DNA of 54,426 nucleotides from an uncultured Bacteroidia bacterium (GTDB taxonomy: Bacteria > Bacteroidota > Bacteroidia > Bacteroidales > UBA932): the NCBI GenBank assembly GCA_902774155.1, contig CACYHF010000005.1:1-54426 (forward strand). Direction: 5' to 3'. Shown piece by piece: positions 1 to 54,426 of this stretch (the first letter of the stretch is position 1; each line of letters opens with the position of its first letter). Below the pieces are notes generated by a model. That model saw nothing but the letters and a program-made list of their open reading frames with translations. It was not told the origin of the DNA and did no database searches. Position numbers and translations under genes: made by a program.

Positions 1-794
1 AAGAACGAATTCACCGATGTTCTGGCTTCCTATAAAGACATGGGCCTGAATGTGATCGGGGCCGATGCCTCGGCCGACTTCCTGGCCGCGCTGGCCGGGC
101 TCACGGATCCCGAGGCCAAGCGCAAAGCCATCGGCCGGCTGTTTGTGGAGACCTTCGACCAGTATGCCAAGCGCATCGAAGGCGCCCGCTGGCTGGCCCA
201 GGGAACCATTTATCCGGACGTAATCGAGAGCGCCGGCATCGAAGGTATCGCCTCCAAGATCAAGAGCCACCACAACGTGGGCGGCCTGCCGGAGAAGATG
301 AACCTGAAGGTGGTGGAGCCGCTGCGTATGTTGTTTAAGGACGAAGTTCGCCGTGTAGGCCGCGCGCTGGGCATTCCTGCCGCGCTCATCAATCGGCATC
401 CCTTCCCGGGGCCGTCCCTGGCCGTCCGCATCCTGGGCGAAGTCACGGAGGAGAAACTGGCCGTTCTAAGAGAGGCCGATGATATATTCATCCGCGGCCT
501 GCGTTCGTACGACTGCACGGGCATGGGCTTCCCTTCGGCCTCCGACCCCCGCGAAATGGCCACCAACCTGTACGATGCCATCTGGCAGGCGGGTGTGATC
601 CTGCTACCGGTCAAGAGCGTGGGCGTGATGGGCGACGAACGCACCTACGAATGTCCCGTGGCCCTTCGGGCCGTGGTTTCCACCGACGCTATGACCGCCG
701 ACTGGTTCCCCCTCCCGTACGACAAGTCCGCGGCGTAAACCGCGTAGTCTACGACATCTCCTCCAAACCCCCGGCAACCATAGAGTGGGAATAG
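1..794 (+). pseudogene. guaA: GMP synthase, C-terminal part, broken by a short deletion near the 3' end (5' end outside window)
   Basis: The gene enters the window already open, inside the ATP-pyrophosphatase domain, and matches the C-terminal half of glutamine-hydrolysing GMP synthase (XMP to GMP, purine synthesis). Visible motifs are [56 protein letters not shown] and [12 protein letters not shown]. The reading frame stops at 738 just after PLPYD. The normal end of the family ([23 protein letters not shown]-like) is still present but in another frame, from about 723 to the TAG at 792-794. Compared with the usual spacing about 34 bp are missing around 721-725, which causes the frameshift. 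The lost and shifted segment includes the XMP-binding and dimerisation tail, so the product is probably inactive unless this is a sequencing or assembly error. A second GMP synthase-like gene follows directly. Confidence 0.85.
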
Positions 795-832
795 TTGCCA
801 TTTGTATAAGATAATCACAAACCAATCACGAT

Positions 833-1816
833 ATGTCAACAGGAAACGTACGTCCGGCCGATATGGAGCGCATCACTACCCCCGCTCTGGCCCAGAAATT
901 CATTGAAGAACAGGTAAAGGAGCTCCGCGCACAGATTGGCGACAAGAAGGTGCTGCTGGCGCTGTCCGGCGGCGTGGATTCGTCGGTGGTGGCGGCATTG
1001 CTCATCAAGGCCGTTGGCAAGCAGCTGGTATCGGTGCACGTGAATCACGGCTTGCTGCGCAAGGGTGAGCCCGAGCAGGTGGTGAAGGTCTTCCGTGACC
1101 AGCTTAACGCCAACCTCATCTATGTGGACGCGGTGGACCGCTTCCTGGACAAGCTGGCCGGTGTGGCCGATCCTGAGCAGAAGCGCAAGATTATCGGCGC
1201 CGAATTCATCCGCGTGTTCGAGGAAGAGGCCCGCAAGCTGGAAGGCATCAGTTTCCTGGCACAGGGAACCATCTATCCCGACATCGTAGAATCTGGTCCC
1301 GTGAAGTCCCACCACAACGTGGGCGGCCTGCCGGAGGATTTGAAGTTTGAGCTGGTGGAACCCATCAAGCTTCTGTTCAAAGACGAGGTCCGCGTAGTGG
1401 GCAAGGAACTGGGCCTGCCCGACAATATGGTCTATCGTCAGCCGTTCCCCGGCCCCGGCCTGGGCGTGCGCTGCACGGGCGCCATCACGCGTGACCGCTT
1501 GGAAGCCCTGCGCGAAAGCGATGCCATCCTGCGCGAAGAGTTCGCCAAGAATGGTCTGGAGGGCAAAGTTTGGCAGTATTTCACCGTGATTCCGGACTAT
1601 AAGTCCACGGGCGTCAAGGATAACAAGCGCAGCTGGGACTGGCCGGTGATTATCCGTGCCGTAAACACCCGCGACGCCATGACCGCCACCATCGAGGAGA
1701 TTCCGTATGCGCTGCTGCACCACATCACCAAGCGCATTGTGACGGAAGTCCCCGGCGTGAACCGCGTGTTGTATGATTTAACTCCCAAGCCCACGGGAAC
1801 CATTGAGTGGGAATAG
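833..1816 (+). CDS. guaA: Stand-alone GMP synthase ATP-pyrophosphatase subunit (no glutaminase domain)
   Basis: The 327-residue protein covers only the ATP-pyrophosphatase and dimerisation domains of GMP synthase. The PP-loop [14 protein letters not shown] lies near residue 45, followed by [41 protein letters not shown] and [13 protein letters not shown], and the chain ends with the conserved TGTIEWE. The class I glutamine amidotransferase domain (about 190 residues) is absent, and the first 40 residues are a short linker-like region. It resembles the two-subunit GMP synthases, whose ATPase subunit takes ammonia from a separate glutaminase. It starts 39 bp after the end of the broken guaA and ends 3 bp before the phosphodiesterase gene. 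Its tail is intact, so it may supply GMP synthesis with free ammonia or with a glutaminase encoded elsewhere. Confidence 0.88.
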
Positions 1817-1819
1817 TCT

Positions 1820-2626
1820 ATGAAACGCATACTGACCCTTATAGCCGCTGCTTTGCTTTGCGCGGCTACGCTGTCGGCCCAGCCCAGGATGCTGGCCCAT
1901 CGCGGCGGAAAGGCCGAGCAGGACGAGAATACCCTTGCGGCCTTCAAGGCCACTTACGCGGCCGGCTGTCACGGTTTCGAGACCGACATCCATATCACCG
2001 CCGACGGCAAATACGTGATTATGCACGACGGATTGTTGGACCGCACCACCACCGGCAGCGGTCGGGTAGAGGAGCTGTCATCGGCCTATATCCGTTCCAT
2101 CACCACGAAGGGCGGAGAACCCGTGCCTTTCCTGGAAGATCTGCTGGACTTTTTCAAGGACTGTGAGGGTTTGTATGTGGAGTTTGAGATGAAGACCAAC
2201 AAGGAATACTATCCTGAAGAGCTTCTGCACAAATATTGCGAGGATGTCTATGCCATGGTCACGGCCGCTCAGCCGAAGGATGCGCTGTTCGTATTCACTT
2301 CCTTCGACCCTCGGCCGCTGCTGTATCTGCGGGCCCATCATCCCGACGCAGAGGTGATGTATATCACCGGCAAACCCTGCAGCCATGAGACCGTGGACCT
2401 GTGCAAGGCGTTGGGTATCAATCGACTGGCATGCACAGTGAATGCCTCCAGCCGCGAGAGTGTGCAGTACGCCCATAAGAACGGACTGCTGGTGAGCCTA
2501 TGGCCCGGCGAAAAGTGCGCCGACAGCCACATGGCCTTCCTCATGGGCTCCGACTACCTCTGCTCCGACATCCCCCTGGAACTGATGCAGTATATCAAGG
2601 ATAACAATCTTCCTATTCTGTATTAG
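1820..2626 (+). CDS. Secreted glycerophosphodiester phosphodiesterase (GDPD family)
   Basis: A 268-residue protein with an N-terminal signal peptide (hydrophobic stretch ending ATLSAQ). The GDPD signature follows: AHRGG, ENTLAAF, FETDIHITADG and MHDGLLDRTT, which carry the catalytic histidine pair and the metal-binding Glu/Asp. Family members hydrolyse glycerophosphodiesters to glycerol-3-phosphate and an alcohol; export suggests scavenging of lipid head groups in the periplasm or at the surface. It begins 3 bp after the preceding GMP synthase gene and is probably co-transcribed with it. Length is normal for the family. The exact substrate cannot be read from the sequence. Confidence 0.87.
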   Translation: MKRILTLIAAALLCAATLSAQPRMLAHRGGKAEQDENTLAAFKATYAAGCHGFETDIHITADGKYVIMHDGLLDRTTTGSGRVEELSSAYIRSITTKGGEPVPFLEDLLDFFKDCEGLYVEFEMKTNKEYYPEELLHKYCEDVYAMVTAAQPKDALFVFTSFDPRPLLYLRAHHPDAEVMYITGKPCSHETVDLCKALGINRLACTVNASSRESVQYAHKNGLLVSLWPGEKCADSHMAFLMGSDYLCSDIPLELMQYIKDNNLPILY

Positions 2627-2642
2627 GGACTTAAAAAAAGTC

Positions 2643-2685
2643 TTGCAAATTTTTTAAAAATTCCTCATTTTTGTATCCCGTATTG
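2643..2685 (+). promoter_or_regulatory. glnN promoter with initially transcribed segment shared with pyrG
   Basis: A TTG at about 2643-2645 and a -7-like element ending in TTTTG at 2669-2673 form a Bacteroidota-type promoter. The 17-base stretch TTTTGTATCCCGTATTG at 2669-2685 is repeated exactly at the pyrG promoter (7127-7143). The predicted transcript would start near 2677, giving a leader of about 22 nt before the ATG at 2699. Confidence 0.6.
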
Positions 2686-2698
2686 ATTCTTCGTCATT

Positions 2699-4885
2699 AT
2701 GGGACATCTTAGATTCGACGTAGTGCAGGGGGCCTTCAAGAAGAAGGCGGTTGCCGTAGAAACCCCTGCCGGGAAGCCTTCCGATTATTTCGGCTCCCTC
2801 GTTTTCGGCCGCAGCAACATGAGGAAATACCTGGACAGCCACACGTATGAGCGGCTGATTCGTTGCGTGGACGACGGTGTCCCCTTAGACGCCGCCACGG
2901 CCGATAAAGTGGCCGAAGGGATGAAGGTGTGGGCACTGGAGCACGGCGCCACCCACGTGACGCACTGGTTCCAGCCGCTCACGGAGGGCACGGCCGAAAA
3001 GCACGACGCCTTCCTTACGCCCGACGGTTCCGGCGGCGTGATCGAGCAGTTTGACGGGAAATCGCTGGTACAGCAGGAGCCGGACGCATCGTCCTTCCCC
3101 AACGGCGGCATCCGCGCCACCTTCGAGGCGCGCGGCTACACCGCCTGGGATCCCACTTCGCCCGTTTTCATCCAGGACGACACCCTGTGCATCCCTTCGG
3201 TCTTCGTGGCTTATACCGGAGAGGCCCTGGACTACAAGACCCCGCTGAAAAAGGCCCTGAAGGCCCTGAGCGACGCAGCCGTTCCGGTTTGCCAGCTGTT
3301 TGATCCTAAAGTCAAGCGCGTATATTCTTTCCTGGGTTGGGAGCAAGAATACTTCCTGGTGGATGAAGACCTCTTTGCCGCCCGCCCGGACCTTATGCTC
3401 ACCGGACGCACCCTTATGGGTCATTCCTCGTCCAAAAACCAGCAGTTGAGCGATCACTACTTCGGCGCCATCCCTTCGCGCGTGGCCGCCTTCATGAAGG
3501 ATGTGGAAACGGCCGGTTACAGGTTGGGCATCCCCCTGAAAACGCGCCACAACGAGGTGGCCCCCAACCAGTTTGAGATGGCTCCCGTGTACGAGGAAGC
3601 CAACTTGGCCAACGATCATAACCAGATGATCATGAACGTGATGACGCGCATTGCGCGCAAGCACGGCTTTGTGGTCCTCTTCCACGAAAAGCCCTTCGAG
3701 GGCATCAACGGCAGCGGCAAGCACAATAACTGGTCTATGGGAACCGACAGGGGCGTACAGTTGCTGGCGCCCGGCAAGGACGCCAAGGGCAACCTGCAGT
3801 TCATCACCTTCTTCGTGAACGTGCTGGCGGCCGTGCAGCGGCACAACGGCCTGCTCAAGGCCAGTGTGGCCAGCGCCGGCAACGCGCACCGGCTGGGTGC
3901 GCACGAGGCGCCGCCGGCCATCGTATCGGCCTTCCTGGGCCAGACGATGACCCAGGTGCTGCGGAAGCTGCTGGAGCTGCCTTCGGACACGCCCATCGAG
4001 ATTGCCGGCAAGAAGGGCCGCGGCGTGGGCGTGGTGGAAATCCCCGAAATCTTCGTGGACAACACCGACCGCAACCGGACCTCGCCCTTCGCCTTCACCG
4101 GCAACCGGTTCGAGTTCCGTGCCGTGGGTTCCAGTGCCAACTGCGCCGGCGCCCTCACGGTGCTCAGTGCCGCCGTGGCCCAGCAGCTTACGGCGTTCAA
4201 GGCTGCGGTAGATGGCGCCATGGCCCAGGGAAAACCCCTGGAAACGGCCGTGATGGACTGCCTGAAGCCGCTCATCGGCCAGGTACTGGACACCTTGTGC
4301 TTCGACGGCAACGGCTATAGCGAGGAGTGGAAGGAGCTGGCCCGTGAGCGCGGACTGGATACCGAGTCCAGCGTGCCCCGGATGTTCAGCCAGTTCACCG
4401 CGCCCTCCAGCGTGGAACTGTTCACCCAGACCGGGATTTACAATCTGAAGGAACTGGAAGCCCGCAACGACGTGAAGTGGGAAACTTACTCCACCAAGGT
4501 GCTCATCGAGGCCCGCATGGTGGCCCGTATGGCCATCAACCACATCCTGCCCGCCGGCGTGGAATACCAGCGCAGGCTTTTGAAGAATCTGGACCTGATG
4601 CGCCAGAACTTCCCGGACCACTGGCAGACTATGGCCGCTACCCAGACCGGGCTCATCCGCGAATGCTCGGCCCTGCTGGCCGATATGAAGACCCGCACCG
4701 ATCAGCTGAACGCTGCGCGGGAAGCGGCCGAAGCCCTGGACAATGCCTATGAAAAGGCTGTCGCCGCCGAAAAGGCGGCATCGGCCATCGGCCTGCTGCG
4801 CCAGAGCATTGACAAGCTGGAAGAACTCACAGACAACGACTTATGGCCGCTGCCTAAATACCGCGAGTTATTATTTATTAATTAG
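2699..4885 (+). CDS. glnN: Type III glutamine synthetase (GSIII, GlnN)
   Basis: The 728-residue length is typical of GSIII, the large dodecameric glutamine synthetase common in Bacteroidota, which makes glutamine from glutamate, ammonia and ATP in the cytoplasm. Motifs seen: EQEYFLVDEDL, GHSSSKNQQLSDHYFG, RHNEVAPNQFEMAPVYEE, LANDHNQM, GINGSGKHNNWSMGTD, and the ATP/glutamate-binding block RNRTSPFAFTGNRFEFRAVG. A helical, charged C-terminal region with DNLWPLPKYRELL-type ending closes the chain. It has its own promoter, whose start region is shared with pyrG, a glutamine-using enzyme. Its stop codon interlocks with that of the convergent phosphatase gene (4882-4885). Confidence 0.96.
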   Translation: MGHLRFDVVQGAFKKKAVAVETPAGKPSDYFGSLVFGRSNMRKYLDSHTYERLIRCVDDGVPLDAATADKVAEGMKVWALEHGATHVTHWFQPLTEGTAEKHDAFLTPDGSGGVIEQFDGKSLVQQEPDASSFPNGGIRATFEARGYTAWDPTSPVFIQDDTLCIPSVFVAYTGEALDYKTPLKKALKALSDAAVPVCQLFDPKVKRVYSFLGWEQEYFLVDEDLFAARPDLMLTGRTLMGHSSSKNQQLSDHYFGAIPSRVAAFMKDVETAGYRLGIPLKTRHNEVAPNQFEMAPVYEEANLANDHNQMIMNVMTRIARKHGFVVLFHEKPFEGINGSGKHNNWSMGTDRGVQLLAPGKDAKGNLQFITFFVNVLAAVQRHNGLLKASVASAGNAHRLGAHEAPPAIVSAFLGQTMTQVLRKLLELPSDTPIEIAGKKGRGVGVVEIPEIFVDNTDRNRTSPFAFTGNRFEFRAVGSSANCAGALTVLSAAVAQQLTAFKAAVDGAMAQGKPLETAVMDCLKPLIGQVLDTLCFDGNGYSEEWKELARERGLDTESSVPRMFSQFTAPSSVELFTQTGIYNLKELEARNDVKWETYSTKVLIEARMVARMAINHILPAGVEYQRRLLKNLDLMRQNFPDHWQTMAATQTGLIRECSALLADMKTRTDQLNAAREAAEALDNAYEKAVAAEKAASAIGLLRQSIDKLEELTDNDLWPLPKYRELLFIN

Positions 4886-5643
4886 CGGGCGAGGTTCTTG
4901 ACGATCGCCTTGTACTTTTTATCAGGGACGATCCCGTAGACCAGGTAGACGAATTCGGCGCGGGCCCGGTCCATTTGCTCGCGATACGCCGGGCTGCTCT
5001 GCAGCTGGACATAGCCGATGCTGGCGGCCGGGCGGCTGACGTCTACGTCGCTCTGCCAGTGCGCGCCGGTAATGACGCGGTTTTCACCATATCTCCAGGC
5101 GCGGGCGAAAAGCTCGGCGGTGGCCGCCGGATTGATTTCGGCCAGGACCAGCGCCGCCGCCCAGCCGCGGATGGTGTGCCCGGAGGGGTAGGAGCCTTCG
5201 TTCCGGAGTTCGTCCTCTTCCCAGGTGGTGAGCATGTGCTCGTTGTACATCACATAAGGACGTTTGCGGTTGTAATAGGCCTTGGGGATGATGCGGACGA
5301 GTTCGATGGTACCCACGCCCTGCGTAAAGGCTTTATAGATTTCCGGGGTCTTTTCCTGAGAGATTTCCAGGCCGAAAGGCACGCTGAAGATGACGGCCAG
5401 GGTGTCCAGGTTCCAGATGGCGTCGTGTTCGATCTCAGCGGCGCGTTCGGCATCCTGCCGCATGGTCTTTCCCCACATATACCGCAGGATATCATTGGCG
5501 AATTCCAGGCTGCCGGAGTCGGGCGGCGCCGGCAGGCAGTTCACCAGATTCGTCATCTCTTCTTTGGTAAAATAGGTTTGGGGATTTTGCGCAAAAACGG
5601 AGGCGCAAAGGCATAATGACAGAAGGAAGGAAATGTATTTCAT
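4882..5643 (-). CDS. Secreted PAP2-family (class A acid) phosphatase
   Basis: From the ATG at 5643 the protein has 253 residues and a clear signal peptide (MKYISFLLSLCLCASVFAQ). The acid phosphatase signature is present: KRPYVMYN, PSGHTIRG and ENRVITGAHWQSDVDV, corresponding to the K-RP, PSGH and SR...H...D motifs, with Asn in place of the usual Ser before Arg. The family removes phosphate from diverse organic phosphomonoesters in the periplasm. A longer in-frame start at 5667 would place eight residues before the signal peptide and is less likely. It runs convergent to glnN and the two stop codons overlap (TTAG). Confidence 0.85.
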   Translation of the reverse strand: MKYISFLLSLCLCASVFAQNPQTYFTKEEMTNLVNCLPAPPDSGSLEFANDILRYMWGKTMRQDAERAAEIEHDAIWNLDTLAVIFSVPFGLEISQEKTPEIYKAFTQGVGTIELVRIIPKAYYNRKRPYVMYNEHMLTTWEEDELRNEGSYPSGHTIRGWAAALVLAEINPAATAELFARAWRYGENRVITGAHWQSDVDVSRPAASIGYVQLQSSPAYREQMDRARAEFVYLVYGIVPDKKYKAIVKNLAR

Positions 5644-5677
5644 AGTACAAATTGAATCACGACACAAAAATAATCGT

Positions 5678-5685
5678 TATCTTTG
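5678..5685 (+). promoter_or_regulatory. -7 promoter element of pepP
   Basis: TATCTTTG matches the Bacteroidota -7 consensus TAnnTTTG, giving a predicted start near 5689 and a leader of about 19 nt before the ATG at 5708. Confidence 0.6.
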
Positions 5686-5707
5686 AGGAAACAAATAATC
5701 CAAGGAT

Positions 5708-7093
5708 ATGTTTGCAAAAGAGGTATACGTTCGTCGTCGGGCCGAACTGGCCCAAAAGATGCGGGAAGCCGGCCAGAACGGCATCATTCTGTTTGTCGGA
5801 AACGCCGAAGCTCCGGCCCAGTACAAGGATAATTGCTACAAATGGCGTCAGGACAGCTCCTGGCTGTATTACTGGGGCCTGGACGAACCCCTGATGGCCG
5901 CCGTCCTGGACATCGACTCCGGCGCCGAAACCCTCTTTGCCGATGATGTGGACATAGACGACATCATCTGGATGGGCCCGCAACCCAGCGTCCGGTCCAA
6001 GGCCGATGCCGTGGGCGTTGCTGGCACCGCGCCCTATTCGGCCGTGGAAGATCCTGTGGCACTGGCCCTTAAGAGCGGCCGCCCGGTCCATTTCCTGCCG
6101 CCCAGCCGTTATTTCAACACCCTCCGGCTGCAGCAACTGGTGCCCGGCGGCAAGCCCTCCGAAGCGCTTGTCAAGGCCGTCATTTCCCAGCGCCTCATCA
6201 AGGAAGACATTGAAATTGCCGCGCTGGACCACGCCTGTTACCTGGGTTACCAGATGCATTCCGTGGCACGGGACGCTATCCGGATCGGCATCGTGGAGCA
6301 GGACATTGTGGGCCAGATGGAAGGCGTGGCGCTGGCCAAGGGCTGGGGCGTTTCTTTCCCCACCATCCTCACGCAGCACGGCGAAACCCTGCACAACCAC
6401 ATTCACGATAAAATCATCGAACCCGGCAAGCTTATGGTCATCGATGCCGGTGTAGAGAGCAACGAGCACTATGCCTCGGACTTCACCCGCACCTATCCCA
6501 CCACGGGCAAGTTCACGCAGAAACAGCGGGAGGTTTACCAGATTGTCTATGAGTGCAACGAACTGGCGTTCAGCCTGTCCAAGCCCGGCATCACCTACCG
6601 TGACATCCATCTGGCCACGGCCCGCAAGATGCTGGAGGGCCTGAGCGCCCTGGGTCTGGTGAAAGGAGATCTGGACGAAATGGTGGCCAAAGGCATCGCC
6701 GGTCTGTTCCAGCCCCACGGCCTGGGTCACAACATGGGTATGGACGTACACGACATGGAAGACCTGGGCGAAAACCTGGTAGGCTACGACCCCGACCAGA
6801 CCCGCGCCAAGCAGCTGGGCCTGGGCTCGCTGCGCATGGCCCGTCGCCTGCGCCCCGGCCACGTGATCACCGACGAACCCGGCATTTACTTCATCCCGGC
6901 GCTCATCGAAAAGTTCAAGAAGGAAGGCCTGGGCTATGACTTTGTGAACTACGCCAAGCTGGAAAGCTATTACGACTTCGGCGGCATCCGCCTGGAAGAC
7001 GATGTCCTCATCACAGCCGATGGTGCCCGCCGCCTGGGTCCCAAGCGCCTGCCCATCAGCCCCGAGGAAGTAGAAGCCGCCATGAAACGCTAA
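5708..7093 (+). CDS. pepP: Xaa-Pro aminopeptidase (M24B)
   Basis: The 461-residue protein has the N-terminal aminopeptidase P domain (DSSWLYYWGLDEP near residue 55) followed by the creatinase-like pita-bread metallopeptidase domain. Metal and substrate residues are seen in HGETLHNHIHD, VIDAGVESNEHYASDFTRT (two Asp), QPHGLGHNMGMDVHD (His), DEPGIYFIP (Glu) and GGIRLEDDVLIT (Glu). It removes N-terminal residues in front of proline in the cytoplasm, using two Mn or similar metals. The TATCTTTG promoter lies directly upstream, divergent from the phosphatase gene. No signal peptide is visible. Confidence 0.94.
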   Translation: MFAKEVYVRRRAELAQKMREAGQNGIILFVGNAEAPAQYKDNCYKWRQDSSWLYYWGLDEPLMAAVLDIDSGAETLFADDVDIDDIIWMGPQPSVRSKADAVGVAGTAPYSAVEDPVALALKSGRPVHFLPPSRYFNTLRLQQLVPGGKPSEALVKAVISQRLIKEDIEIAALDHACYLGYQMHSVARDAIRIGIVEQDIVGQMEGVALAKGWGVSFPTILTQHGETLHNHIHDKIIEPGKLMVIDAGVESNEHYASDFTRTYPTTGKFTQKQREVYQIVYECNELAFSLSKPGITYRDIHLATARKMLEGLSALGLVKGDLDEMVAKGIAGLFQPHGLGHNMGMDVHDMEDLGENLVGYDPDQTRAKQLGLGSLRMARRLRPGHVITDEPGIYFIPALIEKFKKEGLGYDFVNYAKLESYYDFGGIRLEDDVLITADGARRLGPKRLPISPEEVEAAMKR

Positions 7094-7123
7094 AAAAACC
7101 TTGTAAAAACCGCGAATAAGTCC

Positions 7124-7143
7124 TAATTTTGTATCCCGTATTG
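7124..7143 (+). promoter_or_regulatory. pyrG promoter and shared initially transcribed segment
   Basis: TAATTTTG (7124-7131) fits the -7 consensus and a CTTG lies about 20 bases upstream near 7100. Bases 7127-7143 repeat the glnN start region (2669-2685) exactly over 17 nt. The leader to the ATG at 7163 is about 28 nt. Confidence 0.6.
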
Positions 7144-7162
7144 TTTTTGAAGCAAACGGGAA

Positions 7163-8755
7163 ATGAAAACAAAGTACATCTTTGTAACGGGAGGCGTAGT
7201 CTCCTCCCTGGGAAAAGGAATTATCTCTTCCAGTATCGGAAGGCTCCTTCAGACTTGCGGTTACAGGGTAACCATCCAAAAGTTCGATCCATACATCAAT
7301 ATAGATCCGGGCACGCTCAATCCCTATGAACACGGAGAGTGCTACGTGACCGACGATGGCATGGAGACAGATCTGGATCTGGGTCATTATGAACGCTTTA
7401 CCGGCATCCATACTACCCGGAACAACTCTGTCACCACGGGTAAGATCTATCAGGCTGTCATTGAAAAGGAGCGCCGGGGAGACTATTTGGGAAAGACCAT
7501 CCAGGTGGTTCCCCATATCACCAATGAGATCAAGGAACGCATCAAGGCCAATGCGGCCGGCGGGGAGTTCGATTTCATTATTACCGAGATAGGAGGAACC
7601 ATCGGCGACATCGAAAGTGCCCCGTTCCTGGAGGCCATCCGCCAGCTCCGATGGGAACTGGGCGGAAATTCCCTTTGCATTCACCTTACCTACGTTCCGT
7701 ACCTGAAGGCCGCCGGAGAGCTGAAAACCAAGCCCACACAGCACTCTGTCAAGGAGTTGCAGAGCCTGGGTATCCAGCCGGACATCTTGATCCTGCGTAC
7801 GGAAAAGCACCTGAACCGGGAAATCCTTCAAAAAGTGGCGGCTTTTTGTAACGTGAGCGGTGATGCCGTTATCCAGAGCGAGGACCTGCCCAGTATTTAT
7901 GAAGTTCCGCTGAATATGCACCGGCAGAGGCTGGACAAAACCATCCTGGCCAAATTGGGGATGGACCATATGGAAGGTCACGAGCAGTCGCTGTCACATT
8001 GGGAAGAATTTGTCCGAAAAGAGAAAGACCTGCGAACCGGCGTAAAAGTGGGACTGGTGGGGAAATATGACTTGCAGGATGCCTATAAGAGCATACGTGA
8101 AAGCCTGCATATCGCCGGAATCCATACCGGTAAAAAGGTGGAAATCAAGTTCGTGAACAGCGAAAACCTGGATGCATCCAATGTGGAAGAGGCCCTTTCC
8201 GGGTTAGACGGGGTGGTTATCTGCCCCGGATTCGGCAGCCGTGGGATTGAGGGAAAAATAGAGGCCGTCACCTATACCCGTACCCACAATATTCCCACCT
8301 TCGGGATTTGCCTGGGGATGCAGATGATGGTGATTGAGTTTGCCCGGAATGTCCTGGGACTCAAGGACGCCCACAGCTCCGAGATGAACCCCGAAACGCC
8401 CCATAATGTGATTGATATGATGGAAGACCAGAAGCAGTTGAGCCAGTTGGGCGGCACCATGCGCCTGGGCGGTTATACCTGTGAACTGGCCGACGGAAGC
8501 CGGGTGAGGGACATTTACGGGAAAGACCGTATCCGGGAGCGTCACCGTCACCGCTATGAGTTCAACAACAACTACAAGGACCGCTTCCAGCAGGCCGGAA
8601 TGCGCTGCTCGGGCCGGAATCCGGAAAGTGACCTTGTGGAAATTGTGGAAATCCCTTCCTTAAAATGGTTTATCGGCACACAGTTCCATCCGGAGTACTC
8701 GTCCACTGTACTCACGCCGCATCCGCTGTTCGTGAATTTTATCAAAAGTCTGTAG
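7163..8755 (+). CDS. pyrG: CTP synthase
   Basis: The 530-residue protein has the N-terminal amidoligase domain (FVTGGVVSSLGKGI P-loop, QKFDPYINIDPGT, HGECYVTDDGMETDLDLGHYERF) and a C-terminal class I glutamine amidotransferase domain. The catalytic cysteine lies in GICLGMQ (residue 383) and the His/Glu pair in FHPEY near residue 510. It converts UTP, ATP and glutamine to CTP in pyrimidine synthesis. Its length and motif order are standard. The start is supported by the promoter at 7124 and by the conserved MKTKYIFVTGG N-terminus. Confidence 0.97.
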   Translation: MKTKYIFVTGGVVSSLGKGIISSSIGRLLQTCGYRVTIQKFDPYINIDPGTLNPYEHGECYVTDDGMETDLDLGHYERFTGIHTTRNNSVTTGKIYQAVIEKERRGDYLGKTIQVVPHITNEIKERIKANAAGGEFDFIITEIGGTIGDIESAPFLEAIRQLRWELGGNSLCIHLTYVPYLKAAGELKTKPTQHSVKELQSLGIQPDILILRTEKHLNREILQKVAAFCNVSGDAVIQSEDLPSIYEVPLNMHRQRLDKTILAKLGMDHMEGHEQSLSHWEEFVRKEKDLRTGVKVGLVGKYDLQDAYKSIRESLHIAGIHTGKKVEIKFVNSENLDASNVEEALSGLDGVVICPGFGSRGIEGKIEAVTYTRTHNIPTFGICLGMQMMVIEFARNVLGLKDAHSSEMNPETPHNVIDMMEDQKQLSQLGGTMRLGGYTCELADGSRVRDIYGKDRIRERHRHRYEFNNNYKDRFQQAGMRCSGRNPESDLVEIVEIPSLKWFIGTQFHPEYSSTVLTPHPLFVNFIKSL

Positions 8756-8898
8756 TCTGCAGCCTGTTCAATGTACAAGGTTGGTTTATTTGCCGCCAAT
8801 CTTGAACACGGAAAATGCCCTGGAGGTGTGTCCGGGCATGTATTGATGTGCAAGGATGGTCACTTTAGCCGCAAATAGGAAATGACGCGGGTTTTTAC
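8756..8898. repeat. Intergenic region with an imperfect direct repeat and a short hairpin
   Basis: Two related segments of 33-34 bases, at about 8768-8800 and 8843-8876, share TGT-CAAGG-TGGT and GCCGC-AAT blocks. Between them ATGCCC and GGGCAT (8815-8839) can pair as a 6-bp stem. No coding sequence is evident. The ahcY promoter lies after the repeats, so they are not part of the ahcY leader. Function unknown. Confidence 0.4.
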
Positions 8899-8906
8899 TA
8901 ACTTTG
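8899..8906 (+). promoter_or_regulatory. -7 promoter element of ahcY
   Basis: TAACTTTG matches TAnnTTTG. The predicted transcript start is near 8910, leaving a leader of about 16 nt before the ATG at 8926. Confidence 0.55.
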
Positions 8907-8925
8907 CGCGTTCATTTAAGTTGGT

Positions 8926-10164
8926 ATGGTCAGTCATATTAGGGATATCAATTTGTGGGAAAGCGGTGAGCTCAAGCTGAGCTGGGTCCGCAGCCACATG
9001 CCGCTTCTGGACGGTATCCAGCAGGAATTCGAAAAAACATTGCCGTTCAAGGGCCTGAAAGTGGCCCTGAGCGTGCATCTGGAGGCCAAGACCGCCCATC
9101 TGTGCGAGGTACTGGCCGCCGGCGGAGCCGATATGTACATCACCGGCTCCAACCCCCTGAGTACGCAGGACGACGTAGCCGCCGCGCTGGTGCACGAAGG
9201 CCTGAACGTGTTCGCCGTTCACGGCTGCACGGAGCAGGAATACTTCGAGGATATCCGGCGGGTGTTATCGGCCGGTCCCAACATCATTATCGACGACGGG
9301 GGAGACCTGGTAACCACCCTGCACAAAGAGTTTCCGGAGCTGCTGCCGGGCGTGATCGGCGGCTGTGAGGAAACCACCACCGGCATCCTGCGCCTGAAGA
9401 CCATGGACGCTGCCGGCAAGCTGCAGTTCCCCATGATGCTGGTAAACGACGCAGACTGCAAACACTTGTTTGACAACCGCTACGGCACCGGACAGAGCGT
9501 GTGGGACGGCATCAACCGCACCACCAACCTCATCGTGGCCGGCAAGAACGTGGTGGTGGCCGGTTACGGCTGGTGCGGAAAGGGCGTGGCCATGCGGGCG
9601 AAAGGCCTGGGGGCCGAAGTCATTGTCACGGAAGTGGATCCCGTCAAGGCCCTGGAGGCCGTGATGGACGGCTTCAAGGTAATGCCTATGGCCGATGCCG
9701 CCGCGGAAGGAGACATGTTCGTCACCGTCACCGGTTGCGAAGATGTAATCGGCCCGGAACATTTCCTGCGCATGAAGGACGGGGCTATCTGCTGCAACGC
9801 CGGCCACTTCGACGTGGAGGTGGCGGTGGCCAAGCTCAAGGCCATGGCGGTGAGTCACGGGCCCGCCCGCAACAACATCGAGGCCTATAAGCTCGCCAAC
9901 GGACGCACGGTTTATGTCATTGCCGAAGGCCGATTGGTGAACTTGGCCGCGGGCGACGGACACCCCGCCGAAATCATGGATATGTCCTTCGCCATCCAGG
10001 CCCTGAGCGCCCGGTATCTGGTGGAGCACAAGGGGCAGTTGGCCCAAAAACTGAACAAGGTGCCCGTGGAAATTGACCGCGCCGTTGCGCTGCGAAAGCT
10101 CTCGCACTGGGGCATTTCCATCGACACCCTTACAGACGCCCAGTACAAGTACATTTTTGGATAA
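8926..10164 (+). CDS. ahcY: Adenosylhomocysteinase, short archaeal/Thermotoga-like form
   Basis: The 412-residue protein belongs to the S-adenosylhomocysteine hydrolase family, which splits SAH to adenosine and homocysteine and so clears the inhibitor of methyltransferases. Seen are WVRSHMPLL, GSNPLSTQDDVAAAL, the NAD-binding VVVAGYGWCGKGVAMRAKG, TVTGCEDVIG and CCNAGHFDVEV. It is clearly shorter than the roughly 430-480 residue bacterial/eukaryotic enzymes and lacks their HMT-Q-TAVL block, having VHLEAKTAHL instead. GSNPLSTQDDV is the form I associate with archaeal and Thermotoga enzymes, some of which act on S-inosylhomocysteine. It sits alone behind its own promoter. Confidence 0.9.
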   Translation: MVSHIRDINLWESGELKLSWVRSHMPLLDGIQQEFEKTLPFKGLKVALSVHLEAKTAHLCEVLAAGGADMYITGSNPLSTQDDVAAALVHEGLNVFAVHGCTEQEYFEDIRRVLSAGPNIIIDDGGDLVTTLHKEFPELLPGVIGGCEETTTGILRLKTMDAAGKLQFPMMLVNDADCKHLFDNRYGTGQSVWDGINRTTNLIVAGKNVVVAGYGWCGKGVAMRAKGLGAEVIVTEVDPVKALEAVMDGFKVMPMADAAAEGDMFVTVTGCEDVIGPEHFLRMKDGAICCNAGHFDVEVAVAKLKAMAVSHGPARNNIEAYKLANGRTVYVIAEGRLVNLAAGDGHPAEIMDMSFAIQALSARYLVEHKGQLAQKLNKVPVEIDRAVALRKLSHWGISIDTLTDAQYKYIFG

Positions 10165-10168
10165 TTTC

Positions 10169-10205
10169 TGTCATCCTGAGGAGCCAAAGGCGACGAAGGA
10201 TCTGT
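10169..10205. repeat. Dispersed palindromic repeat (GTCATCCTGAG...GAAGGATCT type)
   Basis: The ahcY-nhaA gap is almost filled by a sequence starting TGTCATCCTGAG and ending GACGAAGGATCTGT. It is the same family as the copy inside rsmE at 15631-15656 (there GTCATTCTGAGCGCAGCGAAGAATCT-like). The form resembles REP-like elements found in many copies in Bacteroidota genomes. Confidence 0.6.
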
Positions 10206-10218
10206 AGATAGAGAGATT

Positions 10219-11628
10219 ATGGCATTAATTCCAATCTATTGGTGGAACAAAGAGGTCCACAATTTTAAGATTTCACAGGACAGTTTCCGGAAACAGCCCT
10301 GGGCCAACGGCGTGGTGCTGCTGGCCTGTGTGGCCATCGCCATGCTGCTGGCCAACCTGCCCTTTACCAAACACGCCTATCATAACTTCCTGCAGACGGA
10401 ACTCACCATCCACGTGGCTTCGCCGGACGGGCTGGTGGACTGGTTCTTCCCGCACGGGATGACGGTGGAAAAGTTCATCAACGATATCCTGATGGTGGTT
10501 TTCTTCTTCACCGTGGGCCTGGAGATCAAGCGGGAAGTGGTGTGCGGGGAACTTTCTTCCTTTAAGAAAGCCATCCTGCCGGTGATTGCCGCTTTCGGCG
10601 GCGTTCTGGTGCCGGCGGGTATTTTCACCCTCGTGAACCACGGGACGCTGGCCGCCTCCGGCTGGGGTATTCCTACGGCCACGGACATTGCCTTTGCGGT
10701 GGGTATCCTGTCCATCCTGGGAGACAAGGTCCCCGTGTCGCTGAAGGTGTTCCTCACGGCGCTGGCCATTGCCGACGACCTCATCGCCATCCTGGTGGTG
10801 GCCATCTTCTATGGCGGCACCATCAAGCTGCCGCTGCTGGGCATAGCCCTGCTGGTAATCCTTTTCGCCGCCCTGATGAAGAAACTGGGCGAAAAGCGCA
10901 TCGGCTTCTTCTTCATTCCCGCTATCATCGTGTGGTTCCTCTTCTATTACAGCGGGATCCACGCCACGATGACGGGCGTGGTGATGGCCCTGCTCATCCC
11001 CATGGACGCCCGCTACAACAAGGCCAAGTTCCATCGGCGCGCCCGCATCCTCTATGAAGGATTGGTGGAGTCGGAAAAGGTGGCCGATGAGTTCCCCAAC
11101 GGTCCTCAGCGCCACTATCTGCGCCGGCTCTCGGGCCTTACCAAGAAGACCATCCCGCCGTCTTATCGGCTGGAACATAAGTTGAATCCCCTGGTGAACT
11201 TTGGCATTATGCCCATCTTCGCCCTGGCCAACGCGGGGGTGGAGATCACGGACGTGTCGTATTTCAACGTGTTCAAGGCCATCGATCCGGTGCTGGGCAG
11301 CGTAGGACTGGGCATTTTCCTGGGCCTGGTGTTGGGCAAGCCGGTGGGCATTACGCTGGCCTCGTGGCTGGCCATCAAGTTACGGGTGGGCGCTATGCCG
11401 TCCCGGGCCACCTGGGCTATGATCTTTGCCGTGGCCTGCCTGGGCGGTATCGGCTTTACTATGAGTATTTTTGTGGATACGCTGTCCTTTGCCGGTCCGG
11501 ATATTGATCCGGCCATTACGCAGCACCTGCGCGATGCCGGCAAGATTGCCATCCTGCTGGGTTCCCTGGCCTCCGGCGTCCTGGGCTCGGTACTGATAAC
11601 AATTGTAGCAAAAATCAAGAAAAAATAA
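10219..11628 (+). CDS. nhaA: Na+/H+ antiporter NhaA
   Basis: The 469-residue inner-membrane protein has about 11-12 hydrophobic segments and the NhaA signature: VVFFFTVGLEIKREVV, GWGIPTATDIAFAVG, and ALAIADDLIAILVVA with the ion-binding Asp pair. It exchanges cytoplasmic sodium for protons, supporting pH and salt tolerance. It is longer than the E. coli enzyme because of a hydrophilic insert (about residues 275-320, rich in Arg, Lys and Glu) between membrane segments, as in many Bacteroidota NhaA proteins. Its TAA overlaps the ATG of fabG by one base (TAATG), so the two genes are translationally coupled. The upstream gap carries the dispersed repeat. Confidence 0.95.
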   Translation: MALIPIYWWNKEVHNFKISQDSFRKQPWANGVVLLACVAIAMLLANLPFTKHAYHNFLQTELTIHVASPDGLVDWFFPHGMTVEKFINDILMVVFFFTVGLEIKREVVCGELSSFKKAILPVIAAFGGVLVPAGIFTLVNHGTLAASGWGIPTATDIAFAVGILSILGDKVPVSLKVFLTALAIADDLIAILVVAIFYGGTIKLPLLGIALLVILFAALMKKLGEKRIGFFFIPAIIVWFLFYYSGIHATMTGVVMALLIPMDARYNKAKFHRRARILYEGLVESEKVADEFPNGPQRHYLRRLSGLTKKTIPPSYRLEHKLNPLVNFGIMPIFALANAGVEITDVSYFNVFKAIDPVLGSVGLGIFLGLVLGKPVGITLASWLAIKLRVGAMPSRATWAMIFAVACLGGIGFTMSIFVDTLSFAGPDIDPAITQHLRDAGKIAILLGSLASGVLGSVLITIVAKIKKK

Positions 11629-12374
11629 TGGGACTTTTAGACGGAAAAGTGGCGCTCATTACGGGCGCAGCGCGCGGAATCGGCAAGGCCATCGCGCTTA
11701 AATATGCCTCCGAAGGCGCTTCTGTGGCCTTTACGGATTTGGTAATCGATGACATCGCGCAGGAGACGGTGGCGCAGCTGGAAGCCTTTGGCGTTCAGGT
11801 GAAAGCCTATGCCTCCAACGCGGCCGATTTCGAAGCCACGCAGGTGGTGGTGGAGCAGGTGGTGGCCGATTTCGGCCGCATCGACATCCTGGTCAACAAC
11901 GCCGGTATCACCAAGGACGGACTGGTGATGCGCATGAGCGAGGCCCAGTGGGACGCCGTGATTGCCGTTAATATGAAATCGGCCTTCAATTTCCTGCACG
12001 CCGTGGTGCCGGTAATGGCGCGGCAGCGGAGTGGTAGCATCATTAATATGGCTTCCATCGCCGGCCAGACGGGTAACCCCGGTCAGGTGAACTATTCGGC
12101 CTCCAAAGCCGGCCTCATTGCCATGGCCAAGTCCGTAGCCAAGGAGATGGGCCCCCGCGGCATCCGGGCCAATGCCATCGCCCCCGGCTACGTTATCACC
12201 GAGATGACGGAAGTGCTGCCCCAGGCTGTGAAGGATGAATACATCAAACTTATTCCCCTGAAACGCGGCGCCACCGTGGAGGAAATTGCCTCTGTGGCCC
12301 TCTTCCTGGGCTCCGACCTCTCCTCTTACGTCACTGGTCAGGTCATCGCCGTGAATGGCGGTATGTACTGCTAG
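11628..12374 (+). CDS. fabG: 3-oxoacyl-ACP reductase / short-chain dehydrogenase
   Basis: The 248-residue protein has the classical SDR fold: TGAARGIGKAIA (NAD(P)-binding Gly motif, residues 13-24), NNAGITKDGLVMRM, an active-site Ser in NMASIAGQTGNPGQ, and YSASKAG with the catalytic Tyr/Lys. The closing SYVTGQVIAVNGGMYC is typical of FabG. It reduces 3-oxoacyl-ACP with NADPH in fatty acid elongation. It is coupled to nhaA by a TAATG overlap and followed by a hairpin terminator at 12418. A specialised SDR role cannot be ruled out, because it is not beside other fab genes. Confidence 0.87.
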   Translation: MGLLDGKVALITGAARGIGKAIALKYASEGASVAFTDLVIDDIAQETVAQLEAFGVQVKAYASNAADFEATQVVVEQVVADFGRIDILVNNAGITKDGLVMRMSEAQWDAVIAVNMKSAFNFLHAVVPVMARQRSGSIINMASIAGQTGNPGQVNYSASKAGLIAMAKSVAKEMGPRGIRANAIAPGYVITEMTEVLPQAVKDEYIKLIPLKRGATVEEIASVALFLGSDLSSYVTGQVIAVNGGMYC

Positions 12375-12388
12375 TTTCTTGTGACAGC

Positions 12389-12450
12389 TAAGTAGCTGAT
12401 ACACAGTGTTTTCCATAAAAGTCCTCGTTCAAAAATCGAACGAGGACTTT
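12389..12450 (+). terminator. Terminator hairpin with upstream TAAGTAGCTGATACACAG motif (element A)
   Basis: AAGTCCTCGTTC (12419-12430) pairs with GAACGAGGACTT (12438-12449) over a 7-base loop and is followed by TATTG. The motif TAAGTAGCTGATACACAG (12389-12406) stands just before it. A closely related copy in the opposite orientation follows rsmE (15318-15379), so the two enclose comF and the metal ATPase. Confidence 0.65.
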
Positions 12451-12517
12451 ATTGTAATATATTGATGGACAGCGCATTAGCTGCCACGGGCAGGAGGGCC
12501 GATTCAGGGGAGAAGCG

Positions 12518-12525
12518 TATCTTTG
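12518..12525 (+). promoter_or_regulatory. -7 promoter element deciding the comF start
   Basis: TATCTTTG lies 6 bases before the ATG at 12531. This favours that ATG over the in-frame ATG at 12465, which would be upstream of the promoter, and implies a leaderless or nearly leaderless mRNA. Confidence 0.5.
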
Positions 12526-12530
12526 CTGCC

Positions 12531-13244
12531 ATGATACGGGAGATGTTGGATTTGGCCATGCCGCGGGAGTGTCTGGTGTGCGGGCGGCGGCTGGGGACGC
12601 AGGAGCGGCACCTGTGTATCTGGTGTGCTTCGGACTTGCCGTATACCGCGTACTGGGAACGGGCACACAATGCCATGGCCGATCAGTTCAACGCGCTGCT
12701 GGAGCAGCTTCGGCCGGAAGGGGAGCCTATGACCTACGCCTACGCAACGGCATTGCTGTTTTACCACCACGAAAACCCGTACAAGCGCATCCCGCAGGCG
12801 TTGAAATATGGTTCCAATTTGCAGGCGGGCCGATTCTTCAGCGCCCGCCTGGGTGCGTTCATGGCCCGGATGCCACAGTGGGCCGATGTAGATACGGTGA
12901 TCCCCGTTCCGCTTCACGCCTGGCGGAAGTGGCAGCGCGGTTACAACCAGGCCGAAGTGATAGCCGCCGAACTGGCCCGAGCCCTGCACGCCACCTTGCG
13001 CGCGGATGCCTTACAGCGCACGCGCCGCACCCGCAGCCAGACCCGGCTGGATGCCCAGGCGCGCCTGCGCAACGTGTCCGGCGTGTTCCGGCTTCGCCGC
13101 CTTTTTCCCGCCCGGCACGTGTTGTTGGTAGACGACACCTTCACCACAGGGGCCACACTAAGCGCCTGCTATTACGCAGTACGGAAGGCCCTGGGGCCCT
13201 CCGTACGCATATCCATAGCCACCTTGGCGGTGGTGGAGGCTTAA
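12531..13244 (+). CDS. comF: ComF family protein (phosphoribosyltransferase-like)
   Basis: From the ATG at 12531 the product has 237 residues. An N-terminal zinc-ribbon with cysteine pairs (C14/C17 and C29/C32) precedes a type I phosphoribosyltransferase domain with the PRPP-binding motif VLLVDDTFTTGAT near residue 200. VDTVIPVPLHAWRKWQRGYNQ is the usual ComF block. ComF acts in DNA uptake for natural transformation, probably on the cytoplasmic side; in many Bacteroidota the role is untested. An ATG at 12465 would add 22 residues without conserved sequence, and the promoter position argues against it. The ATG at 12543 is also possible. The stop codon interlocks with that of the convergent ATPase gene. 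Confidence 0.85.
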   Translation: MIREMLDLAMPRECLVCGRRLGTQERHLCIWCASDLPYTAYWERAHNAMADQFNALLEQLRPEGEPMTYAYATALLFYHHENPYKRIPQALKYGSNLQAGRFFSARLGAFMARMPQWADVDTVIPVPLHAWRKWQRGYNQAEVIAAELARALHATLRADALQRTRRTRSQTRLDAQARLRNVSGVFRLRRLFPARHVLLVDDTFTTGATLSACYYAVRKALGPSVRISIATLAVVEA

Positions 13245-15211
13245 CTGCGAAGCGCGCGCGTGGCGTTCAGGACGGCCAGGACGGTAACGCCCACGTCGGC
13301 AAAGACGGCCATCCACAGGGTGGCCAGACCCAGTGCGGCCAGCACGAGCACCAGCACCTTCACGCCAATGGCAAAGACAATGTTTTCGCGGGCGATGCGC
13401 AGGGTGCGCCGGGCAATCCGGATGGCCTGGGCTATCTTGGACGGCTTGTCGTCCATCAGCACCAAATCAGCCGCCTCGATGGCCGAATCGGAGCCCAGGG
13501 CGCCCATCGCGATGCCCACATCGGCCCGGGTGAGGACCGGGGCGTCGTTGATACCGTCGCCCGCGAAGGCCAGGGTTCCCTGCGGCAACAGGCGCTCCAC
13601 TTCCGACACTTTCTGGCCCGGAAGCAGACCGGCATGGTATTCGTCCACCTGCAGGGCCGATGCCACCGCAGCTGCCACGCTTTCCTGGTCGCCGGTGAGC
13701 ATCACGCAGCGCTGGATGCCGGCCGCCTTCAGGGCCTGGATGGCCTCGGCGGCATCGGCCTTGATGCGGTCGCTGATTACAATGTGGCCGGCGTAACTGC
13801 CGTCAATGGCCACGTGGATAATGGTGCCCTGGTGTTCACAGGGGTGCCAGGCGGCGCCTTGGGCTTCCATTAGTTTGCTGTTGCCCACGGCCACCTGCTT
13901 TCCGTTCACCTTGGCAACTATGCCCTGGCCGGCCGTTTCCTGGATATCCTCCACGCTGCAATTGTCCTGCTCGTTGGGATAGGCGTTGCGGAGCGCCATG
14001 GCAATGGGGTGGGTGGAATGGCGTTCCACGTGGGCGGCCAGGTGCAGAAGCTCCTGCTGGTCAATGATTTCCGGATGCACGGCCGTTACCTCGAACACAC
14101 CTTCCGTGAGGGTGCCGGTCTTGTCGAAGACCACGGTCTGCAGCTTGGTGAGCTGATCCATGAAGTTGGCGCCCTTGATCAGGATACCTTTCTTGGAGGC
14201 GCCGCCCAGTCCGCCGAAGAACGTGAGCGGAACGGAAATGACCAGCGCGCAGGGGCAGGAGACCACCAGGAACAGCAGCGCGCGGTAAATCCAAGTGACC
14301 CACTCGCCGGTGATCAGGCCGGGAATTACGGCCACCAGCACGGCCAGCGCCACTACGATGGGCGTATACACTTTGGCAAAACGGGTGATGAAACTCTCGC
14401 TCCGGGATTTGTTTTCGGCCGCATTCTCCACCAGGTCCAAGATCTTGGAGGCAGTGGATTCGCCGAAGGCTTTGGTAGTTTTTACCCGTAGCACGCCGCT
14501 CAGGTTCACGCAGCCGGAGAGGATGTCATCGCCTTCCTGGACGCTCCGGGGCACGCTTTCGCCGGTGAGGGCCACGGTGTCCAGGCTGGAATGGCCTTCC
14601 AGGACCACGCCGTCCATGGGCACCTTCTCGCCGGGCTGGATCACGATCACTTCACCCGGCTGGACCTGGTCCGGATGCACGGTCTCCAGCTTCCCGTCCC
14701 GTTCCACGTGGGCCGTATCGGGCCGAATATCCATCAGGTGTGCAATGCTCTTGCGGCTGTTCCCTTCGGCCTTTTCCTCGAACCATTCACCCAGCTGGAA
14801 GAACAGCATAACGAACACGGCTTCGGGGAATTGCGTTTCGGCTCCGGGCATAAAGCCGATGACCAGCGCACCGATGGTGGCGATGCTCATAAGGAAATCC
14901 TCGCTCAAGGCCTCGCCGTGAAACAGTCCTTCGGCAGCCTCCTTCAGGGTGTCCCAACCTACCACCAGATACGGGACCAGATAGAGCAGTAAATACTGCC
15001 AGGTGGTCCAGTGGGTCTTTTTCTCAATGATGAACGCCACCACCAGCAACACGGCGGCTATGATAATCTTCGGAAGCCGATTCTCACCTTCCTCGTGATG
15101 GTGGTGATGCTCGTGCCCGTGTTCATGCTCGTGATCGTGTTCCGGTTCGTGATGACAGTGTTCGCAGTTTTCTGCTTTCTGCTCATGGTGATGCGTATGC
15201 TCTTTTTCCAT
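13241..15211 (-). CDS. Zinc/cadmium-type P1B ATPase with a histidine-rich N-terminus
   Basis: From the ATG at 15211 the protein has 656 residues. Residues 5-40 are a His/Glu/Asp-rich metal-binding stretch (HTHHHE, HCHHEPEHDHEHEHGHEHHHHH) that replaces the usual HMA domain. The core shows TGES (216-219), the CPC transmembrane motif in VVSCPCALVIS (319-321), the phosphorylated Asp in DKTGTLTEG (363), the HP motif in RHSTHPIAMAL, and GDGINDAP. CPC with this His tail points to Zn2+/Cd2+ efflux (ZntA/CadA type) at the inner membrane. A longer in-frame start at 15286 lies upstream of the -7 element at 15235 and is unlikely. A palindrome sits near that promoter. Confidence 0.92.
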   Translation of the reverse strand: MEKEHTHHHEQKAENCEHCHHEPEHDHEHEHGHEHHHHHEEGENRLPKIIIAAVLLVVAFIIEKKTHWTTWQYLLLYLVPYLVVGWDTLKEAAEGLFHGEALSEDFLMSIATIGALVIGFMPGAETQFPEAVFVMLFFQLGEWFEEKAEGNSRKSIAHLMDIRPDTAHVERDGKLETVHPDQVQPGEVIVIQPGEKVPMDGVVLEGHSSLDTVALTGESVPRSVQEGDDILSGCVNLSGVLRVKTTKAFGESTASKILDLVENAAENKSRSESFITRFAKVYTPIVVALAVLVAVIPGLITGEWVTWIYRALLFLVVSCPCALVISVPLTFFGGLGGASKKGILIKGANFMDQLTKLQTVVFDKTGTLTEGVFEVTAVHPEIIDQQELLHLAAHVERHSTHPIAMALRNAYPNEQDNCSVEDIQETAGQGIVAKVNGKQVAVGNSKLMEAQGAAWHPCEHQGTIIHVAIDGSYAGHIVISDRIKADAAEAIQALKAAGIQRCVMLTGDQESVAAAVASALQVDEYHAGLLPGQKVSEVERLLPQGTLAFAGDGINDAPVLTRADVGIAMGALGSDSAIEAADLVLMDDKPSKIAQAIRIARRTLRIARENIVFAIGVKVLVLVLAALGLATLWMAVFADVGVTVLAVLNATRALRS

Positions 15212-15234
15212 AATCAACAGCTTTTTTACTGTTG

Positions 15235-15269
15235 CAAAGGTATGGCGTTCCCCGTGCAACCCAGTTGCA
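15235..15269 (-). promoter_or_regulatory. Metal-ATPase promoter with candidate operator palindrome
   Basis: On the minus strand TACCTTTG (15242-15235) is a good -7 element. About a dozen bases upstream lies a perfect palindrome, TGCAAC-CCA-GTTGCA (15255-15269), overlapping the expected -33 region. The position fits a site for a metal-responsive repressor or activator, but no regulator gene is adjacent. Confidence 0.55.
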
Positions 15270-15317
15270 AACTTTTCCCGTGGCACCCAACCCGTTGAAC
15301 CTCAGCGGAATACACTA

Positions 15318-15379
15318 AAGTCCTCGTTCGTTTTTTGAACGAGGAACATATAACAAGTATATGTGTATCAGCTACTTAA
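15318..15379 (-). terminator. Terminator-like element B after rsmE, inverted copy of element A
   Basis: TCCTCGTTC (15321-15329) pairs with GAACGAGGA (15337-15345). On the minus strand the motif TTAAGTAGCTGATACACA (15379-15362) precedes the hairpin and includes the rsmE stop codon. Motif and stem both match element A at 12389-12450. Confidence 0.6.
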
Positions 15380-16140
15380 CGGTCACGGAGAAAGTGGAGG
15401 TACACGGCGGTGACGGCGGTGACGGCGGCGGTTTCGGTCCGGAGCCGCGAAGGGCCCAGGTGGACGGGCCGATATCCGTGCTGCAGCGCCAGGGCGGCCT
15501 CTTCCGGCGAAAAATCCCCTTCCGGGCCGATGAGCACCGTCACCTCGCGGCCGTCAAAGCCCGCGAGCGCCTCCTGAATGCTGATGCGGGGCACGGAAGG
15601 GTCCTCGAAGCAGTAGGCGATGAGCCGAAGAGATTCTTCGCTGCGCTCAGAATGACCATCAGCAGGGGAAAATTGGTTTTCCCCTGCAATATACTCCTTT
15701 ACAGATACAGGTTCCGCGATTTCCGGAATGCGGGCTTTGAGGGACTGTTTGGTGGCGGAGAGGGCGATGCGGCGGGCGCGGTCGGTCTTGTAGACGCGGC
15801 GTTCGGAACGCTCGCCGATGAGCGGCACAATGCAGTCCACACCCAGTTCGGTGGCCTTTTCCACAAACCACTCGAAGCGCTCGTTGTTTTTGGTGGGGCA
15901 GCAGCCCAGGGTCAGGTGATACGGATGTCCGCCAAAACCTGGCTCCTCGGAAAAGATGGTGGCCGATGCCCCTTTGGGATTGTCGTCCGTAAGCCGGCAG
16001 CGATACAGGGTCCCCTGGCCGTCTATCACCTCCACAGAGTCACCGGCATGGTGCCGGAGCACCCGCACGCAGTGGCCGCTTTCCTCGGCGTCCAGGTAGC
16101 AGACACCGCCGGATACTTCATGGGCATAAAACAGTTCCAT
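15376..16140 (-). CDS. rsmE: 16S rRNA (uracil-1498-N3)-methyltransferase with a repeat-encoded insertion
   Basis: The 254-residue protein has the RsmE layout: an N-terminal PUA-like domain (HCVRVLRHHAGD, VIDGQGTLYRC) and a C-terminal SPOUT knot with FVEKATELGVDCIVPL, IGPEGDFSPEEA and LGPSRLRTETA, which form the SAM-binding knot. It methylates U1498 of 16S rRNA. Between the KEYIAG segment and PSVPRISIQEAL there is an extra stretch containing GHSERSEESLRL, encoded by a dispersed palindromic repeat (15631-15656). The insertion keeps the frame and lies where the cysteine/alanine-rich YCFED strand should follow, so the fold may tolerate it as a surface loop. Last gene of the mutL operon. Confidence 0.88.
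   Translation of the reverse strand: MELFYAHEVSGGVCYLDAEESGHCVRVLRHHAGDSVEVIDGQGTLYRCRLTDDNPKGASATIFSEEPGFGGHPYHLTLGCCPTKNNERFEWFVEKATELGVDCIVPLIGERSERRVYKTDRARRIALSATKQSLKARIPEIAEPVSVKEYIAGENQFSPADGHSERSEESLRLIAYCFEDPSVPRISIQEALAGFDGREVTVLIGPEGDFSPEEAALALQHGYRPVHLGPSRLRTETAAVTAVTAVYLHFLRDR
15631..15656. repeat. Dispersed palindromic repeat inserted within rsmE
   Basis: On the minus strand the sequence starts GTCATTCTGAGCGCAGCG and ends GAAGAATCT, and in the rsmE frame it reads HSERSEESL. It is related to the intergenic copy at 10169-10205. Confidence 0.7.
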
Positions 16141-16143
16141 ACC

Positions 16144-16737
16144 TTATTTGCGGATAATTTCCACCTCTCCGCGGAGGCCCAGTTTGATAATCTGGGAGGG
16201 GCGACCGGTGGAATCCGTGTCCACGGACGGAGGCACCACGAAGTCTACGGCATCCTTGATCTCCTGCGGGATTTCAGAAAAACGCTGGGGCGTGGGTTCG
16301 CCGGAGATATTGGCCGAGGTACTCACCAGCGGCCGTCCCAGCTTGAAGGCCAGCTGTTGGCACCAGGGGGCCAGCGGAATGCGGATGCCCACGCTGCCAT
16401 CGGCCGCCACGACGTTGCCGGCCAGGTGCCAGCGGTCTCCGTTCTCCGAGAAGACGGCCCCCGGATAGATGATGGTCATGGGGGCGTCGTTCACTTCCAC
16501 CAGGTCCACGGCGATGGATGGAATCTCCTTCACATAGCGCGCCACCATATCCAGGTCGCTGGCCAGCAGCACCAGGGATTTGGCATCGTCGCGCTGCTTG
16601 ATTTCATAGATGCGGGACACGGCGGCGGCGTTGGTGGCGTCGCAGCCCAGGCCCCAGACTGTATCGGTGGGGTACAGGATGATACCGCCCTCACGCAGCA
16701 CGCGCAGGGCTTCAGCGAGAATCTCTTCCGGTTTCAT
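16144..16737 (-). CDS. tsaC: L-threonylcarbamoyladenylate synthase (Sua5/YrdC/TsaC)
   Basis: From the ATG at 16737 the product is 197 residues and matches the YrdC domain: GGIILYPTDTVWGLGCDATN, IYEIKQRDDAKSLVLL (the KxR-type nucleotide site), and RIPLAPWCQQLAFKLGRPLVSTSANISGEPTP. It makes threonylcarbamoyl-AMP from threonine, bicarbonate and ATP for the t6A modification of tRNAs reading ANN codons. An ATG at 16749 would add four residues (MPPT) and increase the overlap with the upstream phosphatase gene. The gene lies in the mutL operon and stops 3 bp before rsmE. Confidence 0.93.
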   Translation of the reverse strand: MKPEEILAEALRVLREGGIILYPTDTVWGLGCDATNAAAVSRIYEIKQRDDAKSLVLLASDLDMVARYVKEIPSIAVDLVEVNDAPMTIIYPGAVFSENGDRWHLAGNVVAADGSVGIRIPLAPWCQQLAFKLGRPLVSTSANISGEPTPQRFSEIPQEIKDAVDFVVPPSVDTDSTGRPSQIIKLGLRGEVEIIRK

Positions 16738-17791
16738 GGTAGGTGGCAATGATGGGATAATGGTCCGAATAAGTGACTGAAGGCCTGGTAAAGGTAACAG
16801 CCTCCAGCGGGGGAGGATAGAGGATGTAGTCGATGCGAAGCAGGGGCCACAGGCTGCGATAAGTGGCGCCGAAACCCCTTCCGGCGGTCACGAAACTGTC
16901 TTTTCGGCCGCGCAGGAGCCGGAAATAGGTGTACGAGAGGGGATTGTCGTTGAAGTCGCCCAACACTACCGAGCGCACGGGGGTCCGGTCAATGTCGCGA
17001 AGTACTTCGGCCACCTGCTTGGGCCTTTCGGTGATGGAGCGGCGCATCTTCCGTTCCGTCTCTTCCACGGCTCCGTCCTTCTTCACCAGGTTGGACAGGG
17101 AAATGTTGTAACTCTCAAAATGACAGTTATAGATGCGAAGGGTAGTACTGTCCAGCCGGACATCGGTCCACAGGGCCAGGTTGGTGGAGTGCTCGAAGTT
17201 GATCTTGTCTTTGTCGGTGATGCGCCGGCGCGAAAGCGTCACATTGCCGAATTGCCCGGTTTTGCCCGTAAATACATAGTATTCAGCGTAATACCCGGGG
17301 AAATGCCGATGCAGCCAGGCATCCACAGACTGGTTCTGGGGCAGGTGGAACTCCTGCAGGCAGATGATGTCGGCGTCCTGCGCGCGGAGCCAGCGGCTCA
17401 CGGAATCGGCCAGAACAAGGCGGTCTGCACCGGCGGGACCGTGGGCAAACAGGCCCACGTTGTAGGAAATCACCTTCAGCGGCCCTTCTTCCTGGGCGGT
17501 ATGGCGGCGAAGCTGGAGATATCGGCCGGCAAAAAGGAGGGAGGGGAGCAGCGCCAACAGCAGCACCCCACGCATATGGGAGCGCCGTACCAGCGACCAG
17601 ACAAACAGCACCAGGGTAAGGGGCAGCACCAGCGGATAGAACAGGCCGAAGAGCGTGAAAAACCACGCCTTGGCAGGGTCCACTACTACGGAAAGGTAGG
17701 CCAGCACCAGCAGGACGGCCGCCACCAGTGAGACGGTGCCGAACGACAGGCGCGACAGCCAGTGCCGCTTCTTTTTCCCCTGGGAAGCCAT
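16712..17791 (-). CDS. Membrane-anchored endonuclease/exonuclease/phosphatase (EEP) family protein
   Basis: The 359-residue protein starts with two to three membrane segments (residues 20-90) and continues with an EEP domain facing the outside. Catalytic motifs are VISYNVGLF (Asn), IICLQEFH (Glu), VLGDFNDNPLSYTY (Asp and Asn) and TYSDHYPIIATY (Asp/His). The family hydrolyses phosphodiesters, from DNA to phospholipid head groups; with this membrane anchor a periplasmic or lipid substrate is more likely than DNA, but the target is unknown. It follows the rhomboid gene with no gap and overlaps the start of tsaC by about 26 bp. Confidence 0.85.
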   Translation of the reverse strand: MASQGKKKRHWLSRLSFGTVSLVAAVLLVLAYLSVVVDPAKAWFFTLFGLFYPLVLPLTLVLFVWSLVRRSHMRGVLLLALLPSLLFAGRYLQLRRHTAQEEGPLKVISYNVGLFAHGPAGADRLVLADSVSRWLRAQDADIICLQEFHLPQNQSVDAWLHRHFPGYYAEYYVFTGKTGQFGNVTLSRRRITDKDKINFEHSTNLALWTDVRLDSTTLRIYNCHFESYNISLSNLVKKDGAVEETERKMRRSITERPKQVAEVLRDIDRTPVRSVVLGDFNDNPLSYTYFRLLRGRKDSFVTAGRGFGATYRSLWPLLRIDYILYPPPLEAVTFTRPSVTYSDHYPIIATYHETGRDSR

Positions 17792-18448
17792 TTATCTGTA
17801 TAACACTCCTTTCTTGCGCCAGTAGCGGATGAGCAGCCAGCCGAAGAGCGCGCCGCCCAGGTGGGCGAAGTGCGCCACACCCATCTGGGTGCCGGTGATG
17901 CCGGTGACAAGCTCAATGCCGATAAAGATAATCACCCACCACTTGGCATCCAGCGTAATGGGCGGGAAGATGAGGGTGAGCTTGGCCTCCGGATACAGCA
18001 TAGCGAAGGCTACCAGCACGCCGTAAACGGCGCCGGAAGCACCCAGGACATGGGGAATGCTGTTGTAAATGGTCTGGGCCGGAACGCCCGGATACTCCTT
18101 GATGAGCTGCTGCACCTGGATGAACTCCACGCCCGTATGCAACGCCACGGCGCCCAAACCGGTGATGAGGTAGAACCAGATGAAGCGCTGGGTGCCCAGG
18201 GCCCGTTCTACCACCATACCGAACATCACCAGGGAGTACATATTGAACAGGATGTGCCAGAAGCCGTCGTGCATGAACATGTGGGTGATGGGTTGCCACC
18301 AGCGGAAATCCGTGCTCAGGGGGAAGGCCATAGCAAAGGTGTCCTTCATGAACGAAGGGTTGATGAGGGTGGCAACGAACATAAGGATGTTCACATACAA
18401 CAGGTTGCGGGTTACCACAGGTATGTTCTGCAGCGGGTTGTTGGTCAT
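17792..18448 (-). CDS. Rhomboid family intramembrane serine protease
   Basis: The 218-residue protein has six hydrophobic segments and the rhomboid catalytic elements: HILFNMYSL (His65, Asn69), the nucleophile Ser138 in GASGAVYG, and His196 in FAHLGGALFGWL. Rhomboids cut membrane proteins within or near their transmembrane helices. There is no accessory domain. It starts 3 bp after mutL and its stop directly abuts the EEP gene. Substrates are not predictable from the sequence. Confidence 0.93.
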   Translation of the reverse strand: MTNNPLQNIPVVTRNLLYVNILMFVATLINPSFMKDTFAMAFPLSTDFRWWQPITHMFMHDGFWHILFNMYSLVMFGMVVERALGTQRFIWFYLITGLGAVALHTGVEFIQVQQLIKEYPGVPAQTIYNSIPHVLGASGAVYGVLVAFAMLYPEAKLTLIFPPITLDAKWWVIIFIGIELVTGITGTQMGVAHFAHLGGALFGWLLIRYWRKKGVLYR

Positions 18449-18450
18449 AG

Positions 18451-20214
18451 TCAGAATCTTTTTTCCAGTTCATCGGCCGGGACGATGGACAGAATCCTGC
18501 GTCCGGAGGCGGTAAATTCGGGGTTTTCGCTTTGCAGGAGGGCGTCCAGCAGGCGCTGTGCCTCCAGCGGAGAGGTGAGTTTCTGGGGGCCGGAAGCGCC
18601 CAGGACGGCAAATTTCTGTGCCAGGGTCTGTTCCATCACTTCCGGCAGGGCCTGGGTTTCATCGGAGAGGATCAGGAGGAGGTCGCTCACCAGGGTTTCC
18701 ACGTTGCCGGGTTCGGCGCTGTAGCCTTCCGGGACGCCGTTCACTACCACGCTGTCCGGGCCGAAGGGAAGGATGTCGAAGCCCAGCTTTTTAAGAAGCT
18801 CTGCGTGAGCGTCCAGGGTGAGACGGCCTTCCACGCCCACGGGCACCTGCACGGGGAACAGGGCGGTCTGCGTCACGTGGGCCTGCTCCCGCAGGGCCTT
18901 CAGGAAGCGGTCGTGCAGGAGGCGTTCGCGGGCCCGCCGCACGTGCACCACCATTACGCCGCTGGCCGAGGGCGTGAGAATGTACTTGCCCTGCACGATG
19001 AGCACCTGCGTGGTGGGCAGGGTCCGGTCTTCGAACAGGGCGCCATAATTCTGGCTCTTGTCCACATAACGGCTGGTGTGCGGCTGTGCAACCTCTTCCT
19101 CAAAGGGATTGTAATTCCAGTCCACGCCGGTTGTGGGAGTGCTGGAGGGCCGATATTCCTGGAAACGCGTGCCGATGACCGGAATTTCCTTGGCTTCCGG
19201 GTTGTCGAATTCCAGGTCTCCGGCTACGCTGGAGCGGCCCAGGGCCTCTTTCACGGCGGCCATCACGGTCTGGAACAGCAACTGCTCCTCCTCGAACTTG
19301 ATTTCGGCCTTGGTGGGATGGATGTTCACGTCCACGGTGGCGGGATCCACCTCCAGATAGATGAAGTAGGAGGGCGTGACGCCTTCCGGCACCAGATTTT
19401 CGTAGGCTTTCATCACGGCCTTGTGCAGGTAAGGGCTGCGGAAGTATCGGCCGTTCACGAAGAAGAACTGGTTGCCCAGGGTCTTGCGGGCACTTTCGGG
19501 CTTTCCAACATAACCGCGCAGGGTGGCGATGCTGGTATCGGCCCCGATATCCACCAGGGCACCGATAACCGTGGACCCCAGAAGGTCCTGGATGCGGAAT
19601 TTATGGCTTTTGGCGGCCTTCACCACGTGGATGTCCTTGCCGTTGTGGCTCAGAGAGAAGGCGATGTCGGGCCGGGTGAGGGCCACGCGCTGGAACTCCT
19701 CCACAATGTGCCGGAGTTCCACGCTGTCGCTTTTGAGGAACTTGCGGCGGGCGGGGATGTTGTAAAAGAGATTCCGTACGGCGATGTTGGTGCCCACCGG
19801 GCAGGAAATCTCCCGCGTGCCTTTGTTTTCGGAGCCGGCCATGGTCACTTCCACGCCGGCCTCTTCGCCGGCCAGGCGTGTGCGCAGGGTGACTTCGGCC
19901 ACGGCGGCAATGGAAGCCAGGGCTTCGCCGCGGAAGCCGAAGGTAAGGATGTGATGCAGGTCTTCGGCCGATGTGAGTTTGCTGGTGGCGTGCCGTTCGA
20001 AGCACAGGACGGCGTCGTCGGGGCTCATGCCGCAGCCGTTGTCAATCACCTGGATAAGGGTGCGGCCGGCGTCGGTGACCACCACTTTCACGTCCGTGGC
20101 ACCGGCATCCACCGCATTCTCCATCAGCTCCTTCACCACGGAGGCCGGTCTTTGGACAACCTCCCCCGCAGCAATCATATCGGCGATATTTTTCGGTAGG
20201 ATTCTCAGTTCCAC
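18451..20214 (-). CDS. mutL: DNA mismatch repair protein MutL, endonuclease motif lost
   Basis: With a GTG start at 20214 (VELRILPKN) the product is 587 residues. The N-terminal GHKL ATPase is intact: IAAGEVVQRPASVVKELMENAVDAGAT, DNGCGM, RHATSKL and GFRGEALASI. The C-terminal dimerisation domain is present, but where the family endonuclease motif DQHA(x)2E is expected the chain reads MVVHVRRARERLLHD, so the metal-binding Asp-Gln-His is missing. A TTG at 20229 is the only longer start and would overlap the upstream gene; GTG lies one base after the stop codon region of the 103-residue gene, which argues for coupling. It helps MutS direct repair of replication errors. Confidence 0.93.
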   Translation of the reverse strand: MELRILPKNIADMIAAGEVVQRPASVVKELMENAVDAGATDVKVVVTDAGRTLIQVIDNGCGMSPDDAVLCFERHATSKLTSAEDLHHILTFGFRGEALASIAAVAEVTLRTRLAGEEAGVEVTMAGSENKGTREISCPVGTNIAVRNLFYNIPARRKFLKSDSVELRHIVEEFQRVALTRPDIAFSLSHNGKDIHVVKAAKSHKFRIQDLLGSTVIGALVDIGADTSIATLRGYVGKPESARKTLGNQFFFVNGRYFRSPYLHKAVMKAYENLVPEGVTPSYFIYLEVDPATVDVNIHPTKAEIKFEEEQLLFQTVMAAVKEALGRSSVAGDLEFDNPEAKEIPVIGTRFQEYRPSSTPTTGVDWNYNPFEEEVAQPHTSRYVDKSQNYGALFEDRTLPTTQVLIVQGKYILTPSASGVMVVHVRRARERLLHDRFLKALREQAHVTQTALFPVQVPVGVEGRLTLDAHAELLKKLGFDILPFGPDSVVVNGVPEGYSAEPGNVETLVSDLLLILSDETQALPEVMEQTLAQKFAVLGASGPQKLTSPLEAQRLLDALLQSENPEFTASGRRILSIVPADELEKRF

Positions 20215-20215
20215 G

Positions 20216-20527
20216 TTACAGCAATTCAAAGAATTTGGAGATGTAGATGAGGGCCACGACGATGAGGATGAGGGTGATGATGGTAATCACGGTGTGGGCG
20301 ACGCGCATATCGGAGCGGGTTTTCTGATAATTGCCGTTCCGGAAGGCGCCCCGCAGGCTGCTGCCGGGCACGTATTCGCCGTTTTCGCGGGCTTTTTCGT
20401 TGCTGCCGTCCACGTCACCGAACATCTGGCGGCGTTTTTCTTCTTCGGGATCGTAGTACCGGGGCTTGTAGTTGAACACCCGGTGCGGCTGGTTGCCGAA
20501 GAAACCAAAATTGAACAGATTGGCCAT
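20216..20527 (-). CDS. Small conserved-looking membrane protein of unknown function
   Basis: The 103-residue protein starts MANLFNFGFFGNQPHRVFNY, continues with a basic/acidic linker (KPRYYDPEEEKRRQMFGD) and ends with a single C-terminal transmembrane helix (VITIITLILIVVALIYISKF). The layout fits a tail-anchored inner-membrane protein. Short proteins of this pattern occur next to mutL-type genes in other Bacteroidales as far as I recall, often misannotated as riboflavin synthase beta subunit. It is the first gene of the mutL operon, and its stop lies just before the mutL GTG start. Its function is unknown. Confidence 0.75.
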   Translation of the reverse strand: MANLFNFGFFGNQPHRVFNYKPRYYDPEEEKRRQMFGDVDGSNEKARENGEYVPGSSLRGAFRNGNYQKTRSDMRVAHTVITIITLILIVVALIYISKFFELL

Positions 20528-20549
20528 AATCTTCCTTCTTTGAATCTTA

Positions 20550-20577
20550 CAAAAGTACCATTTTTTTGATATCTTTG
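20550..20577. promoter_or_regulatory. Divergent promoters of the mutL operon (-) and radA (+)
   Basis: On the minus strand TACTTTTG (20557-20550) serves the small membrane protein gene starting at 20527. On the plus strand TATCTTTG (20570-20577) lies 8 bases before the radA ATG at 20585, implying a leader of only a few nucleotides. Confidence 0.6.
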
Positions 20578-20584
20578 CAAGGCT

Positions 20585-21949
20585 ATGGCTAGTACGGTAA
20601 AGAAAACCAAGTCCGTGTGGTTCTGCAGCCACTGCGGCAACGAATATTCCAAATGGCTGGGCCGCTGCCCCGCCTGCGGGGAGTGGAATACCCTGGTGGA
20701 AAAGGAAGTGGTAACGGGGAAGGCCGGGCCCATGACGGTCCCCGGCGGTTCCCGCAAACCTATGCCGCTGAAGGAAGTGAGTACCACACAGGAAGACCGC
20801 ATTTCGCTGGGCAGCGCAGAGGTGGACCGCCTGTTGGGCGGCGGCATCGTAAAGGGTTCGCTGGTGCTCATGGGCGGTGAACCGGGTATCGGCAAAAGTA
20901 CGCTTTCGCTGCAGTTGCCGCTGAAACGCCCGGAACTGAAAACCCTGTACGTCACCGGTGAAGAGTCCGTGAAGCAGGTAAAGATGCGGGCCGACAGACT
21001 GGGGGGCGACGCTTCGAATTGCCTCATTTATAGTGAGACAGATATGAGCGCCATCCTGGCCGAAGCCGAAGAGGTGGCGCCGGACCTGATGATTGTGGAC
21101 TCTGTCCAAACGATGTACTGCCAGCACGTGGAATCCACGGCCGGCAGCGTGAGCCAGATCAAGGAAGTGGCGGCGCAGCTGCTGCGCTTTGCCAAGAGCA
21201 CGGGCATCCCTGTGATCCTCATCGGCCATATTACCAAGGAAGGCACAATTGCGGGCCCCAAGATCCTGGAACACATTGTAGACGTGGTGCTGCAGTTCGA
21301 GGGAGAAAACCGGGGCGCTTATCGGGTGCTGCGCAGCATCAAGAACCGTTTTGGCTCCACCTCCGAACTGGCCGTTTTCGAGATGACGGGCAGCGGTCTC
21401 CGAGAGGTGGCCAATCCCTCCGAAATGCTCATCCCCATGCACGAGGCCGGGCTCAGCGGTACGGCCATATCGGCCATGCTGGACGGCAACCGGCCCTTCC
21501 TTTTTGAGGTGCAGGCGCTGGTTTCATCGGCCGTGTATGGCACCGCGCAGCGCAGCGCTACGGGCTTTGACGTACGCCGCCTGAATATGCTCCTGGCGGT
21601 GCTGGAACGCCGGGCGGGCTTCAAACTGGGCCAGAAGGACGTGTTCCTGAATATGGCCGGCGGCCTGCGCATCACAGACCCCGCCTGTGACCTGGCCGTG
21701 ATTGTGGCCGTGCTTTCCTCCACCTTCGACATGCCCATTCCGGCCGATGTATGCTTCGCCGGGGAAGTGGGCCTCAGCGGGGAAATCCGCCCCGTTTCCC
21801 AGGCGGCCCGCCGCGCCGTGGAAGCCGCGCGCGTGGGCTTCAAACGCATTTTCGTAAGTTCCTACACCCACTTCGACCAAAAGCCGCAGGGCATCGAGGT
21901 GGTGAAAGTGGCCGATATCCCGGCGCTGGTCCGCGTCCTTTTCAAATAA
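20585..21949 (+). CDS. radA: DNA repair protein RadA
   Basis: The 454-residue protein has an N-terminal C4 zinc finger (FCSHCGNEYSKWLGRCPACGEW), a RecA-like ATPase with Walker A GGEPGIGKSTLS and the RadA-specific KNRFG motif (SIKNRFGSTSE), and a C-terminal Lon-protease-like domain (VAVLSSTFDMPIP, GEVGLSGEIRPVSQAARR). RadA is a helicase-like branch migration factor in recombination and repair. Length and order are standard. It is divergent from the mutL operon and is followed 7 bp later by the GH3 gene. Confidence 0.96.
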   Translation: MASTVKKTKSVWFCSHCGNEYSKWLGRCPACGEWNTLVEKEVVTGKAGPMTVPGGSRKPMPLKEVSTTQEDRISLGSAEVDRLLGGGIVKGSLVLMGGEPGIGKSTLSLQLPLKRPELKTLYVTGEESVKQVKMRADRLGGDASNCLIYSETDMSAILAEAEEVAPDLMIVDSVQTMYCQHVESTAGSVSQIKEVAAQLLRFAKSTGIPVILIGHITKEGTIAGPKILEHIVDVVLQFEGENRGAYRVLRSIKNRFGSTSELAVFEMTGSGLREVANPSEMLIPMHEAGLSGTAISAMLDGNRPFLFEVQALVSSAVYGTAQRSATGFDVRRLNMLLAVLERRAGFKLGQKDVFLNMAGGLRITDPACDLAVIVAVLSSTFDMPIPADVCFAGEVGLSGEIRPVSQAARRAVEAARVGFKRIFVSSYTHFDQKPQGIEVVKVADIPALVRVLFK

Positions 21950-21956
21950 CCCCGCT

Positions 21957-24203
21957 ATGAAAACCAAAGCCTTCTTCCTGTGCTGCCTGTTTGCGACAGC
22001 CGTCCTTTCGGCGCAACCGAAACTGAACCCGAACAACATTCCGGAGATTGTGAAAGCGATGAGCCCGCAGGAAAAGGCCCTGCTGGTGGTGGGCTTCAAC
22101 AGCGCCTGCGAAGGCTATACGCCCACCCTTCCGGGAACCGGCGGCCTTACGCATCCCTTTGAGAAATACGGCATTCCTTCCGTAGTGATGATGGACGGCC
22201 CCGTGGGCGTGCGCCTGGAGCCGGACTGGCACGACGGACTGGGAGAGGCCCATTTCACCACCTGCTTTCCCACCGGCCTGCTCACGGCGGCCTCCTGGGA
22301 CCGGGAGGTGGCGTTCCGGATGGGCCACGCAATAGGGGAGGAAACCCTGGATATGGGGGCCGATGTAATTCTGGGACCGGGGATGAACCTGCTCCGCAAT
22401 CCCCTGAACGGCCGGAATTTCGAGTATTTCTCGGAAGACCCCGTCTTGAGCGGGTCCATCGCGGCCGCCTACATCAACGGGGTGCAGGAAACGGGCGCGG
22501 GTACATCGGCCAAGCATTTTGCGGCCAACAACCAAGAGACCAACCGCCTGGACGGAGATTCCAGGATGGATGCGCGTACGTTGCGGGAACTCTATACCCG
22601 CGGCTTTGAGATTTGCCTGCGGGAGTCGGAACCCTGGACCGTTATGGCCTCCTACAACCTGCTCAACGGGGAATATACCCAGGAAAGTTACAGCCTGCTC
22701 ACCGGCATTCTGCGGGAAGAGTTCGGCTTCAGAGGGCTGGTGGTTACGGACTGGACGGGCATGCGGAACACGCCGCTGCAGCTCCATGCCGGCTCCGACC
22801 TGTTTATGGGCGGCATGTACAAGCAGACGGAGCACATCCTCTCCAGCCTGGAAGACGGCAGCCTGCAAATGGCCGATCTGGACCGCGCCGTCACCAAGGT
22901 TCTGGAGCTGGTGGTAAAGTCGGTTTCTTTCCGGCTGCCGGATTTTGTACCTTCGCTTAAGCCGGATCTGGAAGGACACGCGAAACTGGCCCGTGAAACG
23001 GCGGCCGAAGGGATGGTGCTGCTGGAAAACAAGGGCGTGCTTCCGCTTCGGCCTTCCCGCGTGGCGCTGTTCGGCGTGCATTCCTATGACCTCATTCCCG
23101 GCGGAAACGGCGCGGCCTTTGTCTCCTGCCCTTATGTATCGCAGGTGAACGATGCCTTGAAAGAGGCGGGCTTCACCTTGGATCCCCAGCTGGAGAAGCT
23201 CTATAAAGGCTATGCGGCGTTCATCGACGCCGACCTTACCCTGAACCACAAGGTGAATGTGCACGTGGGCCAGCCCCAGAAAAAGGAGCTGGAGCTTACC
23301 CCTCGGCTCATCGGGGAGGCGGTTTCATCGGCCGATGTGGCCGTCATCACCATCGGCCGCACTTCCGGTGAAGCGCGGGACCGGGTTCTGGACAAGGAGT
23401 TCCTCCTGCAGGAGAATGAAAAGAGCTTGATTGAGCGTGTTTGCGAGGGGTTCCACGCCGCGGGCAAGAAGGTGGTGGTGGTCCTGAACATCTGCGGCGT
23501 GGTGGAAACCGCTTCCTGGAAGCAGCTGCCGGACGCCGTCCTCTGCGCCTGGCTTCCCGGCGAGGAAGGCGGACACGCCATTGCCGATATCCTCACGGGC
23601 CGGGCGACGCCTTCCGGCCGGCTGCCCATGACCTTCCCGGTGGATTATTTCGATATCGCGGGGGCCGAGGATTTTCCCTACAATTTCATCAGCGATAAAG
23701 CTAATGAGAGCGTAGTGCATCCGGAGCGGCGCGGACTGGATCCCAAAAACCTTATGTATACGGATTACACGGAAGGAATCTATGTGGGGTACCGCCATTT
23801 CCTCACCAGAGGCGTAGAAGTGGCCTATCCTTTCGGCTATGGTCTCAGTTACACGTCCTTCGAGTATAGCGCGCCCGTCGTCAAGCGGCAGGGCAAGCAG
23901 GTTGTGGCATCAGTGAAAGTGACCAACGTGGGCCCTGTAGCCGGAAAAGAGGCGGTGGGCCTGTATGTCCACGCGCCTCTTGGAAATTTTGCCGACAAAC
24001 CGGAAAGGGAGTTGAAGGCCTTCGGGAAAACCCGCCTTCTGCAGCCGGGAGAGAGCCAGGTGCTGGAATTCTCCTTCCCGGTCCAGGACCTGGGCTCGTA
24101 CAACGCTGCGTGCTCCCGCTGGGAAACCGCCAAAGGAAAGTATACCGTCTATTTCGGGGCCGATTGCCAGGCCCCGGCCGCATCCTTGCCATTTAGCCTA
24201 TAA
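21957..24203 (+). CDS. Secreted glycoside hydrolase family 3 enzyme (beta-glucosidase/xylosidase type)
   Basis: The 748-residue protein has a signal peptide (MKTKAFFLCCLFATAVLSAQ), the GH3 N-terminal barrel with MMDGPVGVR, GPGMNLLRNPLNGRNFEYFSEDP, AKHFAANNQETNR and the nucleophile Asp265 in LVVTDWTGM, then the C-terminal alpha/beta domain (VVVLNICGVVE, LPGEEGGHAIADILTG) and a fibronectin III-like end (YPFGYGLSYTSFEYS). GH3 enzymes remove terminal beta-linked sugars, here probably in the periplasm. The true substrate (glucose, xylose or another) cannot be fixed from the sequence. It likely shares a transcript with radA. Confidence 0.92.
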   Translation: MKTKAFFLCCLFATAVLSAQPKLNPNNIPEIVKAMSPQEKALLVVGFNSACEGYTPTLPGTGGLTHPFEKYGIPSVVMMDGPVGVRLEPDWHDGLGEAHFTTCFPTGLLTAASWDREVAFRMGHAIGEETLDMGADVILGPGMNLLRNPLNGRNFEYFSEDPVLSGSIAAAYINGVQETGAGTSAKHFAANNQETNRLDGDSRMDARTLRELYTRGFEICLRESEPWTVMASYNLLNGEYTQESYSLLTGILREEFGFRGLVVTDWTGMRNTPLQLHAGSDLFMGGMYKQTEHILSSLEDGSLQMADLDRAVTKVLELVVKSVSFRLPDFVPSLKPDLEGHAKLARETAAEGMVLLENKGVLPLRPSRVALFGVHSYDLIPGGNGAAFVSCPYVSQVNDALKEAGFTLDPQLEKLYKGYAAFIDADLTLNHKVNVHVGQPQKKELELTPRLIGEAVSSADVAVITIGRTSGEARDRVLDKEFLLQENEKSLIERVCEGFHAAGKKVVVVLNICGVVETASWKQLPDAVLCAWLPGEEGGHAIADILTGRATPSGRLPMTFPVDYFDIAGAEDFPYNFISDKANESVVHPERRGLDPKNLMYTDYTEGIYVGYRHFLTRGVEVAYPFGYGLSYTSFEYSAPVVKRQGKQVVASVKVTNVGPVAGKEAVGLYVHAPLGNFADKPERELKAFGKTRLLQPGESQVLEFSFPVQDLGSYNAACSRWETAKGKYTVYFGADCQAPAASLPFSL

Positions 24204-24226
24204 GCCGCTTTTCCAAAATAAAACGC

Positions 24227-24257
24227 TTGCTCAGTTTTCCGAAAACACTTATCTTTG
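24227..24257 (+). promoter_or_regulatory. Promoter of the 95-residue protein gene
   Basis: TTG (24227-24229) and TATCTTTG (24250-24257) with 20 bases between them form one of the clearest -33/-7 pairs in the window. The leader to the ATG at 24279 is about 18 nt. Confidence 0.65.
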
Positions 24258-24278
24258 CAGTGATTAATTCAGAAAGAT

Positions 24279-24566
24279 ATGAATCTTAGAGACATCAAGA
24301 AAGACATCCAGTATGTGATTGGCGCATTCATCGATGACTGCACCCTGTTCCTGAACATGAACCCCGACAATAAGAACGCCGATGAAATCACCGGCCTCAT
24401 TGACAAGGCTGTAGATCTGTACAACGATCTTCGCGACAAGGTGGTTTCCGCTCCCAAGGAAGATGGGAAGGCATACTTCAAGGCTGTCAGCCAGGAGCTC
24501 CTCACAAAGACCGATGGTCTGTATGAAGAACTGGCCGCCGCCGTTAAGAAAGGCCTGGCCGCTTAG
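24279..24566 (+). CDS. Small helical protein of unknown function
   Basis: The 95-residue protein begins MNLRDIKKDIQYVIGAFIDD and appears wholly alpha-helical, acidic and soluble, with no signal or membrane segment. It has its own strong promoter and its own intrinsic terminator (24605-24638), so it is a monocistronic and probably well expressed gene. Codon use is like its neighbours. I do not recognise the family with certainty; small proteins of this look are widespread in Bacteroidales. Confidence 0.75.
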   Translation: MNLRDIKKDIQYVIGAFIDDCTLFLNMNPDNKNADEITGLIDKAVDLYNDLRDKVVSAPKEDGKAYFKAVSQELLTKTDGLYEELAAAVKKGLAA

Positions 24567-24579
24567 CCCGTGGACATAA

Positions 24580-24640
24580 GCAGCTGTATATCAGCGTCTT
24601 ATATAAAATCGATTAGGCGAAACCGCCTAATCGATTTTTT
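24580..24640 (+). terminator. Strong intrinsic terminator with upstream TAAGCAGCTG motif
   Basis: AAAATCGATTAGGCG (24606-24620 region) pairs with CGCCTAATCGATTTT over a 4-base loop and ends in TTTTTT. The motif TAAGCAGCTGTATATCAG stands upstream, similar to the motif before the terminators at 12389 and 15379. The hairpin is symmetrical enough to serve ispF from the other side too. Confidence 0.8.
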
Positions 24641-24655
24641 GTAATGTGCTAACAG

Positions 24656-25153
24656 TCAAAAATTTATCTCCACGGGGGGGGCTATAATCAGGGCGGAGGC
24701 CCAGACTTCGCAGCCTTCGCAGCGGCCCACGAAGCCCAGGCGTTCGGTGGTGGTGGCCTTTACGGAAACGCAGTCTTCGGCCACGCCCAGGATGGGGGCC
24801 AGCGTGGCACGCATGGTGGCAATGTGGGGCGCCAGCTTGGGGCGCTGCAGGGCAATGGTGATGTCTACGTTGCCCACCGAGTAGCCGCGTTCTTTTACCA
24901 GTGCAACCACGTGGGCCAGCAGCAGTTTGGAGTCCACGCCTTTCCACTCGGGGGACGTGTCCGGGAACAGGTGGCCGATATCCCCCAGCGCCAGGCAGCC
25001 CAGAAGGGCGTCGCAGAGGGCGTGGATGGCCACGTCGCCGTCTGAGTGTGCCACGAAACCCGTATCCGAGGGAATGCGCACGCCGCCCAGCCACATAGGC
25101 AGTCCGGGGGCCAGGGCGTGAACATCATATCCGTTACCAATTCTGATATCCAT
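24656..25153 (-). CDS. ispF: 2-C-methyl-D-erythritol 2,4-cyclodiphosphate synthase
   Basis: With the ATG at 25153 the product is 165 residues and matches IspF throughout: RIGNGYDVHAL (metal-binding Asp and His), GFVAHSDGDVAIHALCDALLG, ALGDIGHLFPDT, VDITIALQRPKLAPHI, and SVKATTTERLGFVG. It closes the cyclodiphosphate ring in the MEP pathway to isoprenoids and works as a trimer. The -7 element TATCTTTG at 25181-25174 (minus strand) supports this start and gives a leader of about 17 nt. A longer open frame upstream would run through the promoter and the divergent gene. Confidence 0.95.
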   Translation of the reverse strand: MDIRIGNGYDVHALAPGLPMWLGGVRIPSDTGFVAHSDGDVAIHALCDALLGCLALGDIGHLFPDTSPEWKGVDSKLLLAHVVALVKERGYSVGNVDITIALQRPKLAPHIATMRATLAPILGVAEDCVSVKATTTERLGFVGRCEGCEVWASALIIAPPVEINF

Positions 25154-25173
25154 AGACAAAAGCATAATATTTG

Positions 25174-25202
25174 CAAAGATACGGGAAAAAAGTGTAAATT
25201 TG
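25174..25202. promoter_or_regulatory. Divergent promoters of ispF (-) and the TlpA-like gene (+)
   Basis: TATCTTTG on the minus strand (25181-25174) drives ispF. TAAATTTG on the plus strand (25195-25202) lies 7 bases before the ATG at 25209, so the thioredoxin-like mRNA would have almost no leader. Confidence 0.55.
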
Positions 25203-25208
25203 CGCATC

Positions 25209-25757
25209 ATGAAAAAATGGATTCTCCTCTCCCTTGCGCTTCTTTTTAGCGCCGGTCTTTTTGCCCAGAACGCGGTGGAAGACCCCGATATGAAATATGC
25301 GACGGACTTGCTCAAGAAAGGCACGCCCGCCCCGGACTTCATCCTCAACGATATTGAGGGCAATTCCGTAAGCATCAAAGACTTCCTGGGGAAGAAGGTG
25401 GTGCTGGTATTCTGGGCCTCCTGGTGCCCGGACTGCCGTGCAGAGGTTCCGGAGCTCAAGGAAATGCAGGCCAAGGCAGATCCGGAGAAGGTGGCTTTCG
25501 TATCCATCTCCTTCGACCGCACGGATGAAGCCTGGAAAAAGTATGTACTGGAGAATGAGCTGGGCGGCGTCCAGCTTTTCGACGCCTCCGGCAAGAAGGA
25601 TTCGGCCGTGGGGGATGCCTACCACGTAAAGTGGATCCCTTCCCTGTACCTGATTGACGAAAAAGGCAAGATCCAGCTGGGCACGGTGGTGGCCTCCAAG
25701 GTGGCCAACGCCCTGCATCCCAAGAAGCAAGTGATGAAACTTCAGCAGGCCGAATAA
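25209..25757 (+). CDS. Exported TlpA-like thioredoxin-family protein
   Basis: The 182-residue protein has a signal peptide ending SAGLFAQ and a redoxin domain (KGTPAPDFILNDIEGNSVSIKDF) with the active site WCPDC (Cys73, Cys76). The cis-proline region is WIPSLYLIDEKG. Such proteins handle thiol-disulfide exchange in the periplasm, often as reductants for cytochrome maturation or in stress response. An in-frame TTG at 25200 would add three residues; the ATG is preferred. It starts a three-gene unit with the DUF1232 and GH28 genes. Confidence 0.87.
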   Translation: MKKWILLSLALLFSAGLFAQNAVEDPDMKYATDLLKKGTPAPDFILNDIEGNSVSIKDFLGKKVVLVFWASWCPDCRAEVPELKEMQAKADPEKVAFVSISFDRTDEAWKKYVLENELGGVQLFDASGKKDSAVGDAYHVKWIPSLYLIDEKGKIQLGTVVASKVANALHPKKQVMKLQQAE

Positions 25758-25760
25758 ACG

Positions 25761-26153
25761 ATGGACCGTCAACTTTCCTCGCAGAACCTGCCGCGTTTCC
25801 AGCGGTATTTTTCGCCCGATTCCTTCTGGAAGAAAATCCAGCGGCTGGTAAAAAGAGCAGGCGCCAAGACTGTTTATTATGCCTTGGTACTGTACTATAC
25901 ACTTAAGGATCCCGCCACGCCCTACAGGTACAAGGCCGTGATTGCCGGTGCTCTGGGCTATCTGATCCTCCCTGCCGACATGGTGCCGGACCTGCTGCCC
26001 TTCGCGGGCCTGGCCGATGACTGGGCCGCCCTGACGGCAGCCGTGATGTACGTGCTCACTGCCATTACCCCGGAAATTAAAGAAAAGGCCAAACAGCAGT
26101 TGGGAAACTGGTTCGGCCCGGTATCACAGGAAGAATATGGGGACCTTTCCTAA
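25761..26153 (+). CDS. DUF1232 (YkvA-like) membrane protein
   Basis: The 130-residue protein carries the DUF1232 signature: YKAVIAGALGYLILPADMVPDLLPFAGLADDWAAL (residues 70-105, described here by its core PADMVPD). Two hydrophobic segments place it in the inner membrane. The N-terminal 60 residues are basic and amphipathic. The biochemical function of the family is not established. It starts 3 bp after the thioredoxin-like gene and overlaps the GH28 gene by 17 bp. Confidence 0.85.
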   Translation: MDRQLSSQNLPRFQRYFSPDSFWKKIQRLVKRAGAKTVYYALVLYYTLKDPATPYRYKAVIAGALGYLILPADMVPDLLPFAGLADDWAALTAAVMYVLTAITPEIKEKAKQQLGNWFGPVSQEEYGDLS

Positions 26154-27474
26154 AGTCTTGCATGTCCTTCTCTTTTGGGTGCTGGGAGGTGTTTTCCTCG
26201 GCGCCCAGCCCGCTCAACCCCAGATTCCGGACCATACGGTGAATATCCGGGATTTCGGCGCCGTGGCCGACGGCCAGACCCTCAATACACAGGCGTTCGA
26301 GAAGGCCATATCGGCCCTGAACAAAAAGGGCGGCGGTCACCTGGTGGTGCCGGAAGGGCTGTATCTCACCGGCCCCGTTGTCCTGAAGGACTGCATGGAT
26401 TTGCATCTGGAGCGGGGTGCCATGATCCTCTTCTCGGCCGACAAGGCCCTGTACCTGAAGGACGGGTCCGTGCGGCCGGGCATTTCGGCTTCCAAGCGGC
26501 ACGACGTGAGCATCTCCGGCGAAGGCATCATTGACGGGAACGGCGCCTGGTGGCGGCCCGTCAAGCGCGGCAAGGTGAGCGACACGGAGTGGAAGGAATT
26601 CCTGAAAAAGGGCGGGGAAGTGACGGAGGACGGCAGTCTCTGGTATCCCTATAACCTCAAGAACTACAGCGACATTGCGGCCGATGCCCGCACGCAGGAG
26701 CGCATGCGCACCCATCTGGTTCGCTTTACGGACTGCCAGCGGATAAGCGTGACGGGCGTTACCATTCAGAATGCACCCAAGTTCCATTTGGTGCCGTCCA
26801 ACTGTGAGGATGTTACCATCGAAGGCGTGACGGTGCGTTGTCCATGGAACGCGCAGAATGGTGACGGCATAGACATTATGCAAAGCCGGAGAGTGGTGGT
26901 GCGCCGCTGTACGGTGGACGTGGGCGACGACGGCATCTGCCTGAAAGGCGGCGCGGGGAAAGCGGCCCTGAAGAATGGTCCCTGCAAAGATATTCTGGTG
27001 GAATACAATACTGTCTATCATGCCCACGGCGGCTTTGTGATCGGCTCGGAATTCAGCGGCGGCATGGAAGATATTACCGTGCGGCACAATATCTTTTCCG
27101 GCACGGATACGGGCCTTCGTTTCAAGAGCGCGCCGGAGCGCGGAGGCACCACGCGGAACATCCGCATCAGCGACATCGTGATGAACGACATCCGGGACCA
27201 GGCCATCGTGTTCGAGACCACCTATGCCGACCGTCCCGCCGGCGACGAGGACAACCAGGCCGCCACCACGCAGGCCTTCCTGCCCAATTTCCAGGACATC
27301 GTGATGGAGCGCATTACATGCTGGGGCGCCGCTACGGGCATCCGTGCCAAGGGAACGCTGGGGATGATCCACGACATCACAGTGAGGGATGCCGTGTTGT
27401 ATGTGGACCAGGCCACAGAAATAGACGTTCCCCAGATGGTCTCCCTGGAGAACGTCCGCTTCATCGAATATTAA
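26137..27474 (+). CDS. Secreted glycoside hydrolase family 28 (polygalacturonase-like)
   Basis: The 445-residue protein has a signal peptide (ending LGAQP) and a right-handed beta-helix with the GH28 start VNIRDFGAVADGQTLNTQAFEKAI. Catalytic motifs are NGDGIDIMQS (about residue 242), VGDDGICLKGG (Asp pair, about 263) and HGGFVIGSEFSGG. The family hydrolyses galacturonic acid linkages of pectin, or related exo-acting cuts. The Gly in NGDG replaces the Thr of the classical NTDG, as in many gut exo-acting members. It runs tail to tail with galE, 5 bp apart. Confidence 0.88.
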   Translation: MGTFPKVLHVLLFWVLGGVFLGAQPAQPQIPDHTVNIRDFGAVADGQTLNTQAFEKAISALNKKGGGHLVVPEGLYLTGPVVLKDCMDLHLERGAMILFSADKALYLKDGSVRPGISASKRHDVSISGEGIIDGNGAWWRPVKRGKVSDTEWKEFLKKGGEVTEDGSLWYPYNLKNYSDIAADARTQERMRTHLVRFTDCQRISVTGVTIQNAPKFHLVPSNCEDVTIEGVTVRCPWNAQNGDGIDIMQSRRVVVRRCTVDVGDDGICLKGGAGKAALKNGPCKDILVEYNTVYHAHGGFVIGSEFSGGMEDITVRHNIFSGTDTGLRFKSAPERGGTTRNIRISDIVMNDIRDQAIVFETTYADRPAGDEDNQAATTQAFLPNFQDIVMERITCWGAATGIRAKGTLGMIHDITVRDAVLYVDQATEIDVPQMVSLENVRFIEY

Positions 27475-27479
27475 AGGAC

Positions 27480-28508
27480 TTACTTACCGGCCAGATGTTT
27501 CTCCCAGGCCCAGGCGGCCTTGAGGGTTTCTTCCACCGTGCGCGTGGCCTTCCAGCCCATTTCCGTATTGGCCAGGCTGGGATCGGCCCAGATGGCGGTG
27601 ACGTCGCCGGGACGGCGCGGGGCAAACTTGTAGTTGAGCTTGAGCCCGTTCACTTTCTCAAAAGCGTTTACCAGTTCCAGTACGCTCACCGGCCGGCCGG
27701 TGCCCACATTGAACACTTCGCACGCCTGTTTCATCTTTCCTTCCAGCATGCGCGTGACGGCAAACACGTGCGCCTTGGCCAGGTCCACAATGTCAATATA
27801 GTCGCGCAGGCAGGTGCCGTCCGGCGTGGGATAATCGTTGCCGAAGATGCTCAGGCATTCCCGCTTGCCGATGGCCGTCTGGGTGATAAAAGGCACCAGG
27901 TTGTTGGGAACGCCGCGGGGGAGTTCGCCGATCAGGGCGCTGGGATGGGCGCCGATGGGATTGAAATAACGCAGCAGGATACCCTTCAGCTTGCCTTCGG
28001 AAGCCTTGACGGCGTCGCGGAGGATGTCCTCGCACATGGTCTTGGTATTGCCGTACGGTGAAGTGGCGGGCTTGCGGGGCGTGGCTTCCGTCACGGGCAC
28101 GCTGTCCGGTTCGCCATACACAGTGGCCGAGGAAGAGAACAACACGTTGCAGCCGCCCTGCTCCTGGGCCGCCTCCAGCACGTTCAGGAAGCTGGTGAGG
28201 TTGTTCTTGTAGTACTTGAGCGGTTGGGCCACGGATTCCCCCACGGCTTTGTAGGCGGCAAAGTGGATGACGGCGTCGATGGGATACTTGGCAAAGAGCG
28301 CCTTTACTGCGACAGCGTCGCAGAAATCCATCACCTCCAGCGGGAGGTCTTCCCGGCCGGTGATTTGCTTCACGCCTTCATAACAGGTGCGGTCGCAGTT
28401 GGAGAAGTTATCGGCCACCACTACGTCATAGCCGGCTTCCAGCAACTCTACCGTCACGTGGCTGCCGATAAAACCGGCGCCGCCCGATACCAGAACAGTC
28501 TTTTTCAT
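27480..28508 (-). CDS. galE: UDP-glucose 4-epimerase
   Basis: The 342-residue extended SDR has VSGGAGFIGSHVTVELL (NAD binding), FAAYKAVGESV, SSSATVYGEPD (catalytic Ser/Thr), SPYGNTKTMCE (Tyr and Lys), NPIGAHPSALIGE and the closing GWKATRTVEETL. It interconverts UDP-glucose and UDP-galactose for polysaccharide synthesis and galactose use. Its ATG overlaps the stop of the OstA-like gene (ATGA), so it is the last gene of the envelope operon. Confidence 0.96.
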   Translation of the reverse strand: MKKTVLVSGGAGFIGSHVTVELLEAGYDVVVADNFSNCDRTCYEGVKQITGREDLPLEVMDFCDAVAVKALFAKYPIDAVIHFAAYKAVGESVAQPLKYYKNNLTSFLNVLEAAQEQGGCNVLFSSSATVYGEPDSVPVTEATPRKPATSPYGNTKTMCEDILRDAVKASEGKLKGILLRYFNPIGAHPSALIGELPRGVPNNLVPFITQTAIGKRECLSIFGNDYPTPDGTCLRDYIDIVDLAKAHVFAVTRMLEGKMKQACEVFNVGTGRPVSVLELVNAFEKVNGLKLNYKFAPRRPGDVTAIWADPSLANTEMGWKATRTVEETLKAAWAWEKHLAGK

Positions 28509-30967
28509 TTTATTTCCTTTTTTCTGAGTGCTCTTTTTCGCTCCTGCTCCAGGTAGCGTTCCAGGCGGCGCCGATCCCGCTGGGCACGCCGCTCCAGTTT
28601 CTTGAGTTGTTTCAATTTCCGGGCGCGCTCCTTCTCCAGTTTCTTCTGGGCTTTGGCGGCCTGCTTCTCCTCATAGCGCCGGTCTTCTTCGGCCCATTTG
28701 GCCTCCCGCTCGGCCTGTTTGGCCGCTTTCTCCTGCGCTCTCTTTTCCTTGGCGGTGAGCTCCGGGCGCGGCGCCTGCAGGGAGTCGGCCGGGGCTTTCA
28801 GGGAATCGACCGGGGCCTGCAGGGAATCCAGCGGCGCCTTCAGCAGGGAGTCCACGGGTGCTTTGAGGGAATCCACGGGCGGCGCCTGGAGCGTATCCAC
28901 GGGCGAAAGCTGCCGCCCGCTGGTATCCGGTACGTCCTGAATGGCTTTCACCTGCTGGCGGGCCCGTTCGCGGGCCACCTGCAGGGAGTCGCGGATGGCG
29001 ATGTCCCGGTAAATGCGCTTGACGTGTCCCGGGAAATAGTCTTCCGTCTGCTTGAATTCCGTATGGGGGCGTGCCAGGTAGGCGTAGCGTTCGCTCTTGC
29101 GAGGAACCAGCGGCGTCACGTCCCGGGGCGATTGGGGCCTTTGCTCCGGTTCCCAACGGAAGCCTTTCAAGGTGCGTTCGTCGTCGGGCAGCTGGACGGA
29201 GGGATAGCCGTCGTTCTTGGGGTTCTCGTAATAGTAGAGATGATCCAGGTCTCCGTCCTTGAACGTGGCGTAAATCATTTTGGATTCCACCTTGTTCACG
29301 GTGGCCAGTACGCCGTCCTCTTCCAGGAAGAAGATGGAAGAGGCGCCTCCCAGCGCATCGAAGCGCGTGAGGGCATTGGTGGAGTCGAAATAGGCCACCA
29401 TCTCCGTTCCCCGGATCTGGTCGTAGCACTTGGGCGCCTCTTCAATGGTAATGAACGCATTGGAGAGCAGGTGCGCCCGCTGCATCTGCTGGTTTTTGAC
29501 CACCACGAAGATACTGTCGCCCACATACTGCCGGTTGCCTTCGTTGTAAAAGATGGGGTTCTTGTACAGGCGCACCAGGGAATCCAGGTCTGAGTAGGTC
29601 AGGGAATCGGCCACCATCTGCATATTCCGGCGGAACATACGAATGCGTTTGGACCCCCAGAGGAAGTTGATCTTGGTGGTATCCTTGGGCGGGGCCAGGG
29701 TATCGGCCGGGGCCGATAGGGCCGACGTGTCTTTGGGGGCCGATGGTGCAGGGGGTGCAGGCGGTGCCGGCGGGGTTTCGTCCTGGGGCGGTTTGGGCGG
29801 TTGGGAATCCTGCGGCGGCTTGGATCCTCCCTGCGGCGGCTTTTGGTTCTGGCCGTTCTTCTCTGCGGCTTCTTTCGCCGCCTTGGCTGCCTCCTCGGCC
29901 GCTTTCTTCCGATATTCCATCACCGGGTCACCGCTGAGGTCCTGGATGCGTTTCTCGGCGTCCTTTTTCCATTCTTCCGGAATGTCGCAGCGAGGAATGC
30001 CCCGCAGCAGCAGCAAGTCGCCGCCCAGGTACAGGGTATCCCGCACGCCGTTTTCTTCGGTGATGGACATAATGGCCGGATCCCGGGTCATACGCACCTG
30101 AGAAAGCGTATCCGAATACTGGATGCGTCCGGCCAGGGCATAGACGTTCCGGGTGGTGTCCATCAGTTCCACGTTGCCCAGGAGTTCCGCATCGTTGCGG
30201 TCGCGGAAATAATAGAGGGAATCGGCCCATGTTTCCTGGTCGGTGCTTAACACGTGCACCCGGCGGCGGAAGAAAAAGACCTCCTTGTTGCGGTCGTACC
30301 AGCCGTCGTGGGCGCTGAGCATCTTGTCGTCCTGCCACATATCGGTATTGTAGCCGAAATAGGCGGTGGAAAGGTCGCTTCGGTACTCCAGACGGGAGGT
30401 TTTCACGAACGTGGTGTCCAGGTACATGTTCACCTGGTCGTTGAAAACGAAGAGTTTGGCCTTGGAGTCGTAGGTGCCGTACAGGCTCTCGATGATTTGC
30501 CCGTCTTTGTCCCGCATGGCCGCCCCGTCCTGGAAAATGGCCACGGAGTCCTTGGTGTTGTAGTCCAGGTAGCGGGTGCGCAGGGTGTTCTTGTCGCTGT
30601 CTTCCAGCTGAACCAGGCTGCCCCGGAACTTGGCCATATTGTCGTCCACCACGTACTGCAGGGTTTCACTGCTCAGCTGCGTCTGGTCCTGGATGATGCG
30701 CACGTGGCCGATGGCGTCGATGATGTTGGTATTGACATTCCAAAGGGCGGTGTCGCACAGCAGGTAGGTGTCGTTGTGCAGGAAGCGAGCCGGGCCGATC
30801 ACTTTCCGGTAGTTCTGTCCGTTCTCTTCGATGAGCTGGGCGCTCTGGGCGCTGAGCAGCATCACTTTCTCATCGTCCTTTTTCTGCTGCTGGGCGTGCA
30901 ACGGAACAAGGGCTGCCGATAAGAACGCCAGCCCTGCCAGGAGGATATGAGGGGTCCGGAAATGCAC
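28505..30967 (-). CDS. OstA-like (LptA/LptD N-terminal type) envelope protein
   Basis: With a GTG start at 30967 that shares a base with the stop of the SurA gene (TAGTG), the product is 820 residues; a GTG at 30985 is also possible. A signal peptide (ending VPLHAQ) is followed by repeated OstA-type beta strands, for example VIGPARFLHNDTYLLCDTA, IDAIGHVRIIQDQTQL and LELLGNVELMDTTRNVY-like repeats. A Pro/Lys/Ala-rich linker lies around residues 370-440 and the C-terminal 170 residues hold DSL-x-AP repeats and a Lys/Arg/Glu-rich tail. The family is expected to shuttle lipopolysaccharide across the periplasm. Co-occurrence with two SurA-like genes supports an outer-membrane biogenesis role. Confidence 0.85.
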   Translation of the reverse strand: MHFRTPHILLAGLAFLSAALVPLHAQQQKKDDEKVMLLSAQSAQLIEENGQNYRKVIGPARFLHNDTYLLCDTALWNVNTNIIDAIGHVRIIQDQTQLSSETLQYVVDDNMAKFRGSLVQLEDSDKNTLRTRYLDYNTKDSVAIFQDGAAMRDKDGQIIESLYGTYDSKAKLFVFNDQVNMYLDTTFVKTSRLEYRSDLSTAYFGYNTDMWQDDKMLSAHDGWYDRNKEVFFFRRRVHVLSTDQETWADSLYYFRDRNDAELLGNVELMDTTRNVYALAGRIQYSDTLSQVRMTRDPAIMSITEENGVRDTLYLGGDLLLLRGIPRCDIPEEWKKDAEKRIQDLSGDPVMEYRKKAAEEAAKAAKEAAEKNGQNQKPPQGGSKPPQDSQPPKPPQDETPPAPPAPPAPSAPKDTSALSAPADTLAPPKDTTKINFLWGSKRIRMFRRNMQMVADSLTYSDLDSLVRLYKNPIFYNEGNRQYVGDSIFVVVKNQQMQRAHLLSNAFITIEEAPKCYDQIRGTEMVAYFDSTNALTRFDALGGASSIFFLEEDGVLATVNKVESKMIYATFKDGDLDHLYYYENPKNDGYPSVQLPDDERTLKGFRWEPEQRPQSPRDVTPLVPRKSERYAYLARPHTEFKQTEDYFPGHVKRIYRDIAIRDSLQVARERARQQVKAIQDVPDTSGRQLSPVDTLQAPPVDSLKAPVDSLLKAPLDSLQAPVDSLKAPADSLQAPRPELTAKEKRAQEKAAKQAEREAKWAEEDRRYEEKQAAKAQKKLEKERARKLKQLKKLERRAQRDRRRLERYLEQERKRALRKKEIK

Positions 30968-32337
30968 TATTTGCGCTGGTTCCACATCTCCCGCGAGAAT
31001 TCACACTCGGCGAAGAGGGGGTCGATGACGATATAGGTTTCCTTGGCCTTCTTGTTAATGAACTCGTCAATGGCCGCCAGTTGCTTGTTCATCTGCACCT
31101 TATCCAGGATTTCCGTGTAGTCGTTCTCGAAGGTGGCGGTATGGGCCGGAATAATCTTGTCCACGCGGAGGATCTTGTACACCAGGTTGCCGGAGCGTTC
31201 CTGCAGGTAACCTTCGTTGTCCAGGGATTCCACCGGCTGGGAGATTTCACCCACCTTCAGGTCTTTGACGGCGGCATAGTCGGCCGGTTTCATCTGGTCG
31301 ATTTCAAAGTAGGAAGAGCCGGTGGAAGGATCGGACATCTGCCCGCCGTTGGTGCGGGTGGCAGGGTCTTCGGAGAAGAAGCGGGCGGCCATCTCGAAGG
31401 TGATTTCACCGGCCTCGATCTGGGTTTTGAGGCTGTCCAGCGTGTGGAAAGCCTTCTCGCGGTCTTCCGCCGTGTACTGCGGTTTGAGCAGGATGTGCCG
31501 GGCGTTGAACATATCGCCCTTCTTCTCGATAACCTCAATGATGTGGAAACCGTCGGGGGTTTCTACAATCTGGGAGATGGTGCCGGGGCGGAGTGCCATG
31601 GCGGCATCGGAGAAGGCGGGCCAGAAGATGGACTTGGAGGCCAGGCCCAGTTCACCGCCGCGGCGGGCGCTGCCCGGGTCTTCCGAATAGATGCGGGCCA
31701 GGGTGGAGAATTTCTCTCCGTTCATAATCCTTTCGCGCAGGCTAAGCAGTTTCTCTTTCACTGCCATAGCGGCCTTGGCTCTGTCCGGATAGATGCAGAT
31801 CTGGCTCATCTGGTATTTGACAGGCACCACGGGCAGGTCTTCCGGATCTGTGGCGTCCATATACTCCTTCACATCGTAGGGCGTCACTTCGGAGATGGCA
31901 CTGGCAATCTGGCCCCGCTCCTGTTCAATGAGGCTCTGGTCTTCCAGGGCCTTCATCCATTCCTGGCGCAGCTTGTACAGGGGCTTGTTGAAGTATTTTT
32001 CCATTTCCTCGTCACCGCCCATCCGGGTGCGGAAATAGTCAATGCGCTGGGTGAGGCTGGCGCTTACCATATCCTGGTTCACGGTGAGGGAGTCCACGCG
32101 GGCCTGCATCAGGAATAGCTTGGCGTCCAGCATGCCTTCCAGCACCTGGCAGCGCATGTCTTTGTCGGAGGAGGAGCCGCCCATGCTCATTTGCTGGACT
32201 TCGGCCTCTACGTCGGACAGGAGGATGGTTTCACCGCCAATGACGGCAACCGTTTTGTCCACCACGCCTTTGTATTTCTGGGCACTTAGGGTGAAGCAGG
32301 CCGATAAAGCGGCGAGCGTAAGGAATATATGCTTCAT
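30967..32337 (-). CDS. Periplasmic peptidyl-prolyl isomerase, SurA type
   Basis: With the ATG at 32337 the product is 456 residues. It has a signal peptide (ending CFTLSAQ), a SurA N-terminal chaperone domain (KTVAVIGGETILLSDVEAEVQQM) and two parvulin-like domains (KEKLLSLRERIMNGEKFSTLARIYSEDPGSARRGGEL, split here as FSTLARIYSEDPGS; then FNARHILLKPQYT and RFFSEDPATRTNGGQM). It helps fold outer-membrane beta barrels. A TTG start at 32343 is less likely. It starts 2 bp after the preceding lipoprotein gene. Confidence 0.92.
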   Translation of the reverse strand: MKHIFLTLAALSACFTLSAQKYKGVVDKTVAVIGGETILLSDVEAEVQQMSMGGSSSDKDMRCQVLEGMLDAKLFLMQARVDSLTVNQDMVSASLTQRIDYFRTRMGGDEEMEKYFNKPLYKLRQEWMKALEDQSLIEQERGQIASAISEVTPYDVKEYMDATDPEDLPVVPVKYQMSQICIYPDRAKAAMAVKEKLLSLRERIMNGEKFSTLARIYSEDPGSARRGGELGLASKSIFWPAFSDAAMALRPGTISQIVETPDGFHIIEVIEKKGDMFNARHILLKPQYTAEDREKAFHTLDSLKTQIEAGEITFEMAARFFSEDPATRTNGGQMSDPSTGSSYFEIDQMKPADYAAVKDLKVGEISQPVESLDNEGYLQERSGNLVYKILRVDKIIPAHTATFENDYTEILDKVQMNKQLAAIDEFINKKAKETYIVIDPLFAECEFSREMWNQRK

Positions 32338-32339
32338 AC

Positions 32340-33206
32340 TCAATAGATTACGTATTTGTTGTTTTTGCGGGCGTCTTCCAGCACATCTTGTTCCAGACTC
32401 TCTTCCAGGGTATGTTTGCGGCCGCTCAGAATCAGTTCCCGGATACGGTCTTCACAGTATTCCAGCGGCGCGGTTTTCCCTTCCTGCACCTGTTCGGCCA
32501 GGTAGGCCAGGTGCAGGATGCCGTTTTCGTCGGTGTACTCCATAAACTGGTTGCGGATGCCGGACAGCAGTTTTTGATAATCCATACCCATCTCCCGGGC
32601 CAGGGAAAGGGCATCCATCCAGGTATCGGCCTGGTCCACGTACTTGATGGCGCTGGTGCTGGCCAGGCTGGCGGCCTCCATCACCTCGGTCTCGTCTTCC
32701 GAAGACATAAGGCGGCGCAGATTCTTGATGCTCTTGGCATCGGCGGGAATCAGGAGGTAACGGGCCTTCACAATAGGGCGTTCCAGGCGGAACAGCGCAC
32801 TGTTTTCCTTGTAGAAGGCGTTCACTTCCTCGGTGGTGATGAGGGTGTCCAGCCGCTGGTTGATGTACAGCTGTTCATAGCGGTATTTCAGCAAGGTGCG
32901 CCGATAGTCTTCCAGCTCATTGGTCACGTCTTTTTCAGAGGGGGAGAGCTGTTCTTCGGCCATATCCAGCAGCAGGAGATCCTGTGCCCAGGCGTCGATG
33001 AACTGGCGGGCCAGTTTGGTGCTGTCTTCCGAGGAAACGCCCTGCGGGATGTACTGCTCCAGTTCGCTCAAATGGAGGACGTGGTCGCCGGCACGGGCCA
33101 CCACTTCTCCGCGGAACAACTCATTGGCCGTGTCCGTCAAGGTGTTTACCACCTTGCACGAACACACGGCTACGAGCAGGATCCCTATGTACGGCAGTTT
33201 GCGCAT
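32340..33206 (-). CDS. SurA-like lipoprotein lacking a parvulin domain
   Basis: From the ATG at 33206 the product is 288 residues. The signal sequence ends in a lipobox-like VCSC, so the protein is likely lipid-anchored. It has a SurA N-like helical start (VVARAGDHVLHLSELEQYIP) and a long helical body with ALFRLERPIVKARYLLIPA, but no recognisable parvulin active site, so it is probably a chaperone rather than an isomerase. A weaker start 18 bases upstream would lie nearly on the promoter. It opens the chaperone-OstA-galE unit. Confidence 0.78.
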   Translation of the reverse strand: MRKLPYIGILLVAVCSCKVVNTLTDTANELFRGEVVARAGDHVLHLSELEQYIPQGVSSEDSTKLARQFIDAWAQDLLLLDMAEEQLSPSEKDVTNELEDYRRTLLKYRYEQLYINQRLDTLITTEEVNAFYKENSALFRLERPIVKARYLLIPADAKSIKNLRRLMSSEDETEVMEAASLASTSAIKYVDQADTWMDALSLAREMGMDYQKLLSGIRNQFMEYTDENGILHLAYLAEQVQEGKTAPLEYCEDRIRELILSGRKHTLEESLEQDVLEDARKNNKYVIY

Positions 33207-33213
33207 TATCCTG

Positions 33214-33221
33214 CAAAGGTA
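33214..33221 (-). promoter_or_regulatory. -7 promoter element of the chaperone operon
   Basis: On the minus strand TACCTTTG ends 8 bases before the ATG at 33206. The predicted transcript starts about 4 nt before that ATG. Confidence 0.55.
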
Positions 33222-33230
33222 CAAAAAAAA

Positions 33231-34712
33231 TTAGTTTGTACCGTCCAGGAGCAACTTCAAGAAGCGGGCCAGAGCGGCGCGGACTTCGGATACGGGGGCC
33301 GTTGTGTTGTTGGTGAGGATGGAAAGGGTTACGGCGGGCTGGCCGTCCGGGCCCAGGATATAGCCGGAATAGCAGAGCACGCCGTCCATGGAACCGCTCT
33401 TGACGCGGATGCGCTCGCGGCCTTCCGCCTGGGGCAGCAGGGTGGTGAGGGTGCCTTCGCCAGGGTGGGGAATGGAGGCCAGGAATGCCTCAAAAGCGGG
33501 GCTCTGCTGCATTCCCTGCAGGAAACGGACCATCCATTCCGGTGAGACATAGTTCATGCGGGAAAGGCCGCAGCCATCGGCCTGGCGCAGGCCGTCGGGG
33601 TCCGGAACCAGCTCTTCCAGCACCTGGCGCCGGGCCACCAGGCAGCTGTCGTACAGGGCCGATTCCGACGCTTGTTCGCCCATGGCGCGCAGCAGGGATT
33701 CGGCGTAGAAATTGTCGCTGCGCACATTGGTGATGCGGGCGATGTCCCGCAGCGGGGCCGACAGCGTCCGGCCCAACACCGTGGGCGTGGCGGCTTTGTC
33801 GGCCGGGACAAAGTCGGGTCCGCGCACGTAGCCGTTCCGGTCCACATCGGCATACCCGCCGTCCACGGTCCAGCCGGTTTCGCAGAGGTTTTTCCAGAAA
33901 TAATAGGCGCAGGTGAGGGCGCCGAATTTGTTGGCGAAGTGTTCCGTCTTGGGCCGGCGGTCGGTGGCGAAAGAGCCGCGCAGTTCGGCATAGGGGGCCA
34001 GGTCTGTCGTGTACAGGTAAAGGCTGTTGCCGGTGCCGTCGGGGCCGGTGATGCTCTGGTTGGAAAGGTGCATCCAGGGCGTTTCCGGGTAGCTTTGCCG
34101 CATGCGGACGGGCTGTCCCACGACATCGGCCTGCACTTCCAGGTCGATGCAGTTCTGGTAGAAGCACAGGGCGCTCATGCCGGTGCCGTAATAGGTGCCG
34201 ATGTCGTTGTATTCCCAGCTGGAATGCTCCAGATTGCCTTCGTAGACGGTTCCATCGCCCACGATGCGGCCCTGGATGCGCTGGATGCCCGCCTCCCGGA
34301 GGAGGGATTTCCATTGCCAGAACAGCCGCCGGTTCTCCGTGGCGATGCTGTCCTTCGCACCCAGGGTGGGGTCGCCGTGGCCGATGAGATAAACGTCCCC
34401 CTCCAGCACGCCGTCCCGGACGGTACCCGTGTAGCCCACTTCCGTGGTGAAGCGGAAATCCGGGCCGAAGGCGTGCAGGGCCGTGCCGGTGGTCACCAGC
34501 TTCAGGTTGGAGGCCGGGACCATGCGCTGCTGCTGGTTGTGGGCCGCCAGTATCTGACCGTTGCGGTCTACGGCCAGCACGCCCCAGACGGCATCTTTCA
34601 GGACGCCGCTTCGCTGCAGCTGGTCCACGTATTGCTGTGCCGGGCTCTGTGCCGCGGCAAGATGGACCGACAGCAGGAAGGCCAGTCCTGACAGGAGGAG
34701 GAAACGTTTCAT
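33231..34712 (-). CDS. D-alanyl-D-alanine carboxypeptidase/endopeptidase (PBP4, DacB family)
   Basis: The 493-residue secreted protein (signal peptide ending LAAAQ) has the S13 motifs: the nucleophile in PASNLKLVTTGTA (SxxK), RSDNFYAESLLR (SxN), and RVKSGSMDGV (KTG equivalent). The large insertion after the first motif is typical of PBP4. It trims pentapeptides or cuts cross-links in peptidoglycan in the periplasm. It follows the Gfo/Idh gene by 1 bp, so a sugar-release unit and a wall enzyme share a transcript. Confidence 0.93.
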   Translation of the reverse strand: MKRFLLLSGLAFLLSVHLAAAQSPAQQYVDQLQRSGVLKDAVWGVLAVDRNGQILAAHNQQQRMVPASNLKLVTTGTALHAFGPDFRFTTEVGYTGTVRDGVLEGDVYLIGHGDPTLGAKDSIATENRRLFWQWKSLLREAGIQRIQGRIVGDGTVYEGNLEHSSWEYNDIGTYYGTGMSALCFYQNCIDLEVQADVVGQPVRMRQSYPETPWMHLSNQSITGPDGTGNSLYLYTTDLAPYAELRGSFATDRRPKTEHFANKFGALTCAYYFWKNLCETGWTVDGGYADVDRNGYVRGPDFVPADKAATPTVLGRTLSAPLRDIARITNVRSDNFYAESLLRAMGEQASESALYDSCLVARRQVLEELVPDPDGLRQADGCGLSRMNYVSPEWMVRFLQGMQQSPAFEAFLASIPHPGEGTLTTLLPQAEGRERIRVKSGSMDGVLCYSGYILGPDGQPAVTLSILTNNTTAPVSEVRAALARFLKLLLDGTN

Positions 34713-34713
34713 T

Positions 34714-36051
34714 TTAGATATCCAGGGCGTGTTCGTAACCGGCCCGGTAGGTGTAATGCAGGAGTTTCGTGGCCTCGGGGTCGTGCATGCACTTCTGGAC
34801 GATAGGGTTCCAGATCACGGGACGGCCCAGTTCCATGGCGATGTTGCCCAGGTTGCACACGGTGCAGGAGCTGTGGCCCACCTCGATGGGCACGTTGGGG
34901 TCGCGGCGGCTCAGGACGGCGTCGATGAACTTGCGGTGGTGACCCACTTTTACTTCATACGGGACGTCGCTGGCTTCCTGGACGGGCATATCGAACTTCT
35001 TGTCGGAGGTCTCGAATTTGCCGCGGCTCACCTTGACCCATCCTTCCGTGCCATAGATCTGCACACCGGGCGTGCTGCCGTCGAAGGGTTCTTCGGACAC
35101 GATAATGCCGTTGTCGTACTTGAAGGTGAGGTGGTCGTAATAGCTGTATCCCGGGGGAATGATTTCCACGGGACCGCTGCCGTCCTTGCCCAGGGCCCAC
35201 TGGGCCACGTCGAACATGTGGGCGCCCCAGTCGGTCATAAGGCCGCCGCCACAGGGTTTGTACCAGCGCCAGGCGCCCCAGAGCTGTTCGTTGTGCTCAG
35301 GCGTGACGATGGGATCCAGGTCGGAATGATAGTATACGCTCTCCGGAAGCGGGCCCAGCCACTTGTCCCAGTTCAAGCCGGAGGGAACGGGCATCTTGGG
35401 CAGATTGCAGGGCACAGGGGCGGCCGTGACGGGGTTGACGTTGTTGCGGCCCACATACACCTTGAGCTTGTGGATCTGGCCCAGTTCGCCTTCGCGGGCC
35501 AGGTTGGTGGCGTGAATGAATTCCTCACTGGAGCGCTGCTGGGAGCCCATCTGCAGGATGCGGCCATATTTGCGCACGGCCTTTACCAGCTGCTGGCCCT
35601 CATAGATGGTGAGGGTGGCGGGCTTCTCCAGATAGATGTCCTTTCCGGCCTTGCAGGCGGCGATGGCAATCACGGCGTGCTGGTGATCGGGAGTTGCAAT
35701 GACCACGGCATCGATGTCCGGACGGGCCAGCAGGTCCTGATAGTCCTCGTATACGTCCACTTTCACCTTCTTTTCGCCCTTGCCGGTGTAATAGTCCTTG
35801 ACGCGGCGCACGAAGCGGTCCCGTTTTACGTCGTACACGTCGCAGCCGGCCACCACGCGCACGTCGTCCATGCCCATGAAGCCTTGGAGCAGGTACATGG
35901 CCTGCTGGCCCAGGCCGATGAAGCCCATCTGCACTTTGCCGTTCTTATCGGCCTTCTTGTTGGTGGCTGCGGCCGATGCAAAAGCATCCAGCGGAAGCAT
36001 ACTGGCGGCGGCGCCCAGGGCCGTCACGCGGAGGAAATTTCTTCTTTGCAT
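34714..36051 (-). CDS. Tat-exported Gfo/Idh/MocA family oxidoreductase
   Basis: With the ATG at 36051 the product has 445 residues and begins MQRRNFLRVTALGAAASML, a twin-arginine signal. The Rossmann domain has MGFIGLGQQAMYLLQGFM, the EKP motif in DIYLEKPATLT, and the Gfo/Idh C-terminal domain follows (GGLMTDWGAHMFDVAQWAL). Members act on sugars with tightly bound NAD; exported forms close to GH109 N-acetylgalactosaminidases are known, but I cannot separate that from a dehydrogenase here. It is 2 bp from the GH95 gene, which suggests a sugar released by the fucosidase. Confidence 0.88.
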   Translation of the reverse strand: MQRRNFLRVTALGAAASMLPLDAFASAAATNKKADKNGKVQMGFIGLGQQAMYLLQGFMGMDDVRVVAGCDVYDVKRDRFVRRVKDYYTGKGEKKVKVDVYEDYQDLLARPDIDAVVIATPDHQHAVIAIAACKAGKDIYLEKPATLTIYEGQQLVKAVRKYGRILQMGSQQRSSEEFIHATNLAREGELGQIHKLKVYVGRNNVNPVTAAPVPCNLPKMPVPSGLNWDKWLGPLPESVYYHSDLDPIVTPEHNEQLWGAWRWYKPCGGGLMTDWGAHMFDVAQWALGKDGSGPVEIIPPGYSYYDHLTFKYDNGIIVSEEPFDGSTPGVQIYGTEGWVKVSRGKFETSDKKFDMPVQEASDVPYEVKVGHHRKFIDAVLSRRDPNVPIEVGHSSCTVCNLGNIAMELGRPVIWNPIVQKCMHDPEATKLLHYTYRAGYEHALDI

Positions 36052-36053
36052 AG

Positions 36054-38360
36054 TTATTTGGTTATTAGTTTCTTGACTTTTCCATTTTCCCAAGTGAGAT
36101 CTACGGTCTGGCCGGTGCGGGTGCGGATGCCGCGGATGTGGCCGCTGGGCCAGGCGTCGGGCAGGGCGGGCAGCGGAATCACTTCTTCCGGCGTAGATTG
36201 GACCAGCATCTCGATCACGCCGGCGCAGCCGCCGAAATTGCCGTCAATCTGGAAGGGGGAGTGGGCGTCCCAAAGGTTGGGATAGGTGCCGCCACCGCTG
36301 CGGTAATTGGTGCCCTGGTATTTGTCGGGGCTCACGTAGCGAAGGAGCCGACGGTACATCTTGTAGGCGTTTTCTCCGTCGCCCAGGCGGGCATACAGGT
36401 TCACGCGCCAGCCGCAGCTCCAGCCGGTGGTCTCGAAGCCGCGGATTTCCAGGGTGCGGTGGGCAGCATCGGCCAGGGGCGTTCCGGCGGCAATCTGATG
36501 GCCGGGGTATACGCCCACCAGGTGGGACTGGTGCCGGTGCTGGGGATCCTGGTCGGCCCAGTCGTAATACCATTCCTGCAGAGCGCCGTTCCGGCCGGTG
36601 TGATAGCCGCGGAGGCGGGGAAGCACGGCTTCCACCTGCGCGGCGAAATCATTGTCACCCAGTTCCTTGGCGGCGCCAAGGGCGTCTGTGAGGCATTCCC
36701 GGATGATGGCAAGGTCGGCGGTGGCGCCGTACACGGTGCGCCCCCTGTAGCCGTCCGGGGTGAGGTAGTGGTTTTCCGGCGAGGTGGAGGGCGAAGTGAT
36801 GAGTTCCCCATCTTTCTCCACCAGGATGTTCAGGCAGAACTGTGCGGCTCCCTTGAGGGCGGGATAGTCCCTTTCCAGATCCAGGCGGTTCCGGGTAAAG
36901 AGCCAGTGTTCCCAGATATGGGTGGACAGCCAGGCGCCGCCGGTGTTCCAGTTGGCCCAGCAGGGGTCTCCGGTTCCCAGGCCCACCGGATTGGTCATAG
37001 CCCAGGGATCGCTGTTGTGGGCCTGGCACCAGCCTTCCTCCACGCCGTAGAAGGCGTGGGCGGTGCGGGCGCCGGTTTGGGACAGGTTGTGCACGAAGCC
37101 CAGCAGCACCTGGTGCATTTCCGGCAGGGCGGCGGCTTCGGCGGCCCAGTAATTCTCTTCCAGGTTGATGTTGGTGGTGTAGTTGCAGCGCCACGGCGGG
37201 TCCATGCTCTCGTTCCAGAGACCCTGCAGGTTGGCGGGGATGCCTTCCGTACGGGAGCAGGCAATCAGGAGATAACGGCCGAACTGGAAGTAAAGCGCCT
37301 CCAGCTCCGGGTTGTTTTCCCCGTCGGCGTACCGCATGAGCTGCTGGTCGGTGGGGAGGGCGGCGATTTCGGCTGCCGTAGAGCCTAAATCCAGGCTCAC
37401 GCGGCCAAACAGGGCCTGATAGTCTTTCAGATGGTCTTTTTGCAGCCGGGACCAGCCCTTCTTGACGGCTGCCTGGGCGTCCCGGATGCTGGCTTCCTTG
37501 TATTCCCGGCCTTCTTTCACCGGGTCTTTGTCAAAGCCGTTGTAGCTGGTGTGGTTAGCTACCACCAGCAGCGCTTCCTTCACACCACTGAGCTGCAGCG
37601 TGCTGTCCTGTACCTGCGCTTGAGGGCAGGTAACCACTGTGCGGTAATGGATGCCGCGGGCAGGATCGTAGAATTTGACGGTTTTCCCCTCTTGCAGCAC
37701 GTGCCAGGCGGCGTAGCCGTCGCTCACCAGGGCGTTGCCATCGGCCTTTGTCCGGTGCGGAAGCGCCGAACGGAGGCGGATGGAAGCCTCGATGGGGGCC
37801 TCGCTGCTAAGCCGGATCACCACCACGCTGTCCGGGGCCGATACGAAATATTCGGCCTGGAAGGCCTTCCCGTCACGTTTGTAGCGGATGGTGGCCGTGG
37901 CGGTGGCCAGGTCCAGTTCCCGGTAATAATCGGTGATTTCTCCTTCCGGATAAGTGATCTCCAACTGCCCCAGCGGCTGGTACATTTCACTGTTGTGTCC
38001 CTGCAGTTTGCGCTGGAGTTCATCGGCCCTGGGATAATCTTCCCGGTCCAGGGCTTCCCGTACCTTGGGCAGCCAGGAAGAGATTTCCTCCCAGGGGGTG
38101 AGGGTGGAGACCAGGCCGTAATCCGGGTGGTCCGGGCCCTTGTCCGGCTCTCCGGTCCATAAACTGATATCGTTCAAGAAGATACGGTCTTTCAGAGGGT
38201 CACCGTACACCAGGGCTCCCAGCGTTCCGTTGCCCAGCGGGAGCGTTTCCTCAAAGAAAGCGGCCGGCAGGTTATAGTGAAGTTTCAGTGCCTTTTCCTG
38301 CGAAGGGGCGCAGGCCGACGCTAGTCCCAGGAACAATAGGAGAGGAAAGAAATGTTTCAT
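36054..38360 (-). CDS. GH95 alpha-L-fucosidase-like lipoprotein
   Basis: From the ATG at 38360 the product has 768 residues. The signal ends in the lipobox LASAC, so it is probably lipid-anchored at the surface. The GH95 layout is seen: N-terminal beta domain (FFEETLPLGNGTLGALVYGDP, LNDISLWTGEP), linker and alpha/alpha barrel with GIPANLQGLWNESMDPPWRCNYTTNINLEENYW (core LQGLWNE), NPVGLGTGDPCWANWNTGG, WEHWLFTRN and QIDGNFGGCAGVIEML. The family cleaves alpha-1,2-fucose or related L-galactose residues from host or plant glycans by inversion. A longer frame to 38534 would cross the promoter and the divergent gene. Confidence 0.93.
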   Translation of the reverse strand: MKHFFPLLLFLGLASACAPSQEKALKLHYNLPAAFFEETLPLGNGTLGALVYGDPLKDRIFLNDISLWTGEPDKGPDHPDYGLVSTLTPWEEISSWLPKVREALDREDYPRADELQRKLQGHNSEMYQPLGQLEITYPEGEITDYYRELDLATATATIRYKRDGKAFQAEYFVSAPDSVVVIRLSSEAPIEASIRLRSALPHRTKADGNALVSDGYAAWHVLQEGKTVKFYDPARGIHYRTVVTCPQAQVQDSTLQLSGVKEALLVVANHTSYNGFDKDPVKEGREYKEASIRDAQAAVKKGWSRLQKDHLKDYQALFGRVSLDLGSTAAEIAALPTDQQLMRYADGENNPELEALYFQFGRYLLIACSRTEGIPANLQGLWNESMDPPWRCNYTTNINLEENYWAAEAAALPEMHQVLLGFVHNLSQTGARTAHAFYGVEEGWCQAHNSDPWAMTNPVGLGTGDPCWANWNTGGAWLSTHIWEHWLFTRNRLDLERDYPALKGAAQFCLNILVEKDGELITSPSTSPENHYLTPDGYRGRTVYGATADLAIIRECLTDALGAAKELGDNDFAAQVEAVLPRLRGYHTGRNGALQEWYYDWADQDPQHRHQSHLVGVYPGHQIAAGTPLADAAHRTLEIRGFETTGWSCGWRVNLYARLGDGENAYKMYRRLLRYVSPDKYQGTNYRSGGGTYPNLWDAHSPFQIDGNFGGCAGVIEMLVQSTPEEVIPLPALPDAWPSGHIRGIRTRTGQTVDLTWENGKVKKLITK

Positions 38361-38363
38361 ATA

Positions 38364-38392
38364 CAAATGTAAGGATTTTTTTCGTACCTTAG
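38364..38392. promoter_or_regulatory. Divergent promoters of GH95 (-) and the Cache/PP2C gene (+)
   Basis: On the minus strand TACATTTG (38371-38364) ends 4 bases before the GH95 ATG. On the plus strand TACCTTAG (38385-38392), one mismatch from the consensus, ends 5 bases before the ATG at 38397. Both transcripts would be leaderless. Confidence 0.5.
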
Positions 38393-38396
38393 GACC

Positions 38397-40340
38397 ATGA
38401 AACAGAAATTCCATTCCTTCGCCGGCCGGCTCACGCGGCGCGTCATCGTGATGATGCTCATCGTGATGACGTTCACCTCCGGGCTGGTGTTCCTTTTCGC
38501 GGCAGGAAGCATCCTGAGCATGATGACAGACCATTATCAGGATATTCTCAGTCTCACCAGTGAGCGGACGGAAGGAATGCTGCGGCTGGTAGAGGTTTCA
38601 TCGGCCAACAACGTGGACGAAATCTCCAAGCACCTGGCATACCCGGACCAGGTCCTGCAGTCTTTGGAAAGCGAACTTCGCCTGAATCCCCATATCGTGG
38701 GCTGCGCCGTGGCCTTTGAGCAGAATTATTATCCCCAGAAAGGCCTGTGGTATGAGCCCTATGCCCGCTGGACCGCAGACGGCAGCATCGAGATGCTGCA
38801 GATCGGCGGCCCCGATCACGACTATTTCATGCGGGAATGGTACCTGAAGGGAATCACCTCGGAAACCGGCTATTGGTCGGAACCGTATTACGACGAAGCC
38901 GGCGCCCGCACCATGCTTTGTTCCTACGTACTGCCTGTCAAGGATAAAAAAGGGGACGTGGCCGGCGTGTTCGGGGCCGATGTCTCCCTGTCCTGGCTCA
39001 CCGAACAGGTGAAAAACCTGGATTTGAATGCCAGCAAAGAGGGAGTCGTATCCCTGGCCGCCTTTGAGTCGGAACATCCCGCTTATGCTTTTATCTTAAG
39101 CCGGAGCGGAGATTTTCTGGTGCACCCGGATCCCACCCGCATCCTCTCGGACAATTATTTCAAGCACCAGGGAGACGAAAAGTACCAGCGCGTGGGCCGC
39201 GCCATGCTGGCCGGGGAAAGCGGTCGTGGCATAGCGGAGTTGGACGGCGTCCGTGCCTATGTCTTCTATGCCCCGCTCCTGCATTCGGGCTGGTCTATGG
39301 CCATCGTGATTCCCGTGGAGAATATCATGGCCCCGGGTATGTATCTGGGTCTGCTCATCCTGCTGCTGCTCAGTTTCGGCCTGCTTGTCGCGTTTATCCT
39401 GTTCCGGGGAGCCATCCGCCGCACGGCCCGGCCGCTGAAGTTCCTGGTCCGTTCCACGGAAGAGGTGGCCAAGGGGCATTTCGACACGCCGCTTCCGCAG
39501 TTGCGCTATTACGATGAGATCCACCAGTTGCGGGACTCCTTTGAGTACATGCAGCATTCCCTGTCCAACTACGTGGATGAACTCACGGAGGTGACCACCC
39601 GGGAGGCTGCCATCGGCCGTGAACTGGACATTGCCCGCAATATCCAGATGTCTATGCTGCCCACCCAGGAGCCTCTTGGCAGAAAGGAGATTGACATCTT
39701 TGGCACGCTTACACCGGCCAAGGCCGTGGGCGGAGACCTGTACGACTATTTCGTCCGGGACAACCAATTGTATTTCTGCATTGGCGACGTGTCCGGCAAG
39801 GGGGTGCCGGCCGCCATGGTAATGGCCGTGACCAGCGCCCTGTTCCGTTCCCTGTCAGACGGCGAATCCAGCCCGTCCCAGGTGGTGAACGGACTCAATG
39901 CCAACCTGTCCACCCGCAACGAATCCCTTATGTTCGTCACGCTGTTTTTCGGCATCCTGGACCTCTCCAGCGGGCAATTGCGCTATTGCAACGCGGGTCA
40001 CGACGCCCCGCTGCTCATCGGCCCCGACGGCTCGGTGGAAATGCTGGAGGTGGAATCCAATCTGGCGGTGGGCGTGATGCCCGGCTGGGAGTTTGTGGAG
40101 CAGGAGGTGAAACTAAAGCCCGGATCCCTGCTGTTCCTGTATACCGATGGCCTCACGGAGGCGGAAAATCCCGTGCACGATCTCTTCGGCATGGACCGGA
40201 TTCTGGAGGAGGCCCGGAAAGGCATTCAGCAGCAGCCCGCTAACTTTGTGGCTTCCATGGAGAAAGCCGTTCATATCTTTGTGGACGGGGCCGAACCCAG
40301 CGACGACCTCACCATGCTGGCCATCCGATATGTTTGCTAA
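38397..40340 (+). CDS. Membrane Cache-HAMP-PP2C (SpoIIE/RsbU-type) phosphatase
   Basis: The 647-residue protein has a first membrane helix at about 15-37, an extracytoplasmic double-Cache-like region at 40-310 (GYWSEPYYDEAGARTM; GVFGADVSL), a second helix at 314-337, HAMP at 340-395 and a PP2C phosphatase domain at 430-645. Metal-binding Asp residues lie in GGDLYDYF (446-452), CIGDVSGKGVP (461-471), LYTDGLTEAEN (581-591) and PSDDLTML. Such proteins dephosphorylate an anti-sigma antagonist in response to an external ligand. There is no HATPase here, unlike the paralogue at 48324, and no partner gene is adjacent. Confidence 0.92.
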   Translation: MKQKFHSFAGRLTRRVIVMMLIVMTFTSGLVFLFAAGSILSMMTDHYQDILSLTSERTEGMLRLVEVSSANNVDEISKHLAYPDQVLQSLESELRLNPHIVGCAVAFEQNYYPQKGLWYEPYARWTADGSIEMLQIGGPDHDYFMREWYLKGITSETGYWSEPYYDEAGARTMLCSYVLPVKDKKGDVAGVFGADVSLSWLTEQVKNLDLNASKEGVVSLAAFESEHPAYAFILSRSGDFLVHPDPTRILSDNYFKHQGDEKYQRVGRAMLAGESGRGIAELDGVRAYVFYAPLLHSGWSMAIVIPVENIMAPGMYLGLLILLLLSFGLLVAFILFRGAIRRTARPLKFLVRSTEEVAKGHFDTPLPQLRYYDEIHQLRDSFEYMQHSLSNYVDELTEVTTREAAIGRELDIARNIQMSMLPTQEPLGRKEIDIFGTLTPAKAVGGDLYDYFVRDNQLYFCIGDVSGKGVPAAMVMAVTSALFRSLSDGESSPSQVVNGLNANLSTRNESLMFVTLFFGILDLSSGQLRYCNAGHDAPLLIGPDGSVEMLEVESNLAVGVMPGWEFVEQEVKLKPGSLLFLYTDGLTEAENPVHDLFGMDRILEEARKGIQQQPANFVASMEKAVHIFVDGAEPSDDLTMLAIRYVC

Positions 40341-40356
40341 AATGGTCCCGAATTGC

Positions 40357-40364
40357 TACCTTTG
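40357..40364 (+). promoter_or_regulatory. -7 promoter element of upp
   Basis: TACCTTTG matches the consensus. The leader to the ATG at 40387 is about 19 nt. Confidence 0.55.
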
Positions 40365-40386
40365 AACAATCAAATCTAAAATAATT

Positions 40387-41016
40387 ATGTCTCAACTTCA
40401 CGTCATCAACCACCCTATGGTGCAGCACAAGCTCACCATCATGCGCGACAAGGAAACCGGCTCCAAGGATTTCCGCGAACTGCTTAAAGAGATTGCCATG
40501 CTCATGGGGTACGAAGTCACCCGGGACATCGCTTTGGAAGATGTTTGCATCGAAACCCCCATCTGCAAGATGACCGCCAAAAGAGTGAGCGGCCGCAAAC
40601 TGGCCATCGTCCCCATCCTGCGGGCGGGCCTCGGCCTGGTAGATGGACTGCTCACGCTGGTTCCTGTGGCCAAGGTGGGCCATATCGGCCTTTATCGCAA
40701 CGAGGAAACCCACAAGCCGGTGGTGTATTACTGCAAGCTTCCGGAAGACATTCAGGGCCGCATGGTCATCCTCACGGACCCCATGCTGGCCACCGGCGGC
40801 AGCGCCTGTGATGCTATCGTGATGCTCAAGGAGCGCGGCTGCACCAACATCCGGCTCATGTGCCTGGTGGCGGCCCCGGACGGCGTTGCCAAAGTGCAGG
40901 CCGAACACCCCGACGTAGACATCTACGTGGCTGCAGTGGACGACCACCTGAACGAGAACGCCTACATCGTGCCCGGCCTGGGCGACGCCGGCGACCGCAT
41001 CTTCGGCACCAAGTAA
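40387..41016 (+). CDS. upp: Uracil phosphoribosyltransferase
   Basis: The 209-residue protein matches Upp: [24 protein letters not shown] (given by its core HPMVQHKLT), [13 protein letters not shown], and the PRPP-binding [18 protein letters not shown], then the uracil-binding end ([17 protein letters not shown]). It makes UMP from uracil and PRPP in pyrimidine salvage. It has its own promoter and marks the left edge of the AT-richer island. Confidence 0.96.
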
Positions 41017-41773
41017 TCCGGGCGCAAAAACCGCCCCTTTTGCTCCCGCAAGGCTACTTTTTGCACTTTCGGGAGCACTAGACCCCGTTTCTGCTCCCGC
41101 TGTAGCCACAAGCCAACTTTGCGTCCGGCTTTATTGTGTCGAATTCGGCATAATTAAATCCGTATAGTTCACTTTTACCCGGTTCAATGGCCAGTCTTTT
41201 ATTTGTGTCTATTAGCGTTGCAGGTCTGCGTTTTTGGCGTCACCTGCTACACAATCGGTCATATAGAGCGTATAACGTCGCGGGTCAACCTTTTTTTGCT
41301 GACCTGCGACATAGCAAATAGGTCAGCTGGTCAGTGCACTGATGGTGCAGGTCAGTAGAGTGAGCGGTGCAGGAAGGAGTGGTAGATAGTGCAAGTCCGA
41401 AATGGGGTAAGGGACCGGTGCCACCAAAAACGCTCAGAATGCCCATTTGCGGTACCGGTCAGTAGGGTGGAATCAGACTTGCTCCGCTCACCCCACTGAC
41501 CTGCTCCCGCTACCCTTTAACAAAATACTGCTTGTGGCAAGTACGAAACCACTCGTAAATCTCAAGAAACACTCTATATACCCGTCGCTAATCCAGCGAT
41601 GGTTTTTTGTTTATATATCAAGCTGTTAGCACCGATCTCCCAAGATTCTGTGAGCACTTGATAGAGAACAATGACTACTCGATTTCCCACCTCACGACAA
41701 GGCAAACTGTCCCCCAAAAAGCAAAATATGTGACCATATATTACAGTTTCCGTATGAGTACGCCTAAAAACAA
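41017..41773. other. Non-coding stretch with many GGTCA/TGACC repeats and hairpins
   Basis: No convincing gene was found; two short open frames (41447-41629, 41607-41858) lack recognisable features. The stretch contains a TGCTCCCG/CGGGAGCA hairpin (41041-41077), an 11-bp hairpin with one mismatch formed by GTCGCGGGTCA and TGACCTGCGAC (41277-41310), and about eight GGTCA or TGACC cores between 41217 and 41507. GCAGGTCAGTAGAGTGAGCGG at about 41349 recurs inverted at about 41505 with few changes. Composition is AT-richer than the surrounding genes. Confidence 0.6.
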
Positions 41774-41810
41774 TTCCTGCTCTGTAATCTTAAAGAAAGC
41801 AGAGCAGGAA
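41766..41810 (-). terminator. Terminator of the leucine-rich lipoprotein gene
   Basis: TTCCTGCTCTG (41774-41784) and CAGAGCAGGAA (41800-41810) form a perfect 11-bp stem with a 15-base loop. On the minus strand it is followed by TTGTTTTT, and it lies 60 bp after the stop of the lipoprotein gene. Confidence 0.7.
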
Positions 41811-41869
41811 GGTGTCGTTGATGACGCTGCGCTTGACGTGAATCAAGACAATCTATAAGTACTCAATTA

Positions 41870-44542
41870 TTAAAAATCATATCCTGTAATCTTGCTGGTA
41901 TAGTCAGGCCAGGCTGCATTGTAGGCATCTACAGATGATCTGGGTACATAGATTGTTTGCATTCTTTCAATAGTGCTTAAAGGGCCTCCACTTGGAGGAT
42001 TAATAGGTTTGTAATAGGCAGTTCTTAAACCATTGCCAGGAATAAATGCATCGGGATCAACAGACTCTACAGTGCTTGGAATTGTAATTGTGTTTAATGC
42101 GTCGCATTGATGAAAGGCGCTAGCCCCTATAGACTGTAGACCTTCTTGAAGCGTAACCGAAGACAAATGAGTACACCAACTGAATGTGCCAGATTCTAAT
42201 GATTGAACACCAGCAGGAATGGTCATTGATGTCAAAGCCGTGCAATCACGAAAAGCTTCAGAACCAATAGCCTGGAGGCCATCTGGAAGCGAAATTGATA
42301 ATAAAGAAGAACAGCCATAAAAAATACCATCCCCAATTGATAGCAGGCCTTCAGGAAGGGTAATAGATGTCAATGAAGAACATCCCCGAAATACTTCGGC
42401 AGCAATTGATTGGGTTCCTTCAGGGAGAGTTATAGATGTCAGTGATGTACACTCCCTAAAAGCAGCGGATCCTAAGGATTCGAGCCCCTCAGGAAGTGTA
42501 ATAGATGTCAATGCGCTCCCGTAAAAGGCACTAGCTCCTATAGATAAAAGATTCTCTGGGAGCGTTATTGAAGTTAATGAAGTACAGAAAGCAAAAGCGG
42601 CAGTCCCTATGGATTGGAGATTTTCCGGAAGTGTTATTGATGCCAAAGAACACCAGCGAAAAGCATAATTACCTATTGACTCGATGCCGGCGGGAAGAGA
42701 GATTGATAACAAAGAAAAACTTTGGAAGTTGCCTTCTCTTAAGGATGTCAAATCATGGTCGAATGAAAGAATACCTTTCCCATCTACATAAGTGTTCGAT
42801 ACAACATACCACATCCCCTGGTGATCACATGCATTCCCGTCAGCTGTCGTATACCATATTTCATTCCAAGGTTGACCTGTCGTAACATTCAAGGCGATCC
42901 AGGCCGGAATGGCCTCGTACGCGGCAAGATTGCCTGCGGTGACGTGCGCAGCAAGAGAGCTGTGGCAATTTGCAAAGGCATCAGTACCAATAGAAGGAGG
43001 GGTGACGGCATCGCTGTAAACAGAGCGAAGGGCGGAACAACCCATGAATGCCTCTGCCCCGATGCTGGCGATTTGGGTGCGGAAACGGATGATAGGGAGC
43101 GCTGTGCAGCCCTTGAATGCGCGGGCTTCCACGGTAGTCAGTTCGGCAGAGAGGTTTACGGTCGTGAGGGCTGTATTATTTGCGAAAACACCCACATTGA
43201 TGGTTGTAACACCGTCCGGGATGGTGGTCTCAGTTAGACCAGCGGGAGCAAATGCCAGGACATGATTGTCCCTTACTATGTACCTGCGATCTGCGGAAGT
43301 ATAAGTTCCGTCAAAACGTTCAAGCGAAGTACAACCCTCAAAGGCGCCTTCCCCTATCGTTGTTACAGTGCTGGGGATGGTTATTACTTCGAGACCTGTA
43401 CATCCCTTGAAAGCGTTCTCCTGGATGGTCTCCAGCGTTCCGGGAAGAATAATCTGCTTAAGTGCGGTACATCCCTCGAAATCAGGAATCCTCTCACCCA
43501 TGAAGAAATAAGGGAGCTCATACACTTCCTGGAGCGAACTCTTTTCCGCTGCCGTAAAAGCGGCAAAAGAAGTTACTGCTGCCGCTTCAGCAAAAGAGAC
43601 CTCACCATCGCCGTTCCCATCATAATGGGAGACACAGTAGCTCTTGAAAGTATCATCAACGAAGGAAATGTTTTCGTTGGTGAATCCTGTAGCAACAGAC
43701 TGATAATAATAACCGGCGCTAAGAGCGGCCTTCAGCCAGGCCGTAATATGATCAATGCTATTGGCGTTAATACGGGCATTACGTGCTACACCCTGGGCCG
43801 GTGAAGTGAAACACGAGAAATAGCGGGTATTCGCTCCTTTGCTGTTTGCGGTAAATGCTTCTGACAAGGTTAGATTACCATTCTGCGGCGTAGTGACGAA
43901 TTCGTGGTTACTGATGCTGAATTGGCAACGGGTATTCAAATTCTCAATACCCAATTCCGTCACGCTGGTGTTTGCCGGCAGTGCAGATACTGCAAGCTGT
44001 ACATAACCCATCAGGAAATTAAACTCAGGATTGACGGCGTTGATGGTTCCGCTCTCCGTTGCCGTATAATTGGCATAGACGGCGATAGGCACCTCGTTTG
44101 AAGTGCCTCTCTGAGAAGAGAAGTCCATCGCAAACGGCTCAAAATCCTTTTCATTTTCACTACGCCTGCTAGGCTCATTGTCAAGCAGGAACACCAGTTT
44201 ATCACCGGCCGTAATGGTGCCGACAAGACCCGATGGAGAGAATGTCGTATTTGCTCCATTATTATCGGCCTTTATACAACCGCCCAATTGCTTTCCGGTG
44301 GTAAGATTGATAACTGAGAGTTCGTCGTCTTTATTCCACCTTACCCGAACAACAGATTCCAGAGAAGATTTGGTTTCCGGATCTCCACCCACCTTGAATT
44401 CAGGCATGGTGGCACTCATCGTACAAGAAATCTCACAAGGTTCGGTCACAACAGGGGACTCATTGGGCTGTTCTTCTCTCTGGCAGGCGCTTATGCCGAT
44501 GGCCAGCAGAACAATACCTGTAGTAAATCGAGATGTTTTCAT
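41870..44542 (-). CDS. BspA-like leucine-rich repeat surface lipoprotein with fimbrillin-like N-terminus and EF-hand
   Basis: The 890-residue protein has a lipoprotein signal (lipobox GISAC, Cys20), an N-terminal region (about 35-290) resembling fimbrillin-family domains (VRWNKDDELSVIN, NFLMGYVQLAVSALP), a canonical EF-hand loop DGNGDGEVSFAE (308-319), then two blocks of BspA-type LRR_5 repeats: residues 355-540 and 600-840, the latter with near-identical 23-residue units around SLTSITLPEGLQSIG. Such proteins act in adhesion at the cell surface. The last ~340 residues are encoded by clearly AT-richer DNA than the rest. The gene sits in an AT-rich island beside tRNA-Met. Confidence 0.88.
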   Translation of the reverse strand: MKTSRFTTGIVLLAIGISACQREEQPNESPVVTEPCEISCTMSATMPEFKVGGDPETKSSLESVVRVRWNKDDELSVINLTTGKQLGGCIKADNNGANTTFSPSGLVGTITAGDKLVFLLDNEPSRRSENEKDFEPFAMDFSSQRGTSNEVPIAVYANYTATESGTINAVNPEFNFLMGYVQLAVSALPANTSVTELGIENLNTRCQFSISNHEFVTTPQNGNLTLSEAFTANSKGANTRYFSCFTSPAQGVARNARINANSIDHITAWLKAALSAGYYYQSVATGFTNENISFVDDTFKSYCVSHYDGNGDGEVSFAEAAAVTSFAAFTAAEKSSLQEVYELPYFFMGERIPDFEGCTALKQIILPGTLETIQENAFKGCTGLEVITIPSTVTTIGEGAFEGCTSLERFDGTYTSADRRYIVRDNHVLAFAPAGLTETTIPDGVTTINVGVFANNTALTTVNLSAELTTVEARAFKGCTALPIIRFRTQIASIGAEAFMGCSALRSVYSDAVTPPSIGTDAFANCHSSLAAHVTAGNLAAYEAIPAWIALNVTTGQPWNEIWYTTADGNACDHQGMWYVVSNTYVDGKGILSFDHDLTSLREGNFQSFSLLSISLPAGIESIGNYAFRWCSLASITLPENLQSIGTAAFAFCTSLTSITLPENLLSIGASAFYGSALTSITLPEGLESLGSAAFRECTSLTSITLPEGTQSIAAEVFRGCSSLTSITLPEGLLSIGDGIFYGCSSLLSISLPDGLQAIGSEAFRDCTALTSMTIPAGVQSLESGTFSWCTHLSSVTLQEGLQSIGASAFHQCDALNTITIPSTVESVDPDAFIPGNGLRTAYYKPINPPSGGPLSTIERMQTIYVPRSSVDAYNAAWPDYTSKITGYDF
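42020..42740 (-). repeat. Tandem LRR-coding repeats (about 69 bp units)
   Basis: About ten units of some 69 bp encode LPEGLQSIG/CTSLTSIT-type leucine-rich repeats. Near-identical phrases (GTAATAGATGTCAATG and similar on the plus strand) recur, so the tract could expand or contract by recombination. Confidence 0.7.
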
Positions 44543-45255
44543 GATATAATAAAAAATTGGTTATTCGTCCAAAAAACCGCCGTTTCCCATTTCGGTCCCA
44601 GGACTGGTGTTATTCAAGACCCCACTTTCAACCACAAAAGTGTAGACAAGTGCCTCCGGGGATTCGTAGATTACTTTTTTCTTTTCCGAATCCATTCTGT
44701 CATTATTCGCTTCCATGTGTCAGCATTGTTGTGCCGCCAGCCCCAAGATACGGCTATGTACAAAAAAAAGGCAAAGGACCTCTTTTGACCCATACCGAAT
44801 CGCTGGCTCTGGAAAACCGTAGAAGAATATGGACACAGTTTGATACCTTGCCTATATGCAGCCAGCAAAAGCTGAATACACATGATTGCAAGGACAATCC
44901 CATGTCTTTTATCCCTTCTTTAGTAGAAATTTTCCAGATTTCGCGATTTCGGATAAAAGCACAAAATTGCCTTTGTCTCCGGTATTTCTCTCCGGATGAC
45001 AATCGCAAATATAGCAAAAAAAAGTAAGATTGAGATTAATTCGGATTCGAAACTACCAGAACGACAAAATACTTGCGCTTTTAGTTTTTAAAGCACGTTT
45101 TTCTCTCTGGATGGTCTAAAATGAGCTTGAGATAGGGTTCAGTCCATCTGCTTAGGCACATAATCTGCCACTCAGTACGCAAAGTGTGCTTCAAGTTTTG
45201 TATGATGATAGAAATGGTTGGTGACGGCCGCCGATCCTTGTGTACCAACTCAGAG
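44543..45255. other. AT-rich intergenic stretch without a convincing gene
   Basis: Open frames at 44557-45027 (+), 44671-44883 (-) and 44754-45017 (-) lack homology I can recognise, signals or matching composition. On the minus strand TATATTTG at 45013-45006 resembles a promoter. TTTAAAGCACGTTTTTC at about 45087 and AAGTGTGCTTCAAG at 45182 belong to a small repeat family also seen at 54107-54232. Confidence 0.5.
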
Positions 45256-45421
45256 GATGGAAGGGAAGGCACTCCCGGGGGCTTGTCCACCCCCGGACGA
45301 GGGCAGGGGGTGGGGCCCGTTGGAGACAAGTTCCCGAAGGGGACGCAGGATACAATGGGAGGGGCCGGAATGGAGCGCGAAGCGCGTAATGGAGTCCTCC
45401 GGGAGTGCCTTCCCTTCCATC
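45256..45421. repeat. 166-bp element with 23-bp perfect inverted arms and nested hairpins
   Basis: The left arm (45256-45278, starting GATGGAAGGGAAGGC) is the exact reverse complement of the right arm (45399-45421). Inside lie CCACCCCC/GGGGGTGG, CTTGTC/GACAAG enclosing it, GTTCCC-GAA-GGGGAC and GCGC-GAA-GCGC hairpins. It is GC-rich within an AT-rich stretch. It could be a MITE-like mobile element or a structured RNA. No target-site duplication is evident. Confidence 0.75.
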
Positions 45422-45430
45422 TCTAATAAC

Positions 45431-45456
45431 AAAAAACCGCCGCAGGAATGCGTCGG
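45431..45456 (-). terminator. Terminator after tRNA-Met
   Basis: On the minus strand CCGACGCA-TTCC-TGCGGCGG (45456-45437) is followed by TTTTTT (45436-45431). The region between it and the tRNA end at 45518 shows no gene. Confidence 0.75.
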
Positions 45457-45517
45457 GTATATAGCGAGGGTCAGAGGAGGCCTTCGTACTGGGCCTGGTC
45501 TGTATGTTGTGTTTTTG

Positions 45518-45591
45518 TAGCGGGAGTGGGTCACGATCCCACGACCTCCGGATTATGAATCCGACGCTCTAACCAGCTGAGCTACCCCGCC
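45518..45591 (-). tRNA. tRNA-Met (anticodon CAT), unusual T-loop
   Basis: The cloverleaf reads GGCGGGGTAGCTCAGCTGG at the 5' end, with anticodon arm CGGATTCATAATCCG (CAT) and T-arm stem GTGGG/CCCAC. The T-loop is ATCGTGA instead of TTCGANN: positions 54 and 58 are A and T, the reverse of the usual T54-A58 pair. An elongator Met tRNA is most likely; tRNA-Ile2 with CAT is the alternative. Confidence 0.85.
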
Positions 45592-45608
45592 ATCCTTATT
45601 TCAAAATA

Positions 45609-45633
45609 AAAATCAGCTTAAACGGCTGATTTT
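45609..45633 (-). terminator. Terminator between the two tRNA genes
   Basis: AAAATCAGC/GCTGATTTT stem with a 7-base loop; on the minus strand it is followed by TATTTT. It ends tRNA-Gln transcripts, leaving 17 bases before tRNA-Met. Confidence 0.65.
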
Positions 45634-45634
45634 G

Positions 45635-45705
45635 TTGAGATAGAAGGACTCGAACCCTCACTGACAGAGCCAGAATCTGTAGTGCTACCATTACACCATA
45701 TCTCA
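45635..45705 (-). tRNA. tRNA-Gln (anticodon CTG)
   Basis: The acceptor stem TGAGATA/TATCTCA, D-arm (GGTGTAATGGTAGCAC), anticodon arm ACAGATTCTGGCTCTGT with CTG, and a normal T-loop (GGTTCGAGTCC) are complete. The CTG-reading Gln tRNA complements a TTG isoacceptor expected elsewhere. Confidence 0.93.
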
Positions 45706-45807
45706 ATGAGTCCCGCAAAACGGGACTGCAAATGTACGACTTTTTTTGAAAACTGCAAGGAATAAAGTGAAAAAAGTGCAGGACTTGCAAAAGCCGCAAT
45801 TTTCCTC

Positions 45808-45815
45808 TATATTTG
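45808..45815 (+). promoter_or_regulatory. Promoter of the alarmone/partner-switch operon
   Basis: TATATTTG (45808-45815) with a TTG near 45785 forms a -33/-7 pair. The leader to the ATG at 45838 is about 19 nt. No further promoter was seen before 50814, so genes to 53990 may share it. Confidence 0.55.
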
Positions 45816-45837
45816 TAAGAATAAGATAAGGTACCCC

Positions 45838-46920
45838 ATGGCGGAGAAACAATATCAGTTGGATGCCCATTGTCAGGCCATCCTGGACGAATACCGGGAG
45901 CATTTGCCCCTGTTTGAGCCCGCTGCAGAGAAAATCGTTGCCAAGCTCAAAAAGGTGTTCAACCAGGCGGGGCTCATTGTGGCTTCCATCGAATCCCGGG
46001 TCAAGACGGAGAATTCTCTCACCGGCAAGTTGGAGCTCAAGGGCTCCAAGTACGCCAGCCTGGAAGACATAACAGACATCGTGGGCGTTCGCGTGATCAC
46101 GTTCTATATGGACGACGTAGACAAAGTGGCGTCGGCCGTAGACCGTCTCTTCCAGATTGACTGGGAGAATTCCGTAGACAAGCGCAAGGCGCACGGAATT
46201 GACAGTTTTGGCTATATGTCGCTGCACTATATCTGCCGGATGAAGGGCTTCCCCTACCGTTTCGAGGTCCAGATGCGCACCGTGCTGCAGCACGCCTGGG
46301 CCAATATGAACCACGACACCGGTTACAAATCCGGCGTGGAGGTGCCTTGGGAATATCTGCGCAACCTGAACCGCCTGGCCGGTATGCTGGAACTGGCCGA
46401 TGAACAGTTCTCCCGCATCCGCAACGAACTCACGGACTATCGCCGCCGCGTGCAGGCCCTGGTGGCCTCCGGCAACCTGGCGGAAGTCCCGCTGGATGTG
46501 GATACCTTCCGCAGCTACCTTTCTCTGGAGCCTTTCAGCAACCTGAACAAGCGCATCGCCGCCGTGAACCAGGCCGAAATTCAGGAAGTGAACCTGATGA
46601 ACTACCTGGCCGTGTTCCGTTTTCTGGGTTGCAAAACCCTGGGAGATATAGACCAGCTGATCAAAGAGAATTTCGATGCAGCGTACCAGATAGCCTGCTA
46701 CCAGATCGGCCTTACGGACCTGGATATCATTTCCTCCTCCCTGGCCCCGCAGGATGTCTGCATTGCCCATATGCTGCGCTCGGGCAAAGGCAAAGAGGGC
46801 CTTAAAAAACTGCTGGACGAAATCAACGGCGTATCGGCCAGCAACGAAGCCATGGCCGAACTCCTGATGGAGGAAGTCCAGGATTTACCTTTTATCAAAA
46901 TGTCTAAAAACAATGGCTAA
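45838..46920 (+). CDS. RelA/SpoT-domain (p)ppGpp synthetase, stand-alone, with C-terminal extension
   Basis: The 360-residue protein has a RelA/SpoT nucleotidyltransferase domain at about 40-165: SRVKTENSLTGKLELKG (53-69), DITDIVGVRVITFY (77-90, Asp80), FGYMSLHYICR (124-134), and FEVQMRTVLQHAWANMNHD (142-160, catalytic Glu143). These fit an active pyrophosphate transfer from ATP to GDP/GTP. There is no HD, TGS or ACT domain. Residues 170-360 form an unrecognised helical extension, longer than in common small alarmone synthetases. The stop overlaps the start of an HD hydrolase by 8 bases. A tRNA-modifying toxSAS activity is an alternative. Confidence 0.87.
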   Translation: MAEKQYQLDAHCQAILDEYREHLPLFEPAAEKIVAKLKKVFNQAGLIVASIESRVKTENSLTGKLELKGSKYASLEDITDIVGVRVITFYMDDVDKVASAVDRLFQIDWENSVDKRKAHGIDSFGYMSLHYICRMKGFPYRFEVQMRTVLQHAWANMNHDTGYKSGVEVPWEYLRNLNRLAGMLELADEQFSRIRNELTDYRRRVQALVASGNLAEVPLDVDTFRSYLSLEPFSNLNKRIAAVNQAEIQEVNLMNYLAVFRFLGCKTLGDIDQLIKENFDAAYQIACYQIGLTDLDIISSSLAPQDVCIAHMLRSGKGKEGLKKLLDEINGVSASNEAMAELLMEEVQDLPFIKMSKNNG

Positions 46921-47491
46921 CGCCCCTCTTAATACAGAATTGCTGGATCGCGCCATCCTTTTCGCGGTCAAGGCCCACGCGGGCACAGAACGCCGCGGGA
47001 AGGGCTTCCCCTACATAGTCCACCCCCTGGAGGCCGTGGAAATCGTGGCCACCATCACCCCGGACCAGGAACTGCTGGCCGCCGCCGCCCTGCACGACGT
47101 AGTGGAGGATACGGATATTTCGGCCGATGATCTCCGCGCCGAATTCGGCAACAGGATCGCAGACCTTGTAGTGGCCGAAAGCGATGTTTTCGTGGAGGGC
47201 GTAAGTGAGGAAGACAGCTGGCATACCCGCAAGCAGGCGGCCATCGACCGTCTGGCGGCCGCCCCGTACGAAGCCAAGATCGTGGCGATGGGGGACAAAC
47301 TGTCCAATATGCGCGCCATTGCCAGGGACTATGTCCGGATGGGCGACGAACTTTGGAAAATTTTCCACGTCAAGGACATCACGGAGCACGAATGGCACTA
47401 CCGCGGCCTGGCGGCTTCCCTGAGTGAGCTCAGCGACACATTCCCCTACCGGGAATTTGTCCAACTGATAGATCAAGTATTTACCCATTGA
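46913..47491 (+). CDS. HD-domain alarmone hydrolase (small alarmone hydrolase/MESH1-like)
   Basis: The 192-residue protein carries the SpoT/MESH1 hydrolase motifs: HAGTERRGKGFPYIVHPLEAV (22-42; His37), LLAAAALHDVVEDT (54-67; His61, Asp62, Glu65, Asp66) and IVAMGDKLSNMRA (123-135; Asp128). The metal-binding HxxxHD...D set is complete, so it should remove pyrophosphate from (p)ppGpp or a similar alarmone with Mn2+. It overlaps the synthetase gene by 8 bases, so the two should be made together. The TGA ends 5 bases before the kinase ATG. Confidence 0.88.
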   Translation: MANAPLNTELLDRAILFAVKAHAGTERRGKGFPYIVHPLEAVEIVATITPDQELLAAAALHDVVEDTDISADDLRAEFGNRIADLVVAESDVFVEGVSEEDSWHTRKQAAIDRLAAAPYEAKIVAMGDKLSNMRAIARDYVRMGDELWKIFHVKDITEHEWHYRGLAASLSELSDTFPYREFVQLIDQVFTH

Positions 47492-47496
47492 GGCCT

Positions 47497-48324
47497 ATGG
47501 AAGCGAAAAGAATCAACCTGGACGATTACGTCCACGCCGGAGAAGGAGCCAACGGGGAGAGCTTCAACCACCGCACGGATACCGATGTGATGATGAAACT
47601 CTACAATCCGGGAAAAATCCAGCAACCCCTGGACGAGATGCTGATGGCCCGCAAGGTCTATGCGCAGGGCATCCCTTCGCCGGAGCCGGGAGAATATGTG
47701 ACGGACGGCGTACGCTACGGTATCCGTTTCCGCCGCATCCACGGGAAGAAGTCTTTCTCCCGGGCCACGGCGGACAACCCGGAAAAGGTGGCATATTATG
47801 CGGAACGCTTTGCCAAGATGTGCCTGAAGTTGCACCAGATCCATGTGGACACCACGCAGTTTGAAAACGTGAAAGACCGGTATTATCGGCTGCTGGCCGA
47901 AAATCCCTTCTTCACATCGGCCGAAAAGGATGCGATCGCCCGTTTCATAGCCGATGCCCCGGACACAGATACGGCCATCCACGGAGACCTGCAGTATTCC
48001 AACGCCATCTTCGCGGGGAACGAGGATTATTTCATCGACCTGGGAGACTTCTGCTACGGCTATCCGCTCTTCGATGTCGGTATGGTGTACCTGTGCTGCT
48101 GTGTGAGCGAAGAAGCCTTTATCCAGGAGGTGTTCCATATGCCCAAAAGCCTCGCCATCCAGTTCTGGGAGTGTTTTGCACCGGTCTATTTTGGCACGGA
48201 CCGGCCGCTGAAGGAGATTAACGAGGAAGTGATTCCCTATGCCGGGCTCAAGACCCTCATAGTGGAGCGGGACACCAAACGTCCTATGCCGGAAATGCGT
48301 GCCTGTCTTAAAGGAATCATCTGA
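47497..48324 (+). CDS. Aminoglycoside phosphotransferase-like kinase (TIGR02172-type)
   Basis: With the ATG at 47497 the product is 275 residues. The Brenner-type motif AIHGDLQYSNAIF (His-Asp-Asn) and the metal site YFIDLGDFCYGYPLFDVG are clear, and the N-lobe has MMKLYNP with the ATP-contacting Lys. This belongs to the APH/choline-kinase fold; the pattern resembles a family described from Fibrobacter paralogues. The substrate is unknown, and the gene is not likely to be a resistance gene in this setting. A TTG at 47488 would overlap the hydrolase gene. Its TGA overlaps the next ATG (TGATG). Confidence 0.8.
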   Translation: MEAKRINLDDYVHAGEGANGESFNHRTDTDVMMKLYNPGKIQQPLDEMLMARKVYAQGIPSPEPGEYVTDGVRYGIRFRRIHGKKSFSRATADNPEKVAYYAERFAKMCLKLHQIHVDTTQFENVKDRYYRLLAENPFFTSAEKDAIARFIADAPDTDTAIHGDLQYSNAIFAGNEDYFIDLGDFCYGYPLFDVGMVYLCCCVSEEAFIQEVFHMPKSLAIQFWECFAPVYFGTDRPLKEINEEVIPYAGLKTLIVERDTKRPMPEMRACLKGII

Positions 48325-50498
48325 TGGCAGCAAGAAAAAAACTGGATAAAGCAACCAGGCTGGCCACCAGACAAGGCCTGCTCGTAGTGATAGTTTGCCT
48401 TCTCACCCTGGAGGCTACGGCTCTCTTGCAGTATTATTACTCACGGAAAATCCTTTCGGAAGAATCAACGCGCCGGGCCCAGGGCCAGCTGGAAGCCACG
48501 AAACTGCATATCCTGAACGTTTTGGACCAGGTGGAAACTGCCGTCCGGAACAGCCAGTGGAGTGTGGAACAGCAGTTGATCAAGCCGGACAGCCTCTCCG
48601 CCGTTACCGTGCGCCTGGTGGCCAGCAACCCTGTCATCTGCGGATCAACCGTGGCCCTGAAGGACCATATGCTGGCACCCTATTCCCACGAGGCGGAAGG
48701 GACCATCCTCACCTCTACTTTGGCCACGGAAGAATACGATTACCCGCACCAGGAGTGGTTTGTCAAACCCCTGGAACTGGGAGAAGGTTACTGGTCGGAA
48801 CCCTACTTCGACGAAGGCGGCGGCAACATCCTGATGACCACCTATTCCGTCCCGGTAGTGGACAAAAAGGGCCGCACAGCGGTGTTTACGGCCGATGTTT
48901 CTTTGGAGTGGCTGTCGGATCTCATTGCAACGGTGAAGGTCTATCCCACCGCCTTCAATATGGTGGTGAGCCGGGAAGGCCGGATTATGGTGAGTCCTGT
49001 GGAAACCCTCACCATCGAGCACAACGTGCACGATCTGGCCTCGTCAATGGAAGACAGCACCACCTTCCAATCCCTGAACCAGACCATTATGGCCGAAGAA
49101 TCCGGCCAGGATACCTACAAGTATCAGGGGAAACTGCATTATATGTTCTTTGACAAGGTCCCCCGGACGGGCTGGGTGATGTCCATCTCCATTCCGGAAG
49201 ACGAGATATACGGAAGTATCAAACGCCTGGGCGCAATGGTCACGCTCCTGCAAATCGTAGGACTGCTTATGCTCATCCTGGTTCTGTATTATATGGTCAG
49301 GGGCCAGCGTGAACTGCGTCAGAGCGAGGAACAGAAGAACCGCATCGACGGGGAACTCCAGGTGGCCCGTGGGATCCAGATGTCCATGATCCCCAAGATC
49401 TTCCCGGAGTATCCGGAATGCGCCGACGTTGATATGTTCGCCTGCGTGATTCCTGCCAAGGAAGTGGGCGGCGACCTATATGACTTCTATATCCGGGAAG
49501 AAAAACTATTCTTCTGTATCGGCGACGTGAGCGGCAAGGGTGTGCCCGCCTCCCTGGTGATGGCGGTGACCCGCAGCCTCTTCCGCACGGTATCGGCCCA
49601 CGAAAAGAGTCCCCAGCGCATTGTATCCACCATCAACGCCAGTATGTCGGATATGAACGAGACCAATATGTTCGTGACGCTCTTCTGCGGCGTGCTGGAT
49701 CTCAAAAATGGCCATTTGCGCTACTGCAACGCCGGACATAATGCCCCGGTGCTGGTGCAGAAGGACGGAAACCGGGAACTGCCGGTGGAGCCTAACCTGC
49801 CGCTGGGCGTGCTGTTCGAAATGTCCTTTACCGAACAGGAGTGCGACCTCTCCTGCGGCACCGGCCTGTTCCTGTACACGGACGGCCTGAACGAGGCCGA
49901 GAACGCCTACCATCAGCTCTTCGGTGAGGAGCGTATGATGGCCGCCCTTAAATCGGGCCTGGAATCCAGACAACAGATAGCCGCTATGACGGATGCCGTC
50001 CACGCTTTTGTGGCCGGCGCCGAGCAGAGCGACGACCTTACCATGTTATACATTCGTTTTATGAACAGTCAGATTACGGAAGAAACTGAGCGGCACCTGA
50101 TCCTGCACAACGACATCCAGCAGATTCCTCAGCTGGCCGAGTTCGTGGAGTCAGTGGCCGATATCGCCAAGCTGGACGTAGGCATGACGATGAGCCTGAA
50201 CCTGGCACTGGAAGAAGCCGTTACCAACGTCATCATGTACGCCTATCCGCCGGGCTCCGACGGACTGGTGGATGTGGAGGCCGTTATCCGCGAAAAGGAG
50301 TTGAGATTCATCCTCTCAGACAGTGGTGTGGCCTTCGATCCCACGGCGGCTCCGGAAGCCGATATCACCCTGGACGTGAGCGAAAGGCCCATCGGCGGCC
50401 TTGGTATATTCCTTGTCAGGAACATCATGGACGAAGTGACCTATACCCGCTCCGATGATGGAAAGAACATACTTACGATGATAAAAAAACTAGCATAA
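48324..50498 (+). CDS. Membrane Cache-PP2C phosphatase fused to an RsbW-like HATPase
   Basis: The 724-residue protein has a helix at 18-38, a Cache-type sensor region at 40-300 (GYWSEPYFDEGGGNILMTTYSVPVVD, core YWSEPYFDEGGG), a second helix at 303-325, then PP2C at 365-580 (GGDLYD 382-387, GDVSGKG 400-406, TDGLNEAEN 519-527, SDDLT 569-573) and a GHKL ATPase at 595-720 (ALEEAVTNVIMYAYP 628-642, SDSGVAFDP 665-673, GGLGIFLV 691-698). The phosphatase (RsbU-like) and the anti-sigma kinase (RsbW-like) activities sit in one chain. HAMP is absent, unlike the paralogue at 38397. The STAS partner follows by 3 bp. Confidence 0.93.
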   Translation: MAARKKLDKATRLATRQGLLVVIVCLLTLEATALLQYYYSRKILSEESTRRAQGQLEATKLHILNVLDQVETAVRNSQWSVEQQLIKPDSLSAVTVRLVASNPVICGSTVALKDHMLAPYSHEAEGTILTSTLATEEYDYPHQEWFVKPLELGEGYWSEPYFDEGGGNILMTTYSVPVVDKKGRTAVFTADVSLEWLSDLIATVKVYPTAFNMVVSREGRIMVSPVETLTIEHNVHDLASSMEDSTTFQSLNQTIMAEESGQDTYKYQGKLHYMFFDKVPRTGWVMSISIPEDEIYGSIKRLGAMVTLLQIVGLLMLILVLYYMVRGQRELRQSEEQKNRIDGELQVARGIQMSMIPKIFPEYPECADVDMFACVIPAKEVGGDLYDFYIREEKLFFCIGDVSGKGVPASLVMAVTRSLFRTVSAHEKSPQRIVSTINASMSDMNETNMFVTLFCGVLDLKNGHLRYCNAGHNAPVLVQKDGNRELPVEPNLPLGVLFEMSFTEQECDLSCGTGLFLYTDGLNEAENAYHQLFGEERMMAALKSGLESRQQIAAMTDAVHAFVAGAEQSDDLTMLYIRFMNSQITEETERHLILHNDIQQIPQLAEFVESVADIAKLDVGMTMSLNLALEEAVTNVIMYAYPPGSDGLVDVEAVIREKELRFILSDSGVAFDPTAAPEADITLDVSERPIGGLGIFLVRNIMDEVTYTRSDDGKNILTMIKKLA

Positions 50499-50501
50499 AC
50501 C

Positions 50502-50810
50502 ATGGAAGTAAAAATCACTGAAAAAGACAATGTGATGACCGCTCAGCTGATCGGTCGTCTGGACACGGCTGTTTCCCAGGAAGTGGCTACCACCCTGCAA
50601 CCCGTTATCGAGCAGGCCAACAAGACCATCGTGCTGGACTGCAAGGAGCTCTCTTACATCAGCAGCTCCGGACTCCGTATTTTCCTCACCATCCGTAAGG
50701 CTGCCGCCGGCAAGGGCGGAAAGGTGATTGTCCGTGACATCAACAACGAAATCCGCCAGGTGTTCATGATGACAGGTTTCCTGAACCTGTTCGAGATTCA
50801 GGAAAGCTAG
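50502..50810 (+). CDS. STAS-domain anti-sigma factor antagonist (RsbV/SpoIIAA type)
   Basis: The 102-residue protein is a single STAS domain: VMTAQLIGRLDTAVSQEV, TIVLDCKELSYISSSGLRIF and VIVRDINNEIRQVFMMTGF. The Ser run in SYISSSGLRI includes the residue phosphorylated by RsbW-type kinases and dephosphorylated by PP2C phosphatases. The preceding gene supplies both activities, so the phosphorylation state of this protein should report the Cache signal. The sigma factor or other target is not in the window. Confidence 0.92.
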   Translation: MEVKITEKDNVMTAQLIGRLDTAVSQEVATTLQPVIEQANKTIVLDCKELSYISSSGLRIFLTIRKAAAGKGGKVIVRDINNEIRQVFMMTGFLNLFEIQES

Positions 50811-50813
50811 GTT

Positions 50814-53800
50814 ATGGAGGAGAAGAAGCCCCTTTCGCTCCCGGAGAACGCTCACCGGGAGCTGGCTCCGGGCGAACAGTATCAACCTCTTCTGTCCCCC
50901 ACGGAAAAGTATGCCGAGGCCACGCCGTATTCGGTGGGCGTCGGCATCTTGATGGTGATCCTGTTCAGCGCCGCCGCTGCATATCTGGGCCTGAAGGTGG
51001 GCCAGGTATTCGAGGCTGCCATCCCCATTGCCATCATCGCCGTGGGCCTCACGGGCGCCCTGGGTCTCAAGCAGGGCCTTCCGCAGAATGTGATTATCCA
51101 GAGTATAGGCGGCTGCAGCGGTGCAGTGGTGGCGGGAGCCATCTTTACCCTGCCGGCCATCTATATCCTGGGAGTGGAGGTCCAGTTCTGGCAAATGGTC
51201 CTGAGTTCCCTGCTGGGCGGCGTGCTGGGTATCCTGTTCCTGATACCGTTCCGCAAGTATTTTGTGAAGGAAATGCACGGGAAGTATCCGTTCCCGGAGG
51301 CCACTGCCACCACGCAGGTGCTCATCAGCGGCGAAGGCGGCGGGTCCAGCGCCAAGACGCTCATCGGCGCGGGCCTCATCGGCGGCCTGTACGACTTCGC
51401 CGTAGCCACCTTCGGAACCTGGGCCGAAACCATCTCCACCACGGTAATGGGCTGGGGTGCGGCGGTGGCCGATAAAGCCAAGTTGGTGCTCAAGATGAAC
51501 ACTGGCGCGGCCGTGCTGGGCCTGGGCTATATCATCGGCCTGAAGTATTCCTTCATTATCTGCTGCGGTTCGCTGCTTGTTTGGCTGGTAATCATCCCCC
51601 TGATGAACCTCATCTGGGGAGCCGATGTCATCGACCTGATGGGCACCGGCGTTACCCAGACCATCGGCCAGATGGCACCGGAACAGATTTTCAAGGACTA
51701 TGCGCGGCATATCGGTATCGGCGGTATCGCTACGGCCGGTATCATCGGCATCGTGAAGAGCTTCGGCGTGATCAAGGGCGCGGCTTCGCTGGCCGTTTCC
51801 GAATTCAAGCGCCGGCCCGGTACGCAGGCCGAAAAGCCCCTCCGTACGGAAGAGGACCTGCCCATGAAGACCATCGTCTTCGGCGTGGTCATCGCCCTGC
51901 TGTGCATCTTCGCCTTCTTCGCTTTCGGCGGGGTGGTGGAGAATGTGTGGCAGGCACTGATCGGCCTGCTTGTAGTGGCTGTTGTGTCCTTCCTCTTTAC
52001 TACGGTAGCGGCCAATGCCATCGCCATCGTGGGTTCCAACCCGGTGAGCGGTATGACCCTCATGACCCTCATCATCGCCTCCCTCATCCTGGTGGCGGTG
52101 GGCCTGAAAGGCAATGCCGGTATGGCGGCGGCCCTGATTATCGGCGGCGTGGTGTGCACGGCGCTCTCCGTGGCCGGCAGCTTCATCACGGACCTGAAAA
52201 TCGGTTATTGGATTGGCTCTACGCCCAAAGTGCAGGAAAGCTGGAAATTCCTGGGCGTGGCGGTATCGGCCGTCACGGTTTGCGGCGTGATGCTGGTGCT
52301 CAACAAGACTTACGGCTTCACCGGCGATAATGCCCTGGTTGCCCCGCAGGCCAATGCTATGGCGGCGGTGATCCAGCCCATGTTCTCCGGCGGCGGCGCT
52401 CCCTGGCTGCTGTACGGGATTGGTGCGGCCATTGCCCTGGTGCTGAATTTCTGCAAGGTACCGGCCCTGCCGTTCGCCCTGGGTATGTTCATCCCCATCG
52501 ACCTGAACCTCCCGCTGCTGGTGGGTGGCGCCATCTCCTGGTACGTGTCCACGCGCTCCCAGGATGCCGCCGTGAATGCCGCCCGCATGGAGAAAGGCAC
52601 CCTCATCGCTTCCGGCTTCATCGCCGGTGGCGCGCTTATGGGCGTGGTGAGTGCCATCCTCAAATTCGCCAACGTAGATTTGTATATGACCGAATGGGCC
52701 GCCAACTACGGCGAGGCCGTGGCCATCGTGCCCTTCCTGTGCATCATCGCCTATATGGTGTACGCCTCCATGAAGATTTTAGACCGTTTTTTGAGATACG
52801 TGTCGGTGGATACGCAAAGTTGTGAGGAATCCGAGACCCAGCCTTCCGCCGCCAAGGAATGGGACCTGCTTAAAATGCTGGAGGCCGAACTGAAAGCCCT
52901 GGGCGTGGAAGTCACCCTGGACGAATACGGCTACGTAATGGCCTCCATCCCTTCCAACCTGGACAAGGACGTGCCTGCCGTGGGTTTCATCGCGCACGTG
53001 GACACCGCCCCGGATGCCAGCGGCAAAGACGTGAAGCCGCAGATTGTGCCCAACTACAATGGCGGCGCCATCGACCTCAAAGGCGTTCCCGGCCTGCAGT
53101 TGAAACCGGAAGAGTTCCCCGAAATGCTGCATTACGTGGGCCAGACGCTCATCACCACCGACGGCACCACCCTCCTGGGAGCCGATGACAAGGCCGGCGT
53201 GGCCGAAATTATGAACGCCGTGCAGTATCTGGTAGAGCATCCGGAATTCAAACACGGACCGGTGAAGATTGGCTTCACGCCCGACGAAGAGATTGGCCGC
53301 GGTGTAGTGAAATTCGACGTCCCCCGTTTCGGGGCCGATTTCGCCTACACCATGGACGGCGGCGAAGTGGGCGAACTGGAGTTCGAGAACTTCAACGCCG
53401 CCAGCGCCAAAATCCACATCCAGGGCCGCAACGTGCACCCCGGCTATGCCAAGGGTAAAATGAAAAACGCCATCCTGATCGGTCAGGAGCTGAATGCCCT
53501 CTTACCGGCATTGGCCCGTCCGGAACACACGGAAGGCTACGAAGGATTCTTCCACCTCATCTCCTTCAAGGGCAGCGTGGAAGAGGCCGATTTCGCCTAT
53601 ATCATCCGTGACCACGACCGCGCCAAGTTCGAGGCCCGCAAAGAAATGATGCAGAAAGCCACGGACTACATCAACGCCCTGTACGGAGAAGGCACTGCCA
53701 CAGCCGTGATCAAAGACCAGTATTACAACATGCGGGAACAGGTAGAGCCGCACTACCACATCATTGACAAGGCGGTGAAAGCTATGGAGATGGCCGGAGT

Positions 53801-53990
53801 AAAAGCCAAGATCCAGCCCATCCGCGGCGGCACCGACGGCGCCAACCTCTCCTTCAAGGGTCTGCCCTGCCCCAACATCTTCGCCGGCGGCCTCAACTTC
53901 CACGGCAAAATGGAATTCCTGCCCCTGGAAAGCATGGAAAAAGCCTCCCAGGTGGTGCTGAACCTTATTTCTCTGTTTGCCGGGGAATAA
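50814..53990 (+). CDS. Oligopeptide transporter (OPT family) fused in frame to peptidase T
   Basis: The 1058-residue open frame joins two complete proteins. Residues 1-652 are an OPT transporter with about 14 hydrophobic segments ([31 protein letters not shown]; core [47 protein letters not shown]). Residues 653-1058 are M20B peptidase [29 protein letters not shown] (His728), [36 protein letters not shown] and [20 protein letters not shown]. There is no stop between them. The PepT Met codon (52770) could also be used as an internal start. The arrangement would trim imported peptides at the inner face of the membrane. Confidence 0.88.
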
Positions 53991-54293
53991 GACTTTTGAT
54001 ACCACTCTCTGTGGACCAGGTCCAGTTGCTTTTTGGACTTGGTCCATTTTTGTCCCGTGGACCTGGTCCACCAAATCGGCCTTCCAGGGCTCTCAAAGGC
54101 GCAATTGAAAACTTTAAGCACGTTTTCCACTTCGGAGAGCGAAAAACGTGCTTCAGGTAGGGGATAGAAGTATGGCTGAAGCGCAAAAACAGCGACAGAT
54201 ACCCAAAAGTGTGCTTTAAAAACTTAAAGCACGCCGGGGAGGAGTTACGCCGGGGAGGAGTTACGCCGGGGAGCGGGTCACACGGGGCGGGAG
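53991..54293. other. Intergenic stretch with palindromes, hairpins and a short tandem repeat
   Basis: Three 13-bp near-palindromes of the type TGGACCWGGTCCA lie at 54012-54024, 54034-54046 and 54058-54070; the first two can pair as a terminator followed by TTTTT for the upstream gene. AAGCACGTTTT (54116-54126) pairs with AAAACGTGCTT (54143-54153), and GTGCTTTAA (54211-54219) pairs with TTAAAGCAC (54224-54232). ACGCCGGGGAGGAGTT is repeated 2.6 times from 54231. No gene seen. Confidence 0.65.
54012..54052 (+). terminator. Terminator of the OPT-PepT gene
   Basis: TGGACCAGGTCCA (54012-54024) can pair with TGGACTTGGTCCA (54034-54046), with a T-run (TTTTTG) directly after. Confidence 0.6.
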
Positions 54294-54426
54294 TCAGGAG
54301 GAGAAGGCTGCGAGCAAGCTTTGGAACCGTTCACGGATTTGGGGAAGGCACAGGTTGCCGATGGAGCCTTCGTGCGTGTGGTGCAGTTCTCCGGAGAAGT
54401 GGAAACTGCCGTTCTGCACGGCCTGG
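54294..54426 (-). CDS. argH: Argininosuccinate lyase, C-terminal fragment (5' part outside window)
   Basis: The minus strand codes for the last 43 residues, with the characteristic HTHEGSIGNLCLPQI near the end, as in Bacteroidota ArgH proteins (HHTHEGSIGNL). The stop is the TGA complementary to 54294-54296. ArgH splits argininosuccinate to arginine and fumarate. Only the end is visible, so intactness cannot be judged. Confidence 0.82.
   Translation of the reverse strand, partial: QAVQNGSFHFSGELHHTHEGSIGNLCLPQIRERFQSLLAAFSS

Follow-up and report, generated by a model that had tools for sequence, protein, structure and literature searches.

An operon of rumen Bacteroidales linking an alarmone synthetase and hydrolase to a membrane partner switch

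Five adjoining genes in a 54,426-nucleotide stretch of DNA from an uncultured Bacteroidia bacterium (the window) encode a small alarmone synthetase (SAS), an alarmone hydrolase of the HD type (HD), an APH-fold kinase, a membrane protein with Cache, PP2C and HATPase domains, and a STAS protein. Judged from sequence, this operon is a real and widely retained unit; the window and its relatives show the set of genes and their linkage, catalytic residues that are intact, STAS serines that do not vary, and gene fusions. We regard it as fairly probable that these genes make up a self-contained alarmone module gated by a receptor, in which a ligand-gated partner switch would control its own SAS/HD pair. 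The best reading of the flow is that a ligand of the Cache domain would change STAS phosphorylation and, through it, the alarmone.

Genes and signals of the operon

All genes lie on the plus strand. The SAS gene (45838..46920, 360 aa) overlaps by 8 bases that of the HD_4 alarmone hydrolase (SAH/Mesh1-like; 46913..47491, 192 aa). After a 5-base gap follows the TIGR02172/APH-fold kinase gene (47497..48324, 275 aa), which shares 1 base with the Cache-PP2C-HATPase gene (48324..50498), and the STAS gene (50502..50810, 102 aa) comes after a 3-base gap. Coordinates and Pfam/NCBIfam domains agree with the sequence-only reading, which had described five open genes with this spacing behind one promoter. 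However, it ended the operon at 50810 and left out a sixth gene (50814..53990, 1058 aa), starting 3 bases past STAS, in which an OPT oligopeptide transporter is fused in frame to peptidase T (PepT). By position, OPT::PepT would belong to the same transcription unit here, and it stands outside the conserved core: OPT was found in 19 of 81 loci, PepT in 19 of 81 and either in 20 of 81, with the two as separate genes, both on the operon strand, in 6 of 81.

A promoter-like site (TTGCAA-17-TATATT) lies upstream at 45785..45813 on the plus strand, or to 45815 when TATATTTG is included. It was classed as a -33/-7 site by what we take to be the Bacteroidetes consensus, and TATATTTG at 45808-45815 fits the -7 element, in a region (44500-54426) where 7 promoter look-alikes against 5.6 expected amount to chance level. 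The motif TAnnTTTG occurs at most 100 nt upstream of SAS in 49 of 80 relatives, compared with 2.75% of random 100-mers (n=4000), and upstream of HD, APH, PP2C and STAS in 1/73, 8/75, 0/70 and 4/67, respectively. At the other end, a hairpin of 15 pairs followed by TTTTTG (54011..54047) is the strongest terminator-like site of the plus strand. It is backed by position and strength alone, because the same region holds 12 terminator look-alikes against 10.0 expected, again chance level. A weaker plus-strand site of 10 pairs lies at 53964-53991 and a weak one of 7 pairs within the APH gene at 48007-48027. Rfam matches comprised two tRNAs upstream and nothing else.

The sole Pfam domain of SAS at E 0.01 is RelA_SpoT (PF04607, residues 53-166, E 4e-19), with no HD, TGS or ACT domain, and it is followed by a long helix (171-211) and a helical C-terminal region (about 215-357). 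Residues R54, K56, S60, K64, D80, G83, R85, Y126, H130, E143, Q145, R147, H152 and H159, which we take to be catalytic (ATP and acceptor), do not vary among the 89 sequences aligned, that of the window being one of them; here and in the residue counts below, rows whose best stretch covered less than 60% of the query were left out. In a PDB sequence search SAS was closest to RelP/RelQ-type synthetases, with CapRel at E 0.006. An AlphaFold2 model had a mean pLDDT of 82.5 and a low pTM of 0.49, so that the placement of the C-terminal region is uncertain. The 50 Foldseek matches listed for this model were all SAS or Rel proteins, none of them a solved relative of the C-terminal region itself, and since they align over at most 203 columns this region was given no assignment. 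Among the relatives, the SAS of locus L216 was flagged for one internal TGA.

The HD protein scores over the PF13328 cut-off (E 1e-18) and matches the N-terminal part (1-122) of TIGR00691 (E 8e-21). It bears the SAH pattern H..HD..ED..D, as scored on HD, ED and D128 and not on the first His, and H61, D62, E65, D66 and D128 are present in 82 of 82 aligned sequences. As a pair, SAS and HD look able to make and break a stress alarmone. The APH kinase matches TIGR02172 from end to end (1-226 of 226; E 1e-66, 224.5 bits, just below the cut-off of 228.2), an APH-fold family whose model name gives no function and which no paper retrieved in the literature search named by accession. Relatives align from the ATG at 47497, with a TTG at 47488 as the alternative start; in numbering from the TTG, H165, D167, N172, D184 and D187 are conserved in 81 of 81. 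Its sequence retrieved nothing from the PDB at E 0.01, and its model (pLDDT 95.4) has its closest folds spread among choline, methylthioribose and aminoglycoside kinases, for which reason no substrate is named.

The membrane protein consists of a dCache domain (about 79-299), a SpoIIE-type PP2C (392-579) and an RsbW-like HATPase (596-721). The key Asp/Gly residues of the PP2C and the N-, G1- and G2-box residues of the HATPase are retained in all 54 rows kept in the alignment (for example G383, D384, D401, D520, D571, E631, N635, D666, G668, G692 and G694), split forms being among the rows left out. The STAS protein (PF01740, E 1e-17; over the TIGR00377 cut-off) is a single domain of the anti-sigma-factor-antagonist type, and all 75 aligned sequences have S54 and S55. 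Ser55, the candidate phospho-acceptor, is presumably the counterpart of the SpoIIAA/RsbV phosphosite. By sequence, then, the operon has the hallmarks of a partner switch: a conserved STAS serine and intact PP2C and HATPase motifs.

Linkage and occurrence in relatives

Gene order was compared in two sets of loci. Named loci were the best 80 of 310 SAS relatives from a contig search with the window's SAS, and 72 of them, with at least 4.3 kb of downstream flank, were counted. The window-family set numbered 94 after removal of L232 (a distant SAS), L233 and L234 (fragments) and L235 (a second locus of one genome); 82 loci with at least 5.5 kb downstream were counted and 12 with short flanks left out. 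Counts for the named loci and for the other genomes were not summed because the two sets probably overlap. The order HD-APH-PP2C-STAS follows SAS in 58 of the 72 named loci, and all five functions occur together in 63 of the 82 window-family loci, where HD is found in 78, APH in 72, HATPase in 72, STAS in 71 and PP2C in 70. HD is therefore the most constant neighbour of SAS (78 vs 71 for STAS), lying directly downstream of it in 72. Other loci hold the genes as PP2C-STAS-SAS-APH-HD (L100), HATPase-PP2C-STAS-SAS-HD::APH (L101, L105, L106), STAS-SAS-X-HD::APH-PP2C (L149, L213) or SAS-PP2C-X-STAS-HD-APH (L068). In 25 of 110 loci a single reading frame encodes both HD and APH, and in the SAS tree such fusions occur on several branches.

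Reduced loci were also found. SAS and STAS stand alone side by side at L142, with about 7.5 kb visible on each side, and also at L146 and L231, two nearly identical loci close to contig ends. Among named loci, HD is absent and STAS present at L013, L031, L054 and L080, SAS-HD-APH is retained with the switch absent at L025, L047 and L058, a switch pair is inverted upstream at L077, and SAS lacks any partner gene at L029 despite long flanks. At eight of the 82 window-family loci (L147, L166, L169, L181, L198, L210, L212, L218), neither PP2C nor HATPase nor STAS lies nearby. In each of these eight genomes an HATPase_c_2 protein, not necessarily the cognate one, is encoded on another contig, and the genomes of L103 and L104 likewise have one on another contig. 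No partner gene was found beside the SAS relatives L095-L097, which were matches of the phylum search.

The distribution was examined in Bacteroidota, in a collection of plasmids and in the 14 genomes that served as controls in the family searches. Across 299 genomes, uncorrected for kinship, an HATPase_c_2 protein is present in 95 of 98 genomes with SAS versus 54 of 201 without it, leaving 54 genomes with the HATPase and no SAS. In the window's own genus all 28 SAS-bearing genomes have HATPase_c_2, and the 20 congeners listed without SAS are the same 20 listed without HATPase_c_2. SAS was detected in 4 of 296 genomes in the phylum search (E 1e-30) and in 10 of 393 in the order search (E 1e-25), own genome counted in both, and the module is therefore no general Bacteroidota trait; the gene set is conserved in rumen Bacteroidales. 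The neighbourhood comparison across Bacteroidota that had been called for shows the set to be more than a chance grouping: different genera and families have it, with the genes in several orders. Chance conservation in close strains only is ruled out by the 299- and 393-genome searches, and the view that the five genes form one system is supported, as their linkage withstands re-ordering, fusion and splitting.

A proposed mechanism and its alternatives

In the mechanism that we propose, the membrane protein would read an extracellular ligand through its dCache domain, and this would shift the balance between its PP2C, which would dephosphorylate Ser55 of STAS, and its HATPase, which would phosphorylate it. 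The STAS protein would be the diffusible, phosphorylation-dependent output, its active form being the unphosphorylated one by analogy with SiaC. In one of its states it would bind the alarmone enzymes, most likely at the helical C-terminal region of SAS, and turn synthesis on; resetting would fall to the HD enzyme, and tuning of this hydrolase arm to the APH-type kinase, which is often fused with HD. The module would then resemble a split Rel enzyme under an external cue, alongside the cell's two long RSH proteins. We infer that the membrane protein sets STAS phosphorylation and that STAS binds SAS, as we do the direction of the switch, the nucleotide product and the substrate of the kinase. 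More tentatively, at somewhat less than an even chance, the ligand-set state of STAS may switch SAS directly, with HD under its own, often fused, APH kinase and the whole independent of ribosomes and amino-acid starvation. Earlier, the two alarmone enzymes had been viewed as an arm parallel to the partner switch; the data instead favour a switch that acts on these enzymes.

That STAS acts on the HD/APH side, with SAS constitutive and alarmone rising when hydrolysis is switched off, appears unlikely to us. The frequent HD::APH polypeptide, the constancy of HD beside SAS and the distance of STAS from SAS in the window's order would suit such an arrangement. It is harder to reconcile with the SAS-STAS pairs that have neither HD nor APH nearby (L142, and L146/L231 near contig ends) or with the four named loci that retain STAS and no HD. 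Slightly more doubtful is that an ordinary switch with another target and an accessory alarmone pair are merely co-transcribed for stress, with no contact between them. In this genome a second Cache-PP2C-HATPase/STAS pair adjoins no alarmone gene, so a pair of this kind can serve a different output, and the loci without a switch (L025 and the eight of the window family) or with the pair inverted upstream (L077) point the same way; yet the linkage holds over at least five gene orders, several fusions and splits, none of which co-transcription alone needs.

It seems quite improbable that the operon is a toxin-antitoxin or abortive-infection system with a toxic SAS, HD as antitoxin (cf. FaRel/ATfaRel) and the remaining genes as trigger, even though several observations lean that way. 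The two genes overlap by 8 bases, SAS residues 12-155 match the PADLOC candidate defence family PDC-S33 (E 6e-16, 56.9 bits), and distant SAS relatives adjoin TIR/SLOG/RyR genes. Others occur in 18 plasmid records (top identity 37%, none covering 80% of the query), the one examined being a phage-like element annotated without partner genes. In the text accessible to us, an SAH antitoxin gene flanks FaRel (PMC11782079), and RelA-type and APH-type domains are listed among conflict-system effectors (PMC7159879). Relatives on phage-like plasmids or beside TIR/SLOG genes may have a different role there, however. Moreover, SAS is closest in the PDB to the RelP/RelQ type, with CapRel matching only at E 0.006, PADLOC gave zero matches for the operon's four other proteins, 4 of the 72 named loci keep APH-PP2C-STAS and an intact SAS without HD, and most loci carry the membrane ligand sensor and STAS switch.

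Relation to described systems

In general, cells govern the making of alarmone through the state of the ribosome, through proteins or metabolites that bind long RSH enzymes, or through transcription of SAS genes. The present operon suggests that alarmone levels can be under the direct control of an external signal. If so, a membrane receptor and phospho-switch would connect the growth control of rumen Bacteroidales immediately with external cues, making the circuit the alarmone equivalent of two-component or c-di-GMP receptor pathways; partner switching would be a general adapter for nucleotide messengers, beyond sigma factors and c-di-GMP; and TIGR02172 kinases would gain a role. An open-text literature search returned no described system joining this gene set, consistent with the earlier statement that none was known.

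Synthetase and hydrolase chemistry is shared with long Rel/SpoT, RelP, RelQ and Mesh1. Unlike in long Rel/SpoT and short RSHs, it is divided here between two proteins, synthetase first, and tied to a partner switch. For Bacteroidia (8 taxa), the available part of the 2011 RSH survey gives Rel, RshB and an unplaced synthetase-only divRel, with no SAH marked. FaRel/ATfaRel toxSAS likewise pair a SAS gene with an adjoining small alarmone hydrolase gene, but there the flanking genes are antitoxins, and sensor, phosphatase and STAS go unmentioned in the accessible text (PMC11782079).

Closer in logic are pairs of PP2C and kinase that act through STAS or STAS-like proteins on c-di-GMP synthases, reported in the accessible text as SiaC-SiaD, HsbA-HsbD and BgrV-BgrR (PMC8457831, PMC7647112). 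SiaABCD of Pseudomonas aeruginosa, as described there, also has PP2C, kinase, antagonist-like phospho-protein and messenger synthase in one operon. It differs in that its output is a diguanylate cyclase rather than an alarmone synthetase, SiaB is a separate kinase, SiaC belongs to DUF1987 and is phosphorylated on Thr68, and neither hydrolase nor APH kinase is named in the portions available (PMC7647112, PMC8457831). In HsbA-HsbD and BgrV-BgrR, by the same partial account, STAS phosphorylation state controls the messenger synthase (PMC8457831). The messenger there is c-di-GMP and here alarmone. The window's operon would work like SiaABCD and is no member of it, as none of its six proteins matches GGDEF in Pfam. 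Its PP2C region does share with SiaA a weak family match (NF038263, 39.7 bits vs a cut-off of 700). By analogy, the operon is best read as an alarmone counterpart of such c-di-GMP systems.

In RsbU/RsbP-RsbV-RsbW and SpoIIE-SpoIIAA-SpoIIAB, a PP2C phosphatase and an HATPase kinase act with a STAS protein that has a conserved serine. Their output is a sigma factor, whereas in the window's genome (92% complete) no SigB/F/G-type sigma exceeds the TIGR02980 cut-off, the best match (115.6 bits vs 234.35) probably being the primary sigma factor; the window's PP2C and HATPase, in contrast to theirs, share one protein. Mycobacterial Rv1364c carries PP2C, HATPase and STAS all on one protein, with a PAS sensor, and regulates a sigma factor; its structure, PDB 3ke6, matches the window's PP2C region.

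Layout and limits of the operon

Six plus-strand genes lie head to tail in the window (45838-53990). They encode a small alarmone synthetase (SAS, 360 aa), an HD_4 hydrolase (HD, 192 aa), a kinase with an APH fold (275 aa) that TIGR02172 matched end to end with a score slightly below the cut-off, a membrane protein (724 aa) with dCache, SpoIIE/PP2C and RsbW-like HATPase domains, a STAS protein (102 aa) and an OPT transporter joined to peptidase T (1058 aa, 50814-53990). The sequence-only reading had placed a five-gene unit at 45838..50810; its five genes stood, and its gene overlaps and gaps gave the same values on re-check, but the end at 50810 did not hold, because the sixth gene begins 3 bases past the STAS gene and the unit therefore extends further. 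A promoter-like site with TATATTTG was located upstream of SAS (45785-45815), a strong terminator-like hairpin 3' of the sixth gene (54011-54047), and a weak terminator-like site within the APH gene (48007-48027). As totals of promoter and terminator look-alikes were close to chance over the whole stretch examined, the promoter/terminator claim rests on position and conservation. The motif TAnnTTTG was detected within 100 nt upstream of SAS in 49 of 80 relatives versus 2.75% of random 100-mers, and before HD, APH, PP2C and STAS in 1/73, 8/75, 0/70 and 4/67 relatives, respectively. Just upstream, divergent from the operon, the minus strand carries tRNA-Met(cat) and tRNA-Gln(ctg) (45517-45705).

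In alignments of relatives that included the window sequence, the key residues of SAS (89/89), of the APH kinase (81/81) and of PP2C and HATPase (54/54) were invariant, as were HD/ED/D128 of the hydrolase (82/82) and S54 and S55 of STAS (75/75). We take S55 to be the phospho-acceptor position, by SpoIIAA and RsbV numbering. Judged by sequence, the operon enzymes all appear active. The closest PDB entries to SAS were RelP/RelQ-type synthetases, and its structural model (mean pLDDT 82.5, pTM 0.49) comprised a synthetase core, a single long helix and, towards the C-terminus, a helical region of ~140 residues; the 50 Foldseek matches listed for this model were SAS or Rel proteins, none of them aligned over more than 203 columns.

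Conservation and rearrangement of the gene set

The gene set is a conserved unit rather than an accidental grouping. Scanning named genomes with the window's SAS as query gave 310 relatives, of which the best 80 were retained; these were titled Bacteroidales, Bacteroidia or Prevotellaceae (two), and many titles mention rumen, reticulum or omasum or the genomes bear RUG isolate names. The neighbourhood comparison called for by the sequence-only reading, carried out on the 72 of these loci with at least 4.3 kb downstream, found HD-APH-PP2C-STAS in the window's order in 58; the remaining 14 were partial or re-ordered, one of them without any partner. Within the window's own family, SAS was present in 98/299 genomes, and all five functions occurred together in 63 of 82 loci with at least 5.5 kb downstream (HD in 78, APH in 72, HATPase in 72, STAS in 71 and PP2C in 70), HD being the most constant SAS neighbour. 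Matches to SAS were few in the order (10/393 genomes) and phylum (4/296), own genome counted, and the distribution is therefore patchy.

The unit persists through re-ordering, fusion and splitting. Among loci from other Bacteroidales families, L099 kept the window's gene order, L100 showed PP2C-STAS-SAS-APH-HD, and L101, L105 and L106 showed HATPase-PP2C-STAS-SAS-HD::APH, with HD and APH fused in one frame; L102 was similar, except that its HATPase comes after PP2C and before STAS. In the window's genus, L149 and L213 had STAS-SAS-X-HD::APH-PP2C, X being another gene, and L216 the same order without X and with one internal TGA flagged in the SAS frame. HD and APH shared a single reading frame in 25/110 loci. 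These were scattered over several SAS-tree branches, with 10 label changes, of which well-supported branches force at least 5, whereas the window's separate form fell in one clade (66 rows, 59 separate; support 100/97). Moreover, the HATPase of the two loci tested (L138:7312-8613 and L140:4310-5848, both within the alarmone operon) is a fusion with a lipid kinase domain of the YegS/DAGK type, and the length of the HATPase frames in some other loci (434-458 aa) suggests more such fusions. Only SAS and STAS remained adjacent in L142, as in L146 and L231, whose SAS are near-identical and lie near contig ends.

A HATPase_c_2 search (E 1e-12) of the 299 family genomes found such a protein in 95/98 genomes with SAS versus 54/201 without it (Fisher p 1e-34, uncorrected for ancestry); of the three exceptions, two were genomes estimated as 88% and 73% complete, and the third had a distant SAS. 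In the window's genus, all 28 SAS genomes had HATPase_c_2, own genome counted; among the negatives listed, the 20 congeners lacking SAS were the same 20 that lacked HATPase_c_2, and one further congener (G977) had HATPase and no SAS. No PP2C, HATPase or STAS was found within 8.5 kb in 8/82 family loci, and all eight genomes carried HATPase_c_2, cognate or not, on another contig. Likewise, both genomes with SAS-HD only (L103, L104) encoded a 793-aa HATPase protein elsewhere, cognate or not.

A putative switch acting on the synthetase

The closest working parallel is SiaABCD, whose output enzyme is a diguanylate cyclase: a PP2C phosphatase and a kinase are described as setting the phosphorylation of an anti-sigma-factor-antagonist-like protein, which activates the cyclase (PMC7647112, PMC8457831), phosphorylation of SiaC blocking SiaC-SiaD binding (PMC8457831). 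HsbA-HsbD and BgrV-BgrR are mentioned as further STAS-controlled cyclases (PMC8457831). By analogy, we infer that the window STAS acts on SAS as SiaC on SiaD; its phosphorylation state, set by PP2C and HATPase, would control SAS, while HD would turn the signal off and would itself be tuned by the APH kinase. What the sequences show directly is the gene set, its linkage, the fusions and the residues. The main alternative has STAS acting on HD or APH rather than on SAS, and the constancy of HD beside SAS speaks for it. A classical sigma switch as the output of STAS is unlikely, since no SigB/F/G-type sigma over cut-off was found in the window's own genome. That genome also holds a second Cache-PP2C-HATPase/STAS pair, on contig 53 (L130:7913-10317) with no adjoining alarmone gene, which shows that a SAS is not the obligatory target of a pair of this kind. 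As the genome encodes two long RSH proteins, the window SAS/HD pair is accessory.

Partner switches that act on a messenger synthase are already known; for one acting on an alarmone pair, no report was found in the titles and abstract starts of open full text. Within that scope, no paper announced a PP2C/STAS switch linked to an alarmone synthetase, in agreement with the earlier claim that no described system has this set. The main text of a review of STAS-only proteins (PMC8256260) contains neither 'ppGpp' nor 'alarmone'. The presence of SAS genes in Bacteroidia is not in itself new, since the part of a 2011 RSH survey covering 8 Bacteroidia taxa marks an unplaced synthetase-only divRel, together with Rel and RshB and no SAH.

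Accessory genes and distant relatives

Accessory genes varied between lineages, as would suit a constant core whose inputs or outputs can be exchanged. Pfam runs on single loci identified a gene resembling a cytidylate kinase, inserted after SAS and ahead of HD in some relatives (L036), an antiporter of the Na+/H+-exchanger type that carries TrkA_C and is placed between APH and PP2C (L041:12471-13982), and an NMT1-type binding protein before PP2C (L080, L220). By eye, the antiporter was seen at the APH/PP2C junction in seven more loci, and in L068 between PP2C and STAS. OPT/PepT downstream of STAS is likewise accessory in some lineages. On own-genome contig 42 (L113), another TIGR02172 kinase has a Cytidylate_kin2 gene nearby; as the insertion in L036 is of the same Cytidylate_kin2 family, a link between the two families is suggested.

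OPT and peptidase T, in one frame in the window, are two genes with a stop between them in six relatives (L004, L007, L008, L010, L011, L014); in the window, the junction has the appearance of a small deletion that kept the frame, and the joined frame may be either a genuine fusion or an artefact of assembly. In a distant relative (L098:8512-16188), a weak HD gene, an 884-aa RelA_SpoT + SLOG-type + RyR protein, a TrkA_N/RyR protein and a TIR protein occur together in what looks like a defence island. Finally, a Bacteroides finegoldii plasmid record contains an isolated SAS relative (L119:5989-7062, 37% identity) surrounded by phage structural and other phage-like genes.
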